Part shown: positions 1-64,000 of the stretch, piece after piece
Layout: every line of letters starts with the position of its first letter
Numbering within the stretch: the stretch's first letter is position 1
Assembly: GCF_026684035.1 (NCBI RefSeq)
Contig: NZ_CP113361.1
Location: forward strand, 868,001 to 932,000
DNA from: Methanogenium organophilum
GTDB lineage: Archaea > Halobacteriota > Methanomicrobia > Methanomicrobiales > Methanomicrobiaceae
Reading direction: 5' to 3'
Length of the DNA: 64,000 nucleotides
Notes under the pieces: model-generated
Seen by the model: only the letters and a program-made list of their open reading frames with translations
The model's database searches: none
What the model was told of the DNA's origin: nothing
Translations under genes and position numbers: made by a program

Positions 1-1668
1 CCGCATCTCCGCCAGCGTATCAAGCACCGTCGTTCCCCATCCTGCGGTCGTCTTCACCGTGATGATGTCACCTTCCGCAATCCCGAAATCGGCATCCACC
101 TGACGAATCGCATCACGGGAGAGAGACTCTGTTGCCTTTACCAGCAGACGGTCATCACCCGTCTGGCTCGTTGCCAGCCTGCGAAGGCGGTCCACCTGTT
201 TTCTCAGTTTCTTTGTTCTGCGTTCCTCACGCCGGAGCTTCTTCTTCTGGTTCGCAATGATCGTATCAAGCTTTGCGACCTCGGCATCCTTCCGGAGAGA
301 CCGGCTTTCTTTGCCCCGTTCCCTCTCCATAAGAGCATTCAGGCGGGCAATCTCCAGATCCTTTGCTTCCCCCTCCGCCTGCAGGTCTGCGACATGCCCC
401 CGCAGGGACTTCACCATGCCGTCAAGCTGAAGGAGCCGGTCGTCCCGCGGACCGGGGGCAGGAACTTCCTCCCCCTCTTCCTCCTCAACAGGGGACGGTA
501 CCTTTTTTCCGAGGATCTGCTCTAATGAGAGGCCCCGGACAACACCCGCCCGCACCTCATCCATGTCATGGCCTGCGGGCACCCGTTTTGTGACATTCCG
601 GAACTTCGGCTGATAGGCACGGAACGCATCCATTGCGGCCGAGAGAGAATCGCGTTCATGATCATTTCCGTAGGGAATATCACCGCAGAGGGCTTTTTTC
701 TCCTCCACCGTCCGGTCTGCCTTCGGGGTGTAGGCCACCGCTGAGAAGGCACGCCGGATCCGCTCCACCGAAGCCGGCATTGGGTGAACATCGGTCGCCA
801 CCACGAGCGGCCGGCCCGCAGTATAGAGCGCCTCAATCACATCCGGCATTGCCATCGTCCGTGAGCTCTTCACGAGCACCGGTTCGCCATCCAGCGTGAC
901 CGCCGCAATACCCACCGTCGTCCCCGGATCTATCCCCACAAAGAGATAGCGTTGCCCGCCGCCCCGTGTCCGGTAACGGATACGGTCAAGCCGGCGGCCC
1001 GCCACCTTCACCTGTACATCGGCGGAGCGGACATTTCTGACCGGCACGTCCTCACGCGGGGAGGACACAACAAAATGCACCCGCCCGAGACCACCGAACG
1101 CCTTCACCTCCTCGGTGATATACGAAAGGCCCTGTTCCCGCAGGGTCTCCTCGACCTCGCGGGCTGTCTGCCGCACCGCACCATGCACCTTGCGGGCATA
1201 CCGGTTCTGGCTCCACCCTCCTTTCCCGAGTGAGCGGCCACGGGAGACAGTGACATCAGTCGTATTCTCGAAGGCCACCACTTCCGCACCGCCACCGAGT
1301 TCAGCGACAACAGCAGACGCCCGTGCCTCGGCAAACGGGTCAAACCGGTTGAATTTCAGATTGTAGCGGGCAGCCACCCGCGGCAGGGACTCCTGTTTCT
1401 CCCCTCCGGTGGACTGCACGAGCATCGTCCGGGGCGGCAGAGACTGTAAAAACGAAAAAAGGGCTTTCTGGTCGCGGGCAATCTCCTGCACCGAGTCGAC
1501 TGCAAGAATATCGGGCTCCTCGCGTGCAATCAGGCGAAGCAGACGGAATACAGAGACCTCGGTGGTCTCGCGCTCCTCGCCATCATCACGGATGACAAGG
1601 GCAAAGCGGGGTCGCTCACCCCGCGATCGAACCGAACCATGAATGATATCGATCCCAAATACCTTCAC
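1..1668 (-). CDS. DUF460 / COG2433 RNase H-fold protein (3' end outside window)
   Basis: Archaeal DUF460 family, a possible nuclease of the RuvC/YqgF RNase H fold whose substrate is unknown. The frame is open to the left edge, so the C-terminus is missing; 556 codons are visible. The first 20 or so residues (VKVFGIDIIHGSVRS) are typical of the family. An RNase H-like domain begins near residue 236 with FVGIDPGTTVGIAAV and later shows the acidic stretch NDHERDSLSAAMDAF. It is followed by a charged coiled coil rich in Lys, Arg and Glu. The start is a GTG whose last bases overlap the TGA of the upstream rio2 gene (GTGA), implying translational coupling. The family call is firm; nuclease activity is inferred. 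Confidence 0.85.
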   Translation of the reverse strand, partial: MKVFGIDIIHGSVRSRGERPRFALVIRDDGEERETTEVSVFRLLRLIAREEPDILAVDSVQEIARDQKALFSFLQSLPPRTMLVQSTGGEKQESLPRVAARYNLKFNRFDPFAEARASAVVAELGGGAEVVAFENTTDVTVSRGRSLGKGGWSQNRYARKVHGAVRQTAREVEETLREQGLSYITEEVKAFGGLGRVHFVVSSPREDVPVRNVRSADVQVKVAGRRLDRIRYRTRGGGQRYLFVGIDPGTTVGIAAVTLDGEPVLVKSSRTMAMPDVIEALYTAGRPLVVATDVHPMPASVERIRRAFSAVAYTPKADRTVEEKKALCGDIPYGNDHERDSLSAAMDAFRAYQPKFRNVTKRVPAGHDMDEVRAGVVRGLSLEQILGKKVPSPVEEEEGEEVPAPGPRDDRLLQLDGMVKSLRGHVADLQAEGEAKDLEIARLNALMERERGKESRSLRKDAEVAKLDTIIANQKKKLRREERRTKKLRKQVDRLRRLATSQTGDDRLLVKATESLSRDAIRQVDADFGIAEGDIITVKTTAGWGTTVLDTLAEMR

Positions 1669-2522
1669 CCGACCACCTGCGCAAGCGTCTCCTCCACCGA
1701 CGCATCGACCCGGTATTTCCGGGAAAAGTATGTACACAGATTGGTGATGTCACGCAGCAGGGTCTCCTCTGCGGTCGGGTGTGTGGGGTCAATCCACTGC
1801 GGCCAGTCAATCAGCCAGACATCCTTCCCGTCCACCATAATATTGAATTCAGAGAGATCGCCGTGTATATAGCCAAGGTGGTAGGCTTTCGCCACATTCT
1901 CCACCACTGATGCAAATACATCATCCGGATTCTCCAGGGTCGCCTGGACAATGGGCACCCCGTGGATGAACGTCATCACCACCAGATTGCGGTTGATGTC
2001 CACCGGCACCGGCACCGATACATCTGCGTGCAGGGCGGTGAGGGCGTCATACTCCTGCCGGGCCGAGTACGTGGAGGCAAAGATCCACGGGAAATGTTTG
2101 TACTGCGGCATATAGGTCCGCGATCGCCGAACCGTCTGGAACGACTGCTGACCAATCCGATGGAACTTCAGGGCAACGACACCCATCCCCATCGCCTCGT
2201 ATACCGCCGCCTCTTTTCCGACGCCAAGGAGGCATCCGAGGGAGGATACCGAGCCTTTGCGCACCGCACCGTGCAGGGCAAGGGCATCAAACCCGGTGAA
2301 GACCATCTGGTATCCCTTGTAGGGTACGGAACTGCTCTTCACCATATCCCGCTCCATCAGGTGCCCGAGGCGATAGTGCAGTTCAGACTCGGAGAGCTTT
2401 GTCTGGTGGCGTAGCACATCCTCCGGTACCCAGCGGTAGCGTTTCATCAGGCGTTCCAGGGAGAGCAGGATCTTTATCTCAAAGCGGTGAAGGTCACGCA
2501 CATCATCTGCACAGAGTGGCAT
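1665..2522 (-). CDS. rio2: RIO2-type serine protein kinase
   Basis: Atypical protein kinase/ATPase that acts in late small-subunit ribosome maturation in archaea and eukaryotes. Residues 1-90 form the RIO2 winged-helix domain. The kinase domain has a glycine-rich loop (GVGKEAAVYE, 100-109), a catalytic lysine in VVALKF (about 119), the catalytic loop HGDLSEFN (220-227) and the metal-binding IDWPQW (238-243). The 285-residue length is normal for an archaeal RIO2. It overlaps DUF460 by four bases, so the two are probably cotranscribed; DUF460 and RIO2 often neighbour each other in archaea. Confidence 0.95.
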   Translation of the reverse strand: MPLCADDVRDLHRFEIKILLSLERLMKRYRWVPEDVLRHQTKLSESELHYRLGHLMERDMVKSSSVPYKGYQMVFTGFDALALHGAVRKGSVSSLGCLLGVGKEAAVYEAMGMGVVALKFHRIGQQSFQTVRRSRTYMPQYKHFPWIFASTYSARQEYDALTALHADVSVPVPVDINRNLVVMTFIHGVPIVQATLENPDDVFASVVENVAKAYHLGYIHGDLSEFNIMVDGKDVWLIDWPQWIDPTHPTAEETLLRDITNLCTYFSRKYRVDASVEETLAQVVG

Positions 2523-2542
2523 TATTGTAGTATGGGTTTAAC

Positions 2543-3478
2543 ATGAGAGATGATATATCTTTGATTGACGTCCACATGAATTGCTCAAAATGCCGCCGGG
2601 AGGCGGTCATCTACCAACGGTATTCAGGAATGCATCTCTGCGCCGAACATTTCACAGAGAGCGTGGAGTCCCGGGTAAAACGGGAGATCAGGAGACACCG
2701 GTGGATAGAACACGGCGATACGATAGGTGTGGCCCTCTCCGGGGGGAAGGATTCCACCTCCCTCCTGCATTTTCTCATCAAAACCTTCGGTCATCGTCCG
2801 GATATAGAGATCCATGCAATCACCATCGACGAGGGGATCGCAGGATACCGTGACCTCACAGAGACGGAAGAAATTATCCGCCGCTACGATGTCCCGTGGC
2901 ATACGGCATCCTTTGCAGAGGAATATGGCATCACCCTGGACGGCATCGTGGCGGGCCAGGGAGATGACCGGCGCTCATGCTCCTTCTGCGGGGTGTTGCG
3001 CCGCCGGGTGGTAAACCGCATCGCGAGGGAAGCCGGATGCACGAAACTAGCATTCGGGTTCAACCTCGATGATGAAGCACAGTCGGTGATGATGAACGTC
3101 CTCCGGGGCGACGCCGAACGCCTCACGATGCCGCAACGGGAAAATCCGGGAATGATCCCCCGGATCCGACCCTTCGCTGTCATCCCGGAACGTGAAGTCG
3201 CCCTCTACGCCCACCTGCATGTCGGCCCGCTTGCAGACCATGGCTGCCCCTATGCCCATAACGCCCTCCGGGGGGATGTGCGACGGCTCCTGAACGAATA
3301 TACCTGGCTGCACCCGTCCACCAAATTTGCGGTCCGGACCCTGGGAGAAGAACTGCAGGGTCTGGGCGCAGGACCCGCTGTGACGCCTGAAATGTGCCCG
3401 CGATGCGGCGAACCGGCATTCGGCACCTGCCGGACCTGTGCGGTTCTTGATGAAGTTGCAGGAGGTAAAAGCCGATGA
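2543..3478 (+). CDS. ncsA: tRNA 2-thiolation enzyme, NcsA/TtuA family
   Basis: ATP-dependent tRNA uridine 2-thiolase of the TtuA/Ncs6 family. An N-terminal zinc finger (CSKC ... HLCAEH, residues 14-36) precedes the PP-loop SGGKDS (66-71). Internal cysteines in SCSFCGVLRRR and DHGCPY match the three ligands of the family's [4Fe-4S] cluster, and a second zinc ribbon closes the protein (CPRCG ... CRTC). Either U34 (NcsA) or U54 (TtuA) could be the target; methanogens generally use NcsA for U34. A second ATG lies at 2576, just before the first zinc finger, and neither start has a clear ribosome binding site. The stop overlaps the next gene's ATG. Confidence 0.88.
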   Translation: MRDDISLIDVHMNCSKCRREAVIYQRYSGMHLCAEHFTESVESRVKREIRRHRWIEHGDTIGVALSGGKDSTSLLHFLIKTFGHRPDIEIHAITIDEGIAGYRDLTETEEIIRRYDVPWHTASFAEEYGITLDGIVAGQGDDRRSCSFCGVLRRRVVNRIAREAGCTKLAFGFNLDDEAQSVMMNVLRGDAERLTMPQRENPGMIPRIRPFAVIPEREVALYAHLHVGPLADHGCPYAHNALRGDVRRLLNEYTWLHPSTKFAVRTLGEELQGLGAGPAVTPEMCPRCGEPAFGTCRTCAVLDEVAGGKSR

Positions 3479-5205
3479 AACCCCCTGAGAGGCTGCGGCA
3501 TATCATGCAGGGGGCAGTCCCGCAAAAGCGCCTGCGCATCTACGTGAGTGCCCTTGTCGCTCAGATAATCATCTATGCACTTCTCATCTACCTCCTGATC
3601 CCATTATTCGAAGGCTACACACTCACCCCGTTGGAGTCCCTCTACTTCGTGGTCATGACCATCTCAACCGTAGGGTATGGGCTTACCTTCCCGATTGAAA
3701 GTGACTTTACGCATCTGCTTGTCATCATCATCATCGTGTGCGGCGTGACCACGGTTCTTTTTATCATCCCGGCCCTTCTCGGCCCATATCTGGAACGTGC
3801 CTTCCGGGCAGGCCCGCCACGGCGGACAACAATACGGCCGGACGGTCACACCATTGTGGTCGGCTTCAACGAGGTGACACGGTCCCTTATCCACATGCTC
3901 TCTATAGCGGAAAATGACATCATTCTCGTTGAAGAAAATGAAGAACGGGCAAAAGCGGCACTCCGGATGAAAAGGGACATCCCACAGGTCATCTGGGGCG
4001 AATATAATGAAGATGAGACCTGGAAGAATGCCTGGATTGCCAAGGCGGACTATGTCATCATCGATGAAGAGGAGCACACCGCAGCAAAGATCATTTTAGG
4101 CATCACGTCCATGACCGATGCGAAAATAATCACCATCGTCGAAGACATCACCAAGGACCGCTTCCTCCGGTATGCCGGGTCAGAGTACATTCTCTCTCCA
4201 AAGAACGTGACCGGAAAGAGTCTCGCCCGCTATGCCATTCCCGGTCCGTTCTTTGAGACCATCTATGACGAAAACCCATACTGCACTCTCCAGTCTGCAG
4301 AAACCGAAGAATCCGGAGATGATGGTGATAAACGCAAGATATTCATGCTCCCGGTTCTTGAGGCATTCCGGTTTGTCGGCCATACCGTCGGCGATATAAA
4401 CCAGAATGACGAACACCCGATTGAGATTGTTTCGTACTGGAAGGGGCATGACTTTGTGATGTACCCTGACGAGAGCGAAGTCATCGATAAGTCGATGATC
4501 CTCTTTGTGCACGGAGTTGAAGGAGATGTTCATGCCACTCTCGACGAGAGCATCGCCCCAGGAAAAGGCGACGCCTATGCAGTCATTGTCGGATTCGGCC
4601 ATATAGGACGGACAGTGTATAGAGAACTGGAGGAGATCGGTATCCATGCGACTGTCATCGAGTCGCGGGGAGGTGATATCCCCGGCATCCATGGTAGTGG
4701 AGAGTCGGAAGCAGACCTTATCGCAGCAGGCATCACCCACGCCTCGGTCTGCATCATCGCGACGTCTGACGATGATGTCAATATATTCAGCACCCTGATG
4801 GCACGGACCCTCAACCAGAAGATGCGGGTACTCTCGGTTGCAACCGAACCGGAATCAGTCGAGAAACTCTACCGGGCAGGGGCTGATTATGTCGTCGATC
4901 TACCCACTCACGGGGCCATTCTTGCAGCAAACATCGTTCTTGCAGATCTCATCCATCTCATCCTTGACCTCCCCGGTGAAGAGGGGCGTGAGATTGCAGC
5001 CAAGCATATTATGAATAAAGTGCCCCTTACGGTAGATGGGATAGAGACACAGTCCGGTGTGAAGGTCATCGGATTCCGCGGCCGCCATAAATATGTGATA
5101 CACCCGGAAAAGAGCCAGATACTCATGGAAGGGGATGAGGTCATCGTCATAGGCAGCCGGAATGAACTTAAAACCTTCATCCGTATAACATCATCAGGAG
5201 AATGA
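3475..5205 (+). CDS. Two-TM potassium channel with two RCK domains
   Basis: Ligand-gated potassium channel of the MthK/Kch type. Two membrane helices (about 24-45 and 79-103) flank a pore loop with the selectivity filter TVGYG (65-69). The cytoplasmic part carries two TrkA-N/TrkA-C (RCK) units, the first starting at HTIVVGFNEV (about 125) and the second at AVIVGFGHIGRT (about 363). MthK encodes one RCK per chain, whereas this chain carries two, so a tetramer could build the octameric gating ring directly. The ATG overlaps the ncsA stop and the nadE start lies at its end, so the three genes form one operon. The RCK1 glycine motif is degenerate, which leaves its ligand uncertain. Confidence 0.9.
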   Translation: MKPPERLRHIMQGAVPQKRLRIYVSALVAQIIIYALLIYLLIPLFEGYTLTPLESLYFVVMTISTVGYGLTFPIESDFTHLLVIIIIVCGVTTVLFIIPALLGPYLERAFRAGPPRRTTIRPDGHTIVVGFNEVTRSLIHMLSIAENDIILVEENEERAKAALRMKRDIPQVIWGEYNEDETWKNAWIAKADYVIIDEEEHTAAKIILGITSMTDAKIITIVEDITKDRFLRYAGSEYILSPKNVTGKSLARYAIPGPFFETIYDENPYCTLQSAETEESGDDGDKRKIFMLPVLEAFRFVGHTVGDINQNDEHPIEIVSYWKGHDFVMYPDESEVIDKSMILFVHGVEGDVHATLDESIAPGKGDAYAVIVGFGHIGRTVYRELEEIGIHATVIESRGGDIPGIHGSGESEADLIAAGITHASVCIIATSDDDVNIFSTLMARTLNQKMRVLSVATEPESVEKLYRAGADYVVDLPTHGAILAANIVLADLIHLILDLPGEEGREIAAKHIMNKVPLTVDGIETQSGVKVIGFRGRHKYVIHPEKSQILMEGDEVIVIGSRNELKTFIRITSSGE

Positions 5206-5207
5206 AA

Positions 5208-5960
5208 ATGAATACAACGTGTGAAATTGGCTGTGAATGTGAACGCATAGAACAGATGATACGTCACACCCTCTGGTCATCCGGGGCAAAGGGGTTTGTC
5301 GTGGGCATCAGCGGCGGAGTAGACTCTGCTCTTGCAGCAGCCCTTTGCGCCCGTGCGGTGGGCGGAGAACGGGTGATGGGGATTGCACTCCCGTCCCCCG
5401 TCACCCCGGAAGAAGACCTCAAAGACGGAGCGGATCTCTGTGCCGCCTTTGATATCCCCTTCCTGACGATACCCATCGAACCGATGCTCAGCGCATTTGC
5501 AGGTATGGAGCATTTTGAGAAGACACCATACCTGAGCGGGAACCTGATGGCCCGCATCCGCATGACTACACTCTATTATCATGCAAACCGTCTGCACTAC
5601 CTCGTCTGCGGGACGTCCAACCGTTCCGAGTACATGCTGGGCTACTGCACCAAACATGGGGACAATGCAGCCGATATCCAGCCGATTCTGCACTGTTACA
5701 AGACACGGGTCTTTGCTCTCGCAGAAGAGGTGGGTGTGCCAGCGGCAATCATTGAAAAACCACCTTCAGCAGGCCTCTGGCCGGGCCAGAGTGACGAGGC
5801 AGAGATTGGGTTCGCCTACAAAGAGATCGACAGCGCCCTTGCCTCCCTTGAGGCACATGACTGGACGGCATCAAACGCACAGGAAGAGCTCATCCTTGGG
5901 AAGGTGCAGGCCTCCATGCACAAACGCATGGACCCGCCAAACCTCCTGAAGAATCCCTGA
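5208..5960 (+). CDS. nadE: NH3-dependent NAD+ synthetase
   Basis: Final step of NAD synthesis, amidating deamido-NAD with ammonia and ATP. The PP-loop SGGVDS lies near residue 36. The family blocks CGTSNRSEYMLGYCTKHGD and KPPSAGLWPGQSDEAEIG are intact. The length of about 250 residues matches the ammonia-dependent form without a glutaminase domain. The ATG at 5208 is preferred over 5202 because AGGAG at 5191-5201 is better spaced from it. It is the last gene of the ncsA-channel-nadE operon. Nothing links NAD synthesis to potassium directly; RCK domains of this family often bind nucleotides, so a regulatory link is possible but unproven. Confidence 0.95.
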   Translation: MNTTCEIGCECERIEQMIRHTLWSSGAKGFVVGISGGVDSALAAALCARAVGGERVMGIALPSPVTPEEDLKDGADLCAAFDIPFLTIPIEPMLSAFAGMEHFEKTPYLSGNLMARIRMTTLYYHANRLHYLVCGTSNRSEYMLGYCTKHGDNAADIQPILHCYKTRVFALAEEVGVPAAIIEKPPSAGLWPGQSDEAEIGFAYKEIDSALASLEAHDWTASNAQEELILGKVQASMHKRMDPPNLLKNP

Positions 5961-5986
5961 ACACGTATTTTCAGCAATATTACCGG

Positions 5987-6679
5987 TCAGAATGCACGAA
6001 AGAGATGAGCGTACTCCGCCGGATTATTCAGAAACCCAAGGGAGTCTCCGCCGATGAGCTCATAGATCTCCCGGCCGTGGACGATACCTTCCTCCGGAAA
6101 CTCCGGAGCATCACGGATGGTGAGATCCCCTGCATCGCCATACTGTGGGTTCTTCATCCAGCCGTCGGTGCAGTGATAGTATGCCGCCCCCTGCTGTTCT
6201 TCATACGCCGCATATTCGCTCGCAAACGCTTCTGAAACCAGATTGACCATGCAGAGTTCGGTGTCTGCCGGATTAATGGTCACATGACCATATCCCGGCG
6301 GGACGAGGACGACATCACCCGGTCCCGCCCGCACGACAACAACATATGAGGAGTCTCGGGTCTGGAGCAGATATTCTGCCTGTCCTGCAAGCACCTGGTA
6401 GAGTTCCGGATAGCCGGTGCCGTCCGGTGCTGCCGGATGATAATGTCCCTTGGTCTTTGTAAATTCCCCGCAGAGAGTCCGCGGAGGGATGACGGTATAA
6501 TCAAACCGTATCTGGTTGGCCGCGAGCCATGCCCGGTCCTCTGCCGTTCGGGCAAGGTTCCGGTACATAAAATAGAGGGGGCCGGATGCGTTGCATCCTG
6601 CCACGGCAAGGACCGGTTGCATCTGGCCTATAGTTCGTATCTGTGGGTCAGGGAGGTCGATGTCCCGGTACAGTTCCAT
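5987..6679 (-). CDS. pgiA: Glucose-6-phosphate isomerase, cupin type
   Basis: Metal-dependent archaeal phosphoglucose isomerase that interconverts glucose 6-phosphate and fructose 6-phosphate. The cupin metal motif is visible in TKTKGHYHP followed by the glutamate of YPELYQVL, and the second cupin motif in VLVPPGYGHVTIN. It is slightly longer than the best studied archaeal cPGIs (about 190 residues). The ATG overlaps the stop of the upstream COG1361 gene by one base (TAATG), so it may be translated by reinitiation. With pgk and eno elsewhere in the window it belongs to the gluconeogenic/glycolytic set. Confidence 0.92.
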   Translation of the reverse strand: MELYRDIDLPDPQIRTIGQMQPVLAVAGCNASGPLYFMYRNLARTAEDRAWLAANQIRFDYTVIPPRTLCGEFTKTKGHYHPAAPDGTGYPELYQVLAGQAEYLLQTRDSSYVVVVRAGPGDVVLVPPGYGHVTINPADTELCMVNLVSEAFASEYAAYEEQQGAAYYHCTDGWMKNPQYGDAGDLTIRDAPEFPEEGIVHGREIYELIGGDSLGFLNNPAEYAHLFRAF

Positions 6680-7974
6680 TACTGTTGTTTCTGTTTTCTC
6701 TGTTGATATAGGTAGTACCCTGCACCAAGGATGATGAAGAGCAGCACGGTGAGCACAATCGGGTTTGTCAGCATTGTCCCGAGGCCACTTCTCTGCTGAA
6801 CGGTCACTTCAGCCTTCATCGGGTCTGAGATGACACTGTTCTTGAGAGAGTCCTTGTACCGGATCTCGGTGTCAAGTCCGTATTCCTTGATAGTGGCATC
6901 GTCAGAGACACTGACATGATAGTAGGCAGTGGCCGTCTCGCCGGGTGCCAGGTCACCAAGGTATGCAGTGTCGTCATTGCTCGTGAAAGGGTCAACAGCA
7001 CTGATACGGGATGTGGCATCGTATGCCGTGGCACCGCCGGAGTTCTTGTAAACCACTTCAATCGTGCCTGTTTCTGAAGGGAACATCACATATGCCTCAG
7101 AGACAACCTCGAAGGTGATCTTCTCTCCCACCGGGATACCGATGGTCACCGGCTTTGAGGTGGTCTTATCTCCCTCACTGCTCTCATAGGAGACTGCGAT
7201 ATCCATCGGGTAGGATGAGCCGGAGGCATCCGTTGATGCAGCCACCTTGAAATTTGCCGTTACGGTCTCACCGGGTGCAAACTCACCGATGAAATAACTG
7301 CCGTCAGTCGGGCTGACCGGGCTTCCGGAGACAGATGAAAGGACAAGTGTTGCCTGTTTTCCAGTGTCCTGTCCGCTGTTTTCGACGGTGATCGCCAGGT
7401 AACCCTCGGTTCCGGCATTCAGTTCCTCCACATCTGTTGAGAGGACGGTGATCTGCACATCCGGTTTGATGACAATCTCAAGGGAAAGCGTCTCGGTTTT
7501 CGTCCGGTATTCATACGTCAGCGCATCATTGCTGAACTCGGTTGCGTGGTAGAGATAGGTGTATTCCAGCGTAACCGGAAGGATGTATGTCCCTGCGGGT
7601 GCACCGTCATTTATTCTGACCTCGAAGGGTGCCTGCACGCGTGCTCCGCCAGCAATGTCACCAACAAGTTGCGCATCGGTCTTCACGGAAACCGGCGCAT
7701 CTCCCGCTTCAAGCGTAACAACCACATTCTTGGCGGTGTTAGGGCGATCTTCGCGGGCTACATTCTCCGGATTCTGTGAGGAGAAATCAATGGTGCCGAT
7801 GTTCTCCACCTTCACCGGTATGGTTACCATGGTGTCAGGATAGAACTCGTTGCTCCCCTCGATGCTGATACGCAGATCCGGTGGTCCGGAGATCACTTTC
7901 TCTGCTGCCATCACGGGTGCACAGAGGCACACGAGGAGGGCGATTCCCAGTATTGCAGTGCGTGAAAAATTCAT
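6679..7974 (-). CDS. COG1361-like S-layer/CARDB-repeat surface protein
   Basis: Secreted, membrane-anchored cell-surface protein of about 431 residues. A signal peptide (MNFSRTAILGIALLVCLCAP) is followed by three or four beta-sandwich repeats with recurring phrases such as VENIGTIDF, VENSGQD, YKNSGGATA and GDLAPGET, typical of COG1361/CARDB-like domains. A C-terminal helix (about 407-424) ends in a basic tail, RKQKQQ. The ATG at 7974 is chosen because it starts the signal peptide; longer readings include non-signal sequence. The promoter region is shared with a divergent TrmB-type regulator and holds a palindrome at the expected transcription start, so repression by that regulator is plausible. 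Confidence 0.85.
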   Translation of the reverse strand: MNFSRTAILGIALLVCLCAPVMAAEKVISGPPDLRISIEGSNEFYPDTMVTIPVKVENIGTIDFSSQNPENVAREDRPNTAKNVVVTLEAGDAPVSVKTDAQLVGDIAGGARVQAPFEVRINDGAPAGTYILPVTLEYTYLYHATEFSNDALTYEYRTKTETLSLEIVIKPDVQITVLSTDVEELNAGTEGYLAITVENSGQDTGKQATLVLSSVSGSPVSPTDGSYFIGEFAPGETVTANFKVAASTDASGSSYPMDIAVSYESSEGDKTTSKPVTIGIPVGEKITFEVVSEAYVMFPSETGTIEVVYKNSGGATAYDATSRISAVDPFTSNDDTAYLGDLAPGETATAYYHVSVSDDATIKEYGLDTEIRYKDSLKNSVISDPMKAEVTVQQRSGLGTMLTNPIVLTVLLFIILGAGYYLYQQRKQKQQ

Positions 7975-7982
7975 AATATCAC

Positions 7983-8004
7983 TGTTGTTGTATTTGTAAC
8001 AACA
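7983..8004. promoter_or_regulatory. Operator-like inverted repeat TGTTGTT-N8-AACAACA
   Basis: A perfect 7-bp inverted repeat lies between the divergent COG1361 and TrmB-type genes. It is about 20-45 bases from the symmetrical TATA element at 8021-8030 and covers the expected transcription start of the COG1361 gene. A related element, TGTTG-N11-CAACA, occurs at 8859-8879, just after the regulator gene. Binding by the regulator is inferred. Confidence 0.55.
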
Positions 8005-8020
8005 TTTATCTACACTCTCA

Positions 8021-8030
8021 TTATATATTC
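8021..8030. promoter_or_regulatory. Bidirectional TATA element (TTATATATTC)
   Basis: The AT-only core reads as an archaeal TATA box on both strands. On the plus strand it places transcription start near 8050, upstream of the ATG at 8066. On the minus strand it places the start near 7995, inside the palindrome. Confidence 0.5.
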
Positions 8031-8065
8031 CTATGCCAATGGCCAAGAATACATCAAACACCACA

Positions 8066-8830
8066 ATGATACAGGAACACCTGAAATCCCTCGGCCTGAC
8101 AAAATATGAGAGCCTTGTCTATATCGCCCTCCTCCAGGTCGATGGCGCAACAGCAACCGAGATCCATGAGATTTCCGGCGTCCCCCGGGCATCAGTCTAT
8201 CCTGTTCTCGATAAACTCAGCAAAAAACAGCTGGTCAACATTACCACTACCTCACCGAAACGCTTTGCAGCAACTCCCCCTGAAGAAGCCATCGATAGTC
8301 TCATTGCGCGCATCACCCAGGACTCTGCCACCGTGAAGCAGGAACTCTCTGCAATCTATGAAGAGCGGACCAGCATGAACCACGCCGAACGGCAGGAAAC
8401 CATCTGGAGCATTCACGGCGCGGAAAATATCGGGAGCCGGGCTATTGAGATTATCCGGACCGCAGAGTCTGAGGTCGCCATCATCAGCGGGAGAACCACC
8501 CTGACAAAACCCGTGCAGGAGGCAATCAAAGCCCTTGGCCCGGATATAAAGGTGGAGATTGCAACCGTAGGTGGCAGACGACGTGACGATATCCCCCCGA
8601 ATGCAGAAGAACTTATTATCGAAACGATTCACCAGCCGGAAAACATCGGGGCCGGGAAGCATCTGCCCTGTGTCATTATCATCGACCAGCAGCGGGTGAT
8701 CGCATTTTCCGGCGGGGAGGCCGATACCCCCAGCGCACTCTACTCCGAGTCACCCGGATTTGTGAGCCTGTTTACGGGATACTGGGCATTTGTCAAAGGA
8801 CAAATCCCAATCTCCGGAGAAAAACAGTAG
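8066..8830 (+). CDS. TrmB-type transcriptional regulator
   Basis: HTH regulator of the TrmB family (COG1378). The N-terminal winged helix is clear: LGLTKYESLVYIALL, then the recognition part GVPRASVYPVLDKLSKK. The C-terminal two thirds match the TrmB sensor domain, with the PLD-like stretch SEVAIISGRTTLTKP and a final FSGGEADTPSALYSESPGF. In-frame ATGs at 8033 and 8039 lie only 3-9 bases after the TATA element, so the ATG at 8066 fits the promoter better. It diverges from the COG1361 surface-protein gene, its likely target. TrmB proteins usually sense sugars, but no ligand can be read here. Confidence 0.85.
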   Translation: MIQEHLKSLGLTKYESLVYIALLQVDGATATEIHEISGVPRASVYPVLDKLSKKQLVNITTTSPKRFAATPPEEAIDSLIARITQDSATVKQELSAIYEERTSMNHAERQETIWSIHGAENIGSRAIEIIRTAESEVAIISGRTTLTKPVQEAIKALGPDIKVEIATVGGRRRDDIPPNAEELIIETIHQPENIGAGKHLPCVIIIDQQRVIAFSGGEADTPSALYSESPGFVSLFTGYWAFVKGQIPISGEKQ

Positions 8831-8858
8831 ACAGATTCCGGCAACTGACCGGAAAGTT

Positions 8859-8879
8859 TGTTGTATCCGAAATCCAACA
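8859..8879. promoter_or_regulatory. Inverted repeat TGTTG-N11-CAACA
   Basis: This element resembles the palindrome at 7983-8004 and lies just upstream of the gene at 8890. It could be a second site for the TrmB-type regulator. The half-site is short, so chance is not excluded. Confidence 0.35.
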
Positions 8880-8889
8880 TTCTCCTTTA

Positions 8890-9843
8890 ATGATTCCCCG
8901 AAGGGCCTGTGATGTTGTTCGATGGATATTTTCGGCCGCATCCTATGAAGTGGATGATGGCGATGGAGCAATAGACCTCTCTGCATTCCGCGATGACGAA
9001 TGTGTCGTCATCCTTTGTTCTGAAGACACTGCACAAATAGAAGAATTTGACCGCCTTAAATACCGTGTCAGCCTTGAAAACGGGCCTGTACTCTGTAAAA
9101 AACTGCTGATCTCATTTACACCACCGGTGCAGGTGCAGTCCTGCACTGTCTGGAATGAACGGGAACTCTCTGAAGTGGTCGCCACGACCATCGGCTCGTA
9201 CATCCGGGGGGATACCGTCAGTCTTCCCCTCACACCGTCTGCAGAAGCCGCGGCTCCGCATCTAGCCGGACGTCCGTATGCCGAACCGGAACCCGAACCG
9301 GAGCCCGGCCTTGAGATTCCGCACCTGCCGGTGATGATCACCGGTTCACGGGCACAGGCCATCTGCGGAGTCAAGGGGACCACCACCCTGCGGTTCATCC
9401 CCTACTGGGCATATCAGGCAGAGAGCCACGGAGAGAAGATATACAAGACCCATATCATCAGTTTTGAACGCGAAGAGAACGGCGTTGTAAGTGCGGTAAA
9501 TGGCCTGAAGGGTGACTTCACCGCCGAAATCACCGAGATGAAGGCTGTTCCCGGCGATGCTGACATACTGCCGCCCAAACTTTCGAAAAACGACATAAAA
9601 GAGAAAATTCTTTCCACTCTTGTCGAAGAGCTCTCCCAGACAGTGCGTATTAGTCAGTGTGAGGGAGACACCATCTTCTACGAAGACCGGGATTTCTCAC
9701 CAAACCCGGAAAATATTACCATTTCTGCAGAGATCATTTACGTACCGGTATGGCAGGTCCGCGGCAACCGGATTGCAGAGGTGAACGCATTCACGGGCGA
9801 TATCCTCGAGATGCCCATGGACGATGGCGTAGAGGTTCTCTAA
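8890..9843 (+). CDS. Uncharacterised protein with PEPEPE linker
   Basis: I do not recognise this 317-residue soluble protein. An N-terminal part of about 115 residues alternates strands and helices (DDECVVILCSEDTAQIEEFDRL) and could be a small alpha/beta fold. A linker YAEPEPEPEPGLEIP (about 134-148) separates it from a C-terminal domain of about 170 residues that ends in VWQVRGNRIAEVNAFTGDIL, which recalls PepSY-like strands. No signal peptide or membrane segment is visible. It lies between the TrmB-type regulator and an FAD oxidoreductase on the same strand, with a possible operator upstream, so coregulation with the regulator is conceivable. Confidence 0.75.
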   Translation: MIPRRACDVVRWIFSAASYEVDDGDGAIDLSAFRDDECVVILCSEDTAQIEEFDRLKYRVSLENGPVLCKKLLISFTPPVQVQSCTVWNERELSEVVATTIGSYIRGDTVSLPLTPSAEAAAPHLAGRPYAEPEPEPEPGLEIPHLPVMITGSRAQAICGVKGTTTLRFIPYWAYQAESHGEKIYKTHIISFEREENGVVSAVNGLKGDFTAEITEMKAVPGDADILPPKLSKNDIKEKILSTLVEELSQTVRISQCEGDTIFYEDRDFSPNPENITISAEIIYVPVWQVRGNRIAEVNAFTGDILEMPMDDGVEVL

Positions 9844-9874
9844 AAAACCGGGGAAAAAGAGGAGAGAGACCGAA

Positions 9875-11203
9875 ATGATCACTGTCATCGGTGGCGGCCC
9901 TGCGGGACGGATTGCAGCGATGCGTCTTGCCGCACATGGAAAGGAGGTCACCCTTTTTGACAGCCGTCCGGAGGGGCTGGGCGGACAGTGTCTGCATGAG
10001 GGATGCATGGTAATATGTGCCCAGAATGATGCGGCACGGGCCTGTGACGAGGTGAAAAATCTCCACCGGATGGGGATCACGGCTTCTGCACCCAGTGTCG
10101 ACTATGCCCGCCTGCAGGAGAAAATGGCAGATATCCAGGAGACCATTGCGGGTGTGATTGACACCGAGACAACGGAGGCAGGCGTTACTGTCGTTCCGGA
10201 ACACGCCTGTTTGGAAGGGAAACGGGTGTTTGCAGGCGGCAGGGAATATCTGTCAGAAGCAGTCCTTATTGCAACCGGATCAGCGCCCCGCATCCCTGAT
10301 ATCCCGGGAACCGGACTCACAGGAGTATACACCGCACATTCCCTTCCCTGTCTCAGAAAAACACCCCGGAAAATGGTGATTATCGGCGGGGGAGTTATCG
10401 CAGCCGAGTACGCCTACATATTTTGTGCCATCGGAGCAGACGTTGAGATTGTGGCAAGGAGCACGCTTCTCCGTCCCTTCCCCGGCACCCTTGTCAAAGG
10501 TGTCCGGCGGGATCTCAGAGGTGTCCGGATTCGTGAGGAGACAGAGACTGTCGCAATAGAAGGCACCGACAGTGTGACCGGAGTGAAAATCCGGTGCAAC
10601 GGGGATGAAGATATAATTCCCTGTGACACTGTGCTCATCGCAGCAGGCCTTGCCCCCCGGACAGAGGGGATCTCCGGCATCTCCTGTGGACCAAACGGTG
10701 AAATCCGGATTAATGACCGAATGGAAACAAATGTTCCCGGCGTCTATGCGGCAGGTGATGTGACGGGACCCCCGTACCTCACCCCGGTGGCCCGGCGGGA
10801 AGGACGGCGGGCCGCGGATGCCATCCTCGGTCTGCCCCTGAAGCCTGCACCGGCCTGTATCCCGCAGACCGTCAGACTGCGCCATGAACATTCGTTTGCC
10901 CTTCACCCGGATGCAAAAGGAAACGGCATCATGATCCCGTCACCGGCAGGACCTGGCTCCTTCTGGCTCGTCCCGGATCGCAATACCGGCAGATCACTTC
11001 TTATGACCGAAAAAGAGACCGGCAGGATGACCGGATTCTATGAGGCGGCACCGCAGTCATCGTCCGGCGCAGGTTACCTTGCATACCTGATCAATGAGGG
11101 AATACCTGTCGATGCGATGGAGCCGTTTATGGAAGTGCATCCATCAGCAGAAGGGATTACCTGGCTGATGAGATACTCTGCAGAACAACGGGAACACCAG
11201 TAA
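9875..11203 (+). CDS. FAD-dependent pyridine nucleotide-disulfide oxidoreductase
   Basis: Class I flavin disulfide reductase related to dihydrolipoamide dehydrogenase and mercuric reductase. The FAD Rossmann motif VIGGGPAGRIAA opens the protein. The redox-active pair is in GGQCLHEGCM (CX4C, about residues 38-43). A NAD(P)-binding motif VIIGGGVIAAEYAY follows, and then the FAD motif VYAAGDVTG. The C-terminal dimerisation domain ends in EVHPSAEGI, where the usual His-Pro-Thr-x-x-Glu catalytic dyad has Glu one residue closer. The substrate is unknown; no 2-oxoacid dehydrogenase genes are near. A thiol or disulfide role is likely. Confidence 0.85.
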   Translation: MITVIGGGPAGRIAAMRLAAHGKEVTLFDSRPEGLGGQCLHEGCMVICAQNDAARACDEVKNLHRMGITASAPSVDYARLQEKMADIQETIAGVIDTETTEAGVTVVPEHACLEGKRVFAGGREYLSEAVLIATGSAPRIPDIPGTGLTGVYTAHSLPCLRKTPRKMVIIGGGVIAAEYAYIFCAIGADVEIVARSTLLRPFPGTLVKGVRRDLRGVRIREETETVAIEGTDSVTGVKIRCNGDEDIIPCDTVLIAAGLAPRTEGISGISCGPNGEIRINDRMETNVPGVYAAGDVTGPPYLTPVARREGRRAADAILGLPLKPAPACIPQTVRLRHEHSFALHPDAKGNGIMIPSPAGPGSFWLVPDRNTGRSLLMTEKETGRMTGFYEAAPQSSSGAGYLAYLINEGIPVDAMEPFMEVHPSAEGITWLMRYSAEQREHQ

Positions 11204-11292
11204 TACTCCCCATTTTTCTCTGAAAATAGCATAATACGGTTCCATCCGAAGAGAGCCTGAACCCTACGCCCCGAGGTTTTAAAAATAATAAT

Positions 11293-12033
11293 TTAGTCCT
11301 CTTTTACGATCCAGTCGTAGAAGAAGACAGCAATGAGTGCCCCCAGAATGGGGCCGATGATATAGATGGGGAACGCCGCCAGCACATCCGGTCCTCCAAG
11401 GAGAAGATCACCCACCATTGGCCCAAAACTACGGGCCGGATTCAGGGAAGAGCCGGTCAAACCACCAATGGTGGTGATGATACCACCCACCGTAAGACCG
11501 ATGATCAGCCCGGCAAAACCAGGCGGTGCCTTCTCGTCCACCGCAACACCCATGATGATCAGCATCAGGACAAAAGTGCCGATGGTCTCTGCAAGGACCG
11601 CCATCCCGAACGTTACCCCTGCCGCCGGTGCGGTTGCCCCGAGCCCGCCAATCGTGACCGCATCCAGTCCTGCCGAGAGGTAGAAGAGGATACTCCCGAT
11701 AACGGCACCCACCATCTGGGCAATGATATATGCCACCGTGTCGGTTGCCGGGAACCGCTTTGAGGCAAAAAGGGCTATTGTTACCGCCGGGTTGATATGA
11801 GCTCCCGACACCCGGCCAAGGGCGTAGATCACCACAGCGATCACAATCGCAAAGGCCAGACCGATTGCAAGCCAGTCCGCAAGACCGCCCAGCGAACCGA
11901 TTGTCAGGGACTGCAAGGGACCCGACTCCCGTGCAGCAATCATCAGAAGCAGGGCTGCAGCACCAGGTCCAAAGTAGACCAGGAGCATCGTGCCCACGAG
12001 TTCAGCAACGGAACGCCTCATCAGAGATGCCAT
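11293..12033 (-). CDS. aqpM: Aquaporin (MIP family)
   Basis: Water/small-solute channel of the archaeal AqpM type. Six membrane helices and two half-helices are visible, with NPA motifs in SGAHINPAV (81-83) and GSSLNPARS (198-200). The 246-residue length is normal. A ribosome binding site, AAAGGAG at 12043-12049, sits nine bases before the ATG at 12033, inside the end of the upstream DUF2180 gene, whose TGA is only one base away. Related methanogen AqpM conducts water, glycerol and perhaps CO2 or H2S. It ends the DUF2193-DUF2180-aqpM run. Confidence 0.93.
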   Translation of the reverse strand: MASLMRRSVAELVGTMLLVYFGPGAAALLLMIAARESGPLQSLTIGSLGGLADWLAIGLAFAIVIAVVIYALGRVSGAHINPAVTIALFASKRFPATDTVAYIIAQMVGAVIGSILFYLSAGLDAVTIGGLGATAPAAGVTFGMAVLAETIGTFVLMLIIMGVAVDEKAPPGFAGLIIGLTVGGIITTIGGLTGSSLNPARSFGPMVGDLLLGGPDVLAAFPIYIIGPILGALIAVFFYDWIVKED

Positions 12034-12034
12034 A

Positions 12035-12247
12035 TCACGAATCTCCTTTCATTGCAACAGAGCATTCCGGACAGAGGATACGCGGGAGGCGCTGTTTGAC
12101 CTTTTTTGCCGGGAACGGATATCCACCCTCCCAGACATCATTCTCCTCACGGATTGCATGATCCATGCAGAGACCCATCCCGCAGACGATACAGACGGCA
12201 ACAGCGTCGGAATCTCTGCCCTCTCTTGCACATATGTAACACTTCAT
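12035..12247 (-). CDS. Small zinc-binding protein, DUF2180
   Basis: A 70-residue cysteine-rich protein of an archaeal family of unknown function. It has CYICAREG at residues 3-6, then CIVCGMGLCMDH and CPEC near the end, giving paired zinc ligands that suggest a small treble-clef or B-box-like fold. It is one base upstream of aqpM and 60 bases downstream of the DUF2193 gene on the same strand, so these three genes are probably one transcript. Confidence 0.8.
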   Translation of the reverse strand: MKCYICAREGRDSDAVAVCIVCGMGLCMDHAIREENDVWEGGYPFPAKKVKQRLPRILCPECSVAMKGDS

Positions 12248-12306
12248 TCATACCACCTCTCCGGCCCCATCCGGTTCCGGGAACAGGATGTAAGGGGAAG
12301 AAACCC

Positions 12307-13806
12307 TCACACCGCCTCTCGGTACTCGCAGTACTGGTGCCGGAAGTCAACGAGCGAGGCCGAGGCACAGTTCTTGCATGCACGAACCGGTGCTGCCGGT
12401 GTCGCCTTGTCGAGGGCGATGACATTGGTCATCATCGTTGCCGTGACCGGTTCTGACGTGAGCAGACACGGGTAATCAGCAAGGCTCATCATCGCGGCAA
12501 ACCGCACTGTGATGGCACAGGCCGGATAGACATACCGCTGTGGATTGTTGATCACATCATGAGACATGAGCGGCCCGAGGTCAATCGGGAGGCCGCTGAT
12601 ATTCGGCTTTAAGTCAGCGTCAGTTCCTGCCTTCATCTTCCGTGCCCGGTCTATGATACCCCAGCCACGGTAGACCATGTCCATGAAGTCACAGTTGTGC
12701 AGCTCTGCTGCTGCCCCGCGTGTCGGGTAGAGCTGTACATAGTTGTGGAACCGGCGGGTCAGGAACTCAACGACTGAGGGTCCGCTAAATCCGTCCATTT
12801 CAAGCAGGCACTCCGCTGCGGCGGCACCGCTCCCGGTGGCAAGCGCGAGGACCTGACCAGGACTCTTGAACTTCGGGATGGCGGCACGCAGGGAATTATC
12901 CATTACCTGCGTTACCGCCTCGATAATGCCCATCACCATATCATCCTTGCACATGTTGAACGTGGACTGGGCGATATGGTGAGCAATGTCACCCACACAG
13001 TAGGCAGGAATTGTAACGATGTTTGCATAGTGCACACCGTCCTCCACTGCTGCTTTCACCACAGGCTCCATCTTTTTGCGGTATTCCGCCATGTATTTCC
13101 GCGGGTCAAATGAGTCCATGCCAAGGCTGTCCATCAGTTTGGCCTGTGCCTCGACCGGATTTTCATAAATGCCCTTTAACTGGGCAATCTCCTTCTCAAC
13201 TGCTGCAGCAAGGGTGTCACCGCCTTCTACAGACTGTGCAAAGACCTCTCCCACACCATATGAGGTGTTCATACCCCAGGACTTGGCCGCAAGAAGGGTC
13301 TTTTTGTGGTCTTCCGGGATGTCTGTTTTCTTGAGGATCTGGTTCACCACATTACTGGTGGAACCGGGGATCATCGCAAAGTCGACCACACAGGTAGGGC
13401 CATAGAACCCGGCATACCGGCGGGCGGACTCAAGACCAACCATTGCGTTCATGTCGCCAATCTTTGCAATGAACGTCTCCACACTCTTGTGGAATTTTTC
13501 GTCCTGATCACAGAGGACCTCAAGGATCACCGGTGTCTGGTAGTGCTCGACAAACGGGTCGTCCTCAGGCCTCACATAGTTTGTGAGAGCGGTCAGCGAA
13601 TCATAGTGGGCATTCACCGACTGTACGTGGAGATCAATGACGGCCTTCGACTGCCCGTCCCCAACAGTCATCTTGTTTACAGCATCGACATACGGTTTCC
13701 CGTCTGTCACATGGAATTCTGTCCCTCTTTTCTCTTTCAGGACATTGACGTCGGCCCACTGGGCCCCCATGGCCTCGTCAACCATTTTCTTGTAGATATT
13801 CTCCAT
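12307..13806 (-). CDS. DUF2193 protein (methanogen-specific)
   Basis: A 499-residue protein I assign to DUF2193, a family known mainly from methanogens and without an established function. It is soluble, with no signal peptide. Conserved-looking cysteines include GFYGPTCVVDF, YCVGDIAHH and a C-terminal VRACKNCAS ... HQYCEYREA cluster that could bind metal. The start at 13806 is supported by GGGGTGAAG at 13808-13816, a near-perfect anti-16S match. A longer reading to 13851 lacks such a site. It heads the run that continues into DUF2180 and aqpM. The strong ribosome binding site suggests high expression. Confidence 0.8.
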   Translation of the reverse strand: MENIYKKMVDEAMGAQWADVNVLKEKRGTEFHVTDGKPYVDAVNKMTVGDGQSKAVIDLHVQSVNAHYDSLTALTNYVRPEDDPFVEHYQTPVILEVLCDQDEKFHKSVETFIAKIGDMNAMVGLESARRYAGFYGPTCVVDFAMIPGSTSNVVNQILKKTDIPEDHKKTLLAAKSWGMNTSYGVGEVFAQSVEGGDTLAAAVEKEIAQLKGIYENPVEAQAKLMDSLGMDSFDPRKYMAEYRKKMEPVVKAAVEDGVHYANIVTIPAYCVGDIAHHIAQSTFNMCKDDMVMGIIEAVTQVMDNSLRAAIPKFKSPGQVLALATGSGAAAAECLLEMDGFSGPSVVEFLTRRFHNYVQLYPTRGAAAELHNCDFMDMVYRGWGIIDRARKMKAGTDADLKPNISGLPIDLGPLMSHDVINNPQRYVYPACAITVRFAAMMSLADYPCLLTSEPVTATMMTNVIALDKATPAAPVRACKNCASASLVDFRHQYCEYREAV

Positions 13807-14012
13807 TTCTTCACCCCTTTGAGGATGTGCGTCAATGCCCCACGATACCATATAAACCTATCTCAGAAACGGACGCGCACCAGGCAGAATATATATTAAA
13901 TAAACCTCGTTTCAAAATTGCACACAGGAATAGGTTTAAATCACAATTACAAAGCCATTCAGAAGATAATTCACGAATTTATGCACAAAAGAGCAGTTAT
14001 CCACAGAAAAAT

Positions 14013-14279
14013 TTATAATAAGCAATCCATCCGGGATGTTATCCACTGATGAACCAGTGCTTTCAGGCGCCCCACATCCTGCGGAACCGATGCCTCATTT
14101 TTTATATACATTTCCAGTTCATCTAGCATTGGATGGATCACGGAATCAAGCATCTCCTGTGGGCTAAATCCAGACTTATCACGTGCAGAGAGTCGTATTA
14201 GCTCCTCCATATGTTCCATTTCTCCCGTCAAAATGAGGACATCTTCAAGTGACATCCCCGTATTTTCACCGGAAACCAT
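14013..14279 (-). CDS. Small hypothetical protein
   Basis: An 88-residue acidic, helical protein with no recognised family (SLEDVLILTGEMEHMEEL, then MLDSVIHPMLDELEMYI). Amino-acid composition and phase look coding, but homology is unknown. The ATG at 14279 is preferred to 14294. The upstream GGGGGT is only a rough ribosome binding site. It stands alone in an AT-rich interval. Confidence 0.5.
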   Translation of the reverse strand: MVSGENTGMSLEDVLILTGEMEHMEELIRLSARDKSGFSPQEMLDSVIHPMLDELEMYIKNEASVPQDVGRLKALVHQWITSRMDCLL

Positions 14280-15132
14280 GGCGGGTACCCCCAAAAAATG
14301 AGAAATTCGGGTAATTTTCTTCAGAAAGCGACATACAAGACAGTATTCTTTTTCCTATATCAAATTCTTTTTTTGCCAAACCCTTTTGCATATCAGCTTT
14401 GCCTTGCACACGAACGAAATGTTAAATACGTTTGAAATGTAACAAAGAAGATGGCAGAGTCATGTCCAAATGACGCAGGGAAGAGGTATGATCCAGTCTC
14501 ACCGTGAGTCGATGATCCATCCAAACACATATAAGGACAACATTCAGTAATTTCCGTTCTGTCGCCAAACCCCCCCCAACATGGTGGCAGGACAATTGGA
14601 ACGTTGTTCACCTCTTCAACAACACCCCCCAAATGAAACAGAGGAGAATAGACCCGGGGACGGACAAAGGTCTGAAGGGAACCCGGGCATGAATCTCTGC
14701 CACCAAATAGGACAAGCAGGTGAATGATTCACTGCTCTATTGACAGCATTACTGACACCCTTCAGACCCATACCTCTTTCTAAAACGAGCATGAAACAAT
14801 TGTTTCAGCCACTGTCCTGTACGAAGGAACCACCGCTTCATAGCAAACAGCGATGATACCGTCAAGTTTGTACATTTAGATGAGAAAGCAAAATGTGGCT
14901 CTCATCATTCACCGTTTAGAGAAATACAGTCCGTCCATATACTTTTGGAAGGTACATTTACATAAGTCATGGGGAACGGATATTCTTTTTTCATCGGCAA
15001 AACACCCTCCGGGTGGCAGGGTCCGACAGCACGGGTGACAAAGCAAGGTACCTCGTGCCCGTTTCATGGAAGAGAAACACATTTTACTTCACAGTAGGAT
15101 ACAGTACTATCTTACAGCGGGTGAGTCTGTTC
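14280..15132. other. Gene-free stretch, about 850 bp
   Basis: I find no convincing coding frame here. It contains C-runs near 14570 and 14625, a TATA-like CATATAAGG near 14526, and an 11-bp perfect inverted repeat with arms at 14669-14679 and 14758-14768. A noncoding RNA is possible but not demonstrated. Confidence 0.5.
14669..14768. repeat. 11-bp inverted repeat (GGTCTGAAGGG / CCCTTCAGACC)
   Basis: Two perfect complementary arms are separated by 78 bases inside the gene-free stretch. The hexamer CCCGGG also occurs twice close to the left arm and could pair. The element may fold as RNA or be a remnant of mobile-element ends; there is no transposase nearby. Confidence 0.45.
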
Positions 15133-18100
15133 ATGGCGCTTTTTGACAATATATTCGGACAGGGATCTCAGAATCCCTGGATTGAAAAAGGGAAAAATCA
15201 TTTCACCCAGGGCAGGTATGAAGAGGCCGCCCGGGATTTGGGGAAGGCACTTGAGATCTCTGACGATGCAGTAATCCATCATATGCGAGGCGAGGCGTTC
15301 TCCTACCTTGGAGAGCCGGTACAGGCCGCACATGAATTCCGGGCCTGCGTCGAGAAGAACCCGAAGGACATCGCCGCATGGGAGGCATTTGGCGAGACAC
15401 TGATGCGTACCGGCAGTTATACCGAGGCACTGAAATGCTATGATATTGTCACCGTAAACCGGCCGGATGCACTGAACGGGTGGCTGAGAAAGACCGACTG
15501 CCTCGAACGGCTTGCCCGCTACACCGATGCGGCAGCGGCCGCAGAAACGGCTCTTGCGCTCGACCCGGACGACCGTATCCTCCGCGAACGGGCAGCCCGC
15601 CTGCATCTGCGGGCCGGAAATACGGCCGATGCACTCACCTATCTTAATCAGGTACTGAAATTTTGTCCGGACAACGCCGACCTGCTCACGCTCACCGGTG
15701 ACGCCCTGGAACGGGCGGGAAGGCGCAAAGAGGCAACAGATATCTATATGCGGGCCCTCAAGACGGACACCAATACAGTAGCCGTTGCAATGCGGCTTGC
15801 AGGGCTCTATGAATCCCTCGGGCGCTTCGGAGAGGCGGCAGATGCCTACCGGCAGGCCGCGATGGCCATGCCGGAAAACCCGATGCCCGGCTACTACCGT
15901 GGTGCCTCCCTCTTCTGGAACGGAGAATTCCGTGAATGCGCACAGTCACTTGAAATTGTCGTCAAAAAGAATCCGGATGATCTGCAGGCCTGGTATCTGA
16001 TGGGCGCTGCCCTCGAGCACACCGGCGAATACCGGCGGGCGGCAGACTGTTTTGATGCAATGCTGCGTATCGACCAGACAAACAGCCTTGCCTGGTATCA
16101 CCGGGGCATATGCCTGCTGGGGCTGAGCCAGTACGAAGAGGCCTACACCAGTCTTGCAAAGGTCACCGACAGCGGCGGCGATGGGGCGGTTTCATGGATT
16201 AGCACAGAAGCGGAACTCAGCCTGTTTTCCAGTGACAAAAAGAACCCCGGCGCCCGGTCGATGGACATTGACGTCCGGATGAATGCTCTCGCGTCCCTGC
16301 AGGCAGATGCACTTATGCACATCGGAAGAGAACGGGAAGCGCTTACCCTTTATTCACGCCTGATTGATGCAGATCGCAGTGATCTCACCGCATGGCGCCG
16401 GAAAGGTGAGGCACTCATGACCATCGGTGACTATGAGCGGGCAGGAGAGGTACTCTCCCATGTGACTGCCGCCGAGCCGGAGGACTGGACATCTGTCGCC
16501 CTCCTGGGCGATGCCTGTCTGCACACCGGCAAAACTGAACAGGCGGCCACCTATTATGCTGCAGCCATCAAGGGAGGGATAACTGACCGGAATGCACGCC
16601 GGAAACTGGGTATCATCTACCAGACCTCCGGTGAACACGCAAAGGCCCTTGCCGTCTTTGATTCGATCCTCGAAGACCACCCCAACGATCCCGGCATTCT
16701 TGCACTGAAGGGGAATTCCCTCCTCGAAATGGGCCAGTATGAGGCGGCTCTCGGGGCGCTTGAGCCGGTGGACGCAAAGAGCGGTACAGATCTCGTGATC
16801 AAACGACAGATCGCAGGAGCACTGGAATACCTGGGCAGATACCGTGAGGCACTGCAGGTCATCGAGGAGGCACGGGCCATTGCACCCACGGACATGAGCC
16901 TTCTTGCCCAGAAGGCATCCCTCCTGGAGAAGGCAGGCGAACTGGAGGATGCGGCAGAGGTCTATATCCAGGTGGTTGAGGCGGAACCGGGACGGGCAGG
17001 AGCATCCCTGCGTCTCGGTGAATCCCTTGCATCCCTCGGAAAATATGACGAGGCAATCTTCTTCTTCCAGCGGTCGCTTGAACGCAACCAGGAAAATACG
17101 GATGCCTGGATTGCCCTCGGGCAGACCTATCTGCGCAAAGGGGACATGGAAGATGCACGAAAATGCCTCATATCCGCTGCAAAGACCCGGCCGCAAGACC
17201 CGGCAGTGCACTACGAATCCGGAAGAGTCGCACTTGCGCTCGGAAATACGTTGGAGGCACTGGAGTCCTTTGATACTGTACTCCGCCTGAAACCGGATCA
17301 TGCTCCGGCCCTCCGGGAACGTGCAGCAGCCCTCCTTGCGACCGGCCGGGGAGAGGAAGCGGTTGACGGATTTACCGCGTATCTCGAACTGGTGCCCGGC
17401 GACAATACCGCCCGCACACTTCGTGCCCATGCCTATGAGAAGGCAGGCCGCTACACAGACGCCGCAACAGAATATCACGAGGTGCTCTCCCTGAATCCGC
17501 ATGATACCGACAGCTGGCTCTCCCTTGCCGCCTGTCTGCTCTTCACCGGGGAGTATGAACAGGTAGCGGACGTGACGGAAAAAATCACCGCGATTGATCC
17601 CGCAAACTGCCAGGCGTGGGAGTATCGGGCATCTGCCCTGGAACGGCTTGGGCGATATGAAGAGGCCGCCCGTTCCTACCGCACAGCCTCGTCATCCGGA
17701 GGCAGGAGTGCCATCGTGCAGATGCACCTCGGGACGACAATGATGTATGCCGGTGACTATGCCGGGGCGGCCGGCATCTTTGCAGAGGCATCAGAAGAAG
17801 ACCCGGACCGGCCTGAACTGCAGTATCTCCTCAGCGAGGCCGCCCGTGCGGCAGGAGACATGAAGTGCGCTCTTTCGGCGGCAGAAACATTCAGAGATGC
17901 AGAACCGAATCTGGCCCACGCCCACTTTACGGCAGGCGTCCTCTACGAACGCACCGGCAGGATTCCTGAGGCAATCACTGCTATTCAGTCGGCGATTGAG
18001 GTTGACAAAAAGAATGTTGCATACTGGTCAGCACTCGGGTCTGTTCTTATGGCCGCCGGGAAATTCCAGGAGGCAGGAAAGGTATTTGACCAGCTCACTA

Positions 18101-18324
18101 CACTTGAGGGAGAGACAGCTGCCACATGGTATGGAAAAGGACGGGCACTTGCCGAGACGGGCCGGCATGAGCAGGCGATCACCTGCTTTAAAGAAGCACT
18201 GCAGGCAAACCCGACAGACGATGCAGCACGCTCCCGCCTTGGTGCGGCATACATGGCCATCGGGCGTTATGCAGAGGCCGCAGAATGTCTGAATGCACTC
18301 TCATCCCAAAGAGAGGAAAACTAA
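15133..18324 (+). CDS. Giant tetratricopeptide-repeat protein
   Basis: A 1,063-residue soluble protein made almost entirely of about 30 TPR units with the usual spacing (W/LG/Y/A/F/A/P), for example GRYEEAARDLGKALE, GRFGEAADAYRQAAM and GRYTDAATEYHEVLS. Such solenoids scaffold protein complexes; no catalytic domain is visible. The ATG at 15133 follows GGGTGAG at 15118-15124. A GTG at 15013 would add 40 residues that do not look like TPR. The stop is four bases from the convergent stop of the REC-PAS-PAS gene. Partners cannot be inferred. Confidence 0.93.
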   Translation: MALFDNIFGQGSQNPWIEKGKNHFTQGRYEEAARDLGKALEISDDAVIHHMRGEAFSYLGEPVQAAHEFRACVEKNPKDIAAWEAFGETLMRTGSYTEALKCYDIVTVNRPDALNGWLRKTDCLERLARYTDAAAAAETALALDPDDRILRERAARLHLRAGNTADALTYLNQVLKFCPDNADLLTLTGDALERAGRRKEATDIYMRALKTDTNTVAVAMRLAGLYESLGRFGEAADAYRQAAMAMPENPMPGYYRGASLFWNGEFRECAQSLEIVVKKNPDDLQAWYLMGAALEHTGEYRRAADCFDAMLRIDQTNSLAWYHRGICLLGLSQYEEAYTSLAKVTDSGGDGAVSWISTEAELSLFSSDKKNPGARSMDIDVRMNALASLQADALMHIGREREALTLYSRLIDADRSDLTAWRRKGEALMTIGDYERAGEVLSHVTAAEPEDWTSVALLGDACLHTGKTEQAATYYAAAIKGGITDRNARRKLGIIYQTSGEHAKALAVFDSILEDHPNDPGILALKGNSLLEMGQYEAALGALEPVDAKSGTDLVIKRQIAGALEYLGRYREALQVIEEARAIAPTDMSLLAQKASLLEKAGELEDAAEVYIQVVEAEPGRAGASLRLGESLASLGKYDEAIFFFQRSLERNQENTDAWIALGQTYLRKGDMEDARKCLISAAKTRPQDPAVHYESGRVALALGNTLEALESFDTVLRLKPDHAPALRERAAALLATGRGEEAVDGFTAYLELVPGDNTARTLRAHAYEKAGRYTDAATEYHEVLSLNPHDTDSWLSLAACLLFTGEYEQVADVTEKITAIDPANCQAWEYRASALERLGRYEEAARSYRTASSSGGRSAIVQMHLGTTMMYAGDYAGAAGIFAEASEEDPDRPELQYLLSEAARAAGDMKCALSAAETFRDAEPNLAHAHFTAGVLYERTGRIPEAITAIQSAIEVDKKNVAYWSALGSVLMAAGKFQEAGKVFDQLTTLEGETAATWYGKGRALAETGRHEQAITCFKEALQANPTDDAARSRLGAAYMAIGRYAEAAECLNALSSQREEN

Positions 18325-18328
18325 ATTT

Positions 18329-19480
18329 TTATTCAAGGAAATCACAATCAGGGCCCGCAGACGGGGAATATCCGGGAAAAACCACGCTGTACACTCCCGG
18401 CATCCCGTCGCTACCACAGGCAACAGCACAGCAGAGGGAGAGCACGCAGCCGCCGTCTTCATTTGCGGTCTGCATCAATGCCTCCCCCTGCCACATACCG
18501 CTTCCGGACAGGGTGGACATAATCCGATCCCAGGATGCAGGGTCCGTGAAGAGAAGTCTGACATCCACTCCTGAAAGGGAGGAACATGCCTGGTGGAAGA
18601 GTTCCTGTGCCCGGTAGTTCGTCCGGGTAATCACCCCGTTTCTATCGGTAAACATAATGGGCAGAGGGAGGTTTCGGATGGCCGCGAGCATGGTGTGTAC
18701 ATCGGTTTCAATTTCCACCGGCCCGGATAGGGCATGAAAAATACCCCAGCCCGATACCGGTATGCTGCCAGCCATACGACAGCTGATATTCCCCCGCACA
18801 GGAATTCGTCTGCCATCTTTTGTAAGAAATACTGTCTCAAACCCATCCTGGCCTGCACCATGCAGAAGATCGGAAAACATTTTCATATACGCATCCAGCG
18901 CATCAGGTGCAATGACATCAAAGACCGTCATTGAGGCAGACTCCTGTTTACTGTACCCAAGCGTTTCCCGCCAGGCACGATTCACCAGAATAAAACTCCC
19001 GTCCGTGCGTACACTATACATCAGGTCATGAGCATTCTCGACAATATCGTTAAACCGACCCTCACTCTCTGCAAGGGCCTGTTCAGCGTCCCGTTTCCCG
19101 GCGACATTTTTTATGAGGTGTATTAGTTCAACGAAGGTCCCTTTGATGTCCCCCCCCTTCTGCAGGTACCCGTCTGCCCCGCTGTTGAGTGCATCGATTG
19201 CCACCTCCTCACGTGAATACGCGGTCATGATGATGAAGGGAATATCACCGAATCGTGACCGGACTTCCCGGAGAAAGGCGATGCCGTCCATATCAGGCAT
19301 CATATAATCAGATACGACGACATCGTATGGGGTGACATCCATCTTCGCGAGAGCACAGGCAGGAGAGGTAGCGGTGTCTGCGACAATCTCCTTGTCCCGC
19401 TCAAGAAAGAGACGAGCTACGGCAAGCACTTCAGGCTCTTCATCCACAACGAGAATCCGATACACAGGTACTGTCTCCAT
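18329..19480 (-). CDS. Response regulator with REC and two PAS domains
   Basis: A 383-residue signalling protein. The receiver domain (about 8-125) has the acidic pair at 13-14, the phosphoacceptor Asp58 in VVVSDYMMPDMDG, a switch Thr86 in IIMTAYS and Lys108. Two PAS domains follow (about 140-250 and 258-370). There is no kinase, HTH or other output, so it presumably passes the signal by contact with another protein. This layout is common in Methanomicrobiales. No histidine kinase gene is adjacent. Confidence 0.9.
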   Translation of the reverse strand: METVPVYRILVVDEEPEVLAVARLFLERDKEIVADTATSPACALAKMDVTPYDVVVSDYMMPDMDGIAFLREVRSRFGDIPFIIMTAYSREEVAIDALNSGADGYLQKGGDIKGTFVELIHLIKNVAGKRDAEQALAESEGRFNDIVENAHDLMYSVRTDGSFILVNRAWRETLGYSKQESASMTVFDVIAPDALDAYMKMFSDLLHGAGQDGFETVFLTKDGRRIPVRGNISCRMAGSIPVSGWGIFHALSGPVEIETDVHTMLAAIRNLPLPIMFTDRNGVITRTNYRAQELFHQACSSLSGVDVRLLFTDPASWDRIMSTLSGSGMWQGEALMQTANEDGGCVLSLCCAVACGSDGMPGVYSVVFPGYSPSAGPDCDFLE

Positions 19481-19596
19481 GCCGTTTCAGGTATTTTCTC
19501 TCCTACTGTGTGCAAAGAATAAATAACTGTCCCTCAATGCAGGCAAAAGTCCTGTAAAACATCCGGATGGCATTCTAAAGCATACCGATACCGTTT

Positions 19597-19929
19597 CTGG
19601 CAGGTATGGCCATCGGTATCCTGATCACCCTCATTGTCGCCATCATCTGCGGATTGTTCTCCAACATCGGCATTGTCCGGTTTGCCCGGACAGAGAAGGT
19701 CGGGGAGGCTTTTGCATTCGGTGAAATCAAGAAGAAGATCGAAGAGATTGGCTGGGCAAACTACATCATCGCACTCATTGTCCTTGTCATTGTGATGGTT
19801 GTCATCGTATTCGCCCTCGCAATCATCCCCATCATCGGGTGGATTCTCATGTTCGCGGCGTTCCCGTTCCTGAATATCCTGTCAGCACGCTTCATCAGCA
19901 ACCTGTATGACAGTGCAGAAACAGCCTGA
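19597..19929 (+). pseudogene. Truncated copy of the DUF4013 membrane gene
   Basis: This frame encodes only the C-terminal half of the DUF4013 protein found intact at 20303-20959. The shared blocks include GIVRFAR, GEAFAFG, GWxNYII, IIPIIGW and SARFIxNLYDSA. Homology begins at about 19597 (LAGM), and an in-frame stop lies at 19576-19578, so the first 110 or so residues are gone. An ATG at 19606 could still start a 107-residue two-helix peptide, but no ribosome binding site precedes it. It is best read as a decayed partial duplication. Confidence 0.75.
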
Positions 19930-20302
19930 AACACAACAAATCCATTTTTTTCCTGAGGCCCATTTTCCCTGAGGGAGAGAATGTCCATGATACAGGCCCC
20001 TTCATCCCAACCCGGGAGAATGGCAGACAAACAGGGTTTAACACACAAAAACGTCTGCGCATCAAAATTGCAGCCCATAAATTAGCTTGAAACAAAAAAT
20101 AATCCCATAAAGCGCGAAAAAGATAAATTAGATTACATTAACATACCTGCAATCCAGAGGAAACCGTAGATGAACAGCGCGAGAAATATCAGAGTAAATG
20201 ACCTCTGATTTTACAATTGAGGTGATATGTAAGGGTTTTTCTGCAATAACATTATATATTTTAAGATAGAGTGCTATTTACCCCTAAAACGAGGTAATTA
20301 TT
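19930..20302. promoter_or_regulatory. Spacer with promoter of the DUF4013 gene
   Basis: No gene is seen here. A TATA element (TTATATATT, 20252-20260) lies about 45 bases before the ATG at 20303, and GAGGTAA at 20291-20297 is a good ribosome binding site. T-rich sequence near 19944 may end transcription of the truncated copy. Confidence 0.6.
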
Positions 20303-20959
20303 ATGGGAATTGGAGATAATCTTGGCGAATCCTTTGAGTATGCAAAGGAAGCACTGGTTGGAAAATGGGTCAAATGGATCCTTTTGATCATCATCAGCAT
20401 CATTCCGATTGTGGACTTTATCTTGTATGGCTACACCATCCGGGTGATGCGGGGTATCAAACCGGCACCGGAACTGGAAGACTATGTACAGCTCTTCGTT
20501 GACGGACTGTTGTATATTATCATCTCGATTGTATGGATGATTCCTGCGATCATTATCGGCGTGATTCTCATCGGCGGTTCAGTCGGGGTTGCAATGATGT
20601 CTGACCCTGCGGCAGCAGGTGCGGCAATTGCAGGCATGGGCATCGGCCTCCTCGTCACATTCATCGTCGCTATCCTCTGCGGACTGTTTGCCACCATCGG
20701 TATCGTCCGGTTTGCACGCATGGAGAAGTTCGGCGAAGCATTTGCATTCGGTGCAATCAAAGACAAGATCGGCGAGATCGGCTGGGGCAACTACATCATT
20801 TCACTCATTGTAGTCGGCATTGTAGTCGGAATCATCTATTTCATTCTCGCAATCATCCCCATCATCGGATGGCTGCTCATGTTCATTGCGCTACCGTTCC
20901 TTGCCATCTTCTCGGCCCGGTTTATCTGCAACCTGTACGACAGTGCAGGCACAGCCTGA
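20303..20959 (+). CDS. DUF4013 membrane protein
   Basis: A 218-residue integral membrane protein of the DUF4013 family, common in methanogens and of unknown function. An amphipathic N-terminus (GIGDNLGESFEYAKEALVG) precedes about five hydrophobic segments, one with a Gly/Ala-rich hinge (SDPAAAGAAIAGMGIGLL). Small-residue packing suggests an oligomeric membrane assembly. It has its own TATA box and ribosome binding site and is followed by a run of T residues. A decayed partial copy lies 370 bp upstream. Confidence 0.85.
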   Translation: MGIGDNLGESFEYAKEALVGKWVKWILLIIISIIPIVDFILYGYTIRVMRGIKPAPELEDYVQLFVDGLLYIIISIVWMIPAIIIGVILIGGSVGVAMMSDPAAAGAAIAGMGIGLLVTFIVAILCGLFATIGIVRFARMEKFGEAFAFGAIKDKIGEIGWGNYIISLIVVGIVVGIIYFILAIIPIIGWLLMFIALPFLAIFSARFICNLYDSAGTA

Positions 20960-20969
20960 AATACTCACC

Positions 20970-20977
20970 TTTTTTTT
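20970..20977 (+). terminator. Oligo-T terminator after the DUF4013 gene
   Basis: A run of eight T residues starts eleven bases after the stop codon, which suits archaeal intrinsic termination. Confidence 0.5.
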
Positions 20978-21197
20978 ATTTCTGCCGGAGACGACACAGA
21001 AATAAGCTCATCCGTATGGAGAGGAGACAATCCCCCACCGGTGTACAGTCGAGTACAGATAACCAGCAATTCCTTCCGACCCCAATCACCCGGATTTGTC
21101 ACGGCTTATGCATCGCAACATACCGGCACACAGAACACCAGCCGGTTATCCGGTAGCGGCGCACAATTCAACAGAAAAAAGAGAGGAGACTGCCAGT

Positions 21198-21806
21198 TCA
21201 CCGGTCAGCATAGATGTACATATCTGCGTTCACCAGATTCCCATACAAATCGATTCGCACCGGCCCTTCATAGAACAGGGTAAGATCTTTTTTGAGGTCA
21301 GCACTATACTTCCTCCGGTATCCATCCTCCAGAAGCACTTCGCCCGTGGTGCAGTCAGTCACCCTCACCTCCATGAAACAGGCAACAGTCGTGTCATCAT
21401 GCTCATTGATGTAATAGGTGATCACCAGAGGGCCATCCTCAACATCTACCTCAAAAGAGCGGGCATTCCATGCAAAATCAATACTCTGGTTCATTATCAG
21501 CTTTTTTTCGACGGCTTCAGCAGGCAGCGGATGAATTGTGGCATGCAGCTCAGCGCCAGAATAATTCGGATCATCCGGCCGGAATGCCTCCACTTCATAG
21601 GCTGTTGAACCGCTTGTACCAACTTCTGTCACTGTGTCCTCCGGACCACTCATCCCTCCAAAAAATGATGAGATGCTTTTGACGATGGTCGCCGTAAACG
21701 GTTCCCCATCCTCAGAACCGAGCCCCCCGGTCACCATACCGGCAAAGCAGAACCCAACAATCAGGAGGACCACAAGGCCTATCATTGTCATTATCTTCAG
21801 TTTCAT
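21198..21806 (-). CDS. Secreted or membrane-anchored hypothetical protein
   Basis: A 202-residue protein with an N-terminal hydrophobic segment (IGLVVLLIVGFCFAGMVTGG) that acts as a signal anchor. It is followed by a Ser/Gly/Glu-rich spacer and a beta-rich domain of about 120 residues (AYEVEAFRPDDPNYSG, DGPLVITYYINEHDDTTVACFMEV). The external domain resembles small immunoglobulin-like folds, but I do not recognise a family. GAGGA precedes the ATG at a suitable distance. It is on the same strand as the downstream spacer and CbiZ gene, and no functional link is evident. Confidence 0.75.
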   Translation of the reverse strand: MKLKIMTMIGLVVLLIVGFCFAGMVTGGLGSEDGEPFTATIVKSISSFFGGMSGPEDTVTEVGTSGSTAYEVEAFRPDDPNYSGAELHATIHPLPAEAVEKKLIMNQSIDFAWNARSFEVDVEDGPLVITYYINEHDDTTVACFMEVRVTDCTTGEVLLEDGYRRKYSADLKKDLTLFYEGPVRIDLYGNLVNADMYIYADR

Positions 21807-21900
21807 GTCCTCTTCAAAACCCCCCGGTTAATCATACGGGAGAGGGTTTTCAAAATCAGAACAAATGACTTTTCATTTGCATTTTAGGTGGGCAGATGAT

Positions 21901-23031
21901 CTAATGAATAAAGGATTGGTGTTTTTCGATGCATATCGACACGAACCGGACCCACTCTTCAGGAATTGTATGACCATCGTTACCGGCTTTATCGAAACCG
22001 GCGGGCCCGTCCGTCCCGGTAGCGGCAGTCATCCCCGTCATCATCGAACGGGCCACATGCATTCCGGCTTCGGGAGGGAGAAGTCCCCACGCCACCTCAT
22101 CAGCGATGTGCAGAACGGAGGCAGTGGCCGCGACGAGGACAGGGTCTGTCGCCCGTTTCCGGAGGGAGGACAGGAACGCCTCACGGTTGTGTTCACCGGG
22201 AAGACCGGACGCCGCTTCCCAGAAGTCCTCTTCTCCTATGCCAAATCGTTCGAGCCGGACGAGCATATTCTGCTGGCTCTCCGACCCAAGCCCCGTCTGT
22301 CTTCCCAGTGCGTCGCGGGTCGCCTCCCGGACGCACCGGCCGATGAGTTCCCCCAGTTTTGCATGTTTGCCGGCATTGGTGACAAAGAGCGGACTGGTGC
22401 CGTCGCTCACTACCGTGATCATGTCCGTTCCGGAACCTGTCGCAATGCCTTCGGAATACTGCGACGGGGCCATCAGCTCCTGCAGGGCCGAGGCCTTCGC
22501 TTCTGCTGCGGTCATCACCACGCGGGTCATGGTCTCCGGGGGAAGGCATGCACTGATGAAGAGCATGGTGTTTATGGTTCCCCCCAGATCGCCGAATTCA
22601 CCGTTCTCCTCATAAAAGGATGCAGGGTCACCGGCCCGGCCGCCATTCACCTCAATACCGCCGGTGATAACCGCCGTCACGGCAAGGTCGCGAAAGGTAT
22701 GGGTGGCAACGGCGGCATTGCCCATATCCGCTTTGGTGAGCATGCCTGTTGCCAGATCCGGATCAAAGCCGAGACGGGAGGCCGTGAGCCGCAGATACGC
22801 CTCGATACCTCCTCCTTCCAGATCGTCCGAACGGCAGGAACCCTCTGACAACTGGTGGTTGAAGACCATTCGGAGACCCTTCCGGCAGCCGCCGTTCAGC
22901 CACGAGGTGGAGAGCACCGTACGACCCGGCGGCAGAACGGCCACGATACACGTCCCGTTACGGTACACCGTCTCCCCCCCTGCCATCTCACAAAGCACCT
23001 CCGTCGTCCCGTTTCCTGCGTTGTCTGTCAT
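21901..23031 (-). CDS. cbiZ: Adenosylcobinamide amidohydrolase, CbiZ, extended
   Basis: Cobinamide-salvage enzyme that removes the aminopropanol side chain of adenosylcobinamide to give adenosylcobyric acid. Family blocks visible are LSTSWLNGGCRKGLRMVFNHQL (about 39-60) and VTGGIEVNGGRAGDP (about 121-135), with TATVASVT-like strands between. CbiZ is usually about 220-230 residues. Here about 145 further residues (from about 230) form a second, helical part with no recognised family. Corrinoid salvage suits a genome that encodes corrinoid methyltransferases such as those at 44.6-49.4 kb. Confidence 0.8.
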   Translation of the reverse strand: MTDNAGNGTTEVLCEMAGGETVYRNGTCIVAVLPPGRTVLSTSWLNGGCRKGLRMVFNHQLSEGSCRSDDLEGGGIEAYLRLTASRLGFDPDLATGMLTKADMGNAAVATHTFRDLAVTAVITGGIEVNGGRAGDPASFYEENGEFGDLGGTINTMLFISACLPPETMTRVVMTAAEAKASALQELMAPSQYSEGIATGSGTDMITVVSDGTSPLFVTNAGKHAKLGELIGRCVREATRDALGRQTGLGSESQQNMLVRLERFGIGEEDFWEAASGLPGEHNREAFLSSLRKRATDPVLVAATASVLHIADEVAWGLLPPEAGMHVARSMMTGMTAATGTDGPAGFDKAGNDGHTIPEEWVRFVSICIEKHQSFIH

Positions 23032-23238
23032 GATGCACCAGATGATTCTCCTCAGATACTCTGGAGGGAGGACAGATAAATCCGGTCGCCTCGCTCTTCA
23101 CCGGCAACCATTCTCTCCGGGGGCTGCAGAACCAGGAAAAGTATAAACGGAGTGATAATAGGGAACCAGCCCAATTGGGAATAAATACGGACGTGCCCTC
23201 GTGGCCCGTGGCACGAAACGGTCAGAGGACGCCGGCCC

Positions 23239-24450
23239 TTACCAGAAACGGGCCTTTGACTCTCCCAGGGCTTCGATTGCAGGAAGGGTCTTGCCGGTCA
23301 GAAACTCGATACAGGCACCGCCGCCGGTGGAGATATGGGAGAATTTCTGATCAATCCCCATCGATTCAATGACCGCCGCCGTGTGTCCCCCACCCACGAC
23401 CGAGAATTCCGCAGCGGATGCGGCCCGGAGGATCTCATTTGTGCCGGTCGCAAAGAGGGGATCTTCAAAGACACCGGCAGGGCCGTTCAGGACCACCGTG
23501 CCGGATTCACGAATGATGTCTGTTAAGGGACCGATGGATGAGAGACCGCAGTCGAGAACCGGCAGGTCAGGGATAGCTGTTACCGGACACTCATCACGGG
23601 AATCACCGTTCCGGATGGCGACCGTCTCCGGCAGGATGACACGGTCGCCGTATTTCGCGAGAATATCTTTTGCCTTCTCCACCTCTGAGAGGTATCCCAG
23701 GGTTGAAAGGAGGTCTTCTGACGGTGCTCCGATACGGATTCCCTGTGCCTTGAAAAAGACGTTTGCCACCACACCAACTGCGATAACCCGGTCTGCGATG
23801 CCGCCGGAGAGGACATTTGCCGCAACATCAAGGGAATCGTCCACCTTGGTTCCGCCGAGAATAAAGGTCACCGGACGGGGTCCACCGGAGAAGACACGGG
23901 AGAGGGTCGCGATCTCCTTTTCCATGAGAAGCCCTGCCACTGCAGGCATTGCCCGCGGGAGACCAACTATGGTCGGCTGCGACCGGTGAGCGGTGCCGAA
24001 TGCGTCGTTTACGTAGATATCTGCCATTGTAGCAAGATTACGCACCAGATGGGTCCCGAGGGCATCCTCACCGGACATCTTCAGGTTCTCTTCAGCACTG
24101 AACCGGACATTCTCGAGCATCAGGACATCGCCCGGCTCCATCTCTTCAACCGCCCCACGGGCACAGCGTCCGAAGATGTCGTCGATGTAGGTGACCGGGC
24201 GCCCGATGAGACGCTCCAGCCGTGCGGCGTGGGCCTCCAGTGTAGTGAAGTCCTTCTTCCCCGGCCGGGACTGGTGGGTGAGGACCACGCATTTCGCATC
24301 GGAGAGCGCCTGCACCGTCGGTGCATGTTCGCGGAACCTCTTGTCGTCGAGGATAATATTGGATGCGGGATCAATGGGGGAGTTAAAATCGACACGCAGA
24401 AGTACGGTTTTTCCGGCAGTTTCCGTTTCAGTGAGCGTTGCGAATTTCAT
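23239..24450 (-). CDS. pgk: Phosphoglycerate kinase
   Basis: Transfers phosphate between 1,3-bisphosphoglycerate and ADP. The N-terminal signature KTVLLRVDFNSPID (14-27) and substrate-binding HQSRPG are intact. ILGGTKVDDS matches the hinge region, and the C-terminal ATP-binding part reads LNGPAGVFEDPLF and STGGGACIEFL. The 403-residue length is normal for an archaeal Pgk. It stands as a single gene. Confidence 0.97.
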   Translation of the reverse strand: MKFATLTETETAGKTVLLRVDFNSPIDPASNIILDDKRFREHAPTVQALSDAKCVVLTHQSRPGKKDFTTLEAHAARLERLIGRPVTYIDDIFGRCARGAVEEMEPGDVLMLENVRFSAEENLKMSGEDALGTHLVRNLATMADIYVNDAFGTAHRSQPTIVGLPRAMPAVAGLLMEKEIATLSRVFSGGPRPVTFILGGTKVDDSLDVAANVLSGGIADRVIAVGVVANVFFKAQGIRIGAPSEDLLSTLGYLSEVEKAKDILAKYGDRVILPETVAIRNGDSRDECPVTAIPDLPVLDCGLSSIGPLTDIIRESGTVVLNGPAGVFEDPLFATGTNEILRAASAAEFSVVGGGHTAAVIESMGIDQKFSHISTGGGACIEFLTGKTLPAIEALGESKARFW

Positions 24451-24572
24451 ATTGTATTACACCTGGAAGCACAGGAGAGGACGGAACAGACGACTCTCTC
24501 TATGGAGTATCATTTAGACCGGATTTGTCATATTGGTTTTGTACCGGGGTGAACCGCAGATTCCCGGAAATA

Positions 24573-25376
24573 TCACTTCACCCCGTAGCGCCGGACATGC
24601 TCCCATGCCTGACGGTATTGTTCTGTACCGGCCTTCTCCCGGTATATCCCGGTGTCCTCCCGGTGGTAGTGTATCCGGTCATCACCCACCGGGCAGACCT
24701 TGATACAGACACCGCAGGGCGCCCGGTAATCCCGTGCAAGGCGTTGACTGTATTTGGCACAGGTTGCCTTTTCGGTGAGACCCTCCGGGTAATCCTCCTC
24801 ATTCAGCGCCTGCACGGGGCACTCGTTCACACACTGCATGCACCGGGTGCAGAGCATCTCCTCTATCAGGGGGTCGGGGGGCAGCGGCGCTGCCGTGAGA
24901 ACCGACCCGAACCGGACACGCGGCCCGTACTGCGGAGTGAGGAGCATATTATTGATACCAAAGTTCCCGAGTCCCGCAAAATATGCCGCATGCCGATGGG
25001 AAAAAAAGGCAACCGGATTGTCCTCAAGGACGCTCACATGCCCGTACCCGTCACGGGGCACGGAGACAGACGGATACCCGTGCCGGTTCAGGAATTCTGC
25101 CAGCCGGTAGGTATACTGGTCAAGGAGGGCATTTACCGTCCGGTACTCCTCGTGGTACCAGATCGAGGGAGTGGTTTCGAGGGCGGGGAGATGGACAGGG
25201 AGACCGATTACCAGCACAGATACGCATTCCGGCCATATCGACCGGGGATAGAATGCCTCCGGCATGTCGGGATTAACAGAGGAGTCTTCCCACCGGGAGA
25301 CATCAGCGAAGCCAACCAGAGGGATCTCCATCTCCCGGCACCGTGCCCGCACCTTCTGTTCCAAATCAGTATTCAT
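24573..25376 (-). CDS. Epoxyqueuosine reductase-like 4Fe-4S protein
   Basis: A 267-residue Fe-S protein related to QueG and reductive-dehalogenase-type ferredoxin proteins. The first 165 residues resemble the corrinoid-binding QueG-like fold (GLGNFGINNMLLTPQYGPRVR). Two clusters follow, with ligands in CTRCMQCVNECPVQAL and CGVCIKVCPVG. The C-terminal HEAT repeats of bacterial QueG are absent. Queuosine itself is not made by methanogens, so the substrate probably differs. The family call is firm, the reaction unknown. Confidence 0.8.
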   Translation of the reverse strand: MNTDLEQKVRARCREMEIPLVGFADVSRWEDSSVNPDMPEAFYPRSIWPECVSVLVIGLPVHLPALETTPSIWYHEEYRTVNALLDQYTYRLAEFLNRHGYPSVSVPRDGYGHVSVLEDNPVAFFSHRHAAYFAGLGNFGINNMLLTPQYGPRVRFGSVLTAAPLPPDPLIEEMLCTRCMQCVNECPVQALNEEDYPEGLTEKATCAKYSQRLARDYRAPCGVCIKVCPVGDDRIHYHREDTGIYREKAGTEQYRQAWEHVRRYGVK

Positions 25377-25588
25377 GGGAACCAGTATGCTCTTTTTTCC
25401 ACGGAGGAGAGAAAAGGGTATTCATTTTCCGGTTCGGAAGATGACGAAAGGCGGCAGGGACAGATGTTGTACACTCTCGGTCAGGAGAGGAGATGCCACC
25501 AGGCGGAAAGCCGGGGAAGAGCAGTGGGGCGAGAGCGAAAGCTCCGGTTAAAATGATGAGAAAAATTAAGGGTACTGATTCTCGGGAA

Positions 25589-25789
25589 TCAGTATCTGGG
25601 TTTTCTGTGCTTTGGGAAGCAATCGTTGCAGTATACAGGTCTACCCTCAGTAGGCTTGAACGGAACTTCACATTCCTTTCCGCAGTCTGCGCAGGTTGCC
25701 TTATGCATTTCGCGGGGACCGCCGAATGATCGTCCCTGTCCACCGCTGTATCCGCGGCTACCGCCCCGGAAGTTGTTTCTGTCGTTCAT
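25589..25789 (-). CDS. Small CxxC-x17-CxxC zinc-ribbon protein
   Basis: A 66-residue basic protein. The Gly/Arg/Ser-rich N-terminus (NNFRGGSRGYSGGQGRSFGG) resembles RNA-binding RGG tails, and the rest is a zinc ribbon with CADCG and CNDCFP about 17 residues apart. It matches the widespread CxxC-x17-CxxC family. A nucleic-acid role, perhaps as an RNA chaperone, is inferred from composition only. Confidence 0.8.
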   Translation of the reverse strand: MNDRNNFRGGSRGYSGGQGRSFGGPREMHKATCADCGKECEVPFKPTEGRPVYCNDCFPKHRKPRY

Positions 25790-26207
25790 GAGATAAACTC
25801 AGTGGAATAAATGGTGTATGAGATAATAGAAGTATGCATTGCATCTCTTTTGTGATGTTGCAGGAACCCTGGTTTGAAAGAAAAAATGACCCGTTTTGTG
25901 CAAAATAGTCTCCAAAAAACCGATTTTAACCAGAACACTTATTTTTGGAGCCCATGCCTGCACATTCCGTGTGCAGAAGGGAGGTGTCGCTGTATTCCTT
26001 TATTAGAGCAGGGGCATTGCAATACCGTCCGGGCGGCATGCCGCCATCTGCCGGCACTGTGTCGTTTCACGCACGGGCGAGAGGATTTAGTACCATACCG
26101 ATCAAGTACATGCGAGAATCCGGGGGATGAGGGGCTGCCCGGCACCATCTCTGCACGGCGAGAGTGTCTCCTCCCCTTGATGACCACGACATATGAGGCT
26201 GAAATAA
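25790..26207. other. Intergenic region, about 420 bp
   Basis: No convincing gene is seen. It holds the promoters of the divergent CxxC protein and YqhA-type gene. GAGG at 26195-26198 is the ribosome binding site of the latter. Confidence 0.45.
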
Positions 26208-26747
26208 ATGAGTAGTGCTGACAGACCAATACAGACCGGCGGAAAGGAAATGCACCCGGTTGAAAAGAAATTTGAAAAAGGCCTCTGGAGCATCCGGTAT
26301 ATCGTACTCCTGGGTGTCATCTTCGGGGCACTTTCCGCAATTGTCCTCTTTGTGGCAGGATCCCTTGAGATATACAACACACTTAGTGATTTTTTCTTCG
26401 CAACGAACGCCCATGTCGGCCACGAAGAGATTCTCATTGCAATCATCGGTGCGATTGACTTCTACCTCATTGCCCTTGTGCTGCTGATCTTCACCTTCGG
26501 GATCTATGAACTCTTCATCTCTAAAATCGATATCGCCCATGAAGAAGGGGAATTCGGGAATATCCTTGAAGTTGAGAACCTTGATGATTTGAAAAACAAG
26601 ATTGTGAAGGTCATTATTATGGTCCTGATTGTGAGTTTCTTCCAGCGGATCCTCTCAATGGAGTTTACAACCGCGTACGACATGCTCGCAATGGCAATCT
26701 CCATCTGCGTTATCTGCGTGGGCGTCTACTTTTTGGGACGTCATTAA
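26208..26747 (+). CDS. YqhA/UPF0114 family membrane protein
   Basis: A 179-residue protein of the UPF0114 family with four predicted membrane helices (about 31-53, 78-101, 129-148, 155-176). The cytoplasmic loop with FGIYELFISKIDIAHEEG and LDDLKNKIVKVIIMVLIVSFF is characteristic. Function is unknown; a transport or channel role has been suggested for the family because of its compact four-helix form. It is monocistronic. Confidence 0.85.
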   Translation: MSSADRPIQTGGKEMHPVEKKFEKGLWSIRYIVLLGVIFGALSAIVLFVAGSLEIYNTLSDFFFATNAHVGHEEILIAIIGAIDFYLIALVLLIFTFGIYELFISKIDIAHEEGEFGNILEVENLDDLKNKIVKVIIMVLIVSFFQRILSMEFTTAYDMLAMAISICVICVGVYFLGRH

Positions 26748-26982
26748 TTATTTAGTTCCATTTTTCCCTCCCTGTTCCCCCCATCTTTTTCTGATGGTAT
26801 CTGCGATGCTCCGGGAGGGGCATTTTCCTCCATGAGAGGCAGCGACATATGAAAAACCGGTAGAATATGCATCCTGACACATCGCACAAATGACCGGCGA
26901 CATCTGTGCAACCAGTGTCATTCTACACATTTTTATTCCGCCACCCGCATATCCGGATAATAGAATTCCCCCGGAACGTCCC

Positions 26983-28242
26983 ATGAATCTATCACCTCTC
27001 AGAAGAATCCTCCCGGCAGGGATTGCAGGCTCCGCAGTGATAGCCACACCCGCCTGTGCGGCCGTCTGTCCGAAGGGCATTGGTAACTGTCCGTATCCCG
27101 GCAGGTGCATGCTGTTTTCTGATGCAGACGGCGACAGGCTCTGTGACTTCAACCTGACGGATTCAGGCACAACAGCACCGGACGTCACCGTATCCGCAGG
27201 CGACGGTGGGTCGTCCGTTGCCGGGACGATCCCGGACGCCGCGTCATCGGTCCCGGCCGATCCCGGCCTTGCAGGGAGTACAGACTTCCTGTTTATGAGC
27301 CCCCTCCTTCTCTGGGCAGTGCTCTTTCTTGTCATCAACACAGGCCTTCTCTGGTTCATACACTCCGGAAGAACAGGCCTCCCGAGGGAGCTGAATATTG
27401 GGACCATCGCCCTTTCATCCCTGTTTTCCCTCGCGATATCCGGTATCGCCGTCTTTCTCATGACATGCGATCTCTCACTCGGTTCAACAGGAGCGGTTGT
27501 GTATATGCTCGCCGGAACGGTCCTTGCCACCGTTGTCTGGTCTCGTGGTCTCATGACCAAAAAAACGGCCCTCGCCCTCCTTGGTTTGACAACGGCATTT
27601 GGATTTGTCTTTGCCGCACCCATCATGCCGGTATACTTCTACGGCCTTGCGGCGGCTCTCACAGACATCCGGACGATCGCACCGGGGATGGCAGCCATCG
27701 TGATCCTCATCCTGCTGACATTTGTCACCGGCAGAACGTTCTGTGGCCACATCTGCCCGGTGGGGACGATACAGGAACTTGCGTCACGCCTTCCGGGGAA
27801 GAAATACCTGATACAGAACCGGACCGCCCCACAGGCCATCCGGCTGGTGGTGCTTGCAGGCGTCATCACAGGCATCTTCTATTCCGTGAACCTGCCGGCA
27901 TACACGGGAGTCGAGGCGTTCTTCTCCTTCGCCCTCACCACCGGGTTCCTCGTCTTTGCAGCGATACTCATCGCGTCAGTGTTTGTCTACCGCCCCTTCT
28001 GCCGGTTCCTCTGTCCCTTCGGTGCGGTTTTTGCGGCAGGTACAGCGGTGGGAAAGACCTGCATCGCCCGCACCGACGCCTGCATCGGGTGCAGAAAATG
28101 CGAAAAGGTCTGTCCCACCGGGGAAGCGGGTCCACATGAGAGAAAGCCGGAGTGTTATCTCTGCGGACGCTGCATTGATGTCTGCCCGGTTGAAGGGGCC
28201 CTTGCCTTCACGGATCCCGTCTCGCGGGATATACGTAAATAA
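26983..28242 (+). CDS. NapH/NosR-like membrane polyferredoxin
   Basis: A 419-residue membrane electron carrier. After a signal peptide an external module carries CPKGIGNCPYPGRC and a calcium-loop-like DADGDRLCDFN. Six or so membrane helices follow, with the two CX3CP motifs of NapH/NosR proteins (CGHICPVGT and CRFLCPFGA). Two [4Fe-4S] clusters close the chain (CIGCRKCEKVCPTG, CYLCGRCIDVCPVEG). It should move electrons across or along the membrane. The ATG at 26983 begins the signal peptide. Two polytopic membrane genes follow and may be partners. The electron donor and acceptor are not evident. Confidence 0.85.
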   Translation: MNLSPLRRILPAGIAGSAVIATPACAAVCPKGIGNCPYPGRCMLFSDADGDRLCDFNLTDSGTTAPDVTVSAGDGGSSVAGTIPDAASSVPADPGLAGSTDFLFMSPLLLWAVLFLVINTGLLWFIHSGRTGLPRELNIGTIALSSLFSLAISGIAVFLMTCDLSLGSTGAVVYMLAGTVLATVVWSRGLMTKKTALALLGLTTAFGFVFAAPIMPVYFYGLAAALTDIRTIAPGMAAIVILILLTFVTGRTFCGHICPVGTIQELASRLPGKKYLIQNRTAPQAIRLVVLAGVITGIFYSVNLPAYTGVEAFFSFALTTGFLVFAAILIASVFVYRPFCRFLCPFGAVFAAGTAVGKTCIARTDACIGCRKCEKVCPTGEAGPHERKPECYLCGRCIDVCPVEGALAFTDPVSRDIRK

Positions 28243-28329
28243 TCCCGGAAACCAGCAGGATTCCGCCCAAAAAGAGGGGCACACCCCTCCCCCAAAAGGA
28301 CTATGCACCGGAAAGGTGATACCTTTCAC

Positions 28330-28866
28330 ATGGACCCGTACTATCTGATCCTCTTTTTCGGCTTCGGTCTCATCTTCGGCATCACGGGGACCGTCATCGT
28401 ATATGCCGCACGGTTTCTTCCCGTTGACCGGTGGATGGCGGGGCTGGGAGTATTCTCTCTCGGGTGTGCGGCGAAATTCTATTACCAATTCCAGATGCCT
28501 CCCACACCGGGTGTTCCGGTACCGCTTTTCACCACAGTAACCGGATTTCTTATCCATCCGCTCTTTTTTGCGGCAGGCATCCTCATAATCTCAGGCCTGA
28601 GCAGATATCTTCCCTGCCTGAGAAAGGAGACCGTATTTTCCGCTCTGTTCTTCACCGCAGGCATCGCCGCTGTGCTGGGTGGAGCAGGATTCTATACAGC
28701 CCTCTACCCGGGAACGGTCGGCACCGGAGCCCCGGATTTCGCCATCATACCGGAACTTTTGGCCGGGCTTTTCGATACCTGCCTCGCTGCCGTTCTCTTT
28801 ATCGGTGCATGTGAAGGGTATCTCCTCCTGCAGAAAAGAAGCGGACGGCAAGCGGCAGAGAGATGA
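28330..28866 (+). CDS. Polytopic membrane protein, unknown
   Basis: A 178-residue protein with about five hydrophobic helices, beginning MDPYYLILFFGFGLIFG. No family is recognised. The ATG at 28330 is preferred since GGTGAT at 28313-28318 precedes it; an ATG at 28303 lacks a site. It lies 87 bases after the polyferredoxin gene on the same strand and may form part of the same membrane complex. Confidence 0.7.
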   Translation: MDPYYLILFFGFGLIFGITGTVIVYAARFLPVDRWMAGLGVFSLGCAAKFYYQFQMPPTPGVPVPLFTTVTGFLIHPLFFAAGILIISGLSRYLPCLRKETVFSALFFTAGIAAVLGGAGFYTALYPGTVGTGAPDFAIIPELLAGLFDTCLAAVLFIGACEGYLLLQKRSGRQAAER

Positions 28867-28960
28867 AGAGGGACACATCCCATATTCATCTGTCCGTCAT
28901 ACATTTCAGGACACATCCGGTTCGAAAGACTGAAGGGATTCCCTTCAGAAGAACTGTTGT

Positions 28961-29512
28961 ATGATCAATTCTGCATCCCCTGCGTTCATCCTCATCTTTC
29001 TGGTCTTCCAGCCGGGTGTGACGACCGCAATTATTGGTGCCATCTGCTATGCCGCTCTCTCCCGCATCCCCACAGCAGGATGGGTGAAGACCGGCATCTG
29101 TCTGGCATGCGCCTTTGCAGGAGCAGTTCTCTTTGCTGCGATGGGGAACGTCTCCGGGACAGGGCCCCTGTATCTGTTTGCCGTACTGTTTTTCATCTTC
29201 TCAGGCCCGCTGATCTGTCTCTCGCCCCTTTTCATCCTTGCCGAACGAAACGATTTTGCTCCCTATGCAGGATATCCGGCGATCATGGCCGCCCTCTTCT
29301 GTGCAGCCGCCACCACCGGCCTCATCCAGATACTCAATATCAATGCATTCATCGCCGCCGGTGCATCGGTCCTCGCTCCGGGCATGCTGTACCTCATCTC
29401 CTTTACCATCATGGCCGGCATCCAGGTAGTTCTCAGTGCGGAATTCTTTATGATCGCCGTTGCGGTGCAGCGGAGGCGGCAGGAGATACGTGAAGAGACA
29501 CCGACGGAGTGA
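28961..29512 (+). CDS. Polytopic membrane protein, unknown
   Basis: A 183-residue protein with five or six hydrophobic segments, rich in Ala, Ile and Phe, with a charged C-terminus (VQRRRQEIREETPTE). No family is recognised. It follows the polyferredoxin and the previous membrane gene on the same strand and is about the same size as its neighbour. A shared complex is inferred from the neighbourhood alone. Confidence 0.7.
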   Translation: MINSASPAFILIFLVFQPGVTTAIIGAICYAALSRIPTAGWVKTGICLACAFAGAVLFAAMGNVSGTGPLYLFAVLFFIFSGPLICLSPLFILAERNDFAPYAGYPAIMAALFCAAATTGLIQILNINAFIAAGASVLAPGMLYLISFTIMAGIQVVLSAEFFMIAVAVQRRRQEIREETPTE

Positions 29513-29836
29513 AAATACGGGAGTACAACTCGTTTGGTCGGAATGGCCTCGGATCACAATTTAAACATATTTAATGCACCTTTCTGACAAATACGGCCCG
29601 AAACCCGTCAGTCCCTTTGTGTACAACCCGAAATGCACATGGTATCGCAGGCACTCCTGCGGCACCAAACGAAAAGAGAAACCACATTGAAAACAAAGCA
29701 CAATAACCCATTTGTTTTGCAATTGGCAGAAAATTTGGCCAAAATATTCAATTCACCATCAAAACGGTAAAATGCATTTACAGCCATCCGGACATGCAGA
29801 ATATTCCATGCAGACAGGTGCTGCAGGGCCGGGCTG
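29513..29836. other. Intergenic region with a short hairpin
   Basis: No gene is seen in this AT-rich spacer. An imperfect hairpin at 29641-29666 has a perfect CGCAGG-CACT-CCTGCG core. Its function is unknown, and no T-run follows it. Confidence 0.4.
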
Positions 29837-30631
29837 ATGGAGCAATCATTAAGACAGGCAGTCATTCCCCTCCTACAAAAAAGGATCAAAACGATTCAGA
29901 CCAATCTGAGATCGTGGACATCCCTAGCCTGGCTTTTGTATTGGGGGATTGTTCCGCTGATACTGTTCATGATCTGGTCGCTCGCTGCGGAGATCAAATA
30001 CGGATACTTCATTCTGGACACCACCGCACCCCGCTGGACGAATATTTTCCTGAGTTCATATACGCACTCAGACTGGAGCCATCTCTGCAACAATATCGGA
30101 TTATATCTTCTTGCCCTGACACTGATCTTCACCTGCTGTGCAAACCCGAAACTGCTGCACTATTCCTCTCTCATCGTGCTCATTGTCGTTCCGCTCTTCA
30201 CGTCGGCGGTAACGATGCACCTCTCTGCAACCCTCAGTCAGGGGTTATATTCCCAGGGATTCTCTGCGGTCGCCTATGCCTATACCGCCATCGGCCTGTA
30301 CACATTCTTCTCCATCATCATGCCTGCCATGCCACCATTGCCCTTTGAGCGTGAATCGATGCATCCGTATCCAAAGAGGCATATTGCGGCATTATTTTTG
30401 ATCATGGCCACCGTCATCCTCGTACTGGCCCATGGATTGTCAGCCGGAGAAATCATCACCGCCAATGGGAATTTTGTGAACGGCCCGGCCCATGTCATAG
30501 GGTTCTTTGCCGGAATAATCACGGTATCACTGGTAGATCTCAGAATTAAAACAAATACGGTGAGGATAAATTATCTCTTCATCCTTTTTGGAACGAGTAT
30601 GATAGTCCCATACCTTCTGATGCTGCAGTAG
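29837..30631 (+). CDS. Rhomboid-family intramembrane serine protease
   Basis: A 264-residue membrane protease. The loop and second helix show HSDWSHLCNNIGLYLL, matching the conserved HxxxN region. The catalytic serine lies in QGFSAVAYA (GxSxxxxA, Ser143) and the catalytic histidine in GPAHVIGFFAG (His218). About seven helices are present. It would cleave single-pass membrane proteins within the bilayer. Its substrates may include the signal-anchored surface proteins common in this window, but that is speculative. Confidence 0.85.
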   Translation: MEQSLRQAVIPLLQKRIKTIQTNLRSWTSLAWLLYWGIVPLILFMIWSLAAEIKYGYFILDTTAPRWTNIFLSSYTHSDWSHLCNNIGLYLLALTLIFTCCANPKLLHYSSLIVLIVVPLFTSAVTMHLSATLSQGLYSQGFSAVAYAYTAIGLYTFFSIIMPAMPPLPFERESMHPYPKRHIAALFLIMATVILVLAHGLSAGEIITANGNFVNGPAHVIGFFAGIITVSLVDLRIKTNTVRINYLFILFGTSMIVPYLLMLQ

Positions 30632-30750
30632 CCGGTGTACCGGATGAAGAGGAAAATAGTCCGGCTCCGCCAGCCACCGGATAAAAGGATCGGCAGAAGG
30701 GGTGATGCGTACCGTCAATAATAAGTACCCATGCAATCATACCCTTCGTT

Positions 30751-31437
30751 ATGATTCGAAAAGCATCTGTAATCCTTCTTTCAGCTGCGCTCCTTGTTTC
30801 AATGGTGGCTACTGTTGCAGGAGAAAGCACTGTTGGAGGAGACATTGGATATTACAATGTGAATGCGGGCATAAGCGGAGCATCCGTTTACTTCGATAAT
30901 GACTACAAGGGCGAGACTGGAGGCACGGACGGCTCACTCCTTGTCGATGTGTATGTGACCGGCACTCCCTACTCCACCTATAAGGTAGAGAAACAGGGAT
31001 ATGATACCTACTCCGGTAAGATAACCCAGTACCCCTCGGCAGGCGAGATCATCCAGCTCTCCGCAACCCTCGAGCCACAGATGATCGGCGGTGACAAGGG
31101 GTACTACAAGGTCGTCACCAATAATGTCGCCGGCGCATCCGTCTACCTGGGCAGCGACTATAAAGGTCTCACCGAAGATGACGGCACGCTGACGGTCGAA
31201 GTCTATACGACCGGCACCCCGTACACCACCTACAAGGTGGAGAAGGCCGGATACACTACCTACGACGGCAAGATCACCGAGTATCCGGCAGAAGGCCAGA
31301 TCGTCGAGCTCGATGCAACACTGGATATGGTTCCGGTGACTGCTCCTACCACCGCACCAACACAGAGCCCCTTCCCTGTTGCAGGAGTCTTTGGGCTGGC
31401 GGCACTCGGCGCATTTCTGCTCTCACGCAGAGCATAA
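30751..31437 (+). CDS. PEGA-repeat surface protein
   Basis: A 228-residue secreted protein. A signal peptide (ASVILLSAALLVSMVATVAG) is followed by two PEGA-like repeats of about 80 residues, each with GASVYxxxDYKG, GTPYxTYKVEKxGYxTYxGKIT and YPxxGxI. A Thr/Pro linker leads to a C-terminal segment SPFPVAGVFGLAALGAFLLS with an Arg tail, resembling archaeal sorting/anchor signals. It is probably attached to the cell surface. No clear ribosome binding site precedes the ATG, so a leaderless transcript is possible. Confidence 0.85.
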   Translation: MIRKASVILLSAALLVSMVATVAGESTVGGDIGYYNVNAGISGASVYFDNDYKGETGGTDGSLLVDVYVTGTPYSTYKVEKQGYDTYSGKITQYPSAGEIIQLSATLEPQMIGGDKGYYKVVTNNVAGASVYLGSDYKGLTEDDGTLTVEVYTTGTPYTTYKVEKAGYTTYDGKITEYPAEGQIVELDATLDMVPVTAPTTAPTQSPFPVAGVFGLAALGAFLLSRRA

Positions 31438-31742
31438 ACTCCTCTTTTTTTGCCGGTACTAGCTGAAGCGAATTGCCAATTCCAAACAGGTCGTACGGGT
31501 GTTCATTCTTTCACCGGATTCTCCGGGGAGAAGAGGTGTATGAAGCACTGCTCACCGAACCCATCAGCAGAATCTGTACCGTGATGCAGACACCCCCGAA
31601 GATTACCTCCTCACCGGGATACCGTATCCGGTTTCCTGAATTCCGGCATCGGGATTCATCTTACCTTTTTGCACCCCATCCTTTTATCACCTATTCCCCC
31701 TAGGAGAGAACAGGGAATCATATCACAGAGGACAGACCATCC
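31438..31742. other. Intergenic region, about 305 bp
   Basis: Beyond the T-run at its start I see no gene or clear promoter here. Confidence 0.4.
31445..31451 (+). terminator. Oligo-T terminator after the PEGA gene
   Basis: Seven T residues follow the stop codon by eight bases. Confidence 0.45.
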
Positions 31743-33014
31743 ATGAAACGGAAGATACCAAAAAAACCAGGCCCACGCATTGAGATTGCGTCCCGGAACA
31801 TGATGATTGACCAAAAACCGGAGATCTGGGTGCGGGGGTTTGTTCCGCACAACCACGTGGTCATTACCACAGAGACCATTGATGAAACAGGTGTCCATTG
31901 GCGGGGGAAAACACCGTATGTCATGAACACGCAGGGATGCCTGGAGATCGCTGCTGCAGAATCTGAGGGAGAGGAGGTTGAGGAGACGGACCCCTGGGAG
32001 ATCTTTGATGCAATGCGTCCGGCAGACACCCCGGATGGACCGGTGCCTCTCTTCGCCTGGCGAACAGCAGAACCGATTCACATTGAGATCCACGTCAATG
32101 CCCAGAACGGTGATTCTGCCCAAAGCAGCCTGCACCTCTGTCTCTTTGATGAAGCGACGACGATACGCGAAGACGTCCGTGAAGGCCCACTGCAGGGCAC
32201 CCTCTTCTGCCCGAAAGGAGACGGGCCCCACCCGGTTGTGATCTGCCTCGGGGGCTCAGACGGCTGGTTCACCGAAGCCCGCCCGGCACTCCTCGCCTCT
32301 CACGGCATCGCCGCCTTCTCGGTCGCCTACTTCGGGGGCGACCCCCTCCCCGAAACGCTCTCTGAAGTGCCGCTCGAATTCTTTGACCGGGCGGTCGACT
32401 GGCTCAACGCCTACCCTGCAGTGGACACCAGCCGGCTGGGCATCTACGGCTACTCGAAAGGAGGGGAACTGGCCCTCCTCCTTGCCTCACGGGACCCGCG
32501 GATACGGGCGGTGGCCGCATATTCCCCGTCATCGGTCGTCTGGCAGGACCCGAACGGAGGGGCGCCGAAGAGCTCCTGGAGCGAGGGTGGAATCCCACTC
32601 CCCTTCCTGCCAATGTACGTCTCGGGGATGAAGATCCTGAAGATCATGACCGGCCGGCCGGTGGCATTCCGGGAGTGCTATGCACAGGGGATGGAAAGAC
32701 ACCCCGAACAGACAGAAAAAGCACGCATTCCGGTTGAAAATATAGCAGGACCGGTCTTCCTCGTCTCCGGGACCGAAGACGGCGTCTGGCCGTCATCGGA
32801 AATGGCAGACACCATCGAAACCACCCTGAAGGATGCGGGGAAAGACGTGACCCACCTGAAGTATCCCGGGGCAGGGCACCTCACCACCCTCCCCGGACTC
32901 CCGGCACCTGAGGTTATGGACACACTAATCTTCGGGGGGTCATCACAGAACTCCTCCCGTGCACTGGAAGATGCCTGGCAGAAGATGGTGACATTCTTTC
33001 AGGCAACCCTCTGA
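31743..33014 (+). CDS. Acyl-CoA thioesterase/BAAT family hydrolase
   Basis: A 423-residue protein with the two-domain layout of acyl-CoA thioesterases and bile acid-CoA:amino acid N-acyltransferases. Residues 20-150 are an immunoglobulin-like domain. The rest is an alpha/beta hydrolase with nucleophile Ser238 in YGYSKGGE, an acid in SGTEDGVWP and a His in GAGHLT. A serine nucleophile points to a thioesterase rather than a Cys-dependent amidating enzyme. An acyl-CoA substrate is odd for an archaeon with isoprenoid lipids. Lateral gain from bacteria is possible, though codon use looks native. Confidence 0.85.
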   Translation: MKRKIPKKPGPRIEIASRNMMIDQKPEIWVRGFVPHNHVVITTETIDETGVHWRGKTPYVMNTQGCLEIAAAESEGEEVEETDPWEIFDAMRPADTPDGPVPLFAWRTAEPIHIEIHVNAQNGDSAQSSLHLCLFDEATTIREDVREGPLQGTLFCPKGDGPHPVVICLGGSDGWFTEARPALLASHGIAAFSVAYFGGDPLPETLSEVPLEFFDRAVDWLNAYPAVDTSRLGIYGYSKGGELALLLASRDPRIRAVAAYSPSSVVWQDPNGGAPKSSWSEGGIPLPFLPMYVSGMKILKIMTGRPVAFRECYAQGMERHPEQTEKARIPVENIAGPVFLVSGTEDGVWPSSEMADTIETTLKDAGKDVTHLKYPGAGHLTTLPGLPAPEVMDTLIFGGSSQNSSRALEDAWQKMVTFFQATL

Positions 33015-33216
33015 ACCTTTTATCATCCCCATGACTTCCATGCCCGGCATGGGGAAATTCACCTTAATCACCCCATACTTATATCCAAGGCCGAAATACG
33101 TTATTCCCAATAATATAGCCTAAAATACCATTTTTTAAGAGAAACAGGACCGTTCCGGAAACGGGGGAAACAGTCATTGCCGTGCAGCGCCATCTGCTGG
33201 CATAGTGGTGAAGACA

Positions 33217-33891
33217 ATGAAACTGCTGGCATTCAACGGGAGCCCACGGAAAGGGTGGAATACGGCAACGCTCTTAGAACATGCCTGTGAGGGGGCAGAG
33301 TCTGTCGGGGCGGACGCCCGGCTTATCCATCTTGCCGATCTCAACTACTCCGGATGTACAAGCTGTTTTGCCTGTAAACGGCTGGGAGGAAACAGTTATG
33401 GGCGGTGCAGCATCGATGACGACCTGACACCGCTTCTTGCGGAGGTGGAGGAGGCGGATGCCGTCATTCTTGGTTCTCCGATCTATTTAGGGACGGAAAC
33501 CGGCCTGATGCGGAACTTCATGGAACGTCTGATCTTCCCCTATCTCACCTACAGCAGGGGGGCGAACCTCTTCCCAAAGGATATCAAATCCGGGTTTGTT
33601 TATACGATGAACATGAAGGAGGAGCAGCTCGCGGACACCGGCATGCAGAGCAGAGTCGAGCTGAACGAATGCTATATGCGGGCGGTATTTGGCCACGCAG
33701 AGTCGCTTCTTTCCTGTGACACCTACCAGTTCAGTGACTACTCCCTGTACGAGAGCGACATCTTTGATGCTGCAGCGAAGAAACAGCGGTATGATGAGGT
33801 CTTCCCGCAGGATTGTGAGGCGGCGTTTCAGATGGGTGTGCGGCTGGCGCAGGAGAGAATAAAGAGGGAGCCCCCCATGCCTGTCCTCTGA
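33217..33891 (+). CDS. Iron-sulfur flavoprotein (flavodoxin-like NAD(P)H:FMN reductase family)
   Basis: A 224-residue flavodoxin-fold redox protein. It begins MKLLAFNGSPRKGWNTA with the FMN phosphate loop. It then has a cysteine cluster CTSCFACK (47-53) and a fourth Cys at 64, close to the compact CX2CX2C motif of methanogen iron-sulfur flavoproteins, though the last spacing is longer than usual. ADAVILGSPIYLGTETG is the flavin-binding loop. The ATG at 33217 is chosen because GGTGA lies just upstream. Roles proposed for the family include detoxifying O2 and peroxide. Confidence 0.85.
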   Translation: MKLLAFNGSPRKGWNTATLLEHACEGAESVGADARLIHLADLNYSGCTSCFACKRLGGNSYGRCSIDDDLTPLLAEVEEADAVILGSPIYLGTETGLMRNFMERLIFPYLTYSRGANLFPKDIKSGFVYTMNMKEEQLADTGMQSRVELNECYMRAVFGHAESLLSCDTYQFSDYSLYESDIFDAAAKKQRYDEVFPQDCEAAFQMGVRLAQERIKREPPMPVL

Positions 33892-33945
33892 AGGGGCCGC
33901 ATTGCAGGCATCCGGGATCGTCTTGGGATCGGGAGAGTGGCGGAT

Positions 33946-35166
33946 ATGGGGGGCATCATGAGAGTGCGGAAGATATTGAAACCTGAACGGTCATCAGTGG
34001 GTTGGGGTGATGATTCAGAGCGGTTCCCGTTTGCCCGTGTAGCCTTCATTTTTGGCATAATCCTCATTATCGGCTCTCTATTTCCATCCGCCGCTGCCCA
34101 TGTCCCGCTTACCTCTGCCGGGAATGATCACATCGAAGGCGCCTTCCCTGTCACCGACCCGACAAAGTCATGGGTGGTCTATGGCGACCTTGCGGGCGCA
34201 GGAGATGTCCGGTATTACCGGATGGAGATGGCAGCAGGGGATGAACTGCGCCTGAGCCTCTTTACCCCGGACGGAGGGGCGGCGTTTGTACCGGGCCTTG
34301 TGGTAATGGGGCCGGGGCTTTCTTCCGCAGGGACAGCTCCCCTCTTTGTGGAGATGCACCATCATGACGATGAACACCGTGATGAGGAAGAAATCCACCA
34401 TATGGATGAGATACACCACACTGCTGATGAGACAGGGTCCGGCTCCGGCGGTGAACCGAAGGAATACGGGGCGGTTGTTATCAAAGGGACGGTTCCCGCC
34501 GGTGCGATGTTTGAGCCATTCACCCCGTCCGCCCTCTATTCCACGGCCGCATATTCACACCGGGTGACAGAACCCGGCACCTGGTATGTGGCGGTGTATG
34601 CACCGGAGACGTCCGCTGCGGGCGGGAACTTCGGTCTTGCCATCGGCTACCGGGAGGAGTTCACCCTCTGGGAGTGGCTGCTGGTACCCTTCTCGGTTGC
34701 CGGTATCCACCGCTGGGAGGGGCAGTCATGGGCACTCATTCTCGGCCCGCTGGTGGTGACCGTGATTGCAGGATTCGGGCTGATTTACTGGTGGAGACGG
34801 CGCGGGGGGAAGGCAGGCCCGGTCATCAACGGCCCCTATGGGTGGCTGGCCGTCACCGCAGGGCTCCTCTATCTGGGAACAGCGATGATGCTTCTCGTCC
34901 AGACACTGCTGGCACTGGCAAAGACCGGCCCGGCCGCGACAGTTATTCTCCCGGCGGTCTACATCACCGTCGCCATTCTGCCGGGATGGTTTGCCCTGCA
35001 TAGCGGCCTGCAGAGCACCGGGTGGGGGACAAAAACAGGTGGGATCCTGATGATTGCGGTCGGCATTGTGGGGCTGTTCCTGTGGGCGGGCCTGCTTGCC
35101 GGGCCCGCCTGTGCATTTGCAGCGGGTGTAGGTGCGATTGTTTTGGGAGAAAAGAGACTTGAATAA
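33946..35166 (+). CDS. Membrane protein with His/Asp-rich external loop
   Basis: A protein of about 406 residues, not assigned to a family. An N-terminal hydrophobic segment serves as signal or anchor. An external beta domain (HIEGAFPVTDPTKSW, YYRMEMAAGDELRLSLF) resembles PPC-type domains. It is interrupted by a stretch rich in His, Asp and Glu (HHHDDEHRDEEEIHH and following) that looks able to bind metal ions. About six membrane helices make up the C-terminal 150 residues. The start is uncertain: GTG 33937, ATG 33946 and ATG 33958 are all in frame, and GGGAG at 33931-33935 favours 33946. Confidence 0.75.
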   Translation: MGGIMRVRKILKPERSSVGWGDDSERFPFARVAFIFGIILIIGSLFPSAAAHVPLTSAGNDHIEGAFPVTDPTKSWVVYGDLAGAGDVRYYRMEMAAGDELRLSLFTPDGGAAFVPGLVVMGPGLSSAGTAPLFVEMHHHDDEHRDEEEIHHMDEIHHTADETGSGSGGEPKEYGAVVIKGTVPAGAMFEPFTPSALYSTAAYSHRVTEPGTWYVAVYAPETSAAGGNFGLAIGYREEFTLWEWLLVPFSVAGIHRWEGQSWALILGPLVVTVIAGFGLIYWWRRRGGKAGPVINGPYGWLAVTAGLLYLGTAMMLLVQTLLALAKTGPAATVILPAVYITVAILPGWFALHSGLQSTGWGTKTGGILMIAVGIVGLFLWAGLLAGPACAFAAGVGAIVLGEKRLE

Positions 35167-35487
35167 CGGGTTCTGCCGGATGACTGAACGAGGATTGCGA
35201 TGGGATGGGTGAACTGCCGACCCTCTGTTATTAGCACCTCCACTTCCTCCGGGCCGGGGGATGGACCAGCTGTACAGGCAGAAAACCATCTCTTCATATA
35301 AAAGCAGAGATTCCGGTCACCAATAATGCAGGGACCACAATCTCCAGCTCACCTGCGAACCGAAATAGCAGCAGGCACCGGGAGAAGCATTACCTCTGTC
35401 AATGCCTCCTGCATACGGGTGATTCAAACTATCCGGTTACGGACAGTATTTTTTCGATTGCCCGCTCATCGACTCAAAGCCGGAACC
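35167..35487. other. Intergenic region, about 320 bp
   Basis: No supported gene is seen. A TATA-like TTCATATAAAAGC lies near 35293-35305, with an ATG 26 bases later at 35326, but that frame runs into the 3' end of eno and its composition does not look coding. Confidence 0.4.
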
Positions 35488-37165
<1,678 letters not shown>

Positions 37166-38278
37166 TTGACATCTGCGAAACGAACGTTTTTGACGGCACT
37201 CGCGATCATCGTATTGCTGGCTTTCAGCGGGGTGGCAACAGCACAGGCCGCCGGGGGAACAGAGGAATCAGGGTGGTCAAGCACCAGCGGGTTTGACACG
37301 CCATTCGGGGTTGCCGTTGATACTTCCGGCAATGTCTACGTTGCCGACACCAACAATCACCAGATACAGAAGTTCACATCCAACGGCACGTTTGTTACGA
37401 AGTGGCAGGCAATTGGTTCAGGCATCGGGGAATTCCAGTCGTTACCATATGACGTTGCCGTTGGCCGTTCCGGCACCGTCTATGTTGTCGACTCAAATTT
37501 TCACCGCATCACGACGTTCACGTCTGACGGCATGTTTCTTGGACAGTGGGGATCGAAGGGTTCGGGCAACGGGCAGTTTGATGCGCCATCCGCTGTTGCC
37601 GTAGATAATTCCGGCACCGTCTATGTTGCTGACACCGGCAATCACCGCATTCAGACGTTCACATCCAACGGCACGTATATCACAGAGTGGGGGTCAGAGT
37701 GGTTCGGCGACGGAAAACTTGATTCCCCATCCGGTGTTGCCGTCGATGGTTCCGGCAATGTCTACGTTGCTGACACCGGCAATGGCCAGATCAAAACGTT
37801 CGCATCCGACGGCACGTTTGTCACAAAGTGGGAGGCAATTGGTTCAGGCATCGGGGAATTATATTCGTGTACCCATGGCGTTGCGGTTGACGATTCCGGT
37901 CATGTCTACGTGACAGACATCTATAACGGCGGCCGCGTCCTGGTGTTCACCTCCGATGGCACCTTTCTCGCACAGTGGGGATCGGGTGGTTCAGGCATCG
38001 GGGAATTTACCACGCCACTGGGAATTGCCGTTGACCGTTCCGGCACCATCTACGTTGCCGACACCAATAATAACCGCATCCAGGCATTCAAAAGGTCAGA
38101 TGTACTCCCGGCGTCTTCCGGTACCGTCACGCAGTCCGATACCGTTCCTCCTTCCACATCGTCCCCGGCTCCGGCCCTCTTCGCCATTCCGGGAATCATG
38201 ATGGCGGCAATTTTCTATGGCCGTTGTGCCGCAGGTCAGACAAAAAAGACATCAGGAAAGGGGAGAGGCGGCAGATGA
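37166..38278 (+). CDS. NHL-repeat surface beta-propeller protein
   Basis: A 370-residue secreted protein. A signal peptide (TFLTALAIIVLLAFSGVATAQA) is followed by six NHL repeats of about 47 residues, each with PxGVAVDxSGxVYVADTxNxxIQxF and then SDGTFxxxWG, which should close into a six-bladed propeller. A Ser/Thr/Pro linker and a hydrophobic C-terminal helix with a Lys/Arg tail anchor it. The start is a TTG directly after a G-rich ribosome binding site. It is probably an adhesive or ligand-binding surface protein. Confidence 0.9.
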   Translation: MTSAKRTFLTALAIIVLLAFSGVATAQAAGGTEESGWSSTSGFDTPFGVAVDTSGNVYVADTNNHQIQKFTSNGTFVTKWQAIGSGIGEFQSLPYDVAVGRSGTVYVVDSNFHRITTFTSDGMFLGQWGSKGSGNGQFDAPSAVAVDNSGTVYVADTGNHRIQTFTSNGTYITEWGSEWFGDGKLDSPSGVAVDGSGNVYVADTGNGQIKTFASDGTFVTKWEAIGSGIGELYSCTHGVAVDDSGHVYVTDIYNGGRVLVFTSDGTFLAQWGSGGSGIGEFTTPLGIAVDRSGTIYVADTNNNRIQAFKRSDVLPASSGTVTQSDTVPPSTSSPAPALFAIPGIMMAAIFYGRCAAGQTKKTSGKGRGGR

Positions 38279-38318
38279 AACGCATACCCCCAATCCCGAT
38301 GAAAAACCCTCCCGTGAC

Positions 38319-39557
38319 CTAGAGATCTTTCCAGACCTGATGCGCCTGTATCGCCTCATCCATCCGGTTAAGCCCCGAAAGTGCTATCCCCTTGTTGTAC
38401 CACGCAGAAGCATACTCCGGGTTAATCGCAATCGCCCGGTTATAGTCCGCAAGTGCATCCTCATAGCGTTTCAGCCGCATCATGGTGTTTCCTTTATTAT
38501 ACCACGCAGAGGCATCCTCCGGGTCTATTTCAACCGCACGGTCATAGGCTTCGGCCGCTTCCTCATACCGGTGAAGACCTGACAGAGCAATACCCATATT
38601 ATACCAGCACGCCGGATCACGGGAGTTTATCGCAATCGCCTCTTCGAGCACCTCAATCTCCTCCTCATACAACTGCAGGTGCCCCAACGCAACCGCTTTC
38701 GAGCAGAAGACAGACACGGGATCACGGGCACATGCTGCGGACCGGTCAAAACACATAAGCCCCTCATCATACCGGTGCAGTTTGTTCAGCAAATGTGCTT
38801 TGTAATACCACGCAGAGGCGAATTCAGGGTCAATTTCAATGGCCCGGTCATAACATGCAAGCGCCTCCTCTTCCCGGTGCAGTCCGGAGAGTACAATCCC
38901 TTTGATATACCATACATCTGCCATACCCGAGTCAAGGGCAATTGCCCGTTCACAGGCTGCAAGAGCCTCTTCGTAGCGGCCAAGTCTGAGGAGGGAAGTA
39001 CCCATTTTACTCCATACTCCTGCCCACGAGGGGTTGTGTTCGAGGAACCTCTCATACGCTAAAACGGCTTCCTCATACCGGTGCATTTTATCCAGAATAA
39101 CTGCCTTATTGTGCCAGGCATCGCTGTCGTCGGGATCCCGTTCAAGGGCCCAATCATAACACGCTAACGCCTCATCACAGCATTCCAATTTATACAGGGC
39201 ATTCCCCTTTTTGAACCACACTCTGGGATAGTCCGGATCAGAGGCGATCACCATATCATAGGCCGCAACCGCTTCTTCATAGTGTTCCAGATTAAAGAGG
39301 GCAAATCCCAGGTTAAACCGGCAGGGGATGTCATCCGGATCATATTCGAGGGCCCGGCAATATGCATCCACAGATTCTTCATACCGGTGCAGGGCATCGA
39401 GAACGCACCCTTTCTGGTACCAGGCAGAGGCGTTCTCCGAATCAAGCTCCAGTGCACAGGTGAATGCCGTGAGGGCCTCTTCATGGAGGTGCTCTTTACT
39501 CAGTGCATCACCTTCATTAACCCATTCATCGGCTGATTTATTCCCGAATGAGTCCAT
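38319..39557 (-). CDS. TPR-repeat protein
   Basis: A 412-residue soluble protein built from about twelve 34-residue TPR units with the recurrent motif AWYNKGxALxxLxRYEEAxxxYDRAxEIDP. No other domain is visible. It is a protein-binding scaffold of unknown partners. Repeat units are very similar to those of the TPR gene at 49813-50511, suggesting a paralogous family in this genome. The promoter should lie in the AT-rich spacer after 39557. Confidence 0.92.
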   Translation of the reverse strand: MDSFGNKSADEWVNEGDALSKEHLHEEALTAFTCALELDSENASAWYQKGCVLDALHRYEESVDAYCRALEYDPDDIPCRFNLGFALFNLEHYEEAVAAYDMVIASDPDYPRVWFKKGNALYKLECCDEALACYDWALERDPDDSDAWHNKAVILDKMHRYEEAVLAYERFLEHNPSWAGVWSKMGTSLLRLGRYEEALAACERAIALDSGMADVWYIKGIVLSGLHREEEALACYDRAIEIDPEFASAWYYKAHLLNKLHRYDEGLMCFDRSAACARDPVSVFCSKAVALGHLQLYEEEIEVLEEAIAINSRDPACWYNMGIALSGLHRYEEAAEAYDRAVEIDPEDASAWYNKGNTMMRLKRYEDALADYNRAIAINPEYASAWYNKGIALSGLNRMDEAIQAHQVWKDL

Positions 39558-39769
39558 CCCTACCCTCTCTTCGCATCAAAATAATCTGACTCCTGTAACG
39601 GTTAAAGTATCTTTTATCTCAGACAACATACCCCTTGCCTGGTTCTGGACTATCCAAACAGTTGATACATAAATCCAGGTATAATAATCGGGTAAAAATG
39701 AAGATATCCAGCTGTCATTGCCAACATATCTGCAATAATGGTAAATAACAAGGAGCCCGGTGAAATACC

Positions 39770-39997
39770 ATGGTCTCGTTTAAGTTTAGAGAGATCAGGA
39801 TCAACTCGGACTGTGTGGCGACCGCAGACACCGGCCAGGAATTGGATGATAAAATGGCCCAATATTTCCATACGTCCCACCAGGTTGAGAATCCTGACAC
39901 GGGAATGTGGATGAAAATTCACAGAGCAGAAAGACGTACCTCTTTTTTGTATCCGCCGTTATCCTTATCACCATTACAACCAATAGCAGGTTCCTGA
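39770..39997 (+). CDS. Possible small protein
   Basis: A 75-residue frame preceded by GGTGA seven bases before the ATG, which is a good ribosome binding site. The first 52 residues (including SDCVATADTGQELDDKM and FHTSHQVENPDTGMW) look protein-like, while the last 20 do not. It ends five bases before the flavin-binding gene at 40002/40008. No family is recognised. It may be real or a chance frame. Confidence 0.35.
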   Translation: MVSFKFREIRINSDCVATADTGQELDDKMAQYFHTSHQVENPDTGMWMKIHRAERRTSFLYPPLSLSPLQPIAGS

Positions 39998-40007
39998 GGC
40001 TATGGAT

Positions 40008-40484
40008 ATGGACCTGCTGAAAATACCCCGTATGACCAAAACAGAATATGATGCCCTGATTGAGCGACAGTACATCTCCCGTATTGCGTTTACCGGGAAC
40101 GAACACCCCTATATTGCACCGTTCATGTACGTCTTTGACAAAAAATACCTGTACTTCCTTTCCACGAAATACGGCAGGAAGATGGAATATTTTGCCGCAA
40201 ACCCGCAGGTATCAGTTGAAATTGAAGAGTACCAGCCTGACCTCTCATCCTTTACCTTTGTAAGTATGCAGGGGAAGATCGAAGAGGTCGAGGATCCGGC
40301 CGTAAAAAAGGACGTGCGGGAACAGTTCGTGGCCATGATGGAACGGCAGCGGCTCTCCCCACGAGTACTCTCCGCACTGGGATACAGCCCCGACGACCCC
40401 CCGGAAATTATCATCACCGGGGAGCGCTCTGCCGTCTGGAAACTGGTTAGTGTGAAGGATATTGTAGCCCTGAAAAACGGCTAA
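40008..40484 (+). CDS. Pyridoxamine 5'-phosphate oxidase-like FMN-binding protein
   Basis: A 158-residue split-barrel protein of the PNPOx-like family that probably binds FMN or F420. The N-terminal motif MTKTEYDALIERQYISRIAF and the strand PYIAPFMYVFDKKYLYFLST are typical. Only small-molecule reduction can be inferred. The ATG at 40008 lies eight bases after GAGG, and the ATG at 40002 is too close to it. Confidence 0.83.
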   Translation: MDLLKIPRMTKTEYDALIERQYISRIAFTGNEHPYIAPFMYVFDKKYLYFLSTKYGRKMEYFAANPQVSVEIEEYQPDLSSFTFVSMQGKIEEVEDPAVKKDVREQFVAMMERQRLSPRVLSALGYSPDDPPEIIITGERSAVWKLVSVKDIVALKNG

Positions 40485-40618
40485 ATCCCTCATTTCGTAT
40501 TAGTAATCGTCTTTATTCCCGAACGTTTCAGGAAACTCACCATCAGGGTTTAGGTGTTTTAGGGAGCGTCACGATGAAAGATTGAAACGATGGTTTTCCA
40601 TGTCGGGCCGCCTGTGTC

Positions 40619-41137
40619 TCACCGTCTGATCTCCATCACCACCTCGTTTCGTCGCATGAAACCGGGCGTCCATGGGGGGTTGTACCGCATCAGAAACGGT
40701 TCACCCACCGTTTCAATCCCGACATTCCGGAGTCCTTCCCGCAACCGCCCCTCTGCTGCCGCCACCTCGTTGTGCCTGGCATATCCCCGGAAGCGGATAA
40801 CAGCAACCTCACGACCGGGCAGTGTTGATATCCGTACCCGGCTGTCCAGCGGCTCCGGGATCTCGTCTCTGGTCAACCCCTGCGGCATCACAAATGACAT
40901 CAACGTCGCACCGGAAACAACCGGTGCCGTCATCGCAATCTGTTGGGATGTGATCACAGGGGAGGTCATAGATATGCTGTTTTGTGTAGAATTTTTTCCC
41001 GTAATATAGGCAAAGAGCAGGCTGAAACCGGCGTTATCTCCCGAACTCTCAACCGTCGCAAGCACCAGAGCTGGATACTTTCGAAACTCAATCTCACCTG
41101 CCTCACCTGTGATCTCATAGTGAATCGTATCAGTCAT
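40619..41137 (-). CDS. SOUL heme-binding family protein
   Basis: A 172-residue SOUL/HEBP protein. Family features are IEFRKYPALVLATV at the start, MTSPVIT and MTAPV blocks and the C-terminal RYNPPWTPGFMRRNEVVMEI. Members bind heme or related tetrapyrroles. In a methanogen a tetrapyrrole such as heme or a corrinoid could be the ligand, but this is a guess. It is on the same strand as the upstream MsrA fusion, though separated from it by only 39 bases in the other direction of reading (MsrA lies 5'). Confidence 0.85.
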   Translation of the reverse strand: MTDTIHYEITGEAGEIEFRKYPALVLATVESSGDNAGFSLLFAYITGKNSTQNSISMTSPVITSQQIAMTAPVVSGATLMSFVMPQGLTRDEIPEPLDSRVRISTLPGREVAVIRFRGYARHNEVAAAEGRLREGLRNVGIETVGEPFLMRYNPPWTPGFMRRNEVVMEIRR

Positions 41138-41176
41138 GGTCTTTTATCTCCTATATTGGGGAATTATCTCCTCATC

Positions 41177-42007
41177 TCAGGGATGTTTCGTCAAAAAAAT
41201 CCCGTGGTCCTGCTGACGCCCTTTTTGTAGCAGCCATTCCATCTTCTCCCGGTCAAACCCGAAGACGAATTCATCCCCGATCCGGATGACAGGAGATCCA
41301 ATATAGCCGGTCTTCTCGACTAACAGATCCCTCGCCCCCTCATCGGCACTGATATCGATCTCTTCGAATGCAATATTCTTTTCCCGAAGGTATTCTTTGA
41401 TCTCCCGGCAGGTATGGCACCGCGGTGTCGAGTACAGAATGACGGTCTCCTTTGCCTGCCACGTTTTCCGGATAAACGCCTCACGTCCGGAATATTTCTT
41501 ATATCTCCCATATTCCCGTGGTTTTTTCGTTGCATAGTTCTGGTGGTATTCTTCGGCCGGGTAAAATGTTGTGTACGGCAGGATCAGCGTTGCAACGGGT
41601 TTCGCAAATTTCCCGGAGTCGTCCAGAGCCTTCTTTGACGCCTCTGCCATTCTCTCCTGTTCGTCATCGTGAAAGAAAACGGCAGTCCGGTACTGGGAAC
41701 CAATGTCTGCGAACTGCCCCGCATCATCGGTCGGATCAATCTGCCTCCAGAACACATCCAGAAGTGTTTCATAGGAGACCGTTTCAGGGTCGTAGGTGAC
41801 CTGCACTGCTTCGAGATGCCCCGTTCTTCCGGACGAAACCTGCTCATACGTCGGGTTTTTTGTGGTTCCGCCGGCATACCCGGCCACGGCCGAACGTACA
41901 CCCTCAACCTCCCCCAACGGCAGCTGCATACACCAGAAACAGCCGCCTGCAAATGTCGCCTTTTTCATGTGCTTTTCTTCCATATCCGTTTCCGCCTCTT
42001 CTGTCAT
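41177..42007 (-). CDS. msrA: MsrA fused to a glutaredoxin-like domain
   Basis: Peptide-methionine (S)-S-oxide reductase with its own putative thiol reductant. The MsrA domain (about 15-175) has the catalytic GCFWC (22-26) and the family motifs GYAGG, GHLEAVQVTYDP and EEYHQNY. A glutaredoxin-like domain (about 186-262) follows, with TPRCHTCREIKEYL (CHTC, 197-200) and a cis-Pro region GSPV. The fusion would let the CHTC pair recycle the MsrA cysteines. Inner ATGs at 41983 and 41968 are possible starts. It repairs oxidised methionine, in line with other oxygen-defence genes nearby. Confidence 0.9.
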   Translation of the reverse strand: MTEEAETDMEEKHMKKATFAGGCFWCMQLPLGEVEGVRSAVAGYAGGTTKNPTYEQVSSGRTGHLEAVQVTYDPETVSYETLLDVFWRQIDPTDDAGQFADIGSQYRTAVFFHDDEQERMAEASKKALDDSGKFAKPVATLILPYTTFYPAEEYHQNYATKKPREYGRYKKYSGREAFIRKTWQAKETVILYSTPRCHTCREIKEYLREKNIAFEEIDISADEGARDLLVEKTGYIGSPVIRIGDEFVFGFDREKMEWLLQKGRQQDHGIFLTKHP

Positions 42008-42151
42008 TTCGGGGGATGCAGGGGAGCTGCATCGCCCGTCAGATCTTCTGTAAGGGGGAACCTCCCGTATTAATTCATTGTATCATCCGGGCCCCGTGCA
42101 ACCAGTATGTATATCATAGATGCAGACTGTTTTCACCACAGGAGACAACCA

Positions 42152-42820
42152 ATGGCACCAATCGAAATCCACCCGGTCAGGCTCGGCATCGCAAATGCCT
42201 ACCTCGTCAGGCAGGATGGGACCATCCTCGTTGATACGGGAGAACCGGGAAGCGAGGAGGCCATCCTCGACGCGGCGGAGAGCCTGGGGATTGCACCGGG
42301 TGATATCCGGCTGATCCTTCTTACCCACGGACACGGGGACCATGCCGGTTCAGCCTGTGCCCTCCGGAAAATGACCGGAGCGAAGGTGGCCATCCACCGT
42401 GATGACGCCGGGAAACTCAGGAACGGCCACCAGGGACCGCTGCGGGCGACATGCATCACCGGCAGAGTCCTCGGACTATTATTCAATACGGAGAAGAAGG
42501 CACGTTACCCGCCGCTGGAGCCGGACATTCTCATCACCGATACCCTTGACCTTCGTGACTATGGGATTGACGGCACGGTGATCCCCACACCGGGACACAC
42601 CCCCGGTTCCGTCTCGGTGATCCTCGATAACGGCGAGGCGATTGTGGGAGACCTTATTTTCCCGTCCGTCCCCTCCGAAAAACCCTGCATGCCCTTCTGG
42701 GCGGACACTCCGCATGAGGTGAAGAAAAGCATCGGGACCATCCGGGCACGGCGGCTGCAAAAGGTCTATACCGGTCACGGGGGGCCGTTTACGGGCGAAG
42801 AGATCGAGAAGATGAGATAA
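42152..42820 (+). CDS. Metallo-beta-lactamase fold hydrolase
   Basis: A 222-residue MBL-fold hydrolase with the metal motif THGHGDHAGS, the later His in TPGHTPGSVS, the bridging Asp in AIVGDLIF and a final GHGG. This set marks glyoxalase II-like hydrolases with a dinuclear metal centre. The substrate cannot be told. The ATG at 42152 follows GGAG by seven bases. It is divergent from the MsrA fusion. Confidence 0.88.
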   Translation: MAPIEIHPVRLGIANAYLVRQDGTILVDTGEPGSEEAILDAAESLGIAPGDIRLILLTHGHGDHAGSACALRKMTGAKVAIHRDDAGKLRNGHQGPLRATCITGRVLGLLFNTEKKARYPPLEPDILITDTLDLRDYGIDGTVIPTPGHTPGSVSVILDNGEAIVGDLIFPSVPSEKPCMPFWADTPHEVKKSIGTIRARRLQKVYTGHGGPFTGEEIEKMR

Positions 42821-42884
42821 AGAGACGGTTCCGGATGCCCTTTGCAACGGTATTAATCCCAAAAATGCCAATACTTCTCTACAG

Positions 42885-43169
42885 ATGAACGAGCCCATGA
42901 AAAAAACCATCATTACTGTCGTAGGAAAAGATACCATCGGCATAATCGCAAAGGTCAGTACATATCTCGCGGACAACCAGATCAACGTGGAGGATATTTC
43001 CCAGACCATCATACAGGGCTATTTTAACATGATGATGATCGTTGATACCAGCAGATCGTCCATTCCATTCGGTGAGATGGCCCGTGACTTAGAAGCAATC
43101 GGCGAAGAGATAGGTCTGAAAATACGATGCCAGCATGAAGATATTTTCACCAGAATGCACCGGATCTAA
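42885..43169 (+). CDS. ACT domain protein (UPF0237)
   Basis: A 94-residue single ACT domain (ITVVGKDTIGIIAKVSTYLADNQINVEDI), which usually binds amino acids as a dimer. It is 12 bases upstream of a DUF711 gene, and these two families are paired in many bacteria and archaea, so one probably regulates the other. A TATA-like GGTATTAAT lies about 34 bases before the ATG, compatible with a near-leaderless transcript. An inner ATG at 42897 is also possible. Confidence 0.9.
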   Translation: MNEPMKKTIITVVGKDTIGIIAKVSTYLADNQINVEDISQTIIQGYFNMMMIVDTSRSSIPFGEMARDLEAIGEEIGLKIRCQHEDIFTRMHRI

Positions 43170-43181
43170 GAGGAATTTTCG

Positions 43182-44546
43182 ATGATCAATATCTTTGAGG
43201 TCTATGAGACAAACAAGATGATCGAGCAGGAGAAGCTTGATGTCCGAACAATAACGATGGGCATCAGCCTCTTAGACTGCTGCGATGCAGATCTTGATAC
43301 CCTCAACCAAAATATATACCATAAAATCACCCGTCTCGCACAGGACCTCGTCTCCGTCGGCGGGGACATCGAACGCGAATACGGCATCCCGATTGTCAAC
43401 AAACGCATCTCTGTCACCCCCGTGTCCCTTGTCGGGGCACAGGCATGCACCTGCCCGGAGGACTATGTCGCAGTCGCCAAAACCCTTGACAAAGCGGCCA
43501 AAGCGACCGGGGTGAACTTCCTCGGAGGCTACTCGGCACTCGTCTCCAAGGGCATGACACCAGCGGATGAAAACCTCATCCGTTCCATTCCCATGGCCCT
43601 CTCTTCCACCGAACGGGTATGCAGTTCGGTCAATATCGGCTCCACCAGGACCGGCATCAACATGGACGCGGTGAAACTGATGGGCGAGATCGTGAAGGAG
43701 ACGGCGGAAGCGACCAGAGAGGACAGCTCGCTTGGTTGTGCCAAACTGGTGGTCTTCTGCAACGCCCCGGATGACAACCCGTTCATGGCCGGAGCCTTTC
43801 ATGGCGTCACCGAAGCGGATGCGGTCATCAACGTGGGCGTCAGCGGGCCGGGTGTCGTAAAGCACGCCCTTGAGAGTGTCCGGGGCGAGAACTTCGAGGT
43901 GCTCTGCGAGACGGTCAAGAAGACCGCATTCAAGGTGACCCGTGTCGGCCAACTGGTCGCACAGGAGGCATCAGAACGGCTGGGAGTGCCATTTGGCATT
44001 CTCGACCTCTCGCTTGCGCCGACGCCTTCCGTGGGTGACAGTGTGGCAGAGATCCTGGAGGAGATGGGTCTGGAATCCGTGGGTGCACCGGGAACAACAG
44101 CGGCACTCGCCCTCTTAAACGATCAGGTGAAAAAAGGCGGTGTGATGGCGAGTTCCTTTGTCGGCGGACTCTCCGGCGCATTCCTACCGGTCAGCGAGGA
44201 CCAGGGGATGATCGATGCGGTGAACCGTGGGGCGCTCACCATCGAGAAACTCGAGGCGATGACCTGCGTCTGCTCGGTCGGCCTCGACATGATCGCAATC
44301 CCCGGCACGACACCCGCTGCGACCATCGCGGGCATCATCGCGGATGAAGCAGCTATTGGCATGATCAACCAGAAGACGACCGCTGTCCGGCTTATCCCCG
44401 TCATAGGGAAAGACGTCGGCGACACGGTGGAGTTCGGCGGGCTTCTCGGGTATGCACCGATTCAGCCGGTGAACACCTTCAGCTGCGAGGCATTCGTCAA
44501 CCGCGGCGGCAGGATTCCTGCGCCGATTCACAGTTTTAAGAACTGA
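43182..44546 (+). CDS. DUF711 (UPF0210, PFL-like) protein
   Basis: A 454-residue member of the UPF0210/DUF711 family, which has a pyruvate formate-lyase-like barrel but no established reaction. Typical blocks are [42 protein letters not shown] and the C-terminal [18 protein letters not shown] lies seven bases before the ATG. It forms an operon with the ACT protein just upstream. The family call is certain, the function unknown. Confidence 0.92.
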
Positions 44547-44594
44547 ATCACTCAAAAAAGAGAGTATTGGAATAGGGAACGATTGAGATGAACC

Positions 44595-45851
44595 TCAATA
44601 TGTCCCGTATTTTTTTACCGCGTCAAGAACCGCACGCACATTCTCCGGTTTTGCATCCCCGGATATGCCGCCGTCCACACCGGGGTAGATCATGAGTCCG
44701 CCTTCCTTGCAGTCATCAAGCAGATTCTTCATGAAATCATCCACCTTCTGCGGTGTCCCACCGATGAGGAGTGAATTGGGCGGGCCGCTCGAAAGGATCA
44801 CATGGTCACCCAGCACATCCCGCACCTTCCGCGGGTCAGTCTTGTCAAATACCCCGACGAGCTTTCCTTTCGGAAGGTCCAGCAGGGTCTTGAGGTGGGC
44901 GTCATGCCTGCCTTCGAAGAAGACATACGGCGTCTGTCCCATCTCAATAACCGCTTCGAATACCTGTCTGAGATACGGCCAGTAGAACTCGTCGTAGAGT
45001 TTCGGGTTCAGATATTCGTTGAGATGCAGCGGGAAGAAACACTCCACCACATTCGTCCCGAGTGCCTGCTGCACCTCCGGCGGGATGGTGCCGGTAAGCT
45101 TCGCCGATTCTATCAGAAGCGGCACAAGGGCTTCTGCGGCCTGTTTCACCTCATCGGGATGACGGTAACAGTCAAGGACGACATTGTTTATGTTCCGCAG
45201 GAAATCACCGATGACGTCGAGCGGGGAATACGCAAATGCCATCGGAAACGTCGGGATACCGCATGCGGCGAACTCTGACACGAGTTCTCCCATCGCGGCG
45301 CCCGAGGTCGCGAGCGCTGACCCGTAGCGTGCGAGGGCAGCTATTGCCTCAGGCGACCCCGGCTCACTGAGCGCCCCGCAGATCCGCGGCAGGGCAACAC
45401 GGTTCAGAAATTCTGATGGATCTTCGGAAAACTCTCCATACTCCTCAACCTTCATGATCTCCTTACCGATGAACTGCGGGTGGGAGTCGTCTGCGAGCTC
45501 CCGTCCCGGCCATTTGGTATAGACATCTTTGAGAATATCGTGATACGGCCCCTCCAGGAATCGTGCGCCCGGGACAAGCTCAGGTGCGGAATGCAGGAGG
45601 GAGAGACTCATAAAGGTCGCTTCAAGACCGGTCAGAACCAGAAGCGAATCAAAATCAAAGTCCCGGACTACTTTCAGCGCCGCTTCTTTATTCTTTGCAG
45701 GGTCAAAGATCGCCTCGGTCGCGGTATATCCTGAATAATGGGTGTGAAACAGGCTCATCATCGCCGTAACAGGGACACGGTCCGGTTCCTTTCCCTGAAT
45801 CACCGCCTCAAGACGGTCCAGTTTCTCGCGATAGAGTGCAGCAGCATCCAT
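44595..45851 (-). CDS. URO-D-family corrinoid methyltransferase (MtoB/MtvB-like)
   Basis: A 418-residue member of the uroporphyrinogen decarboxylase (HemE/COG0407) superfamily, of the sort that transfers methyl groups to corrinoid proteins. The C-terminal part carries FFEGRHDAHLKTLLDLPKGK, GVFDKTDPRKVRDVLG and GGTPQKVDDFMKNLL, which resembles O-demethylases rather than the methanol/methylamine enzymes MtaA/MtbA, and the His-Cys-Cys zinc site of those is not evident. It follows the corrinoid-protein gene by one base (TGACATG), so the two are coupled. The likely role is demethylation of a methylated or methoxylated compound; the substrate is unknown. The start at 45851 follows GGAGTG. Confidence 0.82.
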   Translation of the reverse strand: MDAAALYREKLDRLEAVIQGKEPDRVPVTAMMSLFHTHYSGYTATEAIFDPAKNKEAALKVVRDFDFDSLLVLTGLEATFMSLSLLHSAPELVPGARFLEGPYHDILKDVYTKWPGRELADDSHPQFIGKEIMKVEEYGEFSEDPSEFLNRVALPRICGALSEPGSPEAIAALARYGSALATSGAAMGELVSEFAACGIPTFPMAFAYSPLDVIGDFLRNINNVVLDCYRHPDEVKQAAEALVPLLIESAKLTGTIPPEVQQALGTNVVECFFPLHLNEYLNPKLYDEFYWPYLRQVFEAVIEMGQTPYVFFEGRHDAHLKTLLDLPKGKLVGVFDKTDPRKVRDVLGDHVILSSGPPNSLLIGGTPQKVDDFMKNLLDDCKEGGLMIYPGVDGGISGDAKPENVRAVLDAVKKYGTY

Positions 45852-45852
45852 G

Positions 45853-46491
45853 TCACTCCACTCCCGCAAGTGCTCTGATCGTCGTGACACCCGCTGTTGC
45901 ATTATCGGACCATGCGTCCGCACCGGTGTACTTCATCGTCTCTTCGTCTGTCCGTCCGCCGCCGACGATTACTTTCACCTGGTCACGCAGGCCCGCCGCC
46001 GTGATTGCGTCGATGGTATCCTTCATCGATTCTATGGCTTCGGTAAGGAGTCCGCTCAGGCCGACGACGAGAGGTTTGTGCTCTTTGATTGCTGCGACAA
46101 ACTCTTCGGGCGGGACGTCTATTCCCAGGTCGATGACAGTGAAGCCATCTGCCTCAAGAAGGGCTGTTTCAATATTTTTGCCGATATCATGCACATCCCC
46201 GCCAACCGTCCCGATGACAATCGTTCCCTTGTCCTCCATGGCACCCGTCCCGAAAAGGGGCCGTAAGACCTCCATGATCTGATTGAGGATTTCACCGACC
46301 ATCATCAGGTCAGAGACAAAGAACCGCCCTTCCTCAAATCTCTCACCCACGATGTCAGTCGCCTTCCTCACGTCTTCCAAAACAATGGCCGGGTCCTCGT
46401 TTGCGGCAACCCGCTGTTTCAGGAGTTCGATGCACGTTGTCTCGTCGAGGTCGACGAGCGCGTTGATGAAATTGTCTCTCTCATCTGTCAT
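45853..46491 (-). CDS. Methyltransferase cognate corrinoid protein
   Basis: A 212-residue protein with the B12-binding module of MtaC/MtbC/MtoC-type corrinoid proteins. A helical cap domain (about 1-85) is followed by a Rossmann-like domain with GDVHDIGK (98-105, with the cobalt-ligating His at about 101), a Ser in VGLSGLLTEAI and the GG of KVIVGGGRTD. It would shuttle the methyl group between the URO-D methyltransferase and the MtrH-like protein. AAGGAGG lies six bases before the ATG at 46491, the strongest ribosome binding site in this operon. A spacer of about 210 bases separates it from the activator gene and may hold a second promoter. Confidence 0.92.
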   Translation of the reverse strand: MTDERDNFINALVDLDETTCIELLKQRVAANEDPAIVLEDVRKATDIVGERFEEGRFFVSDLMMVGEILNQIMEVLRPLFGTGAMEDKGTIVIGTVGGDVHDIGKNIETALLEADGFTVIDLGIDVPPEEFVAAIKEHKPLVVGLSGLLTEAIESMKDTIDAITAAGLRDQVKVIVGGGRTDEETMKYTGADAWSDNATAGVTTIRALAGVE

Positions 46492-46702
46492 ACTCTTCCT
46501 CCTTCTCACTCTTGAGTGAGACAGTGGGGTATCTGATCAAGGTTACAGATATAGCTTTACCCCGTCACAAAGCATAATTCATGCAAAAAAATAATCAGAG
46601 ACACATATAGGAATTATTACAGCATTTAACAGCATACCGGAGACTTTGAGAGGAGTGTCCCTCATGAAAACGGTAAAAAATGTGCGTATCCCGCACCGGA
46701 TT

Positions 46703-48520
46703 TCACGTACGGGATATCGGGATGGATGCCAGATACTCCCTGTTAAAGGACGGTTCAACAGAGAGTTCGATATACTCGATCTTTGCCAGGAGCTGCCGGA
46801 GTTTTTCCCTCTCGGATATGGATTTCAGGGCCATTTTCGCCCCACCGACGGCTGTTTCTCCAGCAAACAGAATGTTCTTCCGGTCGATGTCGGGGATAAT
46901 TGAGAGCGTTATCGCATTCTCGATATCGACGTGAGTGCCAAATGACCCTGCCAGATATATGGTGTCGATCTGCGACGGGTCGATGCCATACGTTTCCGAC
47001 AGAATCGTCCATCCCGTTTTCAGTGACCCCTTTGCAAGGAGAAACTCATTGATATCCTTCTCTGTTATGGTAATATCACTGCGCGTAGCGCTCTCGTCTT
47101 TCCATGCGATAACAAACTTCGGGACACCATCGACAATGATTCTCGGGTGGTTGAGGTCCCTGAACTTCCCGGTCTTTGTGATAACACCTGCTAAAAAGAG
47201 TTCTGCGACAAGATCGATGACACCACTTCCACAGATCCCTTTCGGCAACGCATCCCCTATGACGGTATACCTGAGGATCTCTCCCTCAATATCCACACTC
47301 TCGATTGCACCGGGAACTGCTTTCATCCCGGAGGTGATGTGTGCTCCTTCAAAGGAGGGGCCTGAAGGGGCAGAGCATGCCAGAATCTTATCTCTGTTTC
47401 CAAGGAGGATCTCAGAATTTGTCCCGATATCGATTGTCAGGCTGACACCGTTCTTCTGCCCGATCTTTGTAATAATCAGGTTTGCAACCGCATCAGACCC
47501 GATATAGCCTTCGATAAGAGGGATCGCCGTTACCATCCCTTCGCAATTCATCAAGATTCCGAGGTCTTTTGCCGGGAAACTCACCATTGCCCCGACTACC
47601 GGAACGAACGGAGCCACACCGATGTATTTGGGAGAGACGCCCAAAAACAGGTGGTGCATCACAGAATTACCGACAAAGGTCATCTCATAGATAGTATCCG
47701 GTGAAATACCGCTCTCGTTGCAGGCCATCTCAATAAGGGAATTTATCGTGTTGATTACCAATTCCTGCAGTTTCAAAAGATTTTCCGGAGATTTTGATGC
47801 ATACGTTATCCGTGACACAACATCTTCGCCATACATGATCTGCGGATTTTCCGTATGTGTGCGGGCAAGGGTCTCCCCGGTGACCAGACTCACGAGATGG
47901 CAGATGACCTTGGACGACCCGATGTCAACTGCTATGCCGAATGTGTCTTTGGTTGTGTCTCCGGGTTCGACTGCAATTATCTGGTTTTTCCATCGAACAA
48001 CCGTTACCTCCCAGTCTGCGTTCCGAAGGGTCGCGGGAAGGTCAGCAAGAATCCCGAGGGACATCCCCGCGTCTTCTCCCAGTGCGTCCTCCAGACGTTC
48101 CCGGTCCGGTCTCGTATCCGCAAAGGTGGGCCTCGTGAGAGAGAGGTGAACCTTCGTCACCACCGGTTCGAGGGGGACCTCTTCGTCCAGCCCGATTCCT
48201 GATATGACCCGCTTCCCTGTCCTGCTCCCCGGTGGGATGTAGACCGTGCACCTGCCGGAGAGGACTTTTGTCTGGCACCCGAGCCGGTAGCCCTCGGCAA
48301 TTTCGTCCTCTTTCAGATGTTCCCGCTCTTTTTCGGTCGGCTCACTGAGGGACCCGACGATTTTTATTATCTGTACCTTACACTTCCCGCAGACTCCCGC
48401 TCCGCCGCACTCTCCGCGAAGACTGATATTTGCACTCTGCGCAAGTTCGAGGAGTGTGTGGGAAGAGTCTGCAACGGTCTTTCCCTCCGGTTCGAAGGTT
48501 ACGGAAACATGGTCTTCCAT
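46703..48520 (-). CDS. Corrinoid activation protein, RACo type, with [2Fe-2S] domain
   Basis: A 605-residue reductive activator of corrinoid proteins. The N-terminal ferredoxin domain has Cys38, Cys44, Cys47 and Cys82 (CGGAGVCGKC, GCQTK), giving a plant-type [2Fe-2S] cluster. A linker and then the ASKHA ATPase-like region follow (FGIAVDIGSSKVICHLVS, TIDIGTNSEILLG, GICGSGVIDLVAELF, IYLAGSFGTHVDIENA). This is the bacterial RACo/DUF4445 layout and not the RamA layout of methylotrophic methanogens, which carries C-terminal [4Fe-4S] clusters. It would reduce inactive Co(II) to Co(I) on the neighbouring corrinoid protein at ATP cost. It begins one base after the MtrH-like gene's stop. Confidence 0.9.
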   Translation of the reverse strand: MEDHVSVTFEPEGKTVADSSHTLLELAQSANISLRGECGGAGVCGKCKVQIIKIVGSLSEPTEKEREHLKEDEIAEGYRLGCQTKVLSGRCTVYIPPGSRTGKRVISGIGLDEEVPLEPVVTKVHLSLTRPTFADTRPDRERLEDALGEDAGMSLGILADLPATLRNADWEVTVVRWKNQIIAVEPGDTTKDTFGIAVDIGSSKVICHLVSLVTGETLARTHTENPQIMYGEDVVSRITYASKSPENLLKLQELVINTINSLIEMACNESGISPDTIYEMTFVGNSVMHHLFLGVSPKYIGVAPFVPVVGAMVSFPAKDLGILMNCEGMVTAIPLIEGYIGSDAVANLIITKIGQKNGVSLTIDIGTNSEILLGNRDKILACSAPSGPSFEGAHITSGMKAVPGAIESVDIEGEILRYTVIGDALPKGICGSGVIDLVAELFLAGVITKTGKFRDLNHPRIIVDGVPKFVIAWKDESATRSDITITEKDINEFLLAKGSLKTGWTILSETYGIDPSQIDTIYLAGSFGTHVDIENAITLSIIPDIDRKNILFAGETAVGGAKMALKSISEREKLRQLLAKIEYIELSVEPSFNREYLASIPISRT

Positions 48521-48521
48521 A

Positions 48522-49394
48522 TCAGACTTCTATCGTTTCTTTCATCCTTGCCGCGTACCGGTACGATGTATTGACGGTGAATACCGCAGGGAAGACCGAT
48601 TCGCATCCTTCAACCGGCCCGTACAGGACAAAATCCGCTCCCGCAAAGACCGGCATGAGGCTTGCTGTCAGGTCCGCTGCTTTTACCGCCTCTTTTCCGA
48701 GCATGGTCTTCAGCCCTCTCCACGTAGATATCGCATTGTGCGCCGCCGTTCCACACGGAAGGCCGGTGCGGCTCTTTATTTCAAGAGTCGCTTTATTTGA
48801 GGGAGTGAGGCACGGGACGTCCATTACAAAGGTGTCCACCAGAATCTTTGTGACACCCGCGTCCTCCATTTGGGGTGCAAGAATTTCAACCAGTTCATCG
48901 CGTGCGCTGCTTCTCATGATGTCTTTTGTATAGGTGAGAAGAATGCCCGCTTCGATGCCGTTTCTCTTCAGGGCGGCAAATTCGTCCTCTTTGGTCTCCA
49001 CTGAAACCGAGTTGTAGATGACCCTTTCTTCCAGCCCCGTCTCTTTGGCATAGTCGATGGCGGCAATTTTTACGGCAGGACTTGCGGAATCGATGAGAAA
49101 CGGCCGGTCGGTTATGCCCGCTACAAAATCGACATACCGGATGACCGCCTCAGGCGATGAAGAGATGATATCGATTAACGCCGGATTTCCTGTTATTTCT
49201 CCGAGTTCTGCCTGCCTGTGTATCAGCGTCTCGGCGGCATCTGTGTCAAATATCCCTTTCTTTTCATCGGTTACGATCCTGTGCCGCGAATAGAACATAC
49301 TCCCGACAAGGACGGTCGGAACTTCCCCTGGCTGGCCACCTACTTTGACGCCGGCAATTTCAAACGTCTTTTGATCGGTCCTGAATCTGTACAT
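48522..49394 (-). CDS. MtrH-like methylcorrinoid:tetrahydromethanopterin methyltransferase (MtoA-like)
   Basis: A 290-residue TIM-barrel protein of the MtrH family, which moves a methyl group between a corrinoid and tetrahydromethanopterin. It begins MYRFRTDQKTFEIAGVKVGGQPGE, the usual MtrH opening. PFLIDSASPAVKIAAIDYA and TKILVDTFVMDVP are pterin-barrel strands. No other Mtr subunit (A-G) is near, so it is a stand-alone paralog dedicated to this operon and not the sodium-pumping complex. GTGAG lies eight bases before the ATG at 49394, and a GTG at 49403 is an alternative. It is the first gene of the four-gene operon. Confidence 0.88.
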   Translation of the reverse strand: MYRFRTDQKTFEIAGVKVGGQPGEVPTVLVGSMFYSRHRIVTDEKKGIFDTDAAETLIHRQAELGEITGNPALIDIISSSPEAVIRYVDFVAGITDRPFLIDSASPAVKIAAIDYAKETGLEERVIYNSVSVETKEDEFAALKRNGIEAGILLTYTKDIMRSSARDELVEILAPQMEDAGVTKILVDTFVMDVPCLTPSNKATLEIKSRTGLPCGTAAHNAISTWRGLKTMLGKEAVKAADLTASLMPVFAGADFVLYGPVEGCESVFPAVFTVNTSYRYAARMKETIEV

Positions 49395-49812
49395 GTCGAA
49401 CACTCACATTTTCGATCCCGTTTTCTACCTCAACACTCTGTTTTCTCAAAAAAAGACCGGATCATCTATCTTTCTGTGATAGTTCCCTATCATGTCATAA
49501 ATATTTAATGCAGGTGACAACGCTGCAGAACCGATATGTTAGAAAAATCATGAATTCGCAAAAAATAGCATACATATTGTAATGTTAGCAGCAATTCAGT
49601 AATAATTAAGAAACGGATACACCCCAAAAAACACCGGTATTTCATGTATGTCTGTCCATCACACCGTTACGGTTTTCGGATGGCGTTGTGCACCCATGCA
49701 CGTCAAAAGAAAAAATATATGATTGATCATTCCGCCCAAAAAACGGCAGGTGACCGCTGTCAATTGGCCTGTCTGTAGTATGTGCAGAATACTGCACGGA
49801 CATACATTTCCT
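49395..49812. promoter_or_regulatory. Promoter region of the methyltransferase operon
   Basis: About 420 bp without a gene. On the minus strand a TATA-like ATTAAATATTTATG lies at about 49497-49510. It is followed directly by a palindrome at 49478-49491 and another half-site at 49466-49470. The leader to the ATG would be about 75 bases. The rest is AT-rich with no further feature. Confidence 0.55.
49466..49491 (-). promoter_or_regulatory. Operator-like palindrome GATAG-TTCC-CTATC plus extra half-site
   Basis: A perfect 5-bp inverted repeat (49478-49491) and a third half-site (CTATC, 49466-49470) are placed just downstream of the TATA element, where archaeal repressors usually bind. The protein that binds here is unknown; no regulator gene adjoins. 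Confidence 0.45.
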
Positions 49813-50511
49813 TCAACAGGTATCGCACGGGCGCATCCTGCTCAGTGCAACCCCTTTGCTATACCATGCATGGGCGTGTTCGGGGTCGATTGCAAGCGCC
49901 CGGTTGTATGCCTGAAGTGCCTCTTTGTACTGCTCCATCCCCATCAGGATATTCCCTTTGGTATTCCATGCATCGGCATCATCGGGGTCGAGGGCAAGGG
50001 CAAGGTCACAGGCATTCAATGCCTCCTCGAAGCGTTCCAGACAGTTGAGGGCAATTCCCAGATTGACCCACGACGAGATTACATCCGGGTCACATTCGAG
50101 TGAGCGGGTGTATGACAGGACCGCCTCTTCGAACTCTCCCATTCCGTCAAGGGCACATCCCCGGTGATACCAGACGGGAGCAAGCGTCTCATCAAGAGCA
50201 AGTGTCAGATCAAGGGCTGCAACTGCTTCCTCATACTGTTCCAGACTTAGGAGGGCAATACCAAGAGAATGCCATGCGGAGATGTCATCCGGATCACATT
50301 CGAGTGAGCGGCTGAATGCCTGAGCTGCCTCAGGATATTCACCACGTTCATTGTGGGTACAGCCTTTCTGGTACCACGCGGCAGCATTCTCCGGGTCGCA
50401 TTCTATCGCCTGATCGTATGCCGCAACTGCTTCCTCATAGTGTCCCTGTTCTTTACGCGCATTTCCTTCGGCAATAAAGTCATCTGCACTGGTTATTTCT
50501 GATTGTTCCAT
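49813..50511 (-). CDS. TPR-repeat protein
   Basis: A 232-residue protein with about six TPR units (EGNARKEQGHYEEAVAAYDQAIECDPENAAAWYQKG and relatives). It is closely similar to the TPR gene at 38319-39557. The ATG at 50511 follows GGGAG; a start at 50538 adds nine residues without a site. No further domain is seen. The C-terminus CDTC may be a chance end. Confidence 0.9.
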   Translation of the reverse strand: MEQSEITSADDFIAEGNARKEQGHYEEAVAAYDQAIECDPENAAAWYQKGCTHNERGEYPEAAQAFSRSLECDPDDISAWHSLGIALLSLEQYEEAVAALDLTLALDETLAPVWYHRGCALDGMGEFEEAVLSYTRSLECDPDVISSWVNLGIALNCLERFEEALNACDLALALDPDDADAWNTKGNILMGMEQYKEALQAYNRALAIDPEHAHAWYSKGVALSRMRPCDTC

Positions 50512-50665
50512 GATACTCCCACACATGTACGCTATCATTACTTCACTTCCTGCAATTCATACTCTTTTCCCTTCGCACCTGACAAATTCCCACATAAAAT
50601 CCGCGGGATAGCAACCGGATCGTTACCGCTTTCCAACCCTGCACGTTTTTGATGAGCCACATCCA

Positions 50666-50971
50666 ATGTCATCCATGCACCGCTCACCCGATCCAAGGAG
50701 CGAACCAAACGCCCGTCCCGGTGCCGAACCCGCATCCGTCACCATCGACATCACCCCCCACACCCGTGAACGGCTCGATGCCCTGAAAGAGAGCCCGGAC
50801 GAGTCCTATGATGCGGTCATCTCCCGCCTGTGTGACCGGGCAGCGAACGATACCTCACTAAGGGGTGAAACCTTACAGGAGATTGAGCAGTCGCTCGCGG
50901 AACTGCGCAGGGGAATCTCCCGCACCCATGAAGAGATTGTGCAGGAGCTCGCTTTCAAAAAAGAGAAGTGA
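50666..50971 (+). CDS. Antitoxin-like small protein (DUF7557/VapB-like)
   Basis: A 101-residue protein whose core TIDITPHTRERLDALKESPDESYDAVISRL matches the archaeal antitoxin-like DUF7557 pattern. A coiled-coil C-terminus (LQEIEQSLAELRRGI) follows. The disordered N-terminus is Pro/Arg-rich, and an inner ATG at 50675 is possible. No toxin gene adjoins; the neighbours are a convergent nitroreductase and a TPR gene. A decayed paralog lies at 53762-53947. Confidence 0.7.
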   Translation: MSSMHRSPDPRSEPNARPGAEPASVTIDITPHTRERLDALKESPDESYDAVISRLCDRAANDTSLRGETLQEIEQSLAELRRGISRTHEEIVQELAFKKEK

Positions 50972-50988
50972 GATATTCGTTTTCGGCC

Positions 50989-51879
50989 CTACCGCCACGT
51001 CACCTCCACCGGGTCTCTCCGGGGGAGACCATAGGTTTTGTATTTCGGGTGGCCGAACATCATCGCAAAGGCACACGTCCGTCCCACGGGAATTCCGAGT
51101 TCCTCCCGGAGCGGCTGATAGGTCAGGGCAGCCATGGATACAAATCCCGCCCAGCAGGTGCCGATACCAAACGCCTGTGCGGCGATCTCGAAATGGGTGA
51201 GGGCGATGATGCCGTCAACGGAGGCAATCGGCGTGTTCTCCGGTACATGGGCCACCAGCAGGTGAGGGGCATCACGGCAGATGACATCATCACCGCTCTC
51301 CCACGCCTGAATGAGAACCGGAGCATACACGTTCAGGGGATGGGCAATATCAATAAGGGTCTTGAGCCATTCAACCGTCAGCTCTGCAACTCTTCGGACA
51401 TCTTTTGGGTTGTGGATTACCGTCCACTGCACGGGCTGCCCGTTACTGCCTGACGGGGCATAGCGGGCGATGTCGAGCACCGCAAGGATTTCCTCTTTTG
51501 CTACCGGTTCCGCAGTGAAACACCGCACAGACCGGCGTTTCTTCAGGTAATATTCCATATCCACAGCAGAGACGGCCCCGGCACCCCCCGGAATTTCCTC
51601 CTTCTCGTCCGGCCGGACATTCAGCAGGAGTGCATGCGTCGGGCAGGTGACTTCGCAGTGGCCGCAGGCAATGCACATGTCGGCATTCACTTCCCGGACA
51701 ATGGGAAGGGTATTCTCATCTGCCGCAGGGTCAATGATTGACATCGGGCAGACGAACGAGCATATTCCGCACCGGGTGCAGAGGTCTTCATCCACGAGTA
51801 TGGTTGCCGTTTTATTCACCGTCCTTTTGCTATTGGTTTGGTTCCGTTCAGATTCCGGTATGGTCCCCCCGGGTTCCAT
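50989..51879 (-). CDS. Ferredoxin-nitroreductase fusion protein
   Basis: A 296-residue protein. Two [4Fe-4S] clusters at the N-terminus (CTRCGICSFVCPMSII, CIACGHCEVTCPTHAL) feed an FMN-dependent nitroreductase domain (from about 112, KKRRSVRCFTAEPVAKEEI, and ARYAPSGSNGQPVQW). Such fusions use ferredoxin-level electrons instead of NAD(P)H. The substrate is unknown. The start is uncertain because the first 20 or so residues are unlike the family. It converges on the antitoxin-like gene. Confidence 0.88.
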   Translation of the reverse strand: MEPGGTIPESERNQTNSKRTVNKTATILVDEDLCTRCGICSFVCPMSIIDPAADENTLPIVREVNADMCIACGHCEVTCPTHALLLNVRPDEKEEIPGGAGAVSAVDMEYYLKKRRSVRCFTAEPVAKEEILAVLDIARYAPSGSNGQPVQWTVIHNPKDVRRVAELTVEWLKTLIDIAHPLNVYAPVLIQAWESGDDVICRDAPHLLVAHVPENTPIASVDGIIALTHFEIAAQAFGIGTCWAGFVSMAALTYQPLREELGIPVGRTCAFAMMFGHPKYKTYGLPRRDPVEVTWR

Positions 51880-52099
51880 TCTGTCCCTTTATGCTGTTCA
51901 GTTTGTTATTCTTTCCCCGTGAAAGAAGGAGGGCAGCACCCTGCCTCCTGCCCTCCATACAGCACCGCACTCACAGGCGACGGAAAATACATTACCTATT
52001 CAAAAAAGAAGGGAGAGATTTTCTCTGGAAAATCCTGATTCCTGCCAAAGAGAAGGCTTCATAACACCAATGCGGACGGTCACCCCGAAACTCCTGGAT

Positions 52100-53635
52100 T
52101 CAGGGTGCAGCCCGCATTTCCGCCCCGTGATTGCAGGCCCGGGTGAGGACGACCGACCCTCCGGTCTCTCCCATCACCTCTTCTGCCGTCCGGAGGGTGT
52201 CCTGCATCCCGGTATCACCAATGGCATACACCGTCGGGCCGAATGAACTCAGCCCGACTCCCGCAGCACCGGTATCCCTGAGAGCGGTGATCAGGTCGTG
52301 GACCAGGGGAGGCTGAAGACCGAGTTCGACCTTTTTCAACCCGAGACTCTGCACTGCATTCACTGCTGTGCCAAAGAGATCGAGGTCTTTTTCGATAATT
52401 CCGGGGAGCATCTGCATCATAACCGTGTGGCAGAGCGCCTGCACTTCGCCGACAGGGACCGGGCAGTACTGCCGGAAGATATCAACCTCGGCCTTCCCGC
52501 TCGCCCCCTCCGGGATGGCAGGGGTTGCGAGAAGAATCCGCCAGTCGTCGGGGAACGGGTGCCGGAAGAGAACCGGTGCGGGTTTCACCCCGCCGGATGC
52601 GGAAGACGGCCGGAAATCGGATTTTGCCCCTGACGGGCCGAACCGGTGGCCGCCGTCGAGAATAAATCCGCCTGACTCGAAGACCGCCGTCCCGATACCG
52701 GACGTGCCGCCTCTCCCGGCAACGGCAGCCATCTCCCGTACGGGAAGGGGACGGTAGAGTTCGCAGATAGCACGGGCGGTGGCAAGACTCACCTGCGTGC
52801 CGCTCCCGAGACCGATATGACCGGGATAGGTGCGGTGAAGGGTAATCTCGGCACCCCCCTGCACCCCCAGTGCGGTAAGAACCCGTTCTGCCGTTTTCTG
52901 AATCCGGTCGCAATTCCCGTTGTCACTCCGGACACGAATATCACTGCTTCGTTTTGCCTCGATGACAACAGCCGGATCTTCAACCGAGAGGCCGATGCCG
53001 CCGTCGACCCTGCCTGAACTGCCGTTCATGTCGATGAGGCCCATGTGAATGCGTGCCGGTGCTTCTACGATTACCCGGGATTCGTCGGTGAAGTGCGAGC
53101 ACGGGAAGGTCTCCCGGATGGCGATAAGAGGTTCTCCGCCGGTGATGATGCGGTACCTCCGGGAGAGCAGGGGCTCATGGCGGAAGGTCCCGAGGATGCC
53201 GCTGACACGGGTTCCGGCCCGGCAGACCCGTACATCGTCGAGTTCACGCCGCGACTCAATCTGGTGCATCCGCATGATCCGGCCGATGGGAATGTCGGCC
53301 CGCATCAGATCGTCTTTAAAGGAAGGAGCCAGCCGGGAGAGCGGGGTGTCTGAAGCAGCATAGAGAAGGACTTTTCCGTCTTCACCCTCGTTCAGCGTCA
53401 CAATGCGATGGTTGACCGGCTCTCCTTCCGGTATCTCCAAAGACACTGCCGCGTGTTTATCGGCCGGAACCACTTCCTGAGAGATGGTATGCACCGTCAC
53501 CTCGCAGTCAAGAGCATTTTCAAGAAGAGCGGTCACCGACCCGTCTGTTCCGAGGAGGATCTTCTGCATCGGCGAAAGCGTGCCAACTTCTGTTTCCAGG
53601 TCCCGGAGTTTCTCAGCGATATTGAATGATTTCAT
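52100..53635 (-). CDS. Chorismate lyase domain fused to beta-RFAP synthase
   Basis: A bifunctional protein of about 511 residues. Residues 1-175 match DUF98, the archaeal chorismate lyase family (LSPMQKILLGTDGSVTALLENA, RRYRIITGGEPLIAIRETFP). Residues 185-510 are a GHMP-kinase-fold beta-ribofuranosylaminobenzene 5'-phosphate synthase (VEAPARIHMGLIDMNG, GHIGLGSGTQVSLATA, AGRGGTSGIGTAVFE). The first makes 4-hydroxybenzoate from chorismate and the second condenses an arenoic acid with phosphoribosyl pyrophosphate, early in methanopterin synthesis. The fusion joins aromatic precursor supply to its use. Starts at 53641 and 53635 are two codons apart. Confidence 0.9.
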   Translation of the reverse strand: MKSFNIAEKLRDLETEVGTLSPMQKILLGTDGSVTALLENALDCEVTVHTISQEVVPADKHAAVSLEIPEGEPVNHRIVTLNEGEDGKVLLYAASDTPLSRLAPSFKDDLMRADIPIGRIMRMHQIESRRELDDVRVCRAGTRVSGILGTFRHEPLLSRRYRIITGGEPLIAIRETFPCSHFTDESRVIVEAPARIHMGLIDMNGSSGRVDGGIGLSVEDPAVVIEAKRSSDIRVRSDNGNCDRIQKTAERVLTALGVQGGAEITLHRTYPGHIGLGSGTQVSLATARAICELYRPLPVREMAAVAGRGGTSGIGTAVFESGGFILDGGHRFGPSGAKSDFRPSSASGGVKPAPVLFRHPFPDDWRILLATPAIPEGASGKAEVDIFRQYCPVPVGEVQALCHTVMMQMLPGIIEKDLDLFGTAVNAVQSLGLKKVELGLQPPLVHDLITALRDTGAAGVGLSSFGPTVYAIGDTGMQDTLRTAEEVMGETGGSVVLTRACNHGAEMRAAP

Positions 53636-53761
53636 AGGCATTCACGGTAAGAACGGTAAAGCATTGTTGCCTCAGACAGTTAATGGTATAGATTATCAGG
53701 GATCGCAATATCGTAGGAGTCGGGTGCATCAGGTTCTTTTTGCGCTCCAACCATAAGCCCC

Positions 53762-53947
53762 CACGCCCATGAACGGCCAGATTTCCTGAAACACGGCCCG
53801 GACGACTCCTGTGATGCAGTCATTTCTCACCTGACCAGTCGGGAAATTGAAGTCGCGAGCGAAGTTGAGGAATGGGATTGGTATGCACATGAAGGGATGA
53901 TGCAGGACCTTATCGGGAGAATGGGGGAATGTGAACCAGAAAAATAG
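53762..53947 (+). pseudogene. Remnant of an antitoxin-like gene
   Basis: Translation from 53762 (HAHERPDFLKHGPDDSCDAVISHL) aligns with THTRERLDALKESPDESYDAVISRL of the gene at 50666, and the DNA is clearly similar. The frame ends at TAG 53945-53947. Upstream it meets a TAG without an ATG, so the N-terminus is lost. It is best read as a decayed copy. Confidence 0.65.
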
Positions 53948-54061
53948 TATATTGAGAATACCGGGGAAATCCGGAAAGAAAAGTTCATTCCTGTTACAGA
54001 TTTTGACAACCACGTTGAAATTAACGAATGATGGGTTGTATGAAAATCAAACATATCACAT

Positions 54062-54282
54062 TCATGCAGTAAGACAAACGGAGATGTATCCGAACCTCAA
54101 AACTTCCTGTACACACTCTTCCTCCCCGTTCAAAAATGCCAAATATACACCCGACTCTGCATAGTTAGTACGGGTGATGATTCCACTGCCAGAAGAGATA
54201 CTGCAGAGCCAGCCATTGAATAGTGTATACGGGAGATTACGCAACGATTGCACATATTGCGTAATGCTCCTGTCCGCACGGT
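54062..54282 (-). pseudogene. Possible remnant of a PAS-domain gene
   Basis: In the minus-strand frame the peptide contains SLRNLPYTLF and GSGIITRTNYAESG. These parallel IRNLPLPIMF and NGVITRTNY of the second PAS domain in the response regulator at 18329. The match is short and the frame continues from inside thiC without a start of its own. It lies directly 3' of thiC. Confidence 0.35.
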
Positions 54283-55509
54283 TTAATACTGCCGCATAAT
54301 CCTGATTGCACAGAATTCCCCACACATCGTGCACTCATCCTCTTCATCGGAAAATGCCTGTGCCCGGGCGGGATCAAGGGCATGGACAATCTGGCCTTTC
54401 GGATCCAGTGTCGCTCTGATATGTGCGATCTTTTTGTCTTTGGCATCTTTCCCGTACTTCACGGTATCACCAATATGGGCCGCAATTTTAAAGGCGATCA
54501 GCCCCTCCTTCACTGCTTCCGGGTTCGGAAGACCTAGATGTTCAGCAGGCGTAATATAGCAGAGATAATCGGCACCGGCAGTGCTTGCCATACTTCCACC
54601 GACACATCCCGCGATATGGTCGTACCCTGCGGCGATGTCTGTCGGCAGGGGACCTGCAACAAAAAGCGGGAATGGCGACTGTTTCTTATATTGCTTCACA
54701 TACTTCGAGATCCGGTCGCTGCGGATATGCCCCCCGCATCCTTCAATGATCACCTGAACGCCATTTTCATGGGCACGGTGCGCAAGGGCGATATTCTGCC
54801 GCAGTTCTTCGAGCTGCATCCGGTCCCGGCAGTCATGGATGCAACCGGATCGTGCTGTATTCCCGAGAGAGAGGACAATATCACGCTTCTTACAGAGAGA
54901 AAGCACTTCGTCAAAACGCTCGACAAAGGGATTCTCGCATTCGTTAATCAGCATAAATGCGCTCGTGATCGAACCGCCTTTCGAGACCATCCCAAGGATC
55001 CGTTTATTCTTACGGAATGACTCCAACATGGCCCTGTTCACGCAATGGACAACAATCGAGCTGACTCCTTCGTCAGCATGTCTGCGAAGCGTGGCAAAAA
55101 TATCATCGTCAGTCATCTCTTTCAGGCCGTTTTCGACAGCCGCCGGGTAGACCGGGACAGTCGTTATGGGCAGAGTGGAATTTTCAAATACTGCTTTCCG
55201 GATGGCGTTAATGTCCCCTCCCATGGACAGGTCGCTTATCGTGTCGGCACCGAACATTTCGGCGATCCGGACTTTTTCAATCTCGTCCTCCACGCTGACT
55301 TTTCCGGTTGAAGTACCAAGATTGACATTGATCTTGGTCGATAGCCCGGCACCGATGCCGGTCATGCGGTCGTCGCGCTGCATGATCACAATGCTGCCCT
55401 CCGCTATCCGCTCAGCGATGATTTCCGGACTGATTCCCTCAGCATGGGAGAGAGCTTCCATCTGGTGTGTTATTATCCCGTTTTCTGCATACCTGACAAG
55501 TGAATCCAT
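54283..55509 (-). CDS. thiC: Phosphomethylpyrimidine synthase ThiC
   Basis: Radical-SAM enzyme that makes hydroxymethylpyrimidine phosphate from aminoimidazole ribotide for thiamine. Matching blocks are GIGAGLSTKINVNLGTST, ADTISDLSMGG, TTVPVYPAAV, SKGGSITSAFM, VIIEGCGGHI and ITPAEHLGLPN. The C-terminal cluster reads CTMCGEFC, which is one residue shorter than the common CX2CX4C. The length of 408 residues suits archaeal ThiC. I see no thiamine riboswitch in the upstream region. A paralog elsewhere in the genome is possible. Confidence 0.92.
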   Translation of the reverse strand: MDSLVRYAENGIITHQMEALSHAEGISPEIIAERIAEGSIVIMQRDDRMTGIGAGLSTKINVNLGTSTGKVSVEDEIEKVRIAEMFGADTISDLSMGGDINAIRKAVFENSTLPITTVPVYPAAVENGLKEMTDDDIFATLRRHADEGVSSIVVHCVNRAMLESFRKNKRILGMVSKGGSITSAFMLINECENPFVERFDEVLSLCKKRDIVLSLGNTARSGCIHDCRDRMQLEELRQNIALAHRAHENGVQVIIEGCGGHIRSDRISKYVKQYKKQSPFPLFVAGPLPTDIAAGYDHIAGCVGGSMASTAGADYLCYITPAEHLGLPNPEAVKEGLIAFKIAAHIGDTVKYGKDAKDKKIAHIRATLDPKGQIVHALDPARAQAFSDEEDECTMCGEFCAIRIMRQY

Positions 55510-55807
55510 ATTATATTCCCCGGTATTTCTCTATAATTTTAGCCAGCCCAAATACGATCTAAATAATCTGCAAAAGAGTGGATCGATATAATCTGTGGGT
55601 GCTGCAATATGCCAAAATATCACAAAAACATCCGTAACAGTATACATGCCCTCAAATCAAAAGAATGTTCTGATCCTGCAGTCACCACACACGATACCGA
55701 CATCTCGAAATCCCCATATACGGCAAACAAAACCAGAAGACGCCATTTCAGGCTGATATTGGGATGTCGGCAAATCGCCTGTCAATCCATTCAATCGGAC
55801 GTGTGGT
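55510..55807. other. Upstream region of thiC
   Basis: No gene is seen. The minus-strand thiC promoter should lie within the AT-rich first 100 bases. I find no CUGAGA/ACCUGA boxes of a thiamine riboswitch on the minus strand. Confidence 0.4.
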
Positions 55808-55994
55808 TCAAAAGGTTCCTGTCGTCGTCGGTGCGATGGCAGGTCCCGCTTCAATTCCTACATCGGTGCCCACCGGTTTGGCAATTGAGATTGCCATAAG
55901 GCCTGCAAGACAGCCGATGAAGTAACATGCCCAGAGCCCATAGAATGCCGGGGATTTGAGCGTCAGCGACCGGTAATATTCGCAGGCTTTTTCC
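55808..55994 (-). pseudogene. Fragment of an MFS (oxalate/formate-type) transporter
   Basis: The minus-strand frame encodes SLTLKSPAFYGLWACYFIGCLAGLMAISIAKPVGTDVGIEAG and then stops at 55808-55810. SPAFYGLWxxYFxGCLAGLMxIxxAKPVG is typical of the seventh helix of OFA-family antiporters. The rest of the protein is missing on both sides, and a TAA lies just upstream in frame. It is a leftover of a lost transporter. Confidence 0.6.
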
Positions 55995-56504
55995 TCACCG
56001 GGTTACCGGCCGGGGTGTGACCCCTCCCCATCCCAGACCACGAAACACACATGCCGCAAGGCCGACATTCAGTGCAATCACACATGCGTAGACAAGACCG
56101 TTGGAGAGAGGAGTGTGCCAGAAAAGTACCGGAACCATAGAGAGGCCGGACCAGACGAGGAGATACGGGAGAAAAAAACCAACGGCTGATACCAGAATGT
56201 CGCAAATGAGAATACGGGTGAACCGCACGTCCCCATCGAACCAATCGGAAAACACAAAGGGAGGGATGAGCACTGCCATGGGCACCACGAATATCAGTGC
56301 CCCGACGAGAAGCATCGGGGTATCAACTGGCATTAAAAGGGCAAATCCCGCTGCCATGACAAGGGCGGGGAGCCCGATACAAATCATCCGGTTTTTTGTC
56401 CGGCTGAGGACGGCATAGACGATGGAGAGCAGCACAACGCCCATAATACAGGCGACAATCTCAAAGAGTATCACCATGCCCAGAAAGCCTTCAACGTTAC
56501 TCAT
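55995..56504 (-). CDS. Polytopic membrane protein, unknown
   Basis: A 169-residue protein with five predicted helices (about 9-31, 42-58, 64-85, 97-120, 136-155) and few charged residues. No family is recognised. Codon use and hydrophobic pattern look genuine. It precedes the MFS remnant on the same strand. Confidence 0.65.
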   Translation of the reverse strand: MSNVEGFLGMVILFEIVACIMGVVLLSIVYAVLSRTKNRMICIGLPALVMAAGFALLMPVDTPMLLVGALIFVVPMAVLIPPFVFSDWFDGDVRFTRILICDILVSAVGFFLPYLLVWSGLSMVPVLFWHTPLSNGLVYACVIALNVGLAACVFRGLGWGGVTPRPVTR

Positions 56505-56801
56505 ACCCTGTTCTTCCGGAATAATGCTGGGGCATGGCTTTTCATATATCTATTGGGTGTTTCCCGGCAGGCAGTCACAAAAACGGTCAGGAAGAGTCCT
56601 GTGATTGTAGCTTTTCGTATGAATGATGCCCTTCGGGTGGAATTGGAGAGAAGGAGTCAGACCACAGTAACCGGATCAGACTCTCATTCCATGGAGATCT
56701 TTTTTCCCCCATATCGATTTTGATCATTAAACGGTGACATAATCAGAATATCCCGGAAAATGAGAGAAAAGGTGAATGATACATCCCGGATGAACAGGTC
56801 A
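56505..56801. other. Intergenic region, about 300 bp
   Basis: No supported gene is seen between the membrane-protein gene and the end of the first propeller gene. Confidence 0.4.
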
Positions 56802-58028
56802 TTATCTCTTTTTCAGAATCGCAAAACCCACAATTCCGGCGATAAGAACGGATACAAGAACGACCAAACCGATTGGATTTTTCTGTGGAGAATGATTTTG
56901 TACCACACTGTCCGAAATATCTGTGACACCAGGTGTGTTTTTCGCAGCTATAGTAGTCGGAATCGTCCCAGATATTGCGGTTAACCATTCCACCCTCGGT
57001 GAGTAACGGTGCCATAGCACCAGTCCACCCTCAAAGTCTGTGATTCCTGCAACCTCTGATGCAATATCGCTGAAGGTTGCTGTCCCGATATCATATACCC
57101 GGATTGTACCGGTATTCGGATTATCGTAATCGACTTCCGGCTCGTTTACATAGACGACGGTCTCACCCGAGATGAACGGTTTTGAATATCCCTCCATTGT
57201 TTCAAGAGAGGTCGTCATGCCGGAAGCCAAATCCGTCAGTATGATTTCACTCCCTTTCATTGGAATATAACTCCCGTTATTCCACGACGGAGCGTGCAAT
57301 GCCTTCATCCATACAACCGTATCACCGGAAATATCTGCCGTGCCAAAGGTTTTGTCCGATCTGCTCTCTGGAATAACAGTGTCCTCACCGGTAGAGATGG
57401 TATAGACATGGATTTCCCGCCCGGATTCCCCGTCCGTCCGGTCGCACCCCCATACGATACGGTCACCGTCGATGGCAAGACCCTGGATCATATCCCCTGA
57501 ACGAAAGATTCTTTCGTTCGTGCCGGTTGAAAGCGTATGGAGGACAAGATCGTCACCTCCACAATTTTCGCGTAGTATCACGTGGTCCCCGTCAGCGGCA
57601 ATATCAGTCACTCTTGGTTCAATGTTGTTGTAAAAGCCGGTCGAATAGAGAATTCGCTTTTCTCCGGTGGCCAGATCATATTCATATACCGTTTTGGTCC
57701 GCGAAGTCCAGAGTTCCGAAGTGTCATACCCGGTGTAATAAACTCGTCCTTCAGTGATCTCCAGTGATTCGATATCCATGGTATCATTCGCAAGGGGGAC
57801 ACGCCGGTACAGCGCCATGTCAGGACTGTACACCATAATTGCCGGAGGACTGGAACCACCCACATATGTTGCAATCAGATTGTCGTCAATACACATATGA
57901 ACCTGAGCGGTAGCCGAAGCCTGGACAGGTATACGGACATCCGAGGGTTCTGCAAGACAGGGAACAACAGATACAGTACAAAAGAATAGTAACAGAAAAA
58001 TAAAACACAATTTTTGGGAAAATTTCAT
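56802..58028 (-). CDS. Membrane-anchored beta-propeller protein, copy A
   Basis: A 408-residue surface protein. A signal peptide (LCFIFLLLFFCTVSVVPCLA) is followed by TolB/WD-like blades (VTDIAADGDHVILRE, GLAIDGDRIVWGCDRTDG, ADISGDTVVWMKA). A Ser/Thr-rich linker and the C-terminal helix IGLVVLVSVLIAGIVGFAI with a Lys/Lys/Arg end anchor it. It is 29 bases downstream of the small secreted protein of copy A, and GAGG precedes its ATG. It is a close paralog of the gene at 58730-59914, with near-identical blocks such as EVDYDNPNTGTIRVYDIG. It may bind a ligand or partner at the cell surface. Confidence 0.88.
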   Translation of the reverse strand: MKFSQKLCFIFLLLFFCTVSVVPCLAEPSDVRIPVQASATAQVHMCIDDNLIATYVGGSSPPAIMVYSPDMALYRRVPLANDTMDIESLEITEGRVYYTGYDTSELWTSRTKTVYEYDLATGEKRILYSTGFYNNIEPRVTDIAADGDHVILRENCGGDDLVLHTLSTGTNERIFRSGDMIQGLAIDGDRIVWGCDRTDGESGREIHVYTISTGEDTVIPESRSDKTFGTADISGDTVVWMKALHAPSWNNGSYIPMKGSEIILTDLASGMTTSLETMEGYSKPFISGETVVYVNEPEVDYDNPNTGTIRVYDIGTATFSDIASEVAGITDFEGGLVLWHRYSPRVEWLTAISGTIPTTIAAKNTPGVTDISDSVVQNHSPQKNPIGLVVLVSVLIAGIVGFAILKKR

Positions 58029-58057
58029 AATTGATCCTCAAAATGGGTTATTTTCCT

Positions 58058-58489
58058 TCATGAATAACTAACCGGGTCTGCAGTGACGATGATACCTGAC
58101 CGAATGGATTGAATGCTACCGCTCATAATTCCTGCAAGGATTGACCCGTCCGGGTCGTCAACAGGCTGGCTGTTCTCATCAAAGATCTTGGGACCGGGAG
58201 TCACAACCTCCGGGGCAAGGCTTGGATCTACCCACTGATAGGGCCTGCTCCACATTTCTTCGAGCAGCTTTGGATCAACGTTTGCTTTGATCTTTTCGTA
58301 ATTTTCCTCAGTGTACGCGATCTTCGCCAGTTCACCACGTGTAAGCTCCTCTCCCCAGTGTTCATTCAGCCATTTCATTCCCTCTTCTGTGTATGTGCCA
58401 GATATTTCAAAGGCGCTTACAGAAGGGGCGACGAATACCAGCAGGACCATGAGTCCTGCAAGCATTGTTAGCGTTCGTGATCGGTTCAT
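58058..58489 (-). CDS. Secreted small protein, copy A (C-terminally shortened)
   Basis: A 143-residue secreted protein of unknown family. A signal peptide (MNRSRTLTMLAGLMVLLVFV) is followed by the module ISGTYTEEGMKWLNEHWGEE ... EENYEKIKANVDPKLLEEMW shared with two other proteins here. It ends at ADPVSYS, where copy B continues for another 91 residues. Copy A has an exact in-frame 273-bp deletion between TTATTC repeats, keeping the final Ser and stop. The start at 58489 follows GTGAAG. Upstream ATGs at 58504 and beyond are rejected because the two copies differ there by a one-base indel. Confidence 0.82.
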   Translation of the reverse strand: MNRSRTLTMLAGLMVLLVFVAPSVSAFEISGTYTEEGMKWLNEHWGEELTRGELAKIAYTEENYEKIKANVDPKLLEEMWSRPYQWVDPSLAPEVVTPGPKIFDENSQPVDDPDGSILAGIMSGSIQSIRSGIIVTADPVSYS

Positions 58490-58630
58490 TTTCTTCACGT
58501 CCATCCTGGCCGGATCTGCCCGGCCGGGTCTGCTGTCAAAGTCGTTGGAGAAGATGAGTGACATGGTAATCCGGCTCTTTCCCCTGACCCGACAATTACC
58601 GATTTTCTTTATTATTAAATACCTTTTATT
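58490..58630 (-). promoter_or_regulatory. Promoter and structured leader, copy A
   Basis: This block is nearly identical to 60651-60790. It has a TATA-like TATTTAATAATAAAG (minus strand, about 58609-58623). A leader follows containing a GC-rich hairpin with arms at 58520-58528 and 58505-58513 (one mismatch) around a 6-base loop, ending about 15 bases before the ATG. Confidence 0.6.
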
Positions 58631-58729
58631 CCAGAACGCTCTACACATAGAATATCGTAACCATAGACAATAGTGAAAAAACTGTTTGTGAAAGATATCC
58701 AGGTGTTGAAAAAGAAGAAATTCTGGTTA

Positions 58730-59914
58730 CTATCTTCTGCGTATAGCCACATAACCAGCAATTCCTGTTGTGAGTGCCACTATGACCGTGAAAGGATTGC
58801 CAGGACTTGTCTGTGTCGTAGTCTCTGCAGGTGCCGGGGATGTCACCGCCGGAATCATCCCTGAGAGAGAGGTGAGCCAGTCAGACCTTGGTGAGGACTT
58901 GTGCCAGATAACCAGTCCACCCTCAAAGTCAGTGAACCCTGCAACCTCTGATGCAATATCACTGAAGCTAGATGTCCCGATATCATAAACCCGGATCGTT
59001 CCGGTATTCGGATTGTCGTAATCAACTTCCGGTTTTTTCACATAGACAACCGTATCGTCGGAAATATACGGGGAGCTCAGTGCATTGATGATTTCGATAG
59101 AAAACGTCTTTCCCGTTGACAGGTTGGTCAAACGGATATCCCCACCTGCAGTCGTAAGACTCGGGTATCCCAGTGATGTATCCGGTTCCTCTGCTGTTCT
59201 AATCCAGACAACCCGGTCACCTGAAATATCACCATATCCCAATGTTCTGATTGACTGACTTTCTGGAATGATATCATCCTCACCGGTAGAAACAGTGTAT
59301 ACATGAATCTCCCGCCCTGGTTCCCCATCGGTCCGTTCGCATCCCCACATGATCCGGTCACCATCTATAGCAAGGCCATAAATAATGTCTCTGGAACCGA
59401 AGATTATCTGATTCGTGCCGGTTGAAAGAGTATGCAGTATGAGATCCTGATCATTAACTCCCCCGCGTAATACTACATGATCCCCATCAGCGGCAATATT
59501 TGTGACTCTTTGTTGAGGACCTGTAGTGTTGTAGATTGTCCGTTGTTCTTCGATAGCAAGATCAAACGCATAGACGGTTTCTGTTCGTGAATAAGACGGT
59601 TCGGTAGAGTCGTATTCGGAGTAATAGATTCTGCCGTCAGAAAATTCCAAAGAGTCAAGATCCATTTGATCACTGGAAAGAGGGATACTTTGGTACAAGG
59701 TACCATCAGCATTGAATACCATTATTGCCGCAGGTACGGAGCTACTTACATATGTGGCAACAAGATTGTTGTCGATATGGCTGTCAATCCAGTCCATATC
59801 TGAACCTCCAATTGGCATACAGATATCTGAGGATGCAGCGAGGCCGGGCATGATAGCTAATGAACAAAAAGAAATTAGCAAAAAGATAAAGGACATTTTC
59901 CCTGATAGGTTCAT
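58730..59914 (-). CDS. Membrane-anchored beta-propeller protein, copy B
   Basis: A 394-residue paralog of the copy A propeller with the same layout. It has a signal peptide (MSFIFLLISFCSLAIMPGLA), blades with VTNIAADGDHVVLRG, GLAIDGDRIMWGCERTDG and YGDISGDRVVWIRT, a Thr-rich linker and a C-terminal helix (NPFTVIVALTTGIAGYVAI) with an Arg tail. The two copies differ throughout, so the duplication is not recent, although some blocks are conserved almost exactly. It starts 34 bases after the small secreted protein of copy B. A run of T residues at about 59930-59936 lies between them. Confidence 0.88.
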   Translation of the reverse strand: MNLSGKMSFIFLLISFCSLAIMPGLAASSDICMPIGGSDMDWIDSHIDNNLVATYVSSSVPAAIMVFNADGTLYQSIPLSSDQMDLDSLEFSDGRIYYSEYDSTEPSYSRTETVYAFDLAIEEQRTIYNTTGPQQRVTNIAADGDHVVLRGGVNDQDLILHTLSTGTNQIIFGSRDIIYGLAIDGDRIMWGCERTDGEPGREIHVYTVSTGEDDIIPESQSIRTLGYGDISGDRVVWIRTAEEPDTSLGYPSLTTAGGDIRLTNLSTGKTFSIEIINALSSPYISDDTVVYVKKPEVDYDNPNTGTIRVYDIGTSSFSDIASEVAGFTDFEGGLVIWHKSSPRSDWLTSLSGMIPAVTSPAPAETTTQTSPGNPFTVIVALTTGIAGYVAIRRR

Positions 59915-59948
59915 AAATAATTACTCCGGTAAAAAAATAGGTATTCCT

Positions 59949-60650
59949 TCATGAATAATAGTATGAAGGAGACCACGTGCTTCCACTTGCAGTTGGATTC
60001 GTTGATTGTGCAACTGTCTGGGATTGGTACAGGGTGTCATGAACCGGGCTCCGAGCGCCGGATGTCAATAATGTTATACGAGGATCGTTATCATAGCCAT
60101 ATTTAACATTGTATGATGTAGACAGCCAATCTCCGTTCCCGTGAAGTTGGGATTCAACTCTTAGAGAACCAACATATACTTCGCCATATACATATCCGCT
60201 GCCACCATGCCTGATGTACCCTCCGGAATAACTCACCGGGTCTGCTGTGACGACGATGCCTGACCGAATGGATTTAATACTACCATCCATGATCCCTGCA
60301 AGGATGGACCCGTCCGGGTCGTCAACAGGCTGGCTGTTCTCATCAAAGATCTTCGGGCCGGGAGTAACAACCTCCGGGGGATAGCGGTCTCCCCAGAAAT
60401 AAGGCTGGCTCCATATTTCTTCGAGCAGTTTTGCGTCAACATTTGCCTTTATTTTCTCATAATTTTCCTCGGTGTACGCGATCTTCGCCAGTTCACCCAG
60501 TGTAATCTCCTCTCCCCAGTGTTCATTCAGCCATTTCTGACCATCTTCTGTGTACGTGCCCGATATTTCAAAAGCGCTCACAGAAGGGGCGACGAATACC
60601 AGCAGAACCATGAGTCCTGCAAGCATTGCTAGTGTTCGTGACCGGTTCAT
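59949..60650 (-). CDS. Secreted small protein, copy B (full length)
   Basis: A 233-residue secreted protein with the same signal peptide and N-terminal module as copy A (ISGTYTEDGQKWLNEHWGEE, LGELAKIAYTEENYEKIKAN). It keeps a C-terminal region of about 100 residues, rich in Gly, Ser and Tyr (YIRHGGSGYVYGEVYVG, ending SGSTWSPSYYYS), that looks beta-rich. No family is recognised. It is the intact version against which the copy A deletion can be read. The ATG at 60650 is the first with a good site (GTGAA) and is the start of the signal peptide. Confidence 0.82.
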   Translation of the reverse strand: MNRSRTLAMLAGLMVLLVFVAPSVSAFEISGTYTEDGQKWLNEHWGEEITLGELAKIAYTEENYEKIKANVDAKLLEEIWSQPYFWGDRYPPEVVTPGPKIFDENSQPVDDPDGSILAGIMDGSIKSIRSGIVVTADPVSYSGGYIRHGGSGYVYGEVYVGSLRVESQLHGNGDWLSTSYNVKYGYDNDPRITLLTSGARSPVHDTLYQSQTVAQSTNPTASGSTWSPSYYYS

Positions 60651-61080
60651 TTTTTTCACGTCCATCCCGGCCGGATCTGCCCGGCCGGGTCTGCTGTCAA
60701 AGCCATATGGAAGATGAGTAACATGGTAATCCGGCTCTTCCCTCTGACCCAACGATTACCGATTTTCTTTATTATTAAATACGTTTTATTTCAGATCAAT
60801 CTACATATCTTTTGAAAAACATTCCATTCCACATTTCTAAAAAGATTCAATTAAATACAGGCTTCAAATCCCTTTTCTACCAATTTCAGAATCATATCTT
60901 TCTAATTTATGAGAAAGAAAGCACGTACCCGGATGTGATCCGGGGCAGAACACCTCCCATCATGATGCTCAATATATCGGCGATATGTAGAGGGATTGGG
61001 AATAATCTATTTATAAATATGTATGGAATACTGAAACAATTCAGGGGACTCAGGGAACCCCGGATGAGGAGCACAAGCAG
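60651..61080. promoter_or_regulatory. Divergent promoter region with leader of copy B
   Basis: The left part (60651-60790) is the copy B leader: TATTTAATAATAAAG near 60769-60783 and a perfect 9-bp GC hairpin at 60666-60689 with a 6-base loop. The right part serves the plus-strand gene at 61081, with TATA element TTTATAAATAT at 61010-61020 and GAGGAG at about 61064-61069. The AT-rich middle holds no gene. Confidence 0.6.
60666..60689 (-). other. Perfect 9-bp leader hairpin, copy B
   Basis: Arms CCCGGCCGG (60666-60674) and CCGGCCGGG (60681-60689) flank ATCTGC. It ends 15 bases before the start codon and could control translation. Copy A keeps the arms at 58505-58513 and 58520-58528 with one mismatch. 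Confidence 0.55.
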
Positions 61081-61797
61081 ATGAACACCAGGTACCTGAC
61101 TGTCGGGGCTTTGATGGCACTTCTTTTTCTGTCTGCCGGAGTTGCAGCTTTTCAGATCTCAGGGGAATATACCGAAGAAGGGATGGCATGGCTGAATGAA
61201 CACTGGGGGGAGAATATCACCGTAGGAGACGTCGCACGGATTGCCTATACCACAGAGAATTACGAAAAAATGAAGGCAAACGTTGAACCGGAACTTCTCG
61301 AAGAAATGTGGAGCAGGCCCTACCACTGGGGCAGTCGTCAGCCGGGGTACTCAGAAGAACATCCCGAATGCCCGTTCGGTGCCACCGCATGTGACGAGAA
61401 CGGTCCGGTGAACATCCGGGAACTGAACCTCTCACAGAAACAGGAGATGGGCCTGGAGAATGCGGTGACCGATACGAGCGGCTACATTGTCATCGGGTAT
61501 ATGGACAAGTCCATTAAAGAGGGAGAGATGAAACCCTTTCACCGCCGGATGCCGGAGAATCTCAGCCGGTTCACGTATGATCTGCTCTGGGGAAATACCG
61601 AGGATTCCCTGAAACTGACCATCTTTGCCCCGGACGGGGTGATGGGGCCCTATTATGACGACAGCGACGGGAGGAAAAACGGCAGGATTTATCTACAGAT
61701 CTCCCGCCCGGATGGTATCGAACCGGGTGACTGGTACGCGGTTGTCGAAGGAGAACAGGTTGACGGTACCTGCCAGTTCATGCTGCTTGTCGTGTGA
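61081..61797 (+). CDS. Secreted protein with the same N-terminal module, third homologue
   Basis: A 238-residue secreted protein. The signal peptide (YLTVGALMALLFLSAGVAA) is followed by the shared module (FQISGEYTEEGMAWLNEHWG, ARIAYTTENYEKMKANVEPE, LLEEMWSRPYHWG), at about 60% identity by eye to copies A and B. The C-terminal part is different. It contains CPFGATACDENG, which could form a disulfide, and a beta-rich end resembling bacterial pre-peptidase C-terminal domains (DSLKLTIFAPDGVMGPYYDD, GDWYAVVEGEQ). It shares an operon with the membrane winged-helix regulator 10 bases downstream. The start follows GAGGAG. Confidence 0.85.
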   Translation: MNTRYLTVGALMALLFLSAGVAAFQISGEYTEEGMAWLNEHWGENITVGDVARIAYTTENYEKMKANVEPELLEEMWSRPYHWGSRQPGYSEEHPECPFGATACDENGPVNIRELNLSQKQEMGLENAVTDTSGYIVIGYMDKSIKEGEMKPFHRRMPENLSRFTYDLLWGNTEDSLKLTIFAPDGVMGPYYDDSDGRKNGRIYLQISRPDGIEPGDWYAVVEGEQVDGTCQFMLLVV

Positions 61798-61807
61798 GGC
61801 GTGAGAG

Positions 61808-62629
61808 ATGATTTATCCACGATTAACGAATCTGGTTCTTCTTCTGGCTATTGTGGCCATGATGTCCCCTGTTGTCACTGCCGTTGAAACAGGCGGCTAT
61901 GTGGTCGAACCGGCGTATGATATCTACCCGGAATACAGCGATGTCTATTTTACTCCGCGTTCAAATGAGACGGTGCTCCTCAATGAACCGGAACCCGCAC
62001 CCATCCAGATAAACGATCTGCCCCCCTGGGTATTGATACTCCTGGGCATTATTGCAGTAACGCCGGGTGTTGCCTTTCTGGGCAAATACCTGTCAGCAAC
62101 CAATCTACCCATCATCGGGGGATTCAAAAGAGTATCCCGGAACAATATTCTCGATAATTCTTCCCGCAGGATGATCTATTCCTGTGTAACAGAGAACCCC
62201 GGAATCCAGCTCTCGGACCTGAAACGCTCCACCGGGTTTAGCTACAAGAACCTGAGCTACCACCTCAATCTCCTCACGAATTATCACATGATTACCGCTG
62301 AAGAATGCAAGAATACAACCCGGTATTTTGAGAATTCAGGCAAATATTCACAGGAAGAGCGGGCGATGATGATGCATCTCATCCGCCCGAGTGACAGAAA
62401 AATAATAGAGACCGTCCTGCACCACCCCGGAATATCCCGCCGTGAGATCAGCAGTCATGTCGGAATCTCCGGTCCCTCGGTGAGCTGGCACATGCATTTC
62501 CTGATGGAAAACCATATTATCGAACAGAGAAAGGAGGGAAGAGTTTCTCGTCACTACCTCACAGGTGAGATGATGAACGTGTATGAGAATGTTTCAGGAC
62601 GGCTTGGTTCGTCCGTTCATTCGATATAG
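61808..62629 (+). CDS. Membrane-bound one-component winged-helix regulator
   Basis: A 273-residue regulator. A signal-like N-terminal helix (7-24), an external segment of about 48 residues and a second helix (73-93, PPWVLILLGIIAVTPGVAF) put the rest inside the cell. Two winged helices follow, at about 112-175 (MIYSCVTENPGIQLSDLKR, SYKNLSYHLNLL) and about 195-255 (IIETVLHHPGISRREISSH, SGPSVSWHMHFLMENHIIE). It should sense something outside and act directly on DNA. GAGG lies eight bases before the ATG. The upstream secreted protein and the divergent duplicated units are its natural candidate targets. Confidence 0.87.
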   Translation: MIYPRLTNLVLLLAIVAMMSPVVTAVETGGYVVEPAYDIYPEYSDVYFTPRSNETVLLNEPEPAPIQINDLPPWVLILLGIIAVTPGVAFLGKYLSATNLPIIGGFKRVSRNNILDNSSRRMIYSCVTENPGIQLSDLKRSTGFSYKNLSYHLNLLTNYHMITAEECKNTTRYFENSGKYSQEERAMMMHLIRPSDRKIIETVLHHPGISRREISSHVGISGPSVSWHMHFLMENHIIEQRKEGRVSRHYLTGEMMNVYENVSGRLGSSVHSI

Positions 62630-62891
62630 CATCCCTGCTCAATCTTCCCGGAGAATATCCCATACCACCACTATCTGGTTTTTTCAGACAGCTGTAGATC
62701 ATACAAATAAAGAAGATATTCGTAATTTGATAGATATCTGATTTAAATTGGATATTACCACAATATCCAGATATAACAAGATATTACCGATAACCGGATC
62801 AATAAAATATTGGATCAAATAGGTTGGTTCTGAAGACTTGTCTGAATGTGCACCCTCATAGAAATGGATCGATACGCGGTCGGAACCGCTC
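62630..62891. repeat. AT-rich convergent spacer with ATATC repeats
   Basis: No gene is seen between the regulator and the GNAT gene, which converge here. It contains a perfect GGATATT-ACCAC-AATATCC hairpin (62750-62768), a direct repeat of GATATTACC (62751-62759, 62780-62788) and further ATATC/ATATT units. Confidence 0.5.
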
Positions 62892-63575
62892 TCATCTATC
62901 CCGGAACCGGGCGTGCATCACCTCGTCCATCAGAACCCCGTTCTTCGTGATGGCATTGCGGAGCACCGCCTCGCGGACGAACCCGCACTTTTCGAGCACC
63001 CGCATCGAGGCCGGATTATTCGCAAACACCCCTGCCTGTATCCGGACGATATCAAGGCGAACAAATGCCACCGGCACGACGGCAGCGATGGCATCGGTCA
63101 TAATCCCCCTCCCCCAGAAGGGTTCTCCCAGCCAGTAGCCGATCTCGGCGGTCCGGCAGTAGACATCGTCGAGGAGGGTGACGGCAATTCCCCCGGCGGC
63201 AACGCCGTCCACCTCGATTGCGAGGAGGAGATCGGTCGGCGTCCGGCATGATGAACCGGCGGGTGAGCCGGGCGAGGAGGATGGGAACGGGGATGGTTCG
63301 GATGAAGATGTACCCGACGGACCGGATAAACTCCCGGGGGACGGAAAAAAGGGAAATCCGGGGAACGGCCCGGACCCTGCACCGGATGACAACCACCGTG
63401 CATAAGCGATGAACCGGTTTGCGTCCTCCAGTGTGTACGGGGAGGGAAAGGAGTCCCTGAGGGCAGCGGCGACACACGGGTTGTCGGCATACGTCGCAAG
63501 CGAGGGGGCATCTTCCTCTCTCCACGGGCGAAGGAGAGATGTGGGTGTCCGGATATGGGGGAGATTCTCTATCAA
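62892..63575 (-). CDS. GNAT acetyltransferase with low-complexity insertion
   Basis: A 227-residue RimJ/RimL-like N-acetyltransferase. The N-terminal TSLLRPWREEDAPSLATYA and the C-terminal GYWLGEPFWGRGIMTDAI (acetyl-CoA loop) and NPASMRVLEKCGFVREAVL are typical. Between them about 50 residues (roughly 65-113) are almost only Gly, Ser, Pro and Phe. The insert is GC-rich and falls between two early secondary-structure elements, where a loop would be tolerated. The substrate is unknown. A palindrome lies just upstream of its start. Confidence 0.85.
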   Translation of the reverse strand: MIENLPHIRTPTSLLRPWREEDAPSLATYADNPCVAAALRDSFPSPYTLEDANRFIAYARWLSSGAGSGPFPGFPFFPSPGSLSGPSGTSSSEPSPFPSSSPGSPAGSSCRTPTDLLLAIEVDGVAAGGIAVTLLDDVYCRTAEIGYWLGEPFWGRGIMTDAIAAVVPVAFVRLDIVRIQAGVFANNPASMRVLEKCGFVREAVLRNAITKNGVLMDEVMHARFRDR

Positions 63576-63580
63576 GTAGA

Positions 63581-63630
63581 CCTGACACTCTCGGCTATGA
63601 TCAGCTCTATGTCAGGCGAACCTGACACTC
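63581..63630. promoter_or_regulatory. Repeated CCTGACA half-sites with palindrome
   Basis: TGTCAGG-CGAA-CCTGACA (63610-63627) is a perfect 7-bp palindrome with a four-base centre. CCTGACACTC occurs at 63581-63590 and again at 63621-63630, exactly 40 bases apart. The block lies between the flavodoxin stop and the GNAT start and may be an operator or a hairpin at the end of the flavodoxin transcript. Confidence 0.5.
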
Positions 63631-63672
63631 CCGGGCGCAACGGGCTATCTCTCCGGCTGACAATCAGCCGGA

Positions 63673-64000
63673 CTACACTGCAGGTGGTGTGATCGGCGGC
63701 TCTGAAGCTGGGCCGGTCGACGTTCCCGCAGACAAAGCCGTAGATTTGACCGCCGAAATCAGTGCATCAACCTTCCCTTTGTCCTGCACATCATTCTTGT
63801 CGAGCACAATCTTTACTCTGACATCCACGCCCTTTGCGGCGAGAGCCTCCGCGAGATGCGTGAGCGTGTCTTTCGCCTGTCCCCCGCAGGTGGCAAAAAG
63901 AACGGCTGTTTTTCCCTCGCATCCGGTAATAGCCTGCACTGCCCCGTTTACCGGCGGAGCAGCCCGGAGTGTCCAGACGGGTGTGCCGATCACAATCAGG
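63673..64000 (-). CDS. Flavodoxin-family protein (5' end outside window)
   Basis: The C-terminal part of a flavodoxin-fold protein; the frame is open to the right edge. LIVIGTPVWTLRAAPPV is the second FMN-binding loop, and KTAVLFATCGGQAKDTLTHL the following strand and helix. The end of the protein is an Ala/Ser/Pro-rich tail. It is probably an electron-transfer flavodoxin or an FMN-dependent reductase. The missing N-terminus prevents a closer call. Confidence 0.8.
   Translation of the reverse strand, partial: LIVIGTPVWTLRAAPPVNGAVQAITGCEGKTAVLFATCGGQAKDTLTHLAEALAAKGVDVRVKIVLDKNDVQDKGKVDALISAVKSTALSAGTSTGPASEPPITPPAV

Follow-up and report, generated by a model that had tools for sequence, protein, structure and literature searches.

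A Mto-type four-gene methyltransferase operon in a Methanogenium-type chromosome, most likely for methoxylated aromatics

The Mto cluster of Archaeoglobus fulgidus comprises AF_0006 (MtoC), AF_0007 (MtoB), AF_0008 (MFS), AF_0009 (MtoA), AF_0010 (MtoD) and AF_0013 (MFS), and is described as induced during growth on 2-methoxyphenol (PMC8359953). In the account given for Methermicoccus shengliensis, mtoB is present twice in the operon, which also includes transporters and a regulator, and the demethylation chemistry was shown with reconstituted MtoB, MtoC, MtoA and MtoD, H4F replacing tetrahydromethanopterin (H4MPT) (PMC8630106). Kurth et al. 2021 list mto genes in A. fulgidus, Methanolacinia petrolearia and Methanothermobacter tenebrarum, the latter two being hydrogenotrophs (PMC8630106). 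The presence of mto genes in Methanomicrobiales is therefore already published, and the novelty that the original prediction had seen in such a route for this order falls away. What we add is the patchy distribution (10/232 genomes), a tandem array in one genome of the same family, and a palindrome ahead of mtoC. No growth test of Methanolacinia petrolearia or Methanogenium on methoxy compounds was found in the open-licence literature. The Cdm system of Acetobacterium (PDB 9rui) likewise consists of an MT1, a corrinoid protein and an MT2, with a related URO-D fold without zinc, but it is distant and its donor and its acceptor (H4F) differ (PMC13222342). By its authors' account, CdmB has the UROD fold, acts on chloromethane and dichloromethane and not on methoxylated aromatics, and is 31% identical to MtoB (PMC13222342).

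The window analyzed here is the whole stretch of 64,000 nucleotides at 868001-932000 of a complete Methanogenium-type chromosome of 2,648,164 bases. Open reading frames and Pfam profiles showed four mto-like genes at window positions 44595-49394, all intact and all on the minus strand. The features are as follows.

48522..49394, minus strand: mtoA-like gene, MtrH-family methylcorrinoid:tetrahydromethanopterin methyltransferase; 290 aa, ATG at 49394; Pfam MtrH, E 6.9e-97
46703..48520, minus strand: mtoD-like gene, RACo-type reductive activator with an N-terminal 2Fe-2S domain; 605 aa; Fer2, RACo_linker, Raco_middle and RACo_C_ter
46492..46702, minus strand: gap between mtoD and mtoC, candidate promoter with an operator or leader hairpin (recognized by eye); TATA-like AGCTATAT, palindrome CTCACTCAAGAGTGAG
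45853..46491, minus strand: mtoC-like gene, corrinoid protein with a helical cap and a B12-binding domain; 212 aa; B12-binding_2 and B12-binding
44595..45851, minus strand: mtoB-like gene, URO-D-family methyltransferase 1 (P0001); 418 aa; Pfam URO-D, E 2e-22

The gene starts were chosen from conserved first residues and from a Shine-Dalgarno-like AAGGAGG, which precedes the mtoC ATG at 46491. The gene content and the shared strand agree with the original prediction. That prediction had also placed the genes mostly one base apart, which holds for MtrH-like/RACo and corrinoid/URO-D (1 base each) but not for RACo/corrinoid, where the gap is 211 bases. No MFS transporter gene stood beside the operon among the neighbouring genes within the window, and no Rfam model matched at gathering score in the window.

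In the whole genome, the Pfam models found one gene each for URO-D, B12-binding_2 and RACo, and two MtrH genes. The second MtrH gene sits at a separate locus, in the canonical mtr operon at 661 kb, with two mtrA-type genes and a methyl-CoM reductase alpha gene upstream. The MtoA-like protein shared 52% identity with A. fulgidus MtoA and 57% with that of Archaeoglobus sp. L023, compared with 31% to the MtrH of its own genome (blastp). It scored under the TIGR01114 mtrH cut-off and over that of NF002142, and it matched NF047990 below that model's cut-off. The identities and the two loci indicate an MtrH-like MT2 distinct from the MtrH of the Mtr complex. Its best PDB match was 8z9u. It also matched 6sj8, the MtrH-family MT2 by which the glycine betaine system MtgA/MtgC resembles this one. 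The MT1 of MtgA/MtgC belongs to the MttB family, not to URO-D.

The other partners that a Mto system requires were also present. The RACo-type activator with its N-terminal 2Fe-2S domain matched PDB 3zyy (E 3e-114) and was 53% identical to A. fulgidus MtoD. The two-domain corrinoid protein, encoded together with the MT1, was 64% identical to A. fulgidus MtoC and matched PDB 4jgi and 1y80. The MtoB-like protein was 61% identical to A. fulgidus MtoB (blastp). All four proteins are orthologous to those of one single operon in genome G330 (7.5-16.6 kb; order CP, B, MFS, A, D, CP, B, MFS). We took G330 as A. fulgidus, and this gene order agrees with the published AF_0006-0010 and AF_0013 labels (PMC8359953). 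Unlike the window operon, the Archaeoglobus cluster has MFS genes, a second mtoC-mtoB pair and another gene order, and in Archaeoglobus sulphate serves as the acceptor for oxidation of the methyl group. The protein content equals that of Methermicoccus shengliensis (PMC8630106), while our sequence comparison with known Mto systems rests on A. fulgidus and not on Methermicoccus.

The URO-D protein was placed in a tree of 44 rows, with MtoB represented by Archaeoglobus. Thirteen Methanomicrobiales rows and nine Archaeoglobus-type rows formed one 22-row clade with support 100/100. Together with the match of all four partners to the A. fulgidus operon, this bears out the reading as a Mto-like operon. 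The HemE and MtaA-type rows lay beyond a branch with support 100/100 and a length of 1.88 changes per column, so that the grouping with true uroporphyrinogen decarboxylases, named earlier as a refutation, was not seen. CdmB and three Thermoprotei rows fell just outside the MtoB clade, so the window protein does not group with CdmB. The closest named relative was Methanogenium marinum DSM 15558 (87% identity in the URO-D protein), in agreement with the predicted Methanomicrobiales setting.

RQAGRY is a HemE motif, and HxC is the zinc motif of the MtaA/MtbA type. RQAGRY was found in both HemE rows and HxCG in 9/9 MtaA-clade rows, and neither occurred in the window URO-D protein. One of the 22 MtoB-clade rows (a G022 copy) has an HxC, which is not at the zinc place because it lies near residue 38. 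Some acetogen O-demethylases carry the zinc motif E-x14-E-x20-H; it matched 0/44 tree rows and is therefore uninformative. The AlphaFold2 model of the MtoB-like protein (mean pLDDT 94.3) had the UROD fold (Z 25.9 to 1r3w, rmsd 3.4, 322 residues), and its best structural matches were UROD chains and the Methanosarcina mazei methyltransferase 4ay7. By sequence, the nearest solved structure was CdmB (E 2e-80), which was not among the fold-search matches from a structure library up to April 2026.

Matches to mtoB (P0001) were found in 12/232 genomes of the order Methanomicrobiales, and 220/232 had none. Ten genomes had a full-length mtoB (frame-split in G008), and all ten carried all four partners. 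The other two, G173 and G183, had only C-terminal mtoB pieces on short contigs. Within the genus, mtoB was present in 3/7 genomes and absent from 4/7. Methanogenium marinum DSM 15558 (L021) carries all four mto genes. In the phylum sample, 18/392 genomes matched at 1e-20, and in the order of G410, the source of the Archaeoglobus rows, 10/57 matched. Genome G015, which is probably Methanolacinia petrolearia, carries these four genes in identical order (identity: mtoB 72%, mtoC 72%, mtoD 68%, mtoA 69%), but the neighbours of its mto genes differ from those in the window. In G022, of the same family, a single mtoA-mtoD pair is followed by a tandem array (G022:C3:296980-312961; L055, L056) in which two MFS genes accompany six copies each of mtoC and mtoB; five of the mtoB copies are intact and one is broken. 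This composition would be expected if the acceptor side were shared among several donors.

Some related clusters were also observed. Four mto genes lie at 5352-10178 of G008:C1 (L060), where the MtrH-like, RACo and URO-D genes are split by frame changes; since this is a draft genome of 59% completeness, the splits reflect sequencing error or decay. G238:C1:930839-941306 and G284:C1:1723315-1733052, from one genus and probably haloarchaea judging from size and order, each contain three MtoB-related URO-D genes within about 10 kb. Only those of G238 entered the tree, where they fell on the MtoB side. A cluster in Thermoprotei archaeon B15_G16 (L024:2063-11321) has MtrH-like, corrinoid, RACo and three URO-D genes, the URO-D proteins being 38-43% identical to the window MtoB.

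In this study, we believe that the window operon is a Mto-type demethylation system, with a methoxylated aromatic as the most likely donor and tetrahydromethanopterin as the acceptor, at a probability of roughly 0.77. We infer its direction, acceptor, donor and expression from sequence. The MtoB-like protein would bind the methyl donor and methylate the corrinoid, in its Co(I) state, that the MtoC-like protein carries. From this corrinoid the methyl group would go to tetrahydromethanopterin through the MtoA-like protein, and the MtoD-like protein would re-reduce the corrinoid in an ATP-dependent manner after accidental oxidation. The methyl-H4MPT may join the CO2-reduction pathway before Mtr and be converted to methane by Mtr and Mcr with electrons from H2 or formate; oxidation or use in acetyl-CoA would be alternative fates. 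We counted against this reading the lack of an adjoining MFS gene, unlike in Archaeoglobus and G022, the donor of CdmB, and the 4/7 genomes of the genus without the gene.

The donor is the weakest link, because the distant relative CdmB uses chloromethane and rejects methoxylated aromatics, and the wider family thus switches donors. The route could be the same but draw its methyl group from a methyl halide or some other small molecule methylated on O or S. The chloromethane and dichloromethane activity of CdmB, as the closest solved relative, is consistent with this, as is the lack of an aromatic-acid transporter beside the operon. We consider such a donor unlikely, since the window protein is 61% identical to the MtoB of an operon induced by 2-methoxyphenol, whereas CdmB and MtoB share only 31% by the figure of the CdmB authors (PMC13222342) and CdmB stands outside the 100/100 clade.

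A Mto set run in reverse would carry the methyl group from methyl-tetrahydromethanopterin to the corrinoid, and the URO-D protein would methylate a cell compound, in biosynthesis or as an Mtr bypass. MtrH-family reactions are reversible in principle, and the organism should produce much CH3-H4MPT. However, the window protein lacks the HxC motif that marks thiol-methylating enzymes of the MtaA/MtbA kind, and the characterised orthologues act in the demethylating direction, which makes this direction very improbable. A core biosynthetic role was rejected on the 220 genomes of the order without a match; with only 12/232 matching, the mto set is not a core step.

The patchy distribution and the fragments on short contigs in G173 and G183 would also fit a decaying, unused relic. 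We find this hardly credible for the window, where the four frames are intact and under purifying selection. Against Methanogenium marinum, dN/dS was 0.068 for mtoA, 0.139 for mtoD, 0.096 for mtoC and 0.067 for mtoB, and against G015 it was 0.08-0.09. The values of 0.07-0.14 against M. marinum indicate that all four genes are maintained. That the URO-D gene encodes a true uroporphyrinogen decarboxylase, or a CoM methyltransferase like MtaA/MtbA, and that its neighbours are unrelated to it, has a likelihood close to nil. The shared fold (UROD chains and 4ay7) speaks for this reading, but both HemE (27 bits where the hemE model demands 302.95; RQAGRY absent) and MtaA/MtbA/CmuA (mtaA_cmuA 24.9 bits against 235.4; HxC absent) are also contradicted by the tree.

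Returning to the Mto-type operon, the palindrome in the mtoD-mtoC gap (46505-46520) ends 13 bases before the mtoC ATG, with the TATA-like stretch about 30 bases upstream. Of the 15 mtoC leaders from Methanomicrobiales, nine contained an exact CTCAC-N5-8-GTGAG, placed 13-15 bases ahead of the ATG. When a spacer of 4 was also allowed (CTCAC-N4-8-GTGAG), the count was 10/15, which does not represent independent events because the leaders are related by descent. Besides the window, the leaders with the palindrome were from L021, L052, L053, L055, L056, L058 and L060, and the Methanofollis leader had it with one mismatch. It was missing from both family f6 rows (G157, G200), 2/6 G022 copies and three Archaeoglobus leaders. 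Of 235 further ORF starts from these loci, none had the exact palindrome and two had a copy within one mismatch. The window held two copies against 0.23 expected, the other (13571) lying inside a gene.

Its position and the TATA-like stretch suggest that the palindrome controls mtoCB, a hint that mtoAD and mtoCB form separate units. The divergent orientation of the mtoAD and mtoCB pairs in G200 fits two units. A leader hairpin is favoured by the variation in spacer length (4-8), a protein site by the invariance of the arms. The folding z-scores of nine mtoC leaders ranged from -1.1 to -3.9. In the leader alignment the core pairs of the palindrome hardly vary, so covariation does not separate an RNA hairpin from a DNA operator.

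We tentatively propose, as a possibility short of even odds, that the mto genes are a patchy, regulated add-on with which Methanomicrobiales living on H2 or formate convert aryl methoxyl groups to methane via methyl-H4MPT. The palindrome would switch mtoCB separately from mtoAD, and tandem copying of mtoCB would have widened the donor range in some species. If so, some methanogens classed as users of H2/CO2 or formate could also turn lignin- or coal-derived methoxyl groups into methane, which would bear on how methane is budgeted in sediments and the subsurface.

Two other genes of the window were noted. At 52100-53641, a Beta-RFA-P synthase of methanopterin synthesis carries at its N-terminus a fused domain resembling chorismate pyruvate-lyase, a fusion that would couple the making and using of 4-hydroxybenzoate. 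The ThiC-family gene at 54283-55509 scored over one ThiC cut-off (488.5 against 410) and under that of TIGR00190 (418.2 against 460).

Follow-up and report, generated by a model that had tools for sequence, protein, structure and literature searches.

A membrane-anchored regulator, a secreted module and surface beta-propellers in a putatively autoregulated locus of Methanogenium organophilum

Introduction

In a 64,000-nucleotide stretch of the Methanogenium organophilum genome (NZ_CP113361.1, positions 868,001 to 932,000), hereafter called the window, two similar gene pairs follow each other on the minus strand, each composed of a gene for a small secreted protein and a gene for a surface beta-propeller. 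What is the function of these two units, and how did they come to stand side by side? A preliminary description confined the locus to positions 56802–60790 and interpreted it as a tandem duplication giving rise to a surface pair that works jointly. The two-gene units are indeed there, but a third copy of the module found in the small proteins lies just outside that span, divergently oriented at 61081–61797 and followed by a regulator gene at 61808–62629; this third copy, the regulator and a motif shared by all the operons point to a regulated surface locus instead of a mere pair. The reading that we consider probable, deduced from the sequence, is that of a surface locus which is private and autoregulated: a membrane regulator, together with a secreted module-bearing subunit, would control the module and propeller surface proteins.

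Components of the two units

The minus strand is read in the order small gene A → propeller A → small gene B → propeller B. The open reading frame, alignment A5 and the module and C-terminal profiles indicate that small secreted protein A (59949–60650, with upstream starts possible as far as 60752) is made of a signal peptide, a helical module (FEISGTYTEDGQKWLNEHWGEEITLGE...) and a beta-rich C-terminal domain. The next gene encodes surface beta-propeller A (58730–59914), which has a signal peptide and a C-terminal hydrophobic helix, and is followed by small secreted protein B (58058–58489), which comparison with protein A shows to consist of the module only, and by surface beta-propeller B (56802–58028; profile match 5e-204), in which hydropathy places a C-terminal transmembrane segment at residues 386–404. 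The propeller fold originally proposed for the surface proteins is supported by an all-beta AlphaFold model of propeller A (pLDDT 83, C-terminal helix 374–393) and by a Foldseek search that retrieved WD40/TolB-type propellers (E 5e-12, prob 1.00); the C-terminus comprises a hydrophobic segment and a basic tail. The Methanosarcina beta-propeller repeat proteins (NCBIfam TIGR04275, beta_prop_Msarc) are likewise archaeal propeller repeats, but the scores of 29.1 bits, obtained with propeller B, and 10.6 bits fall far under the 85-bit cut-off of this family, and the propeller of the present locus has a module-protein partner and a regulator nearby. A literature search on surface propeller proteins in Methanomicrobiales yielded nothing relevant. 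Beyond unit B, positions 55995–56504 encode a 169-amino-acid protein that has ~6 hydrophobic segments and matches nothing in Pfam; its place after the unit is conserved in Methanogenium marinum and in the metagenome-assembled genome (MAG) locus L027.

The leader of unit A contains, just 5′ of the start region, a hairpin CCCGGCCGG..CCGGCCGGG (60666–60689, minus strand), matched with one mismatch in the leader of unit B (58505–58528, minus strand). RNAalifold finds its nine pairs in ~5 of 7 leaders with a single compensatory change, and the idea that the leader is a conserved regulatory RNA was dropped on these grounds.

The module

Small gene A reads ...GTGAGTTATTC|CGGAGGG..., ending ...TATTATTC|ATGAAGG, and small gene B joins both at TTATTC; B has thus undergone an in-frame deletion of 91 codons at this repeat and, since the deletion took the C-terminal domain, small protein B is the module alone. 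Comparison of this module with that of its closest relative (L027) gives dN ~0.02 and dS 0.26, a dN/dS of ~0.08 which indicates that it is under purifying selection. Since it is thus conserved, and since module-only proteins are found elsewhere too (L031–L034, L068), it is probably the module that does the work of the small protein.

The module had initially been described as one not recognized, and in fact it has no match above the curated cut-off in either Pfam or NCBIfam, while comparison with PDB sequences disclosed no known domain in it. The PDB matches that were obtained, mostly designed trefoils, aligned to a short stretch of the C-terminal part of the small protein and were discarded. 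The C-terminal domains of the small protein and of the 61081–61797 product do not belong to any curated family either. With a pLDDT of 42, the structure predicted for the small protein is too poor for an interaction surface to be proposed.

History of units A and B

Direct repeats on one strand account for the tandem appearance of the locus. Repeats D1, D4 and D5, which cover the leader and the small gene, display 87–89% identity and are 2160–2164 bases apart, in agreement with the ~2.16 kb initially given, whereas D2, D3 and D6, located in the propeller, are 73–80% identical in their matching parts and 1892–1895 bases apart, the spacings being different because small gene B is shorter than A. 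The identity between units A and B amounts to ~90% in the leader, 92% in the signal-peptide region and 60–65% in the N-terminal half of the propeller; the leader and signal peptide are, as claimed, more conserved than the propellers, although “near-identical” is too strong a term for leaders that are highly similar at ~90%. Likewise, each unit does have a small secreted protein, but the two are not equivalent, B being without the last 91 codons of A.

What does not hold is the notion of a recent duplication in which the pair was kept together as one event. In the trees of both propellers and small genes, A clusters with the M. marinum sequence and B with that of L027, so that A and B form no clade for either gene, and a forced A+B clade is rejected (p-AU 6e-6 for the propellers and 3e-6 for the small genes). 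Furthermore, the synonymous divergence between A and B ranges from ~1.2 to saturation for the propellers vis-à-vis 0.26–0.65 for the small genes, which argues against one joint event; the lower small-gene dS suggests that small gene and leader either underwent homogenization or were duplicated after the propellers. The single unit of M. marinum is mostly 89–100% A-like through the small gene and propeller, with a B-like tail and downstream region, while the L027 unit has a B-like head and A-like portions in its middle and tail. In favor of a single recent tandem duplication of the promoter and two genes one could cite the 87–92% identity that leader and small gene show between copies for the greater part of their extent, but rejection of the A+B clade by both gene trees, near-saturation of the propeller synonymous sites and the A/B mosaics in single-copy relatives contradict this history, which we find hardly credible. 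Instead, trees, dS values and mosaics indicate that A and B are old paralogues, and that the tandem, or two allele types, is older than the species, with recombination between copies having continued thereafter.

The regulator operon

The gene at 61081–61797 (plus strand), delineated by its open reading frame, alignment and profiles, encodes the third module copy (68% identical to that of A over 66 residues) fused to a secreted domain different from that of A. This second domain appears PPC-like by eye only, and Pfam PPC (PF04151) gave no match in it at E up to 0.5 (19 members). The 61081–61797 gene is the first of an operon whose second gene, starting about ten bases later, encodes the regulator (61808–62629, plus strand), a membrane-anchored protein with two winged-helix domains according to Pfam, hydropathy and alignment A3. 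The Pfam matches above cut-off are HTH_HVO_0163_N (1.5e-12) and HTH_24 (1.1e-14); the hydrophobic segments span residues 1–19, possibly a cleaved signal peptide, and 66–84, and this N-terminal part, which precedes the winged helices, includes a strongly conserved external segment (residues ~20–70), ETGGYVVEPAY... (ETGGYVVEPAYDIYPEYSDVYF). A predicted DNA-binding domain (Pfam) is hence combined with at least one transmembrane region (hydropathy), as in a transmembrane transcription regulator (TTR). In the same genome there are 10 matches to the regulator at E up to 1e-20.

Co-encoding of a membrane-bound winged-helix regulator with a small extracytoplasmic partner is familiar from ToxR–ToxS and TcpP–TcpH. 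The likeness lies in the joint encoding of regulator and small partner and is a works-like comparison only, since the latter systems are bacterial, have the reverse topology and an unrelated partner. ArnR and ArnR1 of Sulfolobus acidocaldarius are archaeal membrane-bound one-component regulators acting through defined boxes on the promoters of surface structures (PMC6396743). In ArnR, however, the HTH is N-terminal, a putative HAMP is present and the two transmembrane segments are C-terminal (PMC6396743), whereas the regulator of the present locus has the reverse domain order, with N-terminal transmembrane segments and two C-terminal winged helices, no HAMP among its Pfam results, a secreted partner and targets predicted in the locus only. 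TTRs, in which a single polypeptide likewise comprises a DNA-binding domain and transmembrane segments, have been surveyed in bacteria and archaea, and Methanomicrobia are reported to be enriched in them (PMC10269533); the secreted module partner, private operator and propeller targets encountered here are not described in the portion of that survey available to us. In the literature searched, no target, partner or binding site was found described for a regulator of this type.

An operator-like motif confined to the locus

Alignment of the promoters revealed the sequence TGTAGA-N8-RAATAA directly before the TATA box in all three operons of the window: TGTAGAGGGATTGGGAATAA in the regulator operon (60986–61005, plus strand), TGTAGATTGATCTGAAATAA in unit A (60786–60805, minus strand) and TGTAGAGCGTTCTGGAATAA in unit B (58626–58645, minus strand). 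These three exact matches compare with 0.01 expected from shuffles of the window. With T fixed at position 11, the motif occurs three times in the 2.65-Mb genome, always in the locus, and its reversed control does not occur; without the fixed T, there are three further genome matches outside the locus.

A looser form of the motif, searched over 232 genomes of the order, gave 135 matches, 34 of them in 13 homologous loci and 101 elsewhere (tallies counted by hand from the printed table). The latter correspond to chance, given that the reversed pattern yields ~121 matches in the same genomes. All 34 locus motifs precede, in the correct orientation, a gene for a module, a module with second domain or a propeller, and an AT-rich TATA-like box is present a few bases 3′ of each; as the count was made on the very loci that had yielded the motifs, only the absence of the motifs elsewhere in the genomes is an independent test. 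The motif is retained even in loci whose module proteins are only ~20–35% identical to A.

A second, more distant module–propeller–regulator locus of the same genome (L078, at ~1.69 Mb) contains two divergent small/propeller pairs. It has a motif of its own, TCTGA-N6-TCCAACAA, whose two exact genome matches are both at this locus, and among 146 loci a slightly shortened version, TCTGA-N6-TCCAAC, is restricted to the homologues of L078. The same kinds of genes are thus accompanied by a different motif, and each locus subtype seems to have its own candidate operator; since a change of regulator subtype is accompanied by a change of motif, it is likely that the regulator binds the motif. The position of the site just 5′ of the TATA box fits an activator and would also suit a repressor blocking TFB.

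Relatives and distribution

Loci were gathered by the module alone, which yielded 52 module loci in the order Methanomicrobiales. A propeller lies within 400 bases of the module in 34 of them, the small gene often preceding the propeller on the same strand, and a regulator of the same family within ~2.5 kb in 33 (hand count). In one genome module and propeller are joined in a single 590-residue frame, a natural in-frame fusion (L092 5097–6869). On the other hand, 18 of the 52 loci, some of them weak partial matches or short contigs, have no propeller nearby, and neither do any of the 15 module loci inspected elsewhere in the phylum, four of which nonetheless have a regulator pair in their vicinity. 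The expected linkage of module and propeller in other genomes is therefore frequent within the order, but the suggestion that the module might always be followed by a propeller proved false; 34 of 52 within the order vis-à-vis none of 15 outside it indicates that the pairing is a Methanomicrobiales feature, not general to the module. Regulator and secreted-partner pairs recur throughout the order; L114, L115 and L116 present a small secreted protein paired with a membrane winged-helix regulator without module or propeller.

M. marinum, two Methanoregula MAGs, an unclassified Methanomicrobiales MAG and additional genomes belonging to other families share the arrangement in which the regulator and module-fusion genes stand opposite the small gene and propeller, the order regulator, module-fusion, divergent small gene, propeller being conserved across several families. 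Propellers form arrays of two to four copies in L029, L032, L074 and L075; in L032 (1003–6681), L074 and L075, three to four tandem propeller genes adjoin module genes, and the far propeller gene of the L032 array has its own copy of the motif. In genome G024 the locus is bordered on both sides by 1.4-kb direct repeats (92% identical) that hold a hydrolase gene (L030 4935–6353 and 10790–12217), while its congener G023 has one repeat copy and no locus there (L127 8320–9690), a difference that suggests gain or loss by recombination. In M. marinum two same-orientation paralogues (L026 5011–5832 and 10764–11585; 76% DNA identity), which look like secreted beta-type carbonic anhydrases, flank the locus.

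How the locus may work

We infer that the regulator would be made together with the module-bearing secreted subunit, would bind TGTAGA-N8-RAATAA just 5′ of the TATA boxes and would thereby govern unit A, unit B and the operon in which it is itself encoded, with few if any further targets. Could the motif be instead a core-promoter element or the site of some other factor? It is separated from the TATA box by a few bases only and so falls in the region contacted by TFB, which would suit such a site, but a core element should recur at many promoters whereas the motif is confined to the locus, tracks the presence of the regulator gene and is replaced by a different motif where the regulator subtype is different; we deem this explanation improbable. 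Even less likely is that the locus serves in defense or as a source of virus receptors, with patchy, diversifying surface propellers maintained by conflict with viruses or predators. Its patchiness in the genus, with presence or absence between congeners, and its arrays of two to four, recombinant propellers are what such conflict might produce, yet the loci that were read adjoin no recognizable defense genes and PADLOC returned only generic winged-helix matches to the regulator, none of them specific, so that a known defense system was discarded as a candidate.

As to the signal, the trigger would most likely be the state of the cell surface, because the module is common to the secreted partner of the regulator and to the small proteins that accompany the propellers. 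A ligand in common, or else the propellers, may be sensed by the module subunit, which would signal to the regulator through the latter's conserved external segment. Such a scheme might go as far as an envelope self-monitoring circuit, in which the regulator gauges, via the shared module, how abundant its own surface products are or to what extent they are occupied, a possibility that we put forward tentatively. The locus could also be regulated without self-sensing, by an unrelated signal such as nutrients, partner cells or salt, the module being then a common secretion or wall-binding domain. The occurrence of the module alone in other archaea and of module-only proteins is what a general attachment domain would entail, and responsiveness to nutrient limitation is known from other membrane regulators of archaea (ArnR, PMC6396743); this explanation, to which we would assign some but no great likelihood, is at odds with the fusion of the module to the partner of the regulator specifically where the targets carry the module.

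Implications

With this locus, a secreted module that has no name yet and is met repeatedly in the order and outside it becomes defined. The locus also shows surface propellers of methanogens to be organized in arrays that recombine, and provides at once candidates for a regulator, its secreted partner and the motif. The latter is specific enough for a whole regulon to be predicted from sequence and, as it is nearly confined to the locus, surface behavior is now open to direct test. Should self-monitoring be confirmed, paralogous loci would run in parallel in one cell, each through a separate operator.
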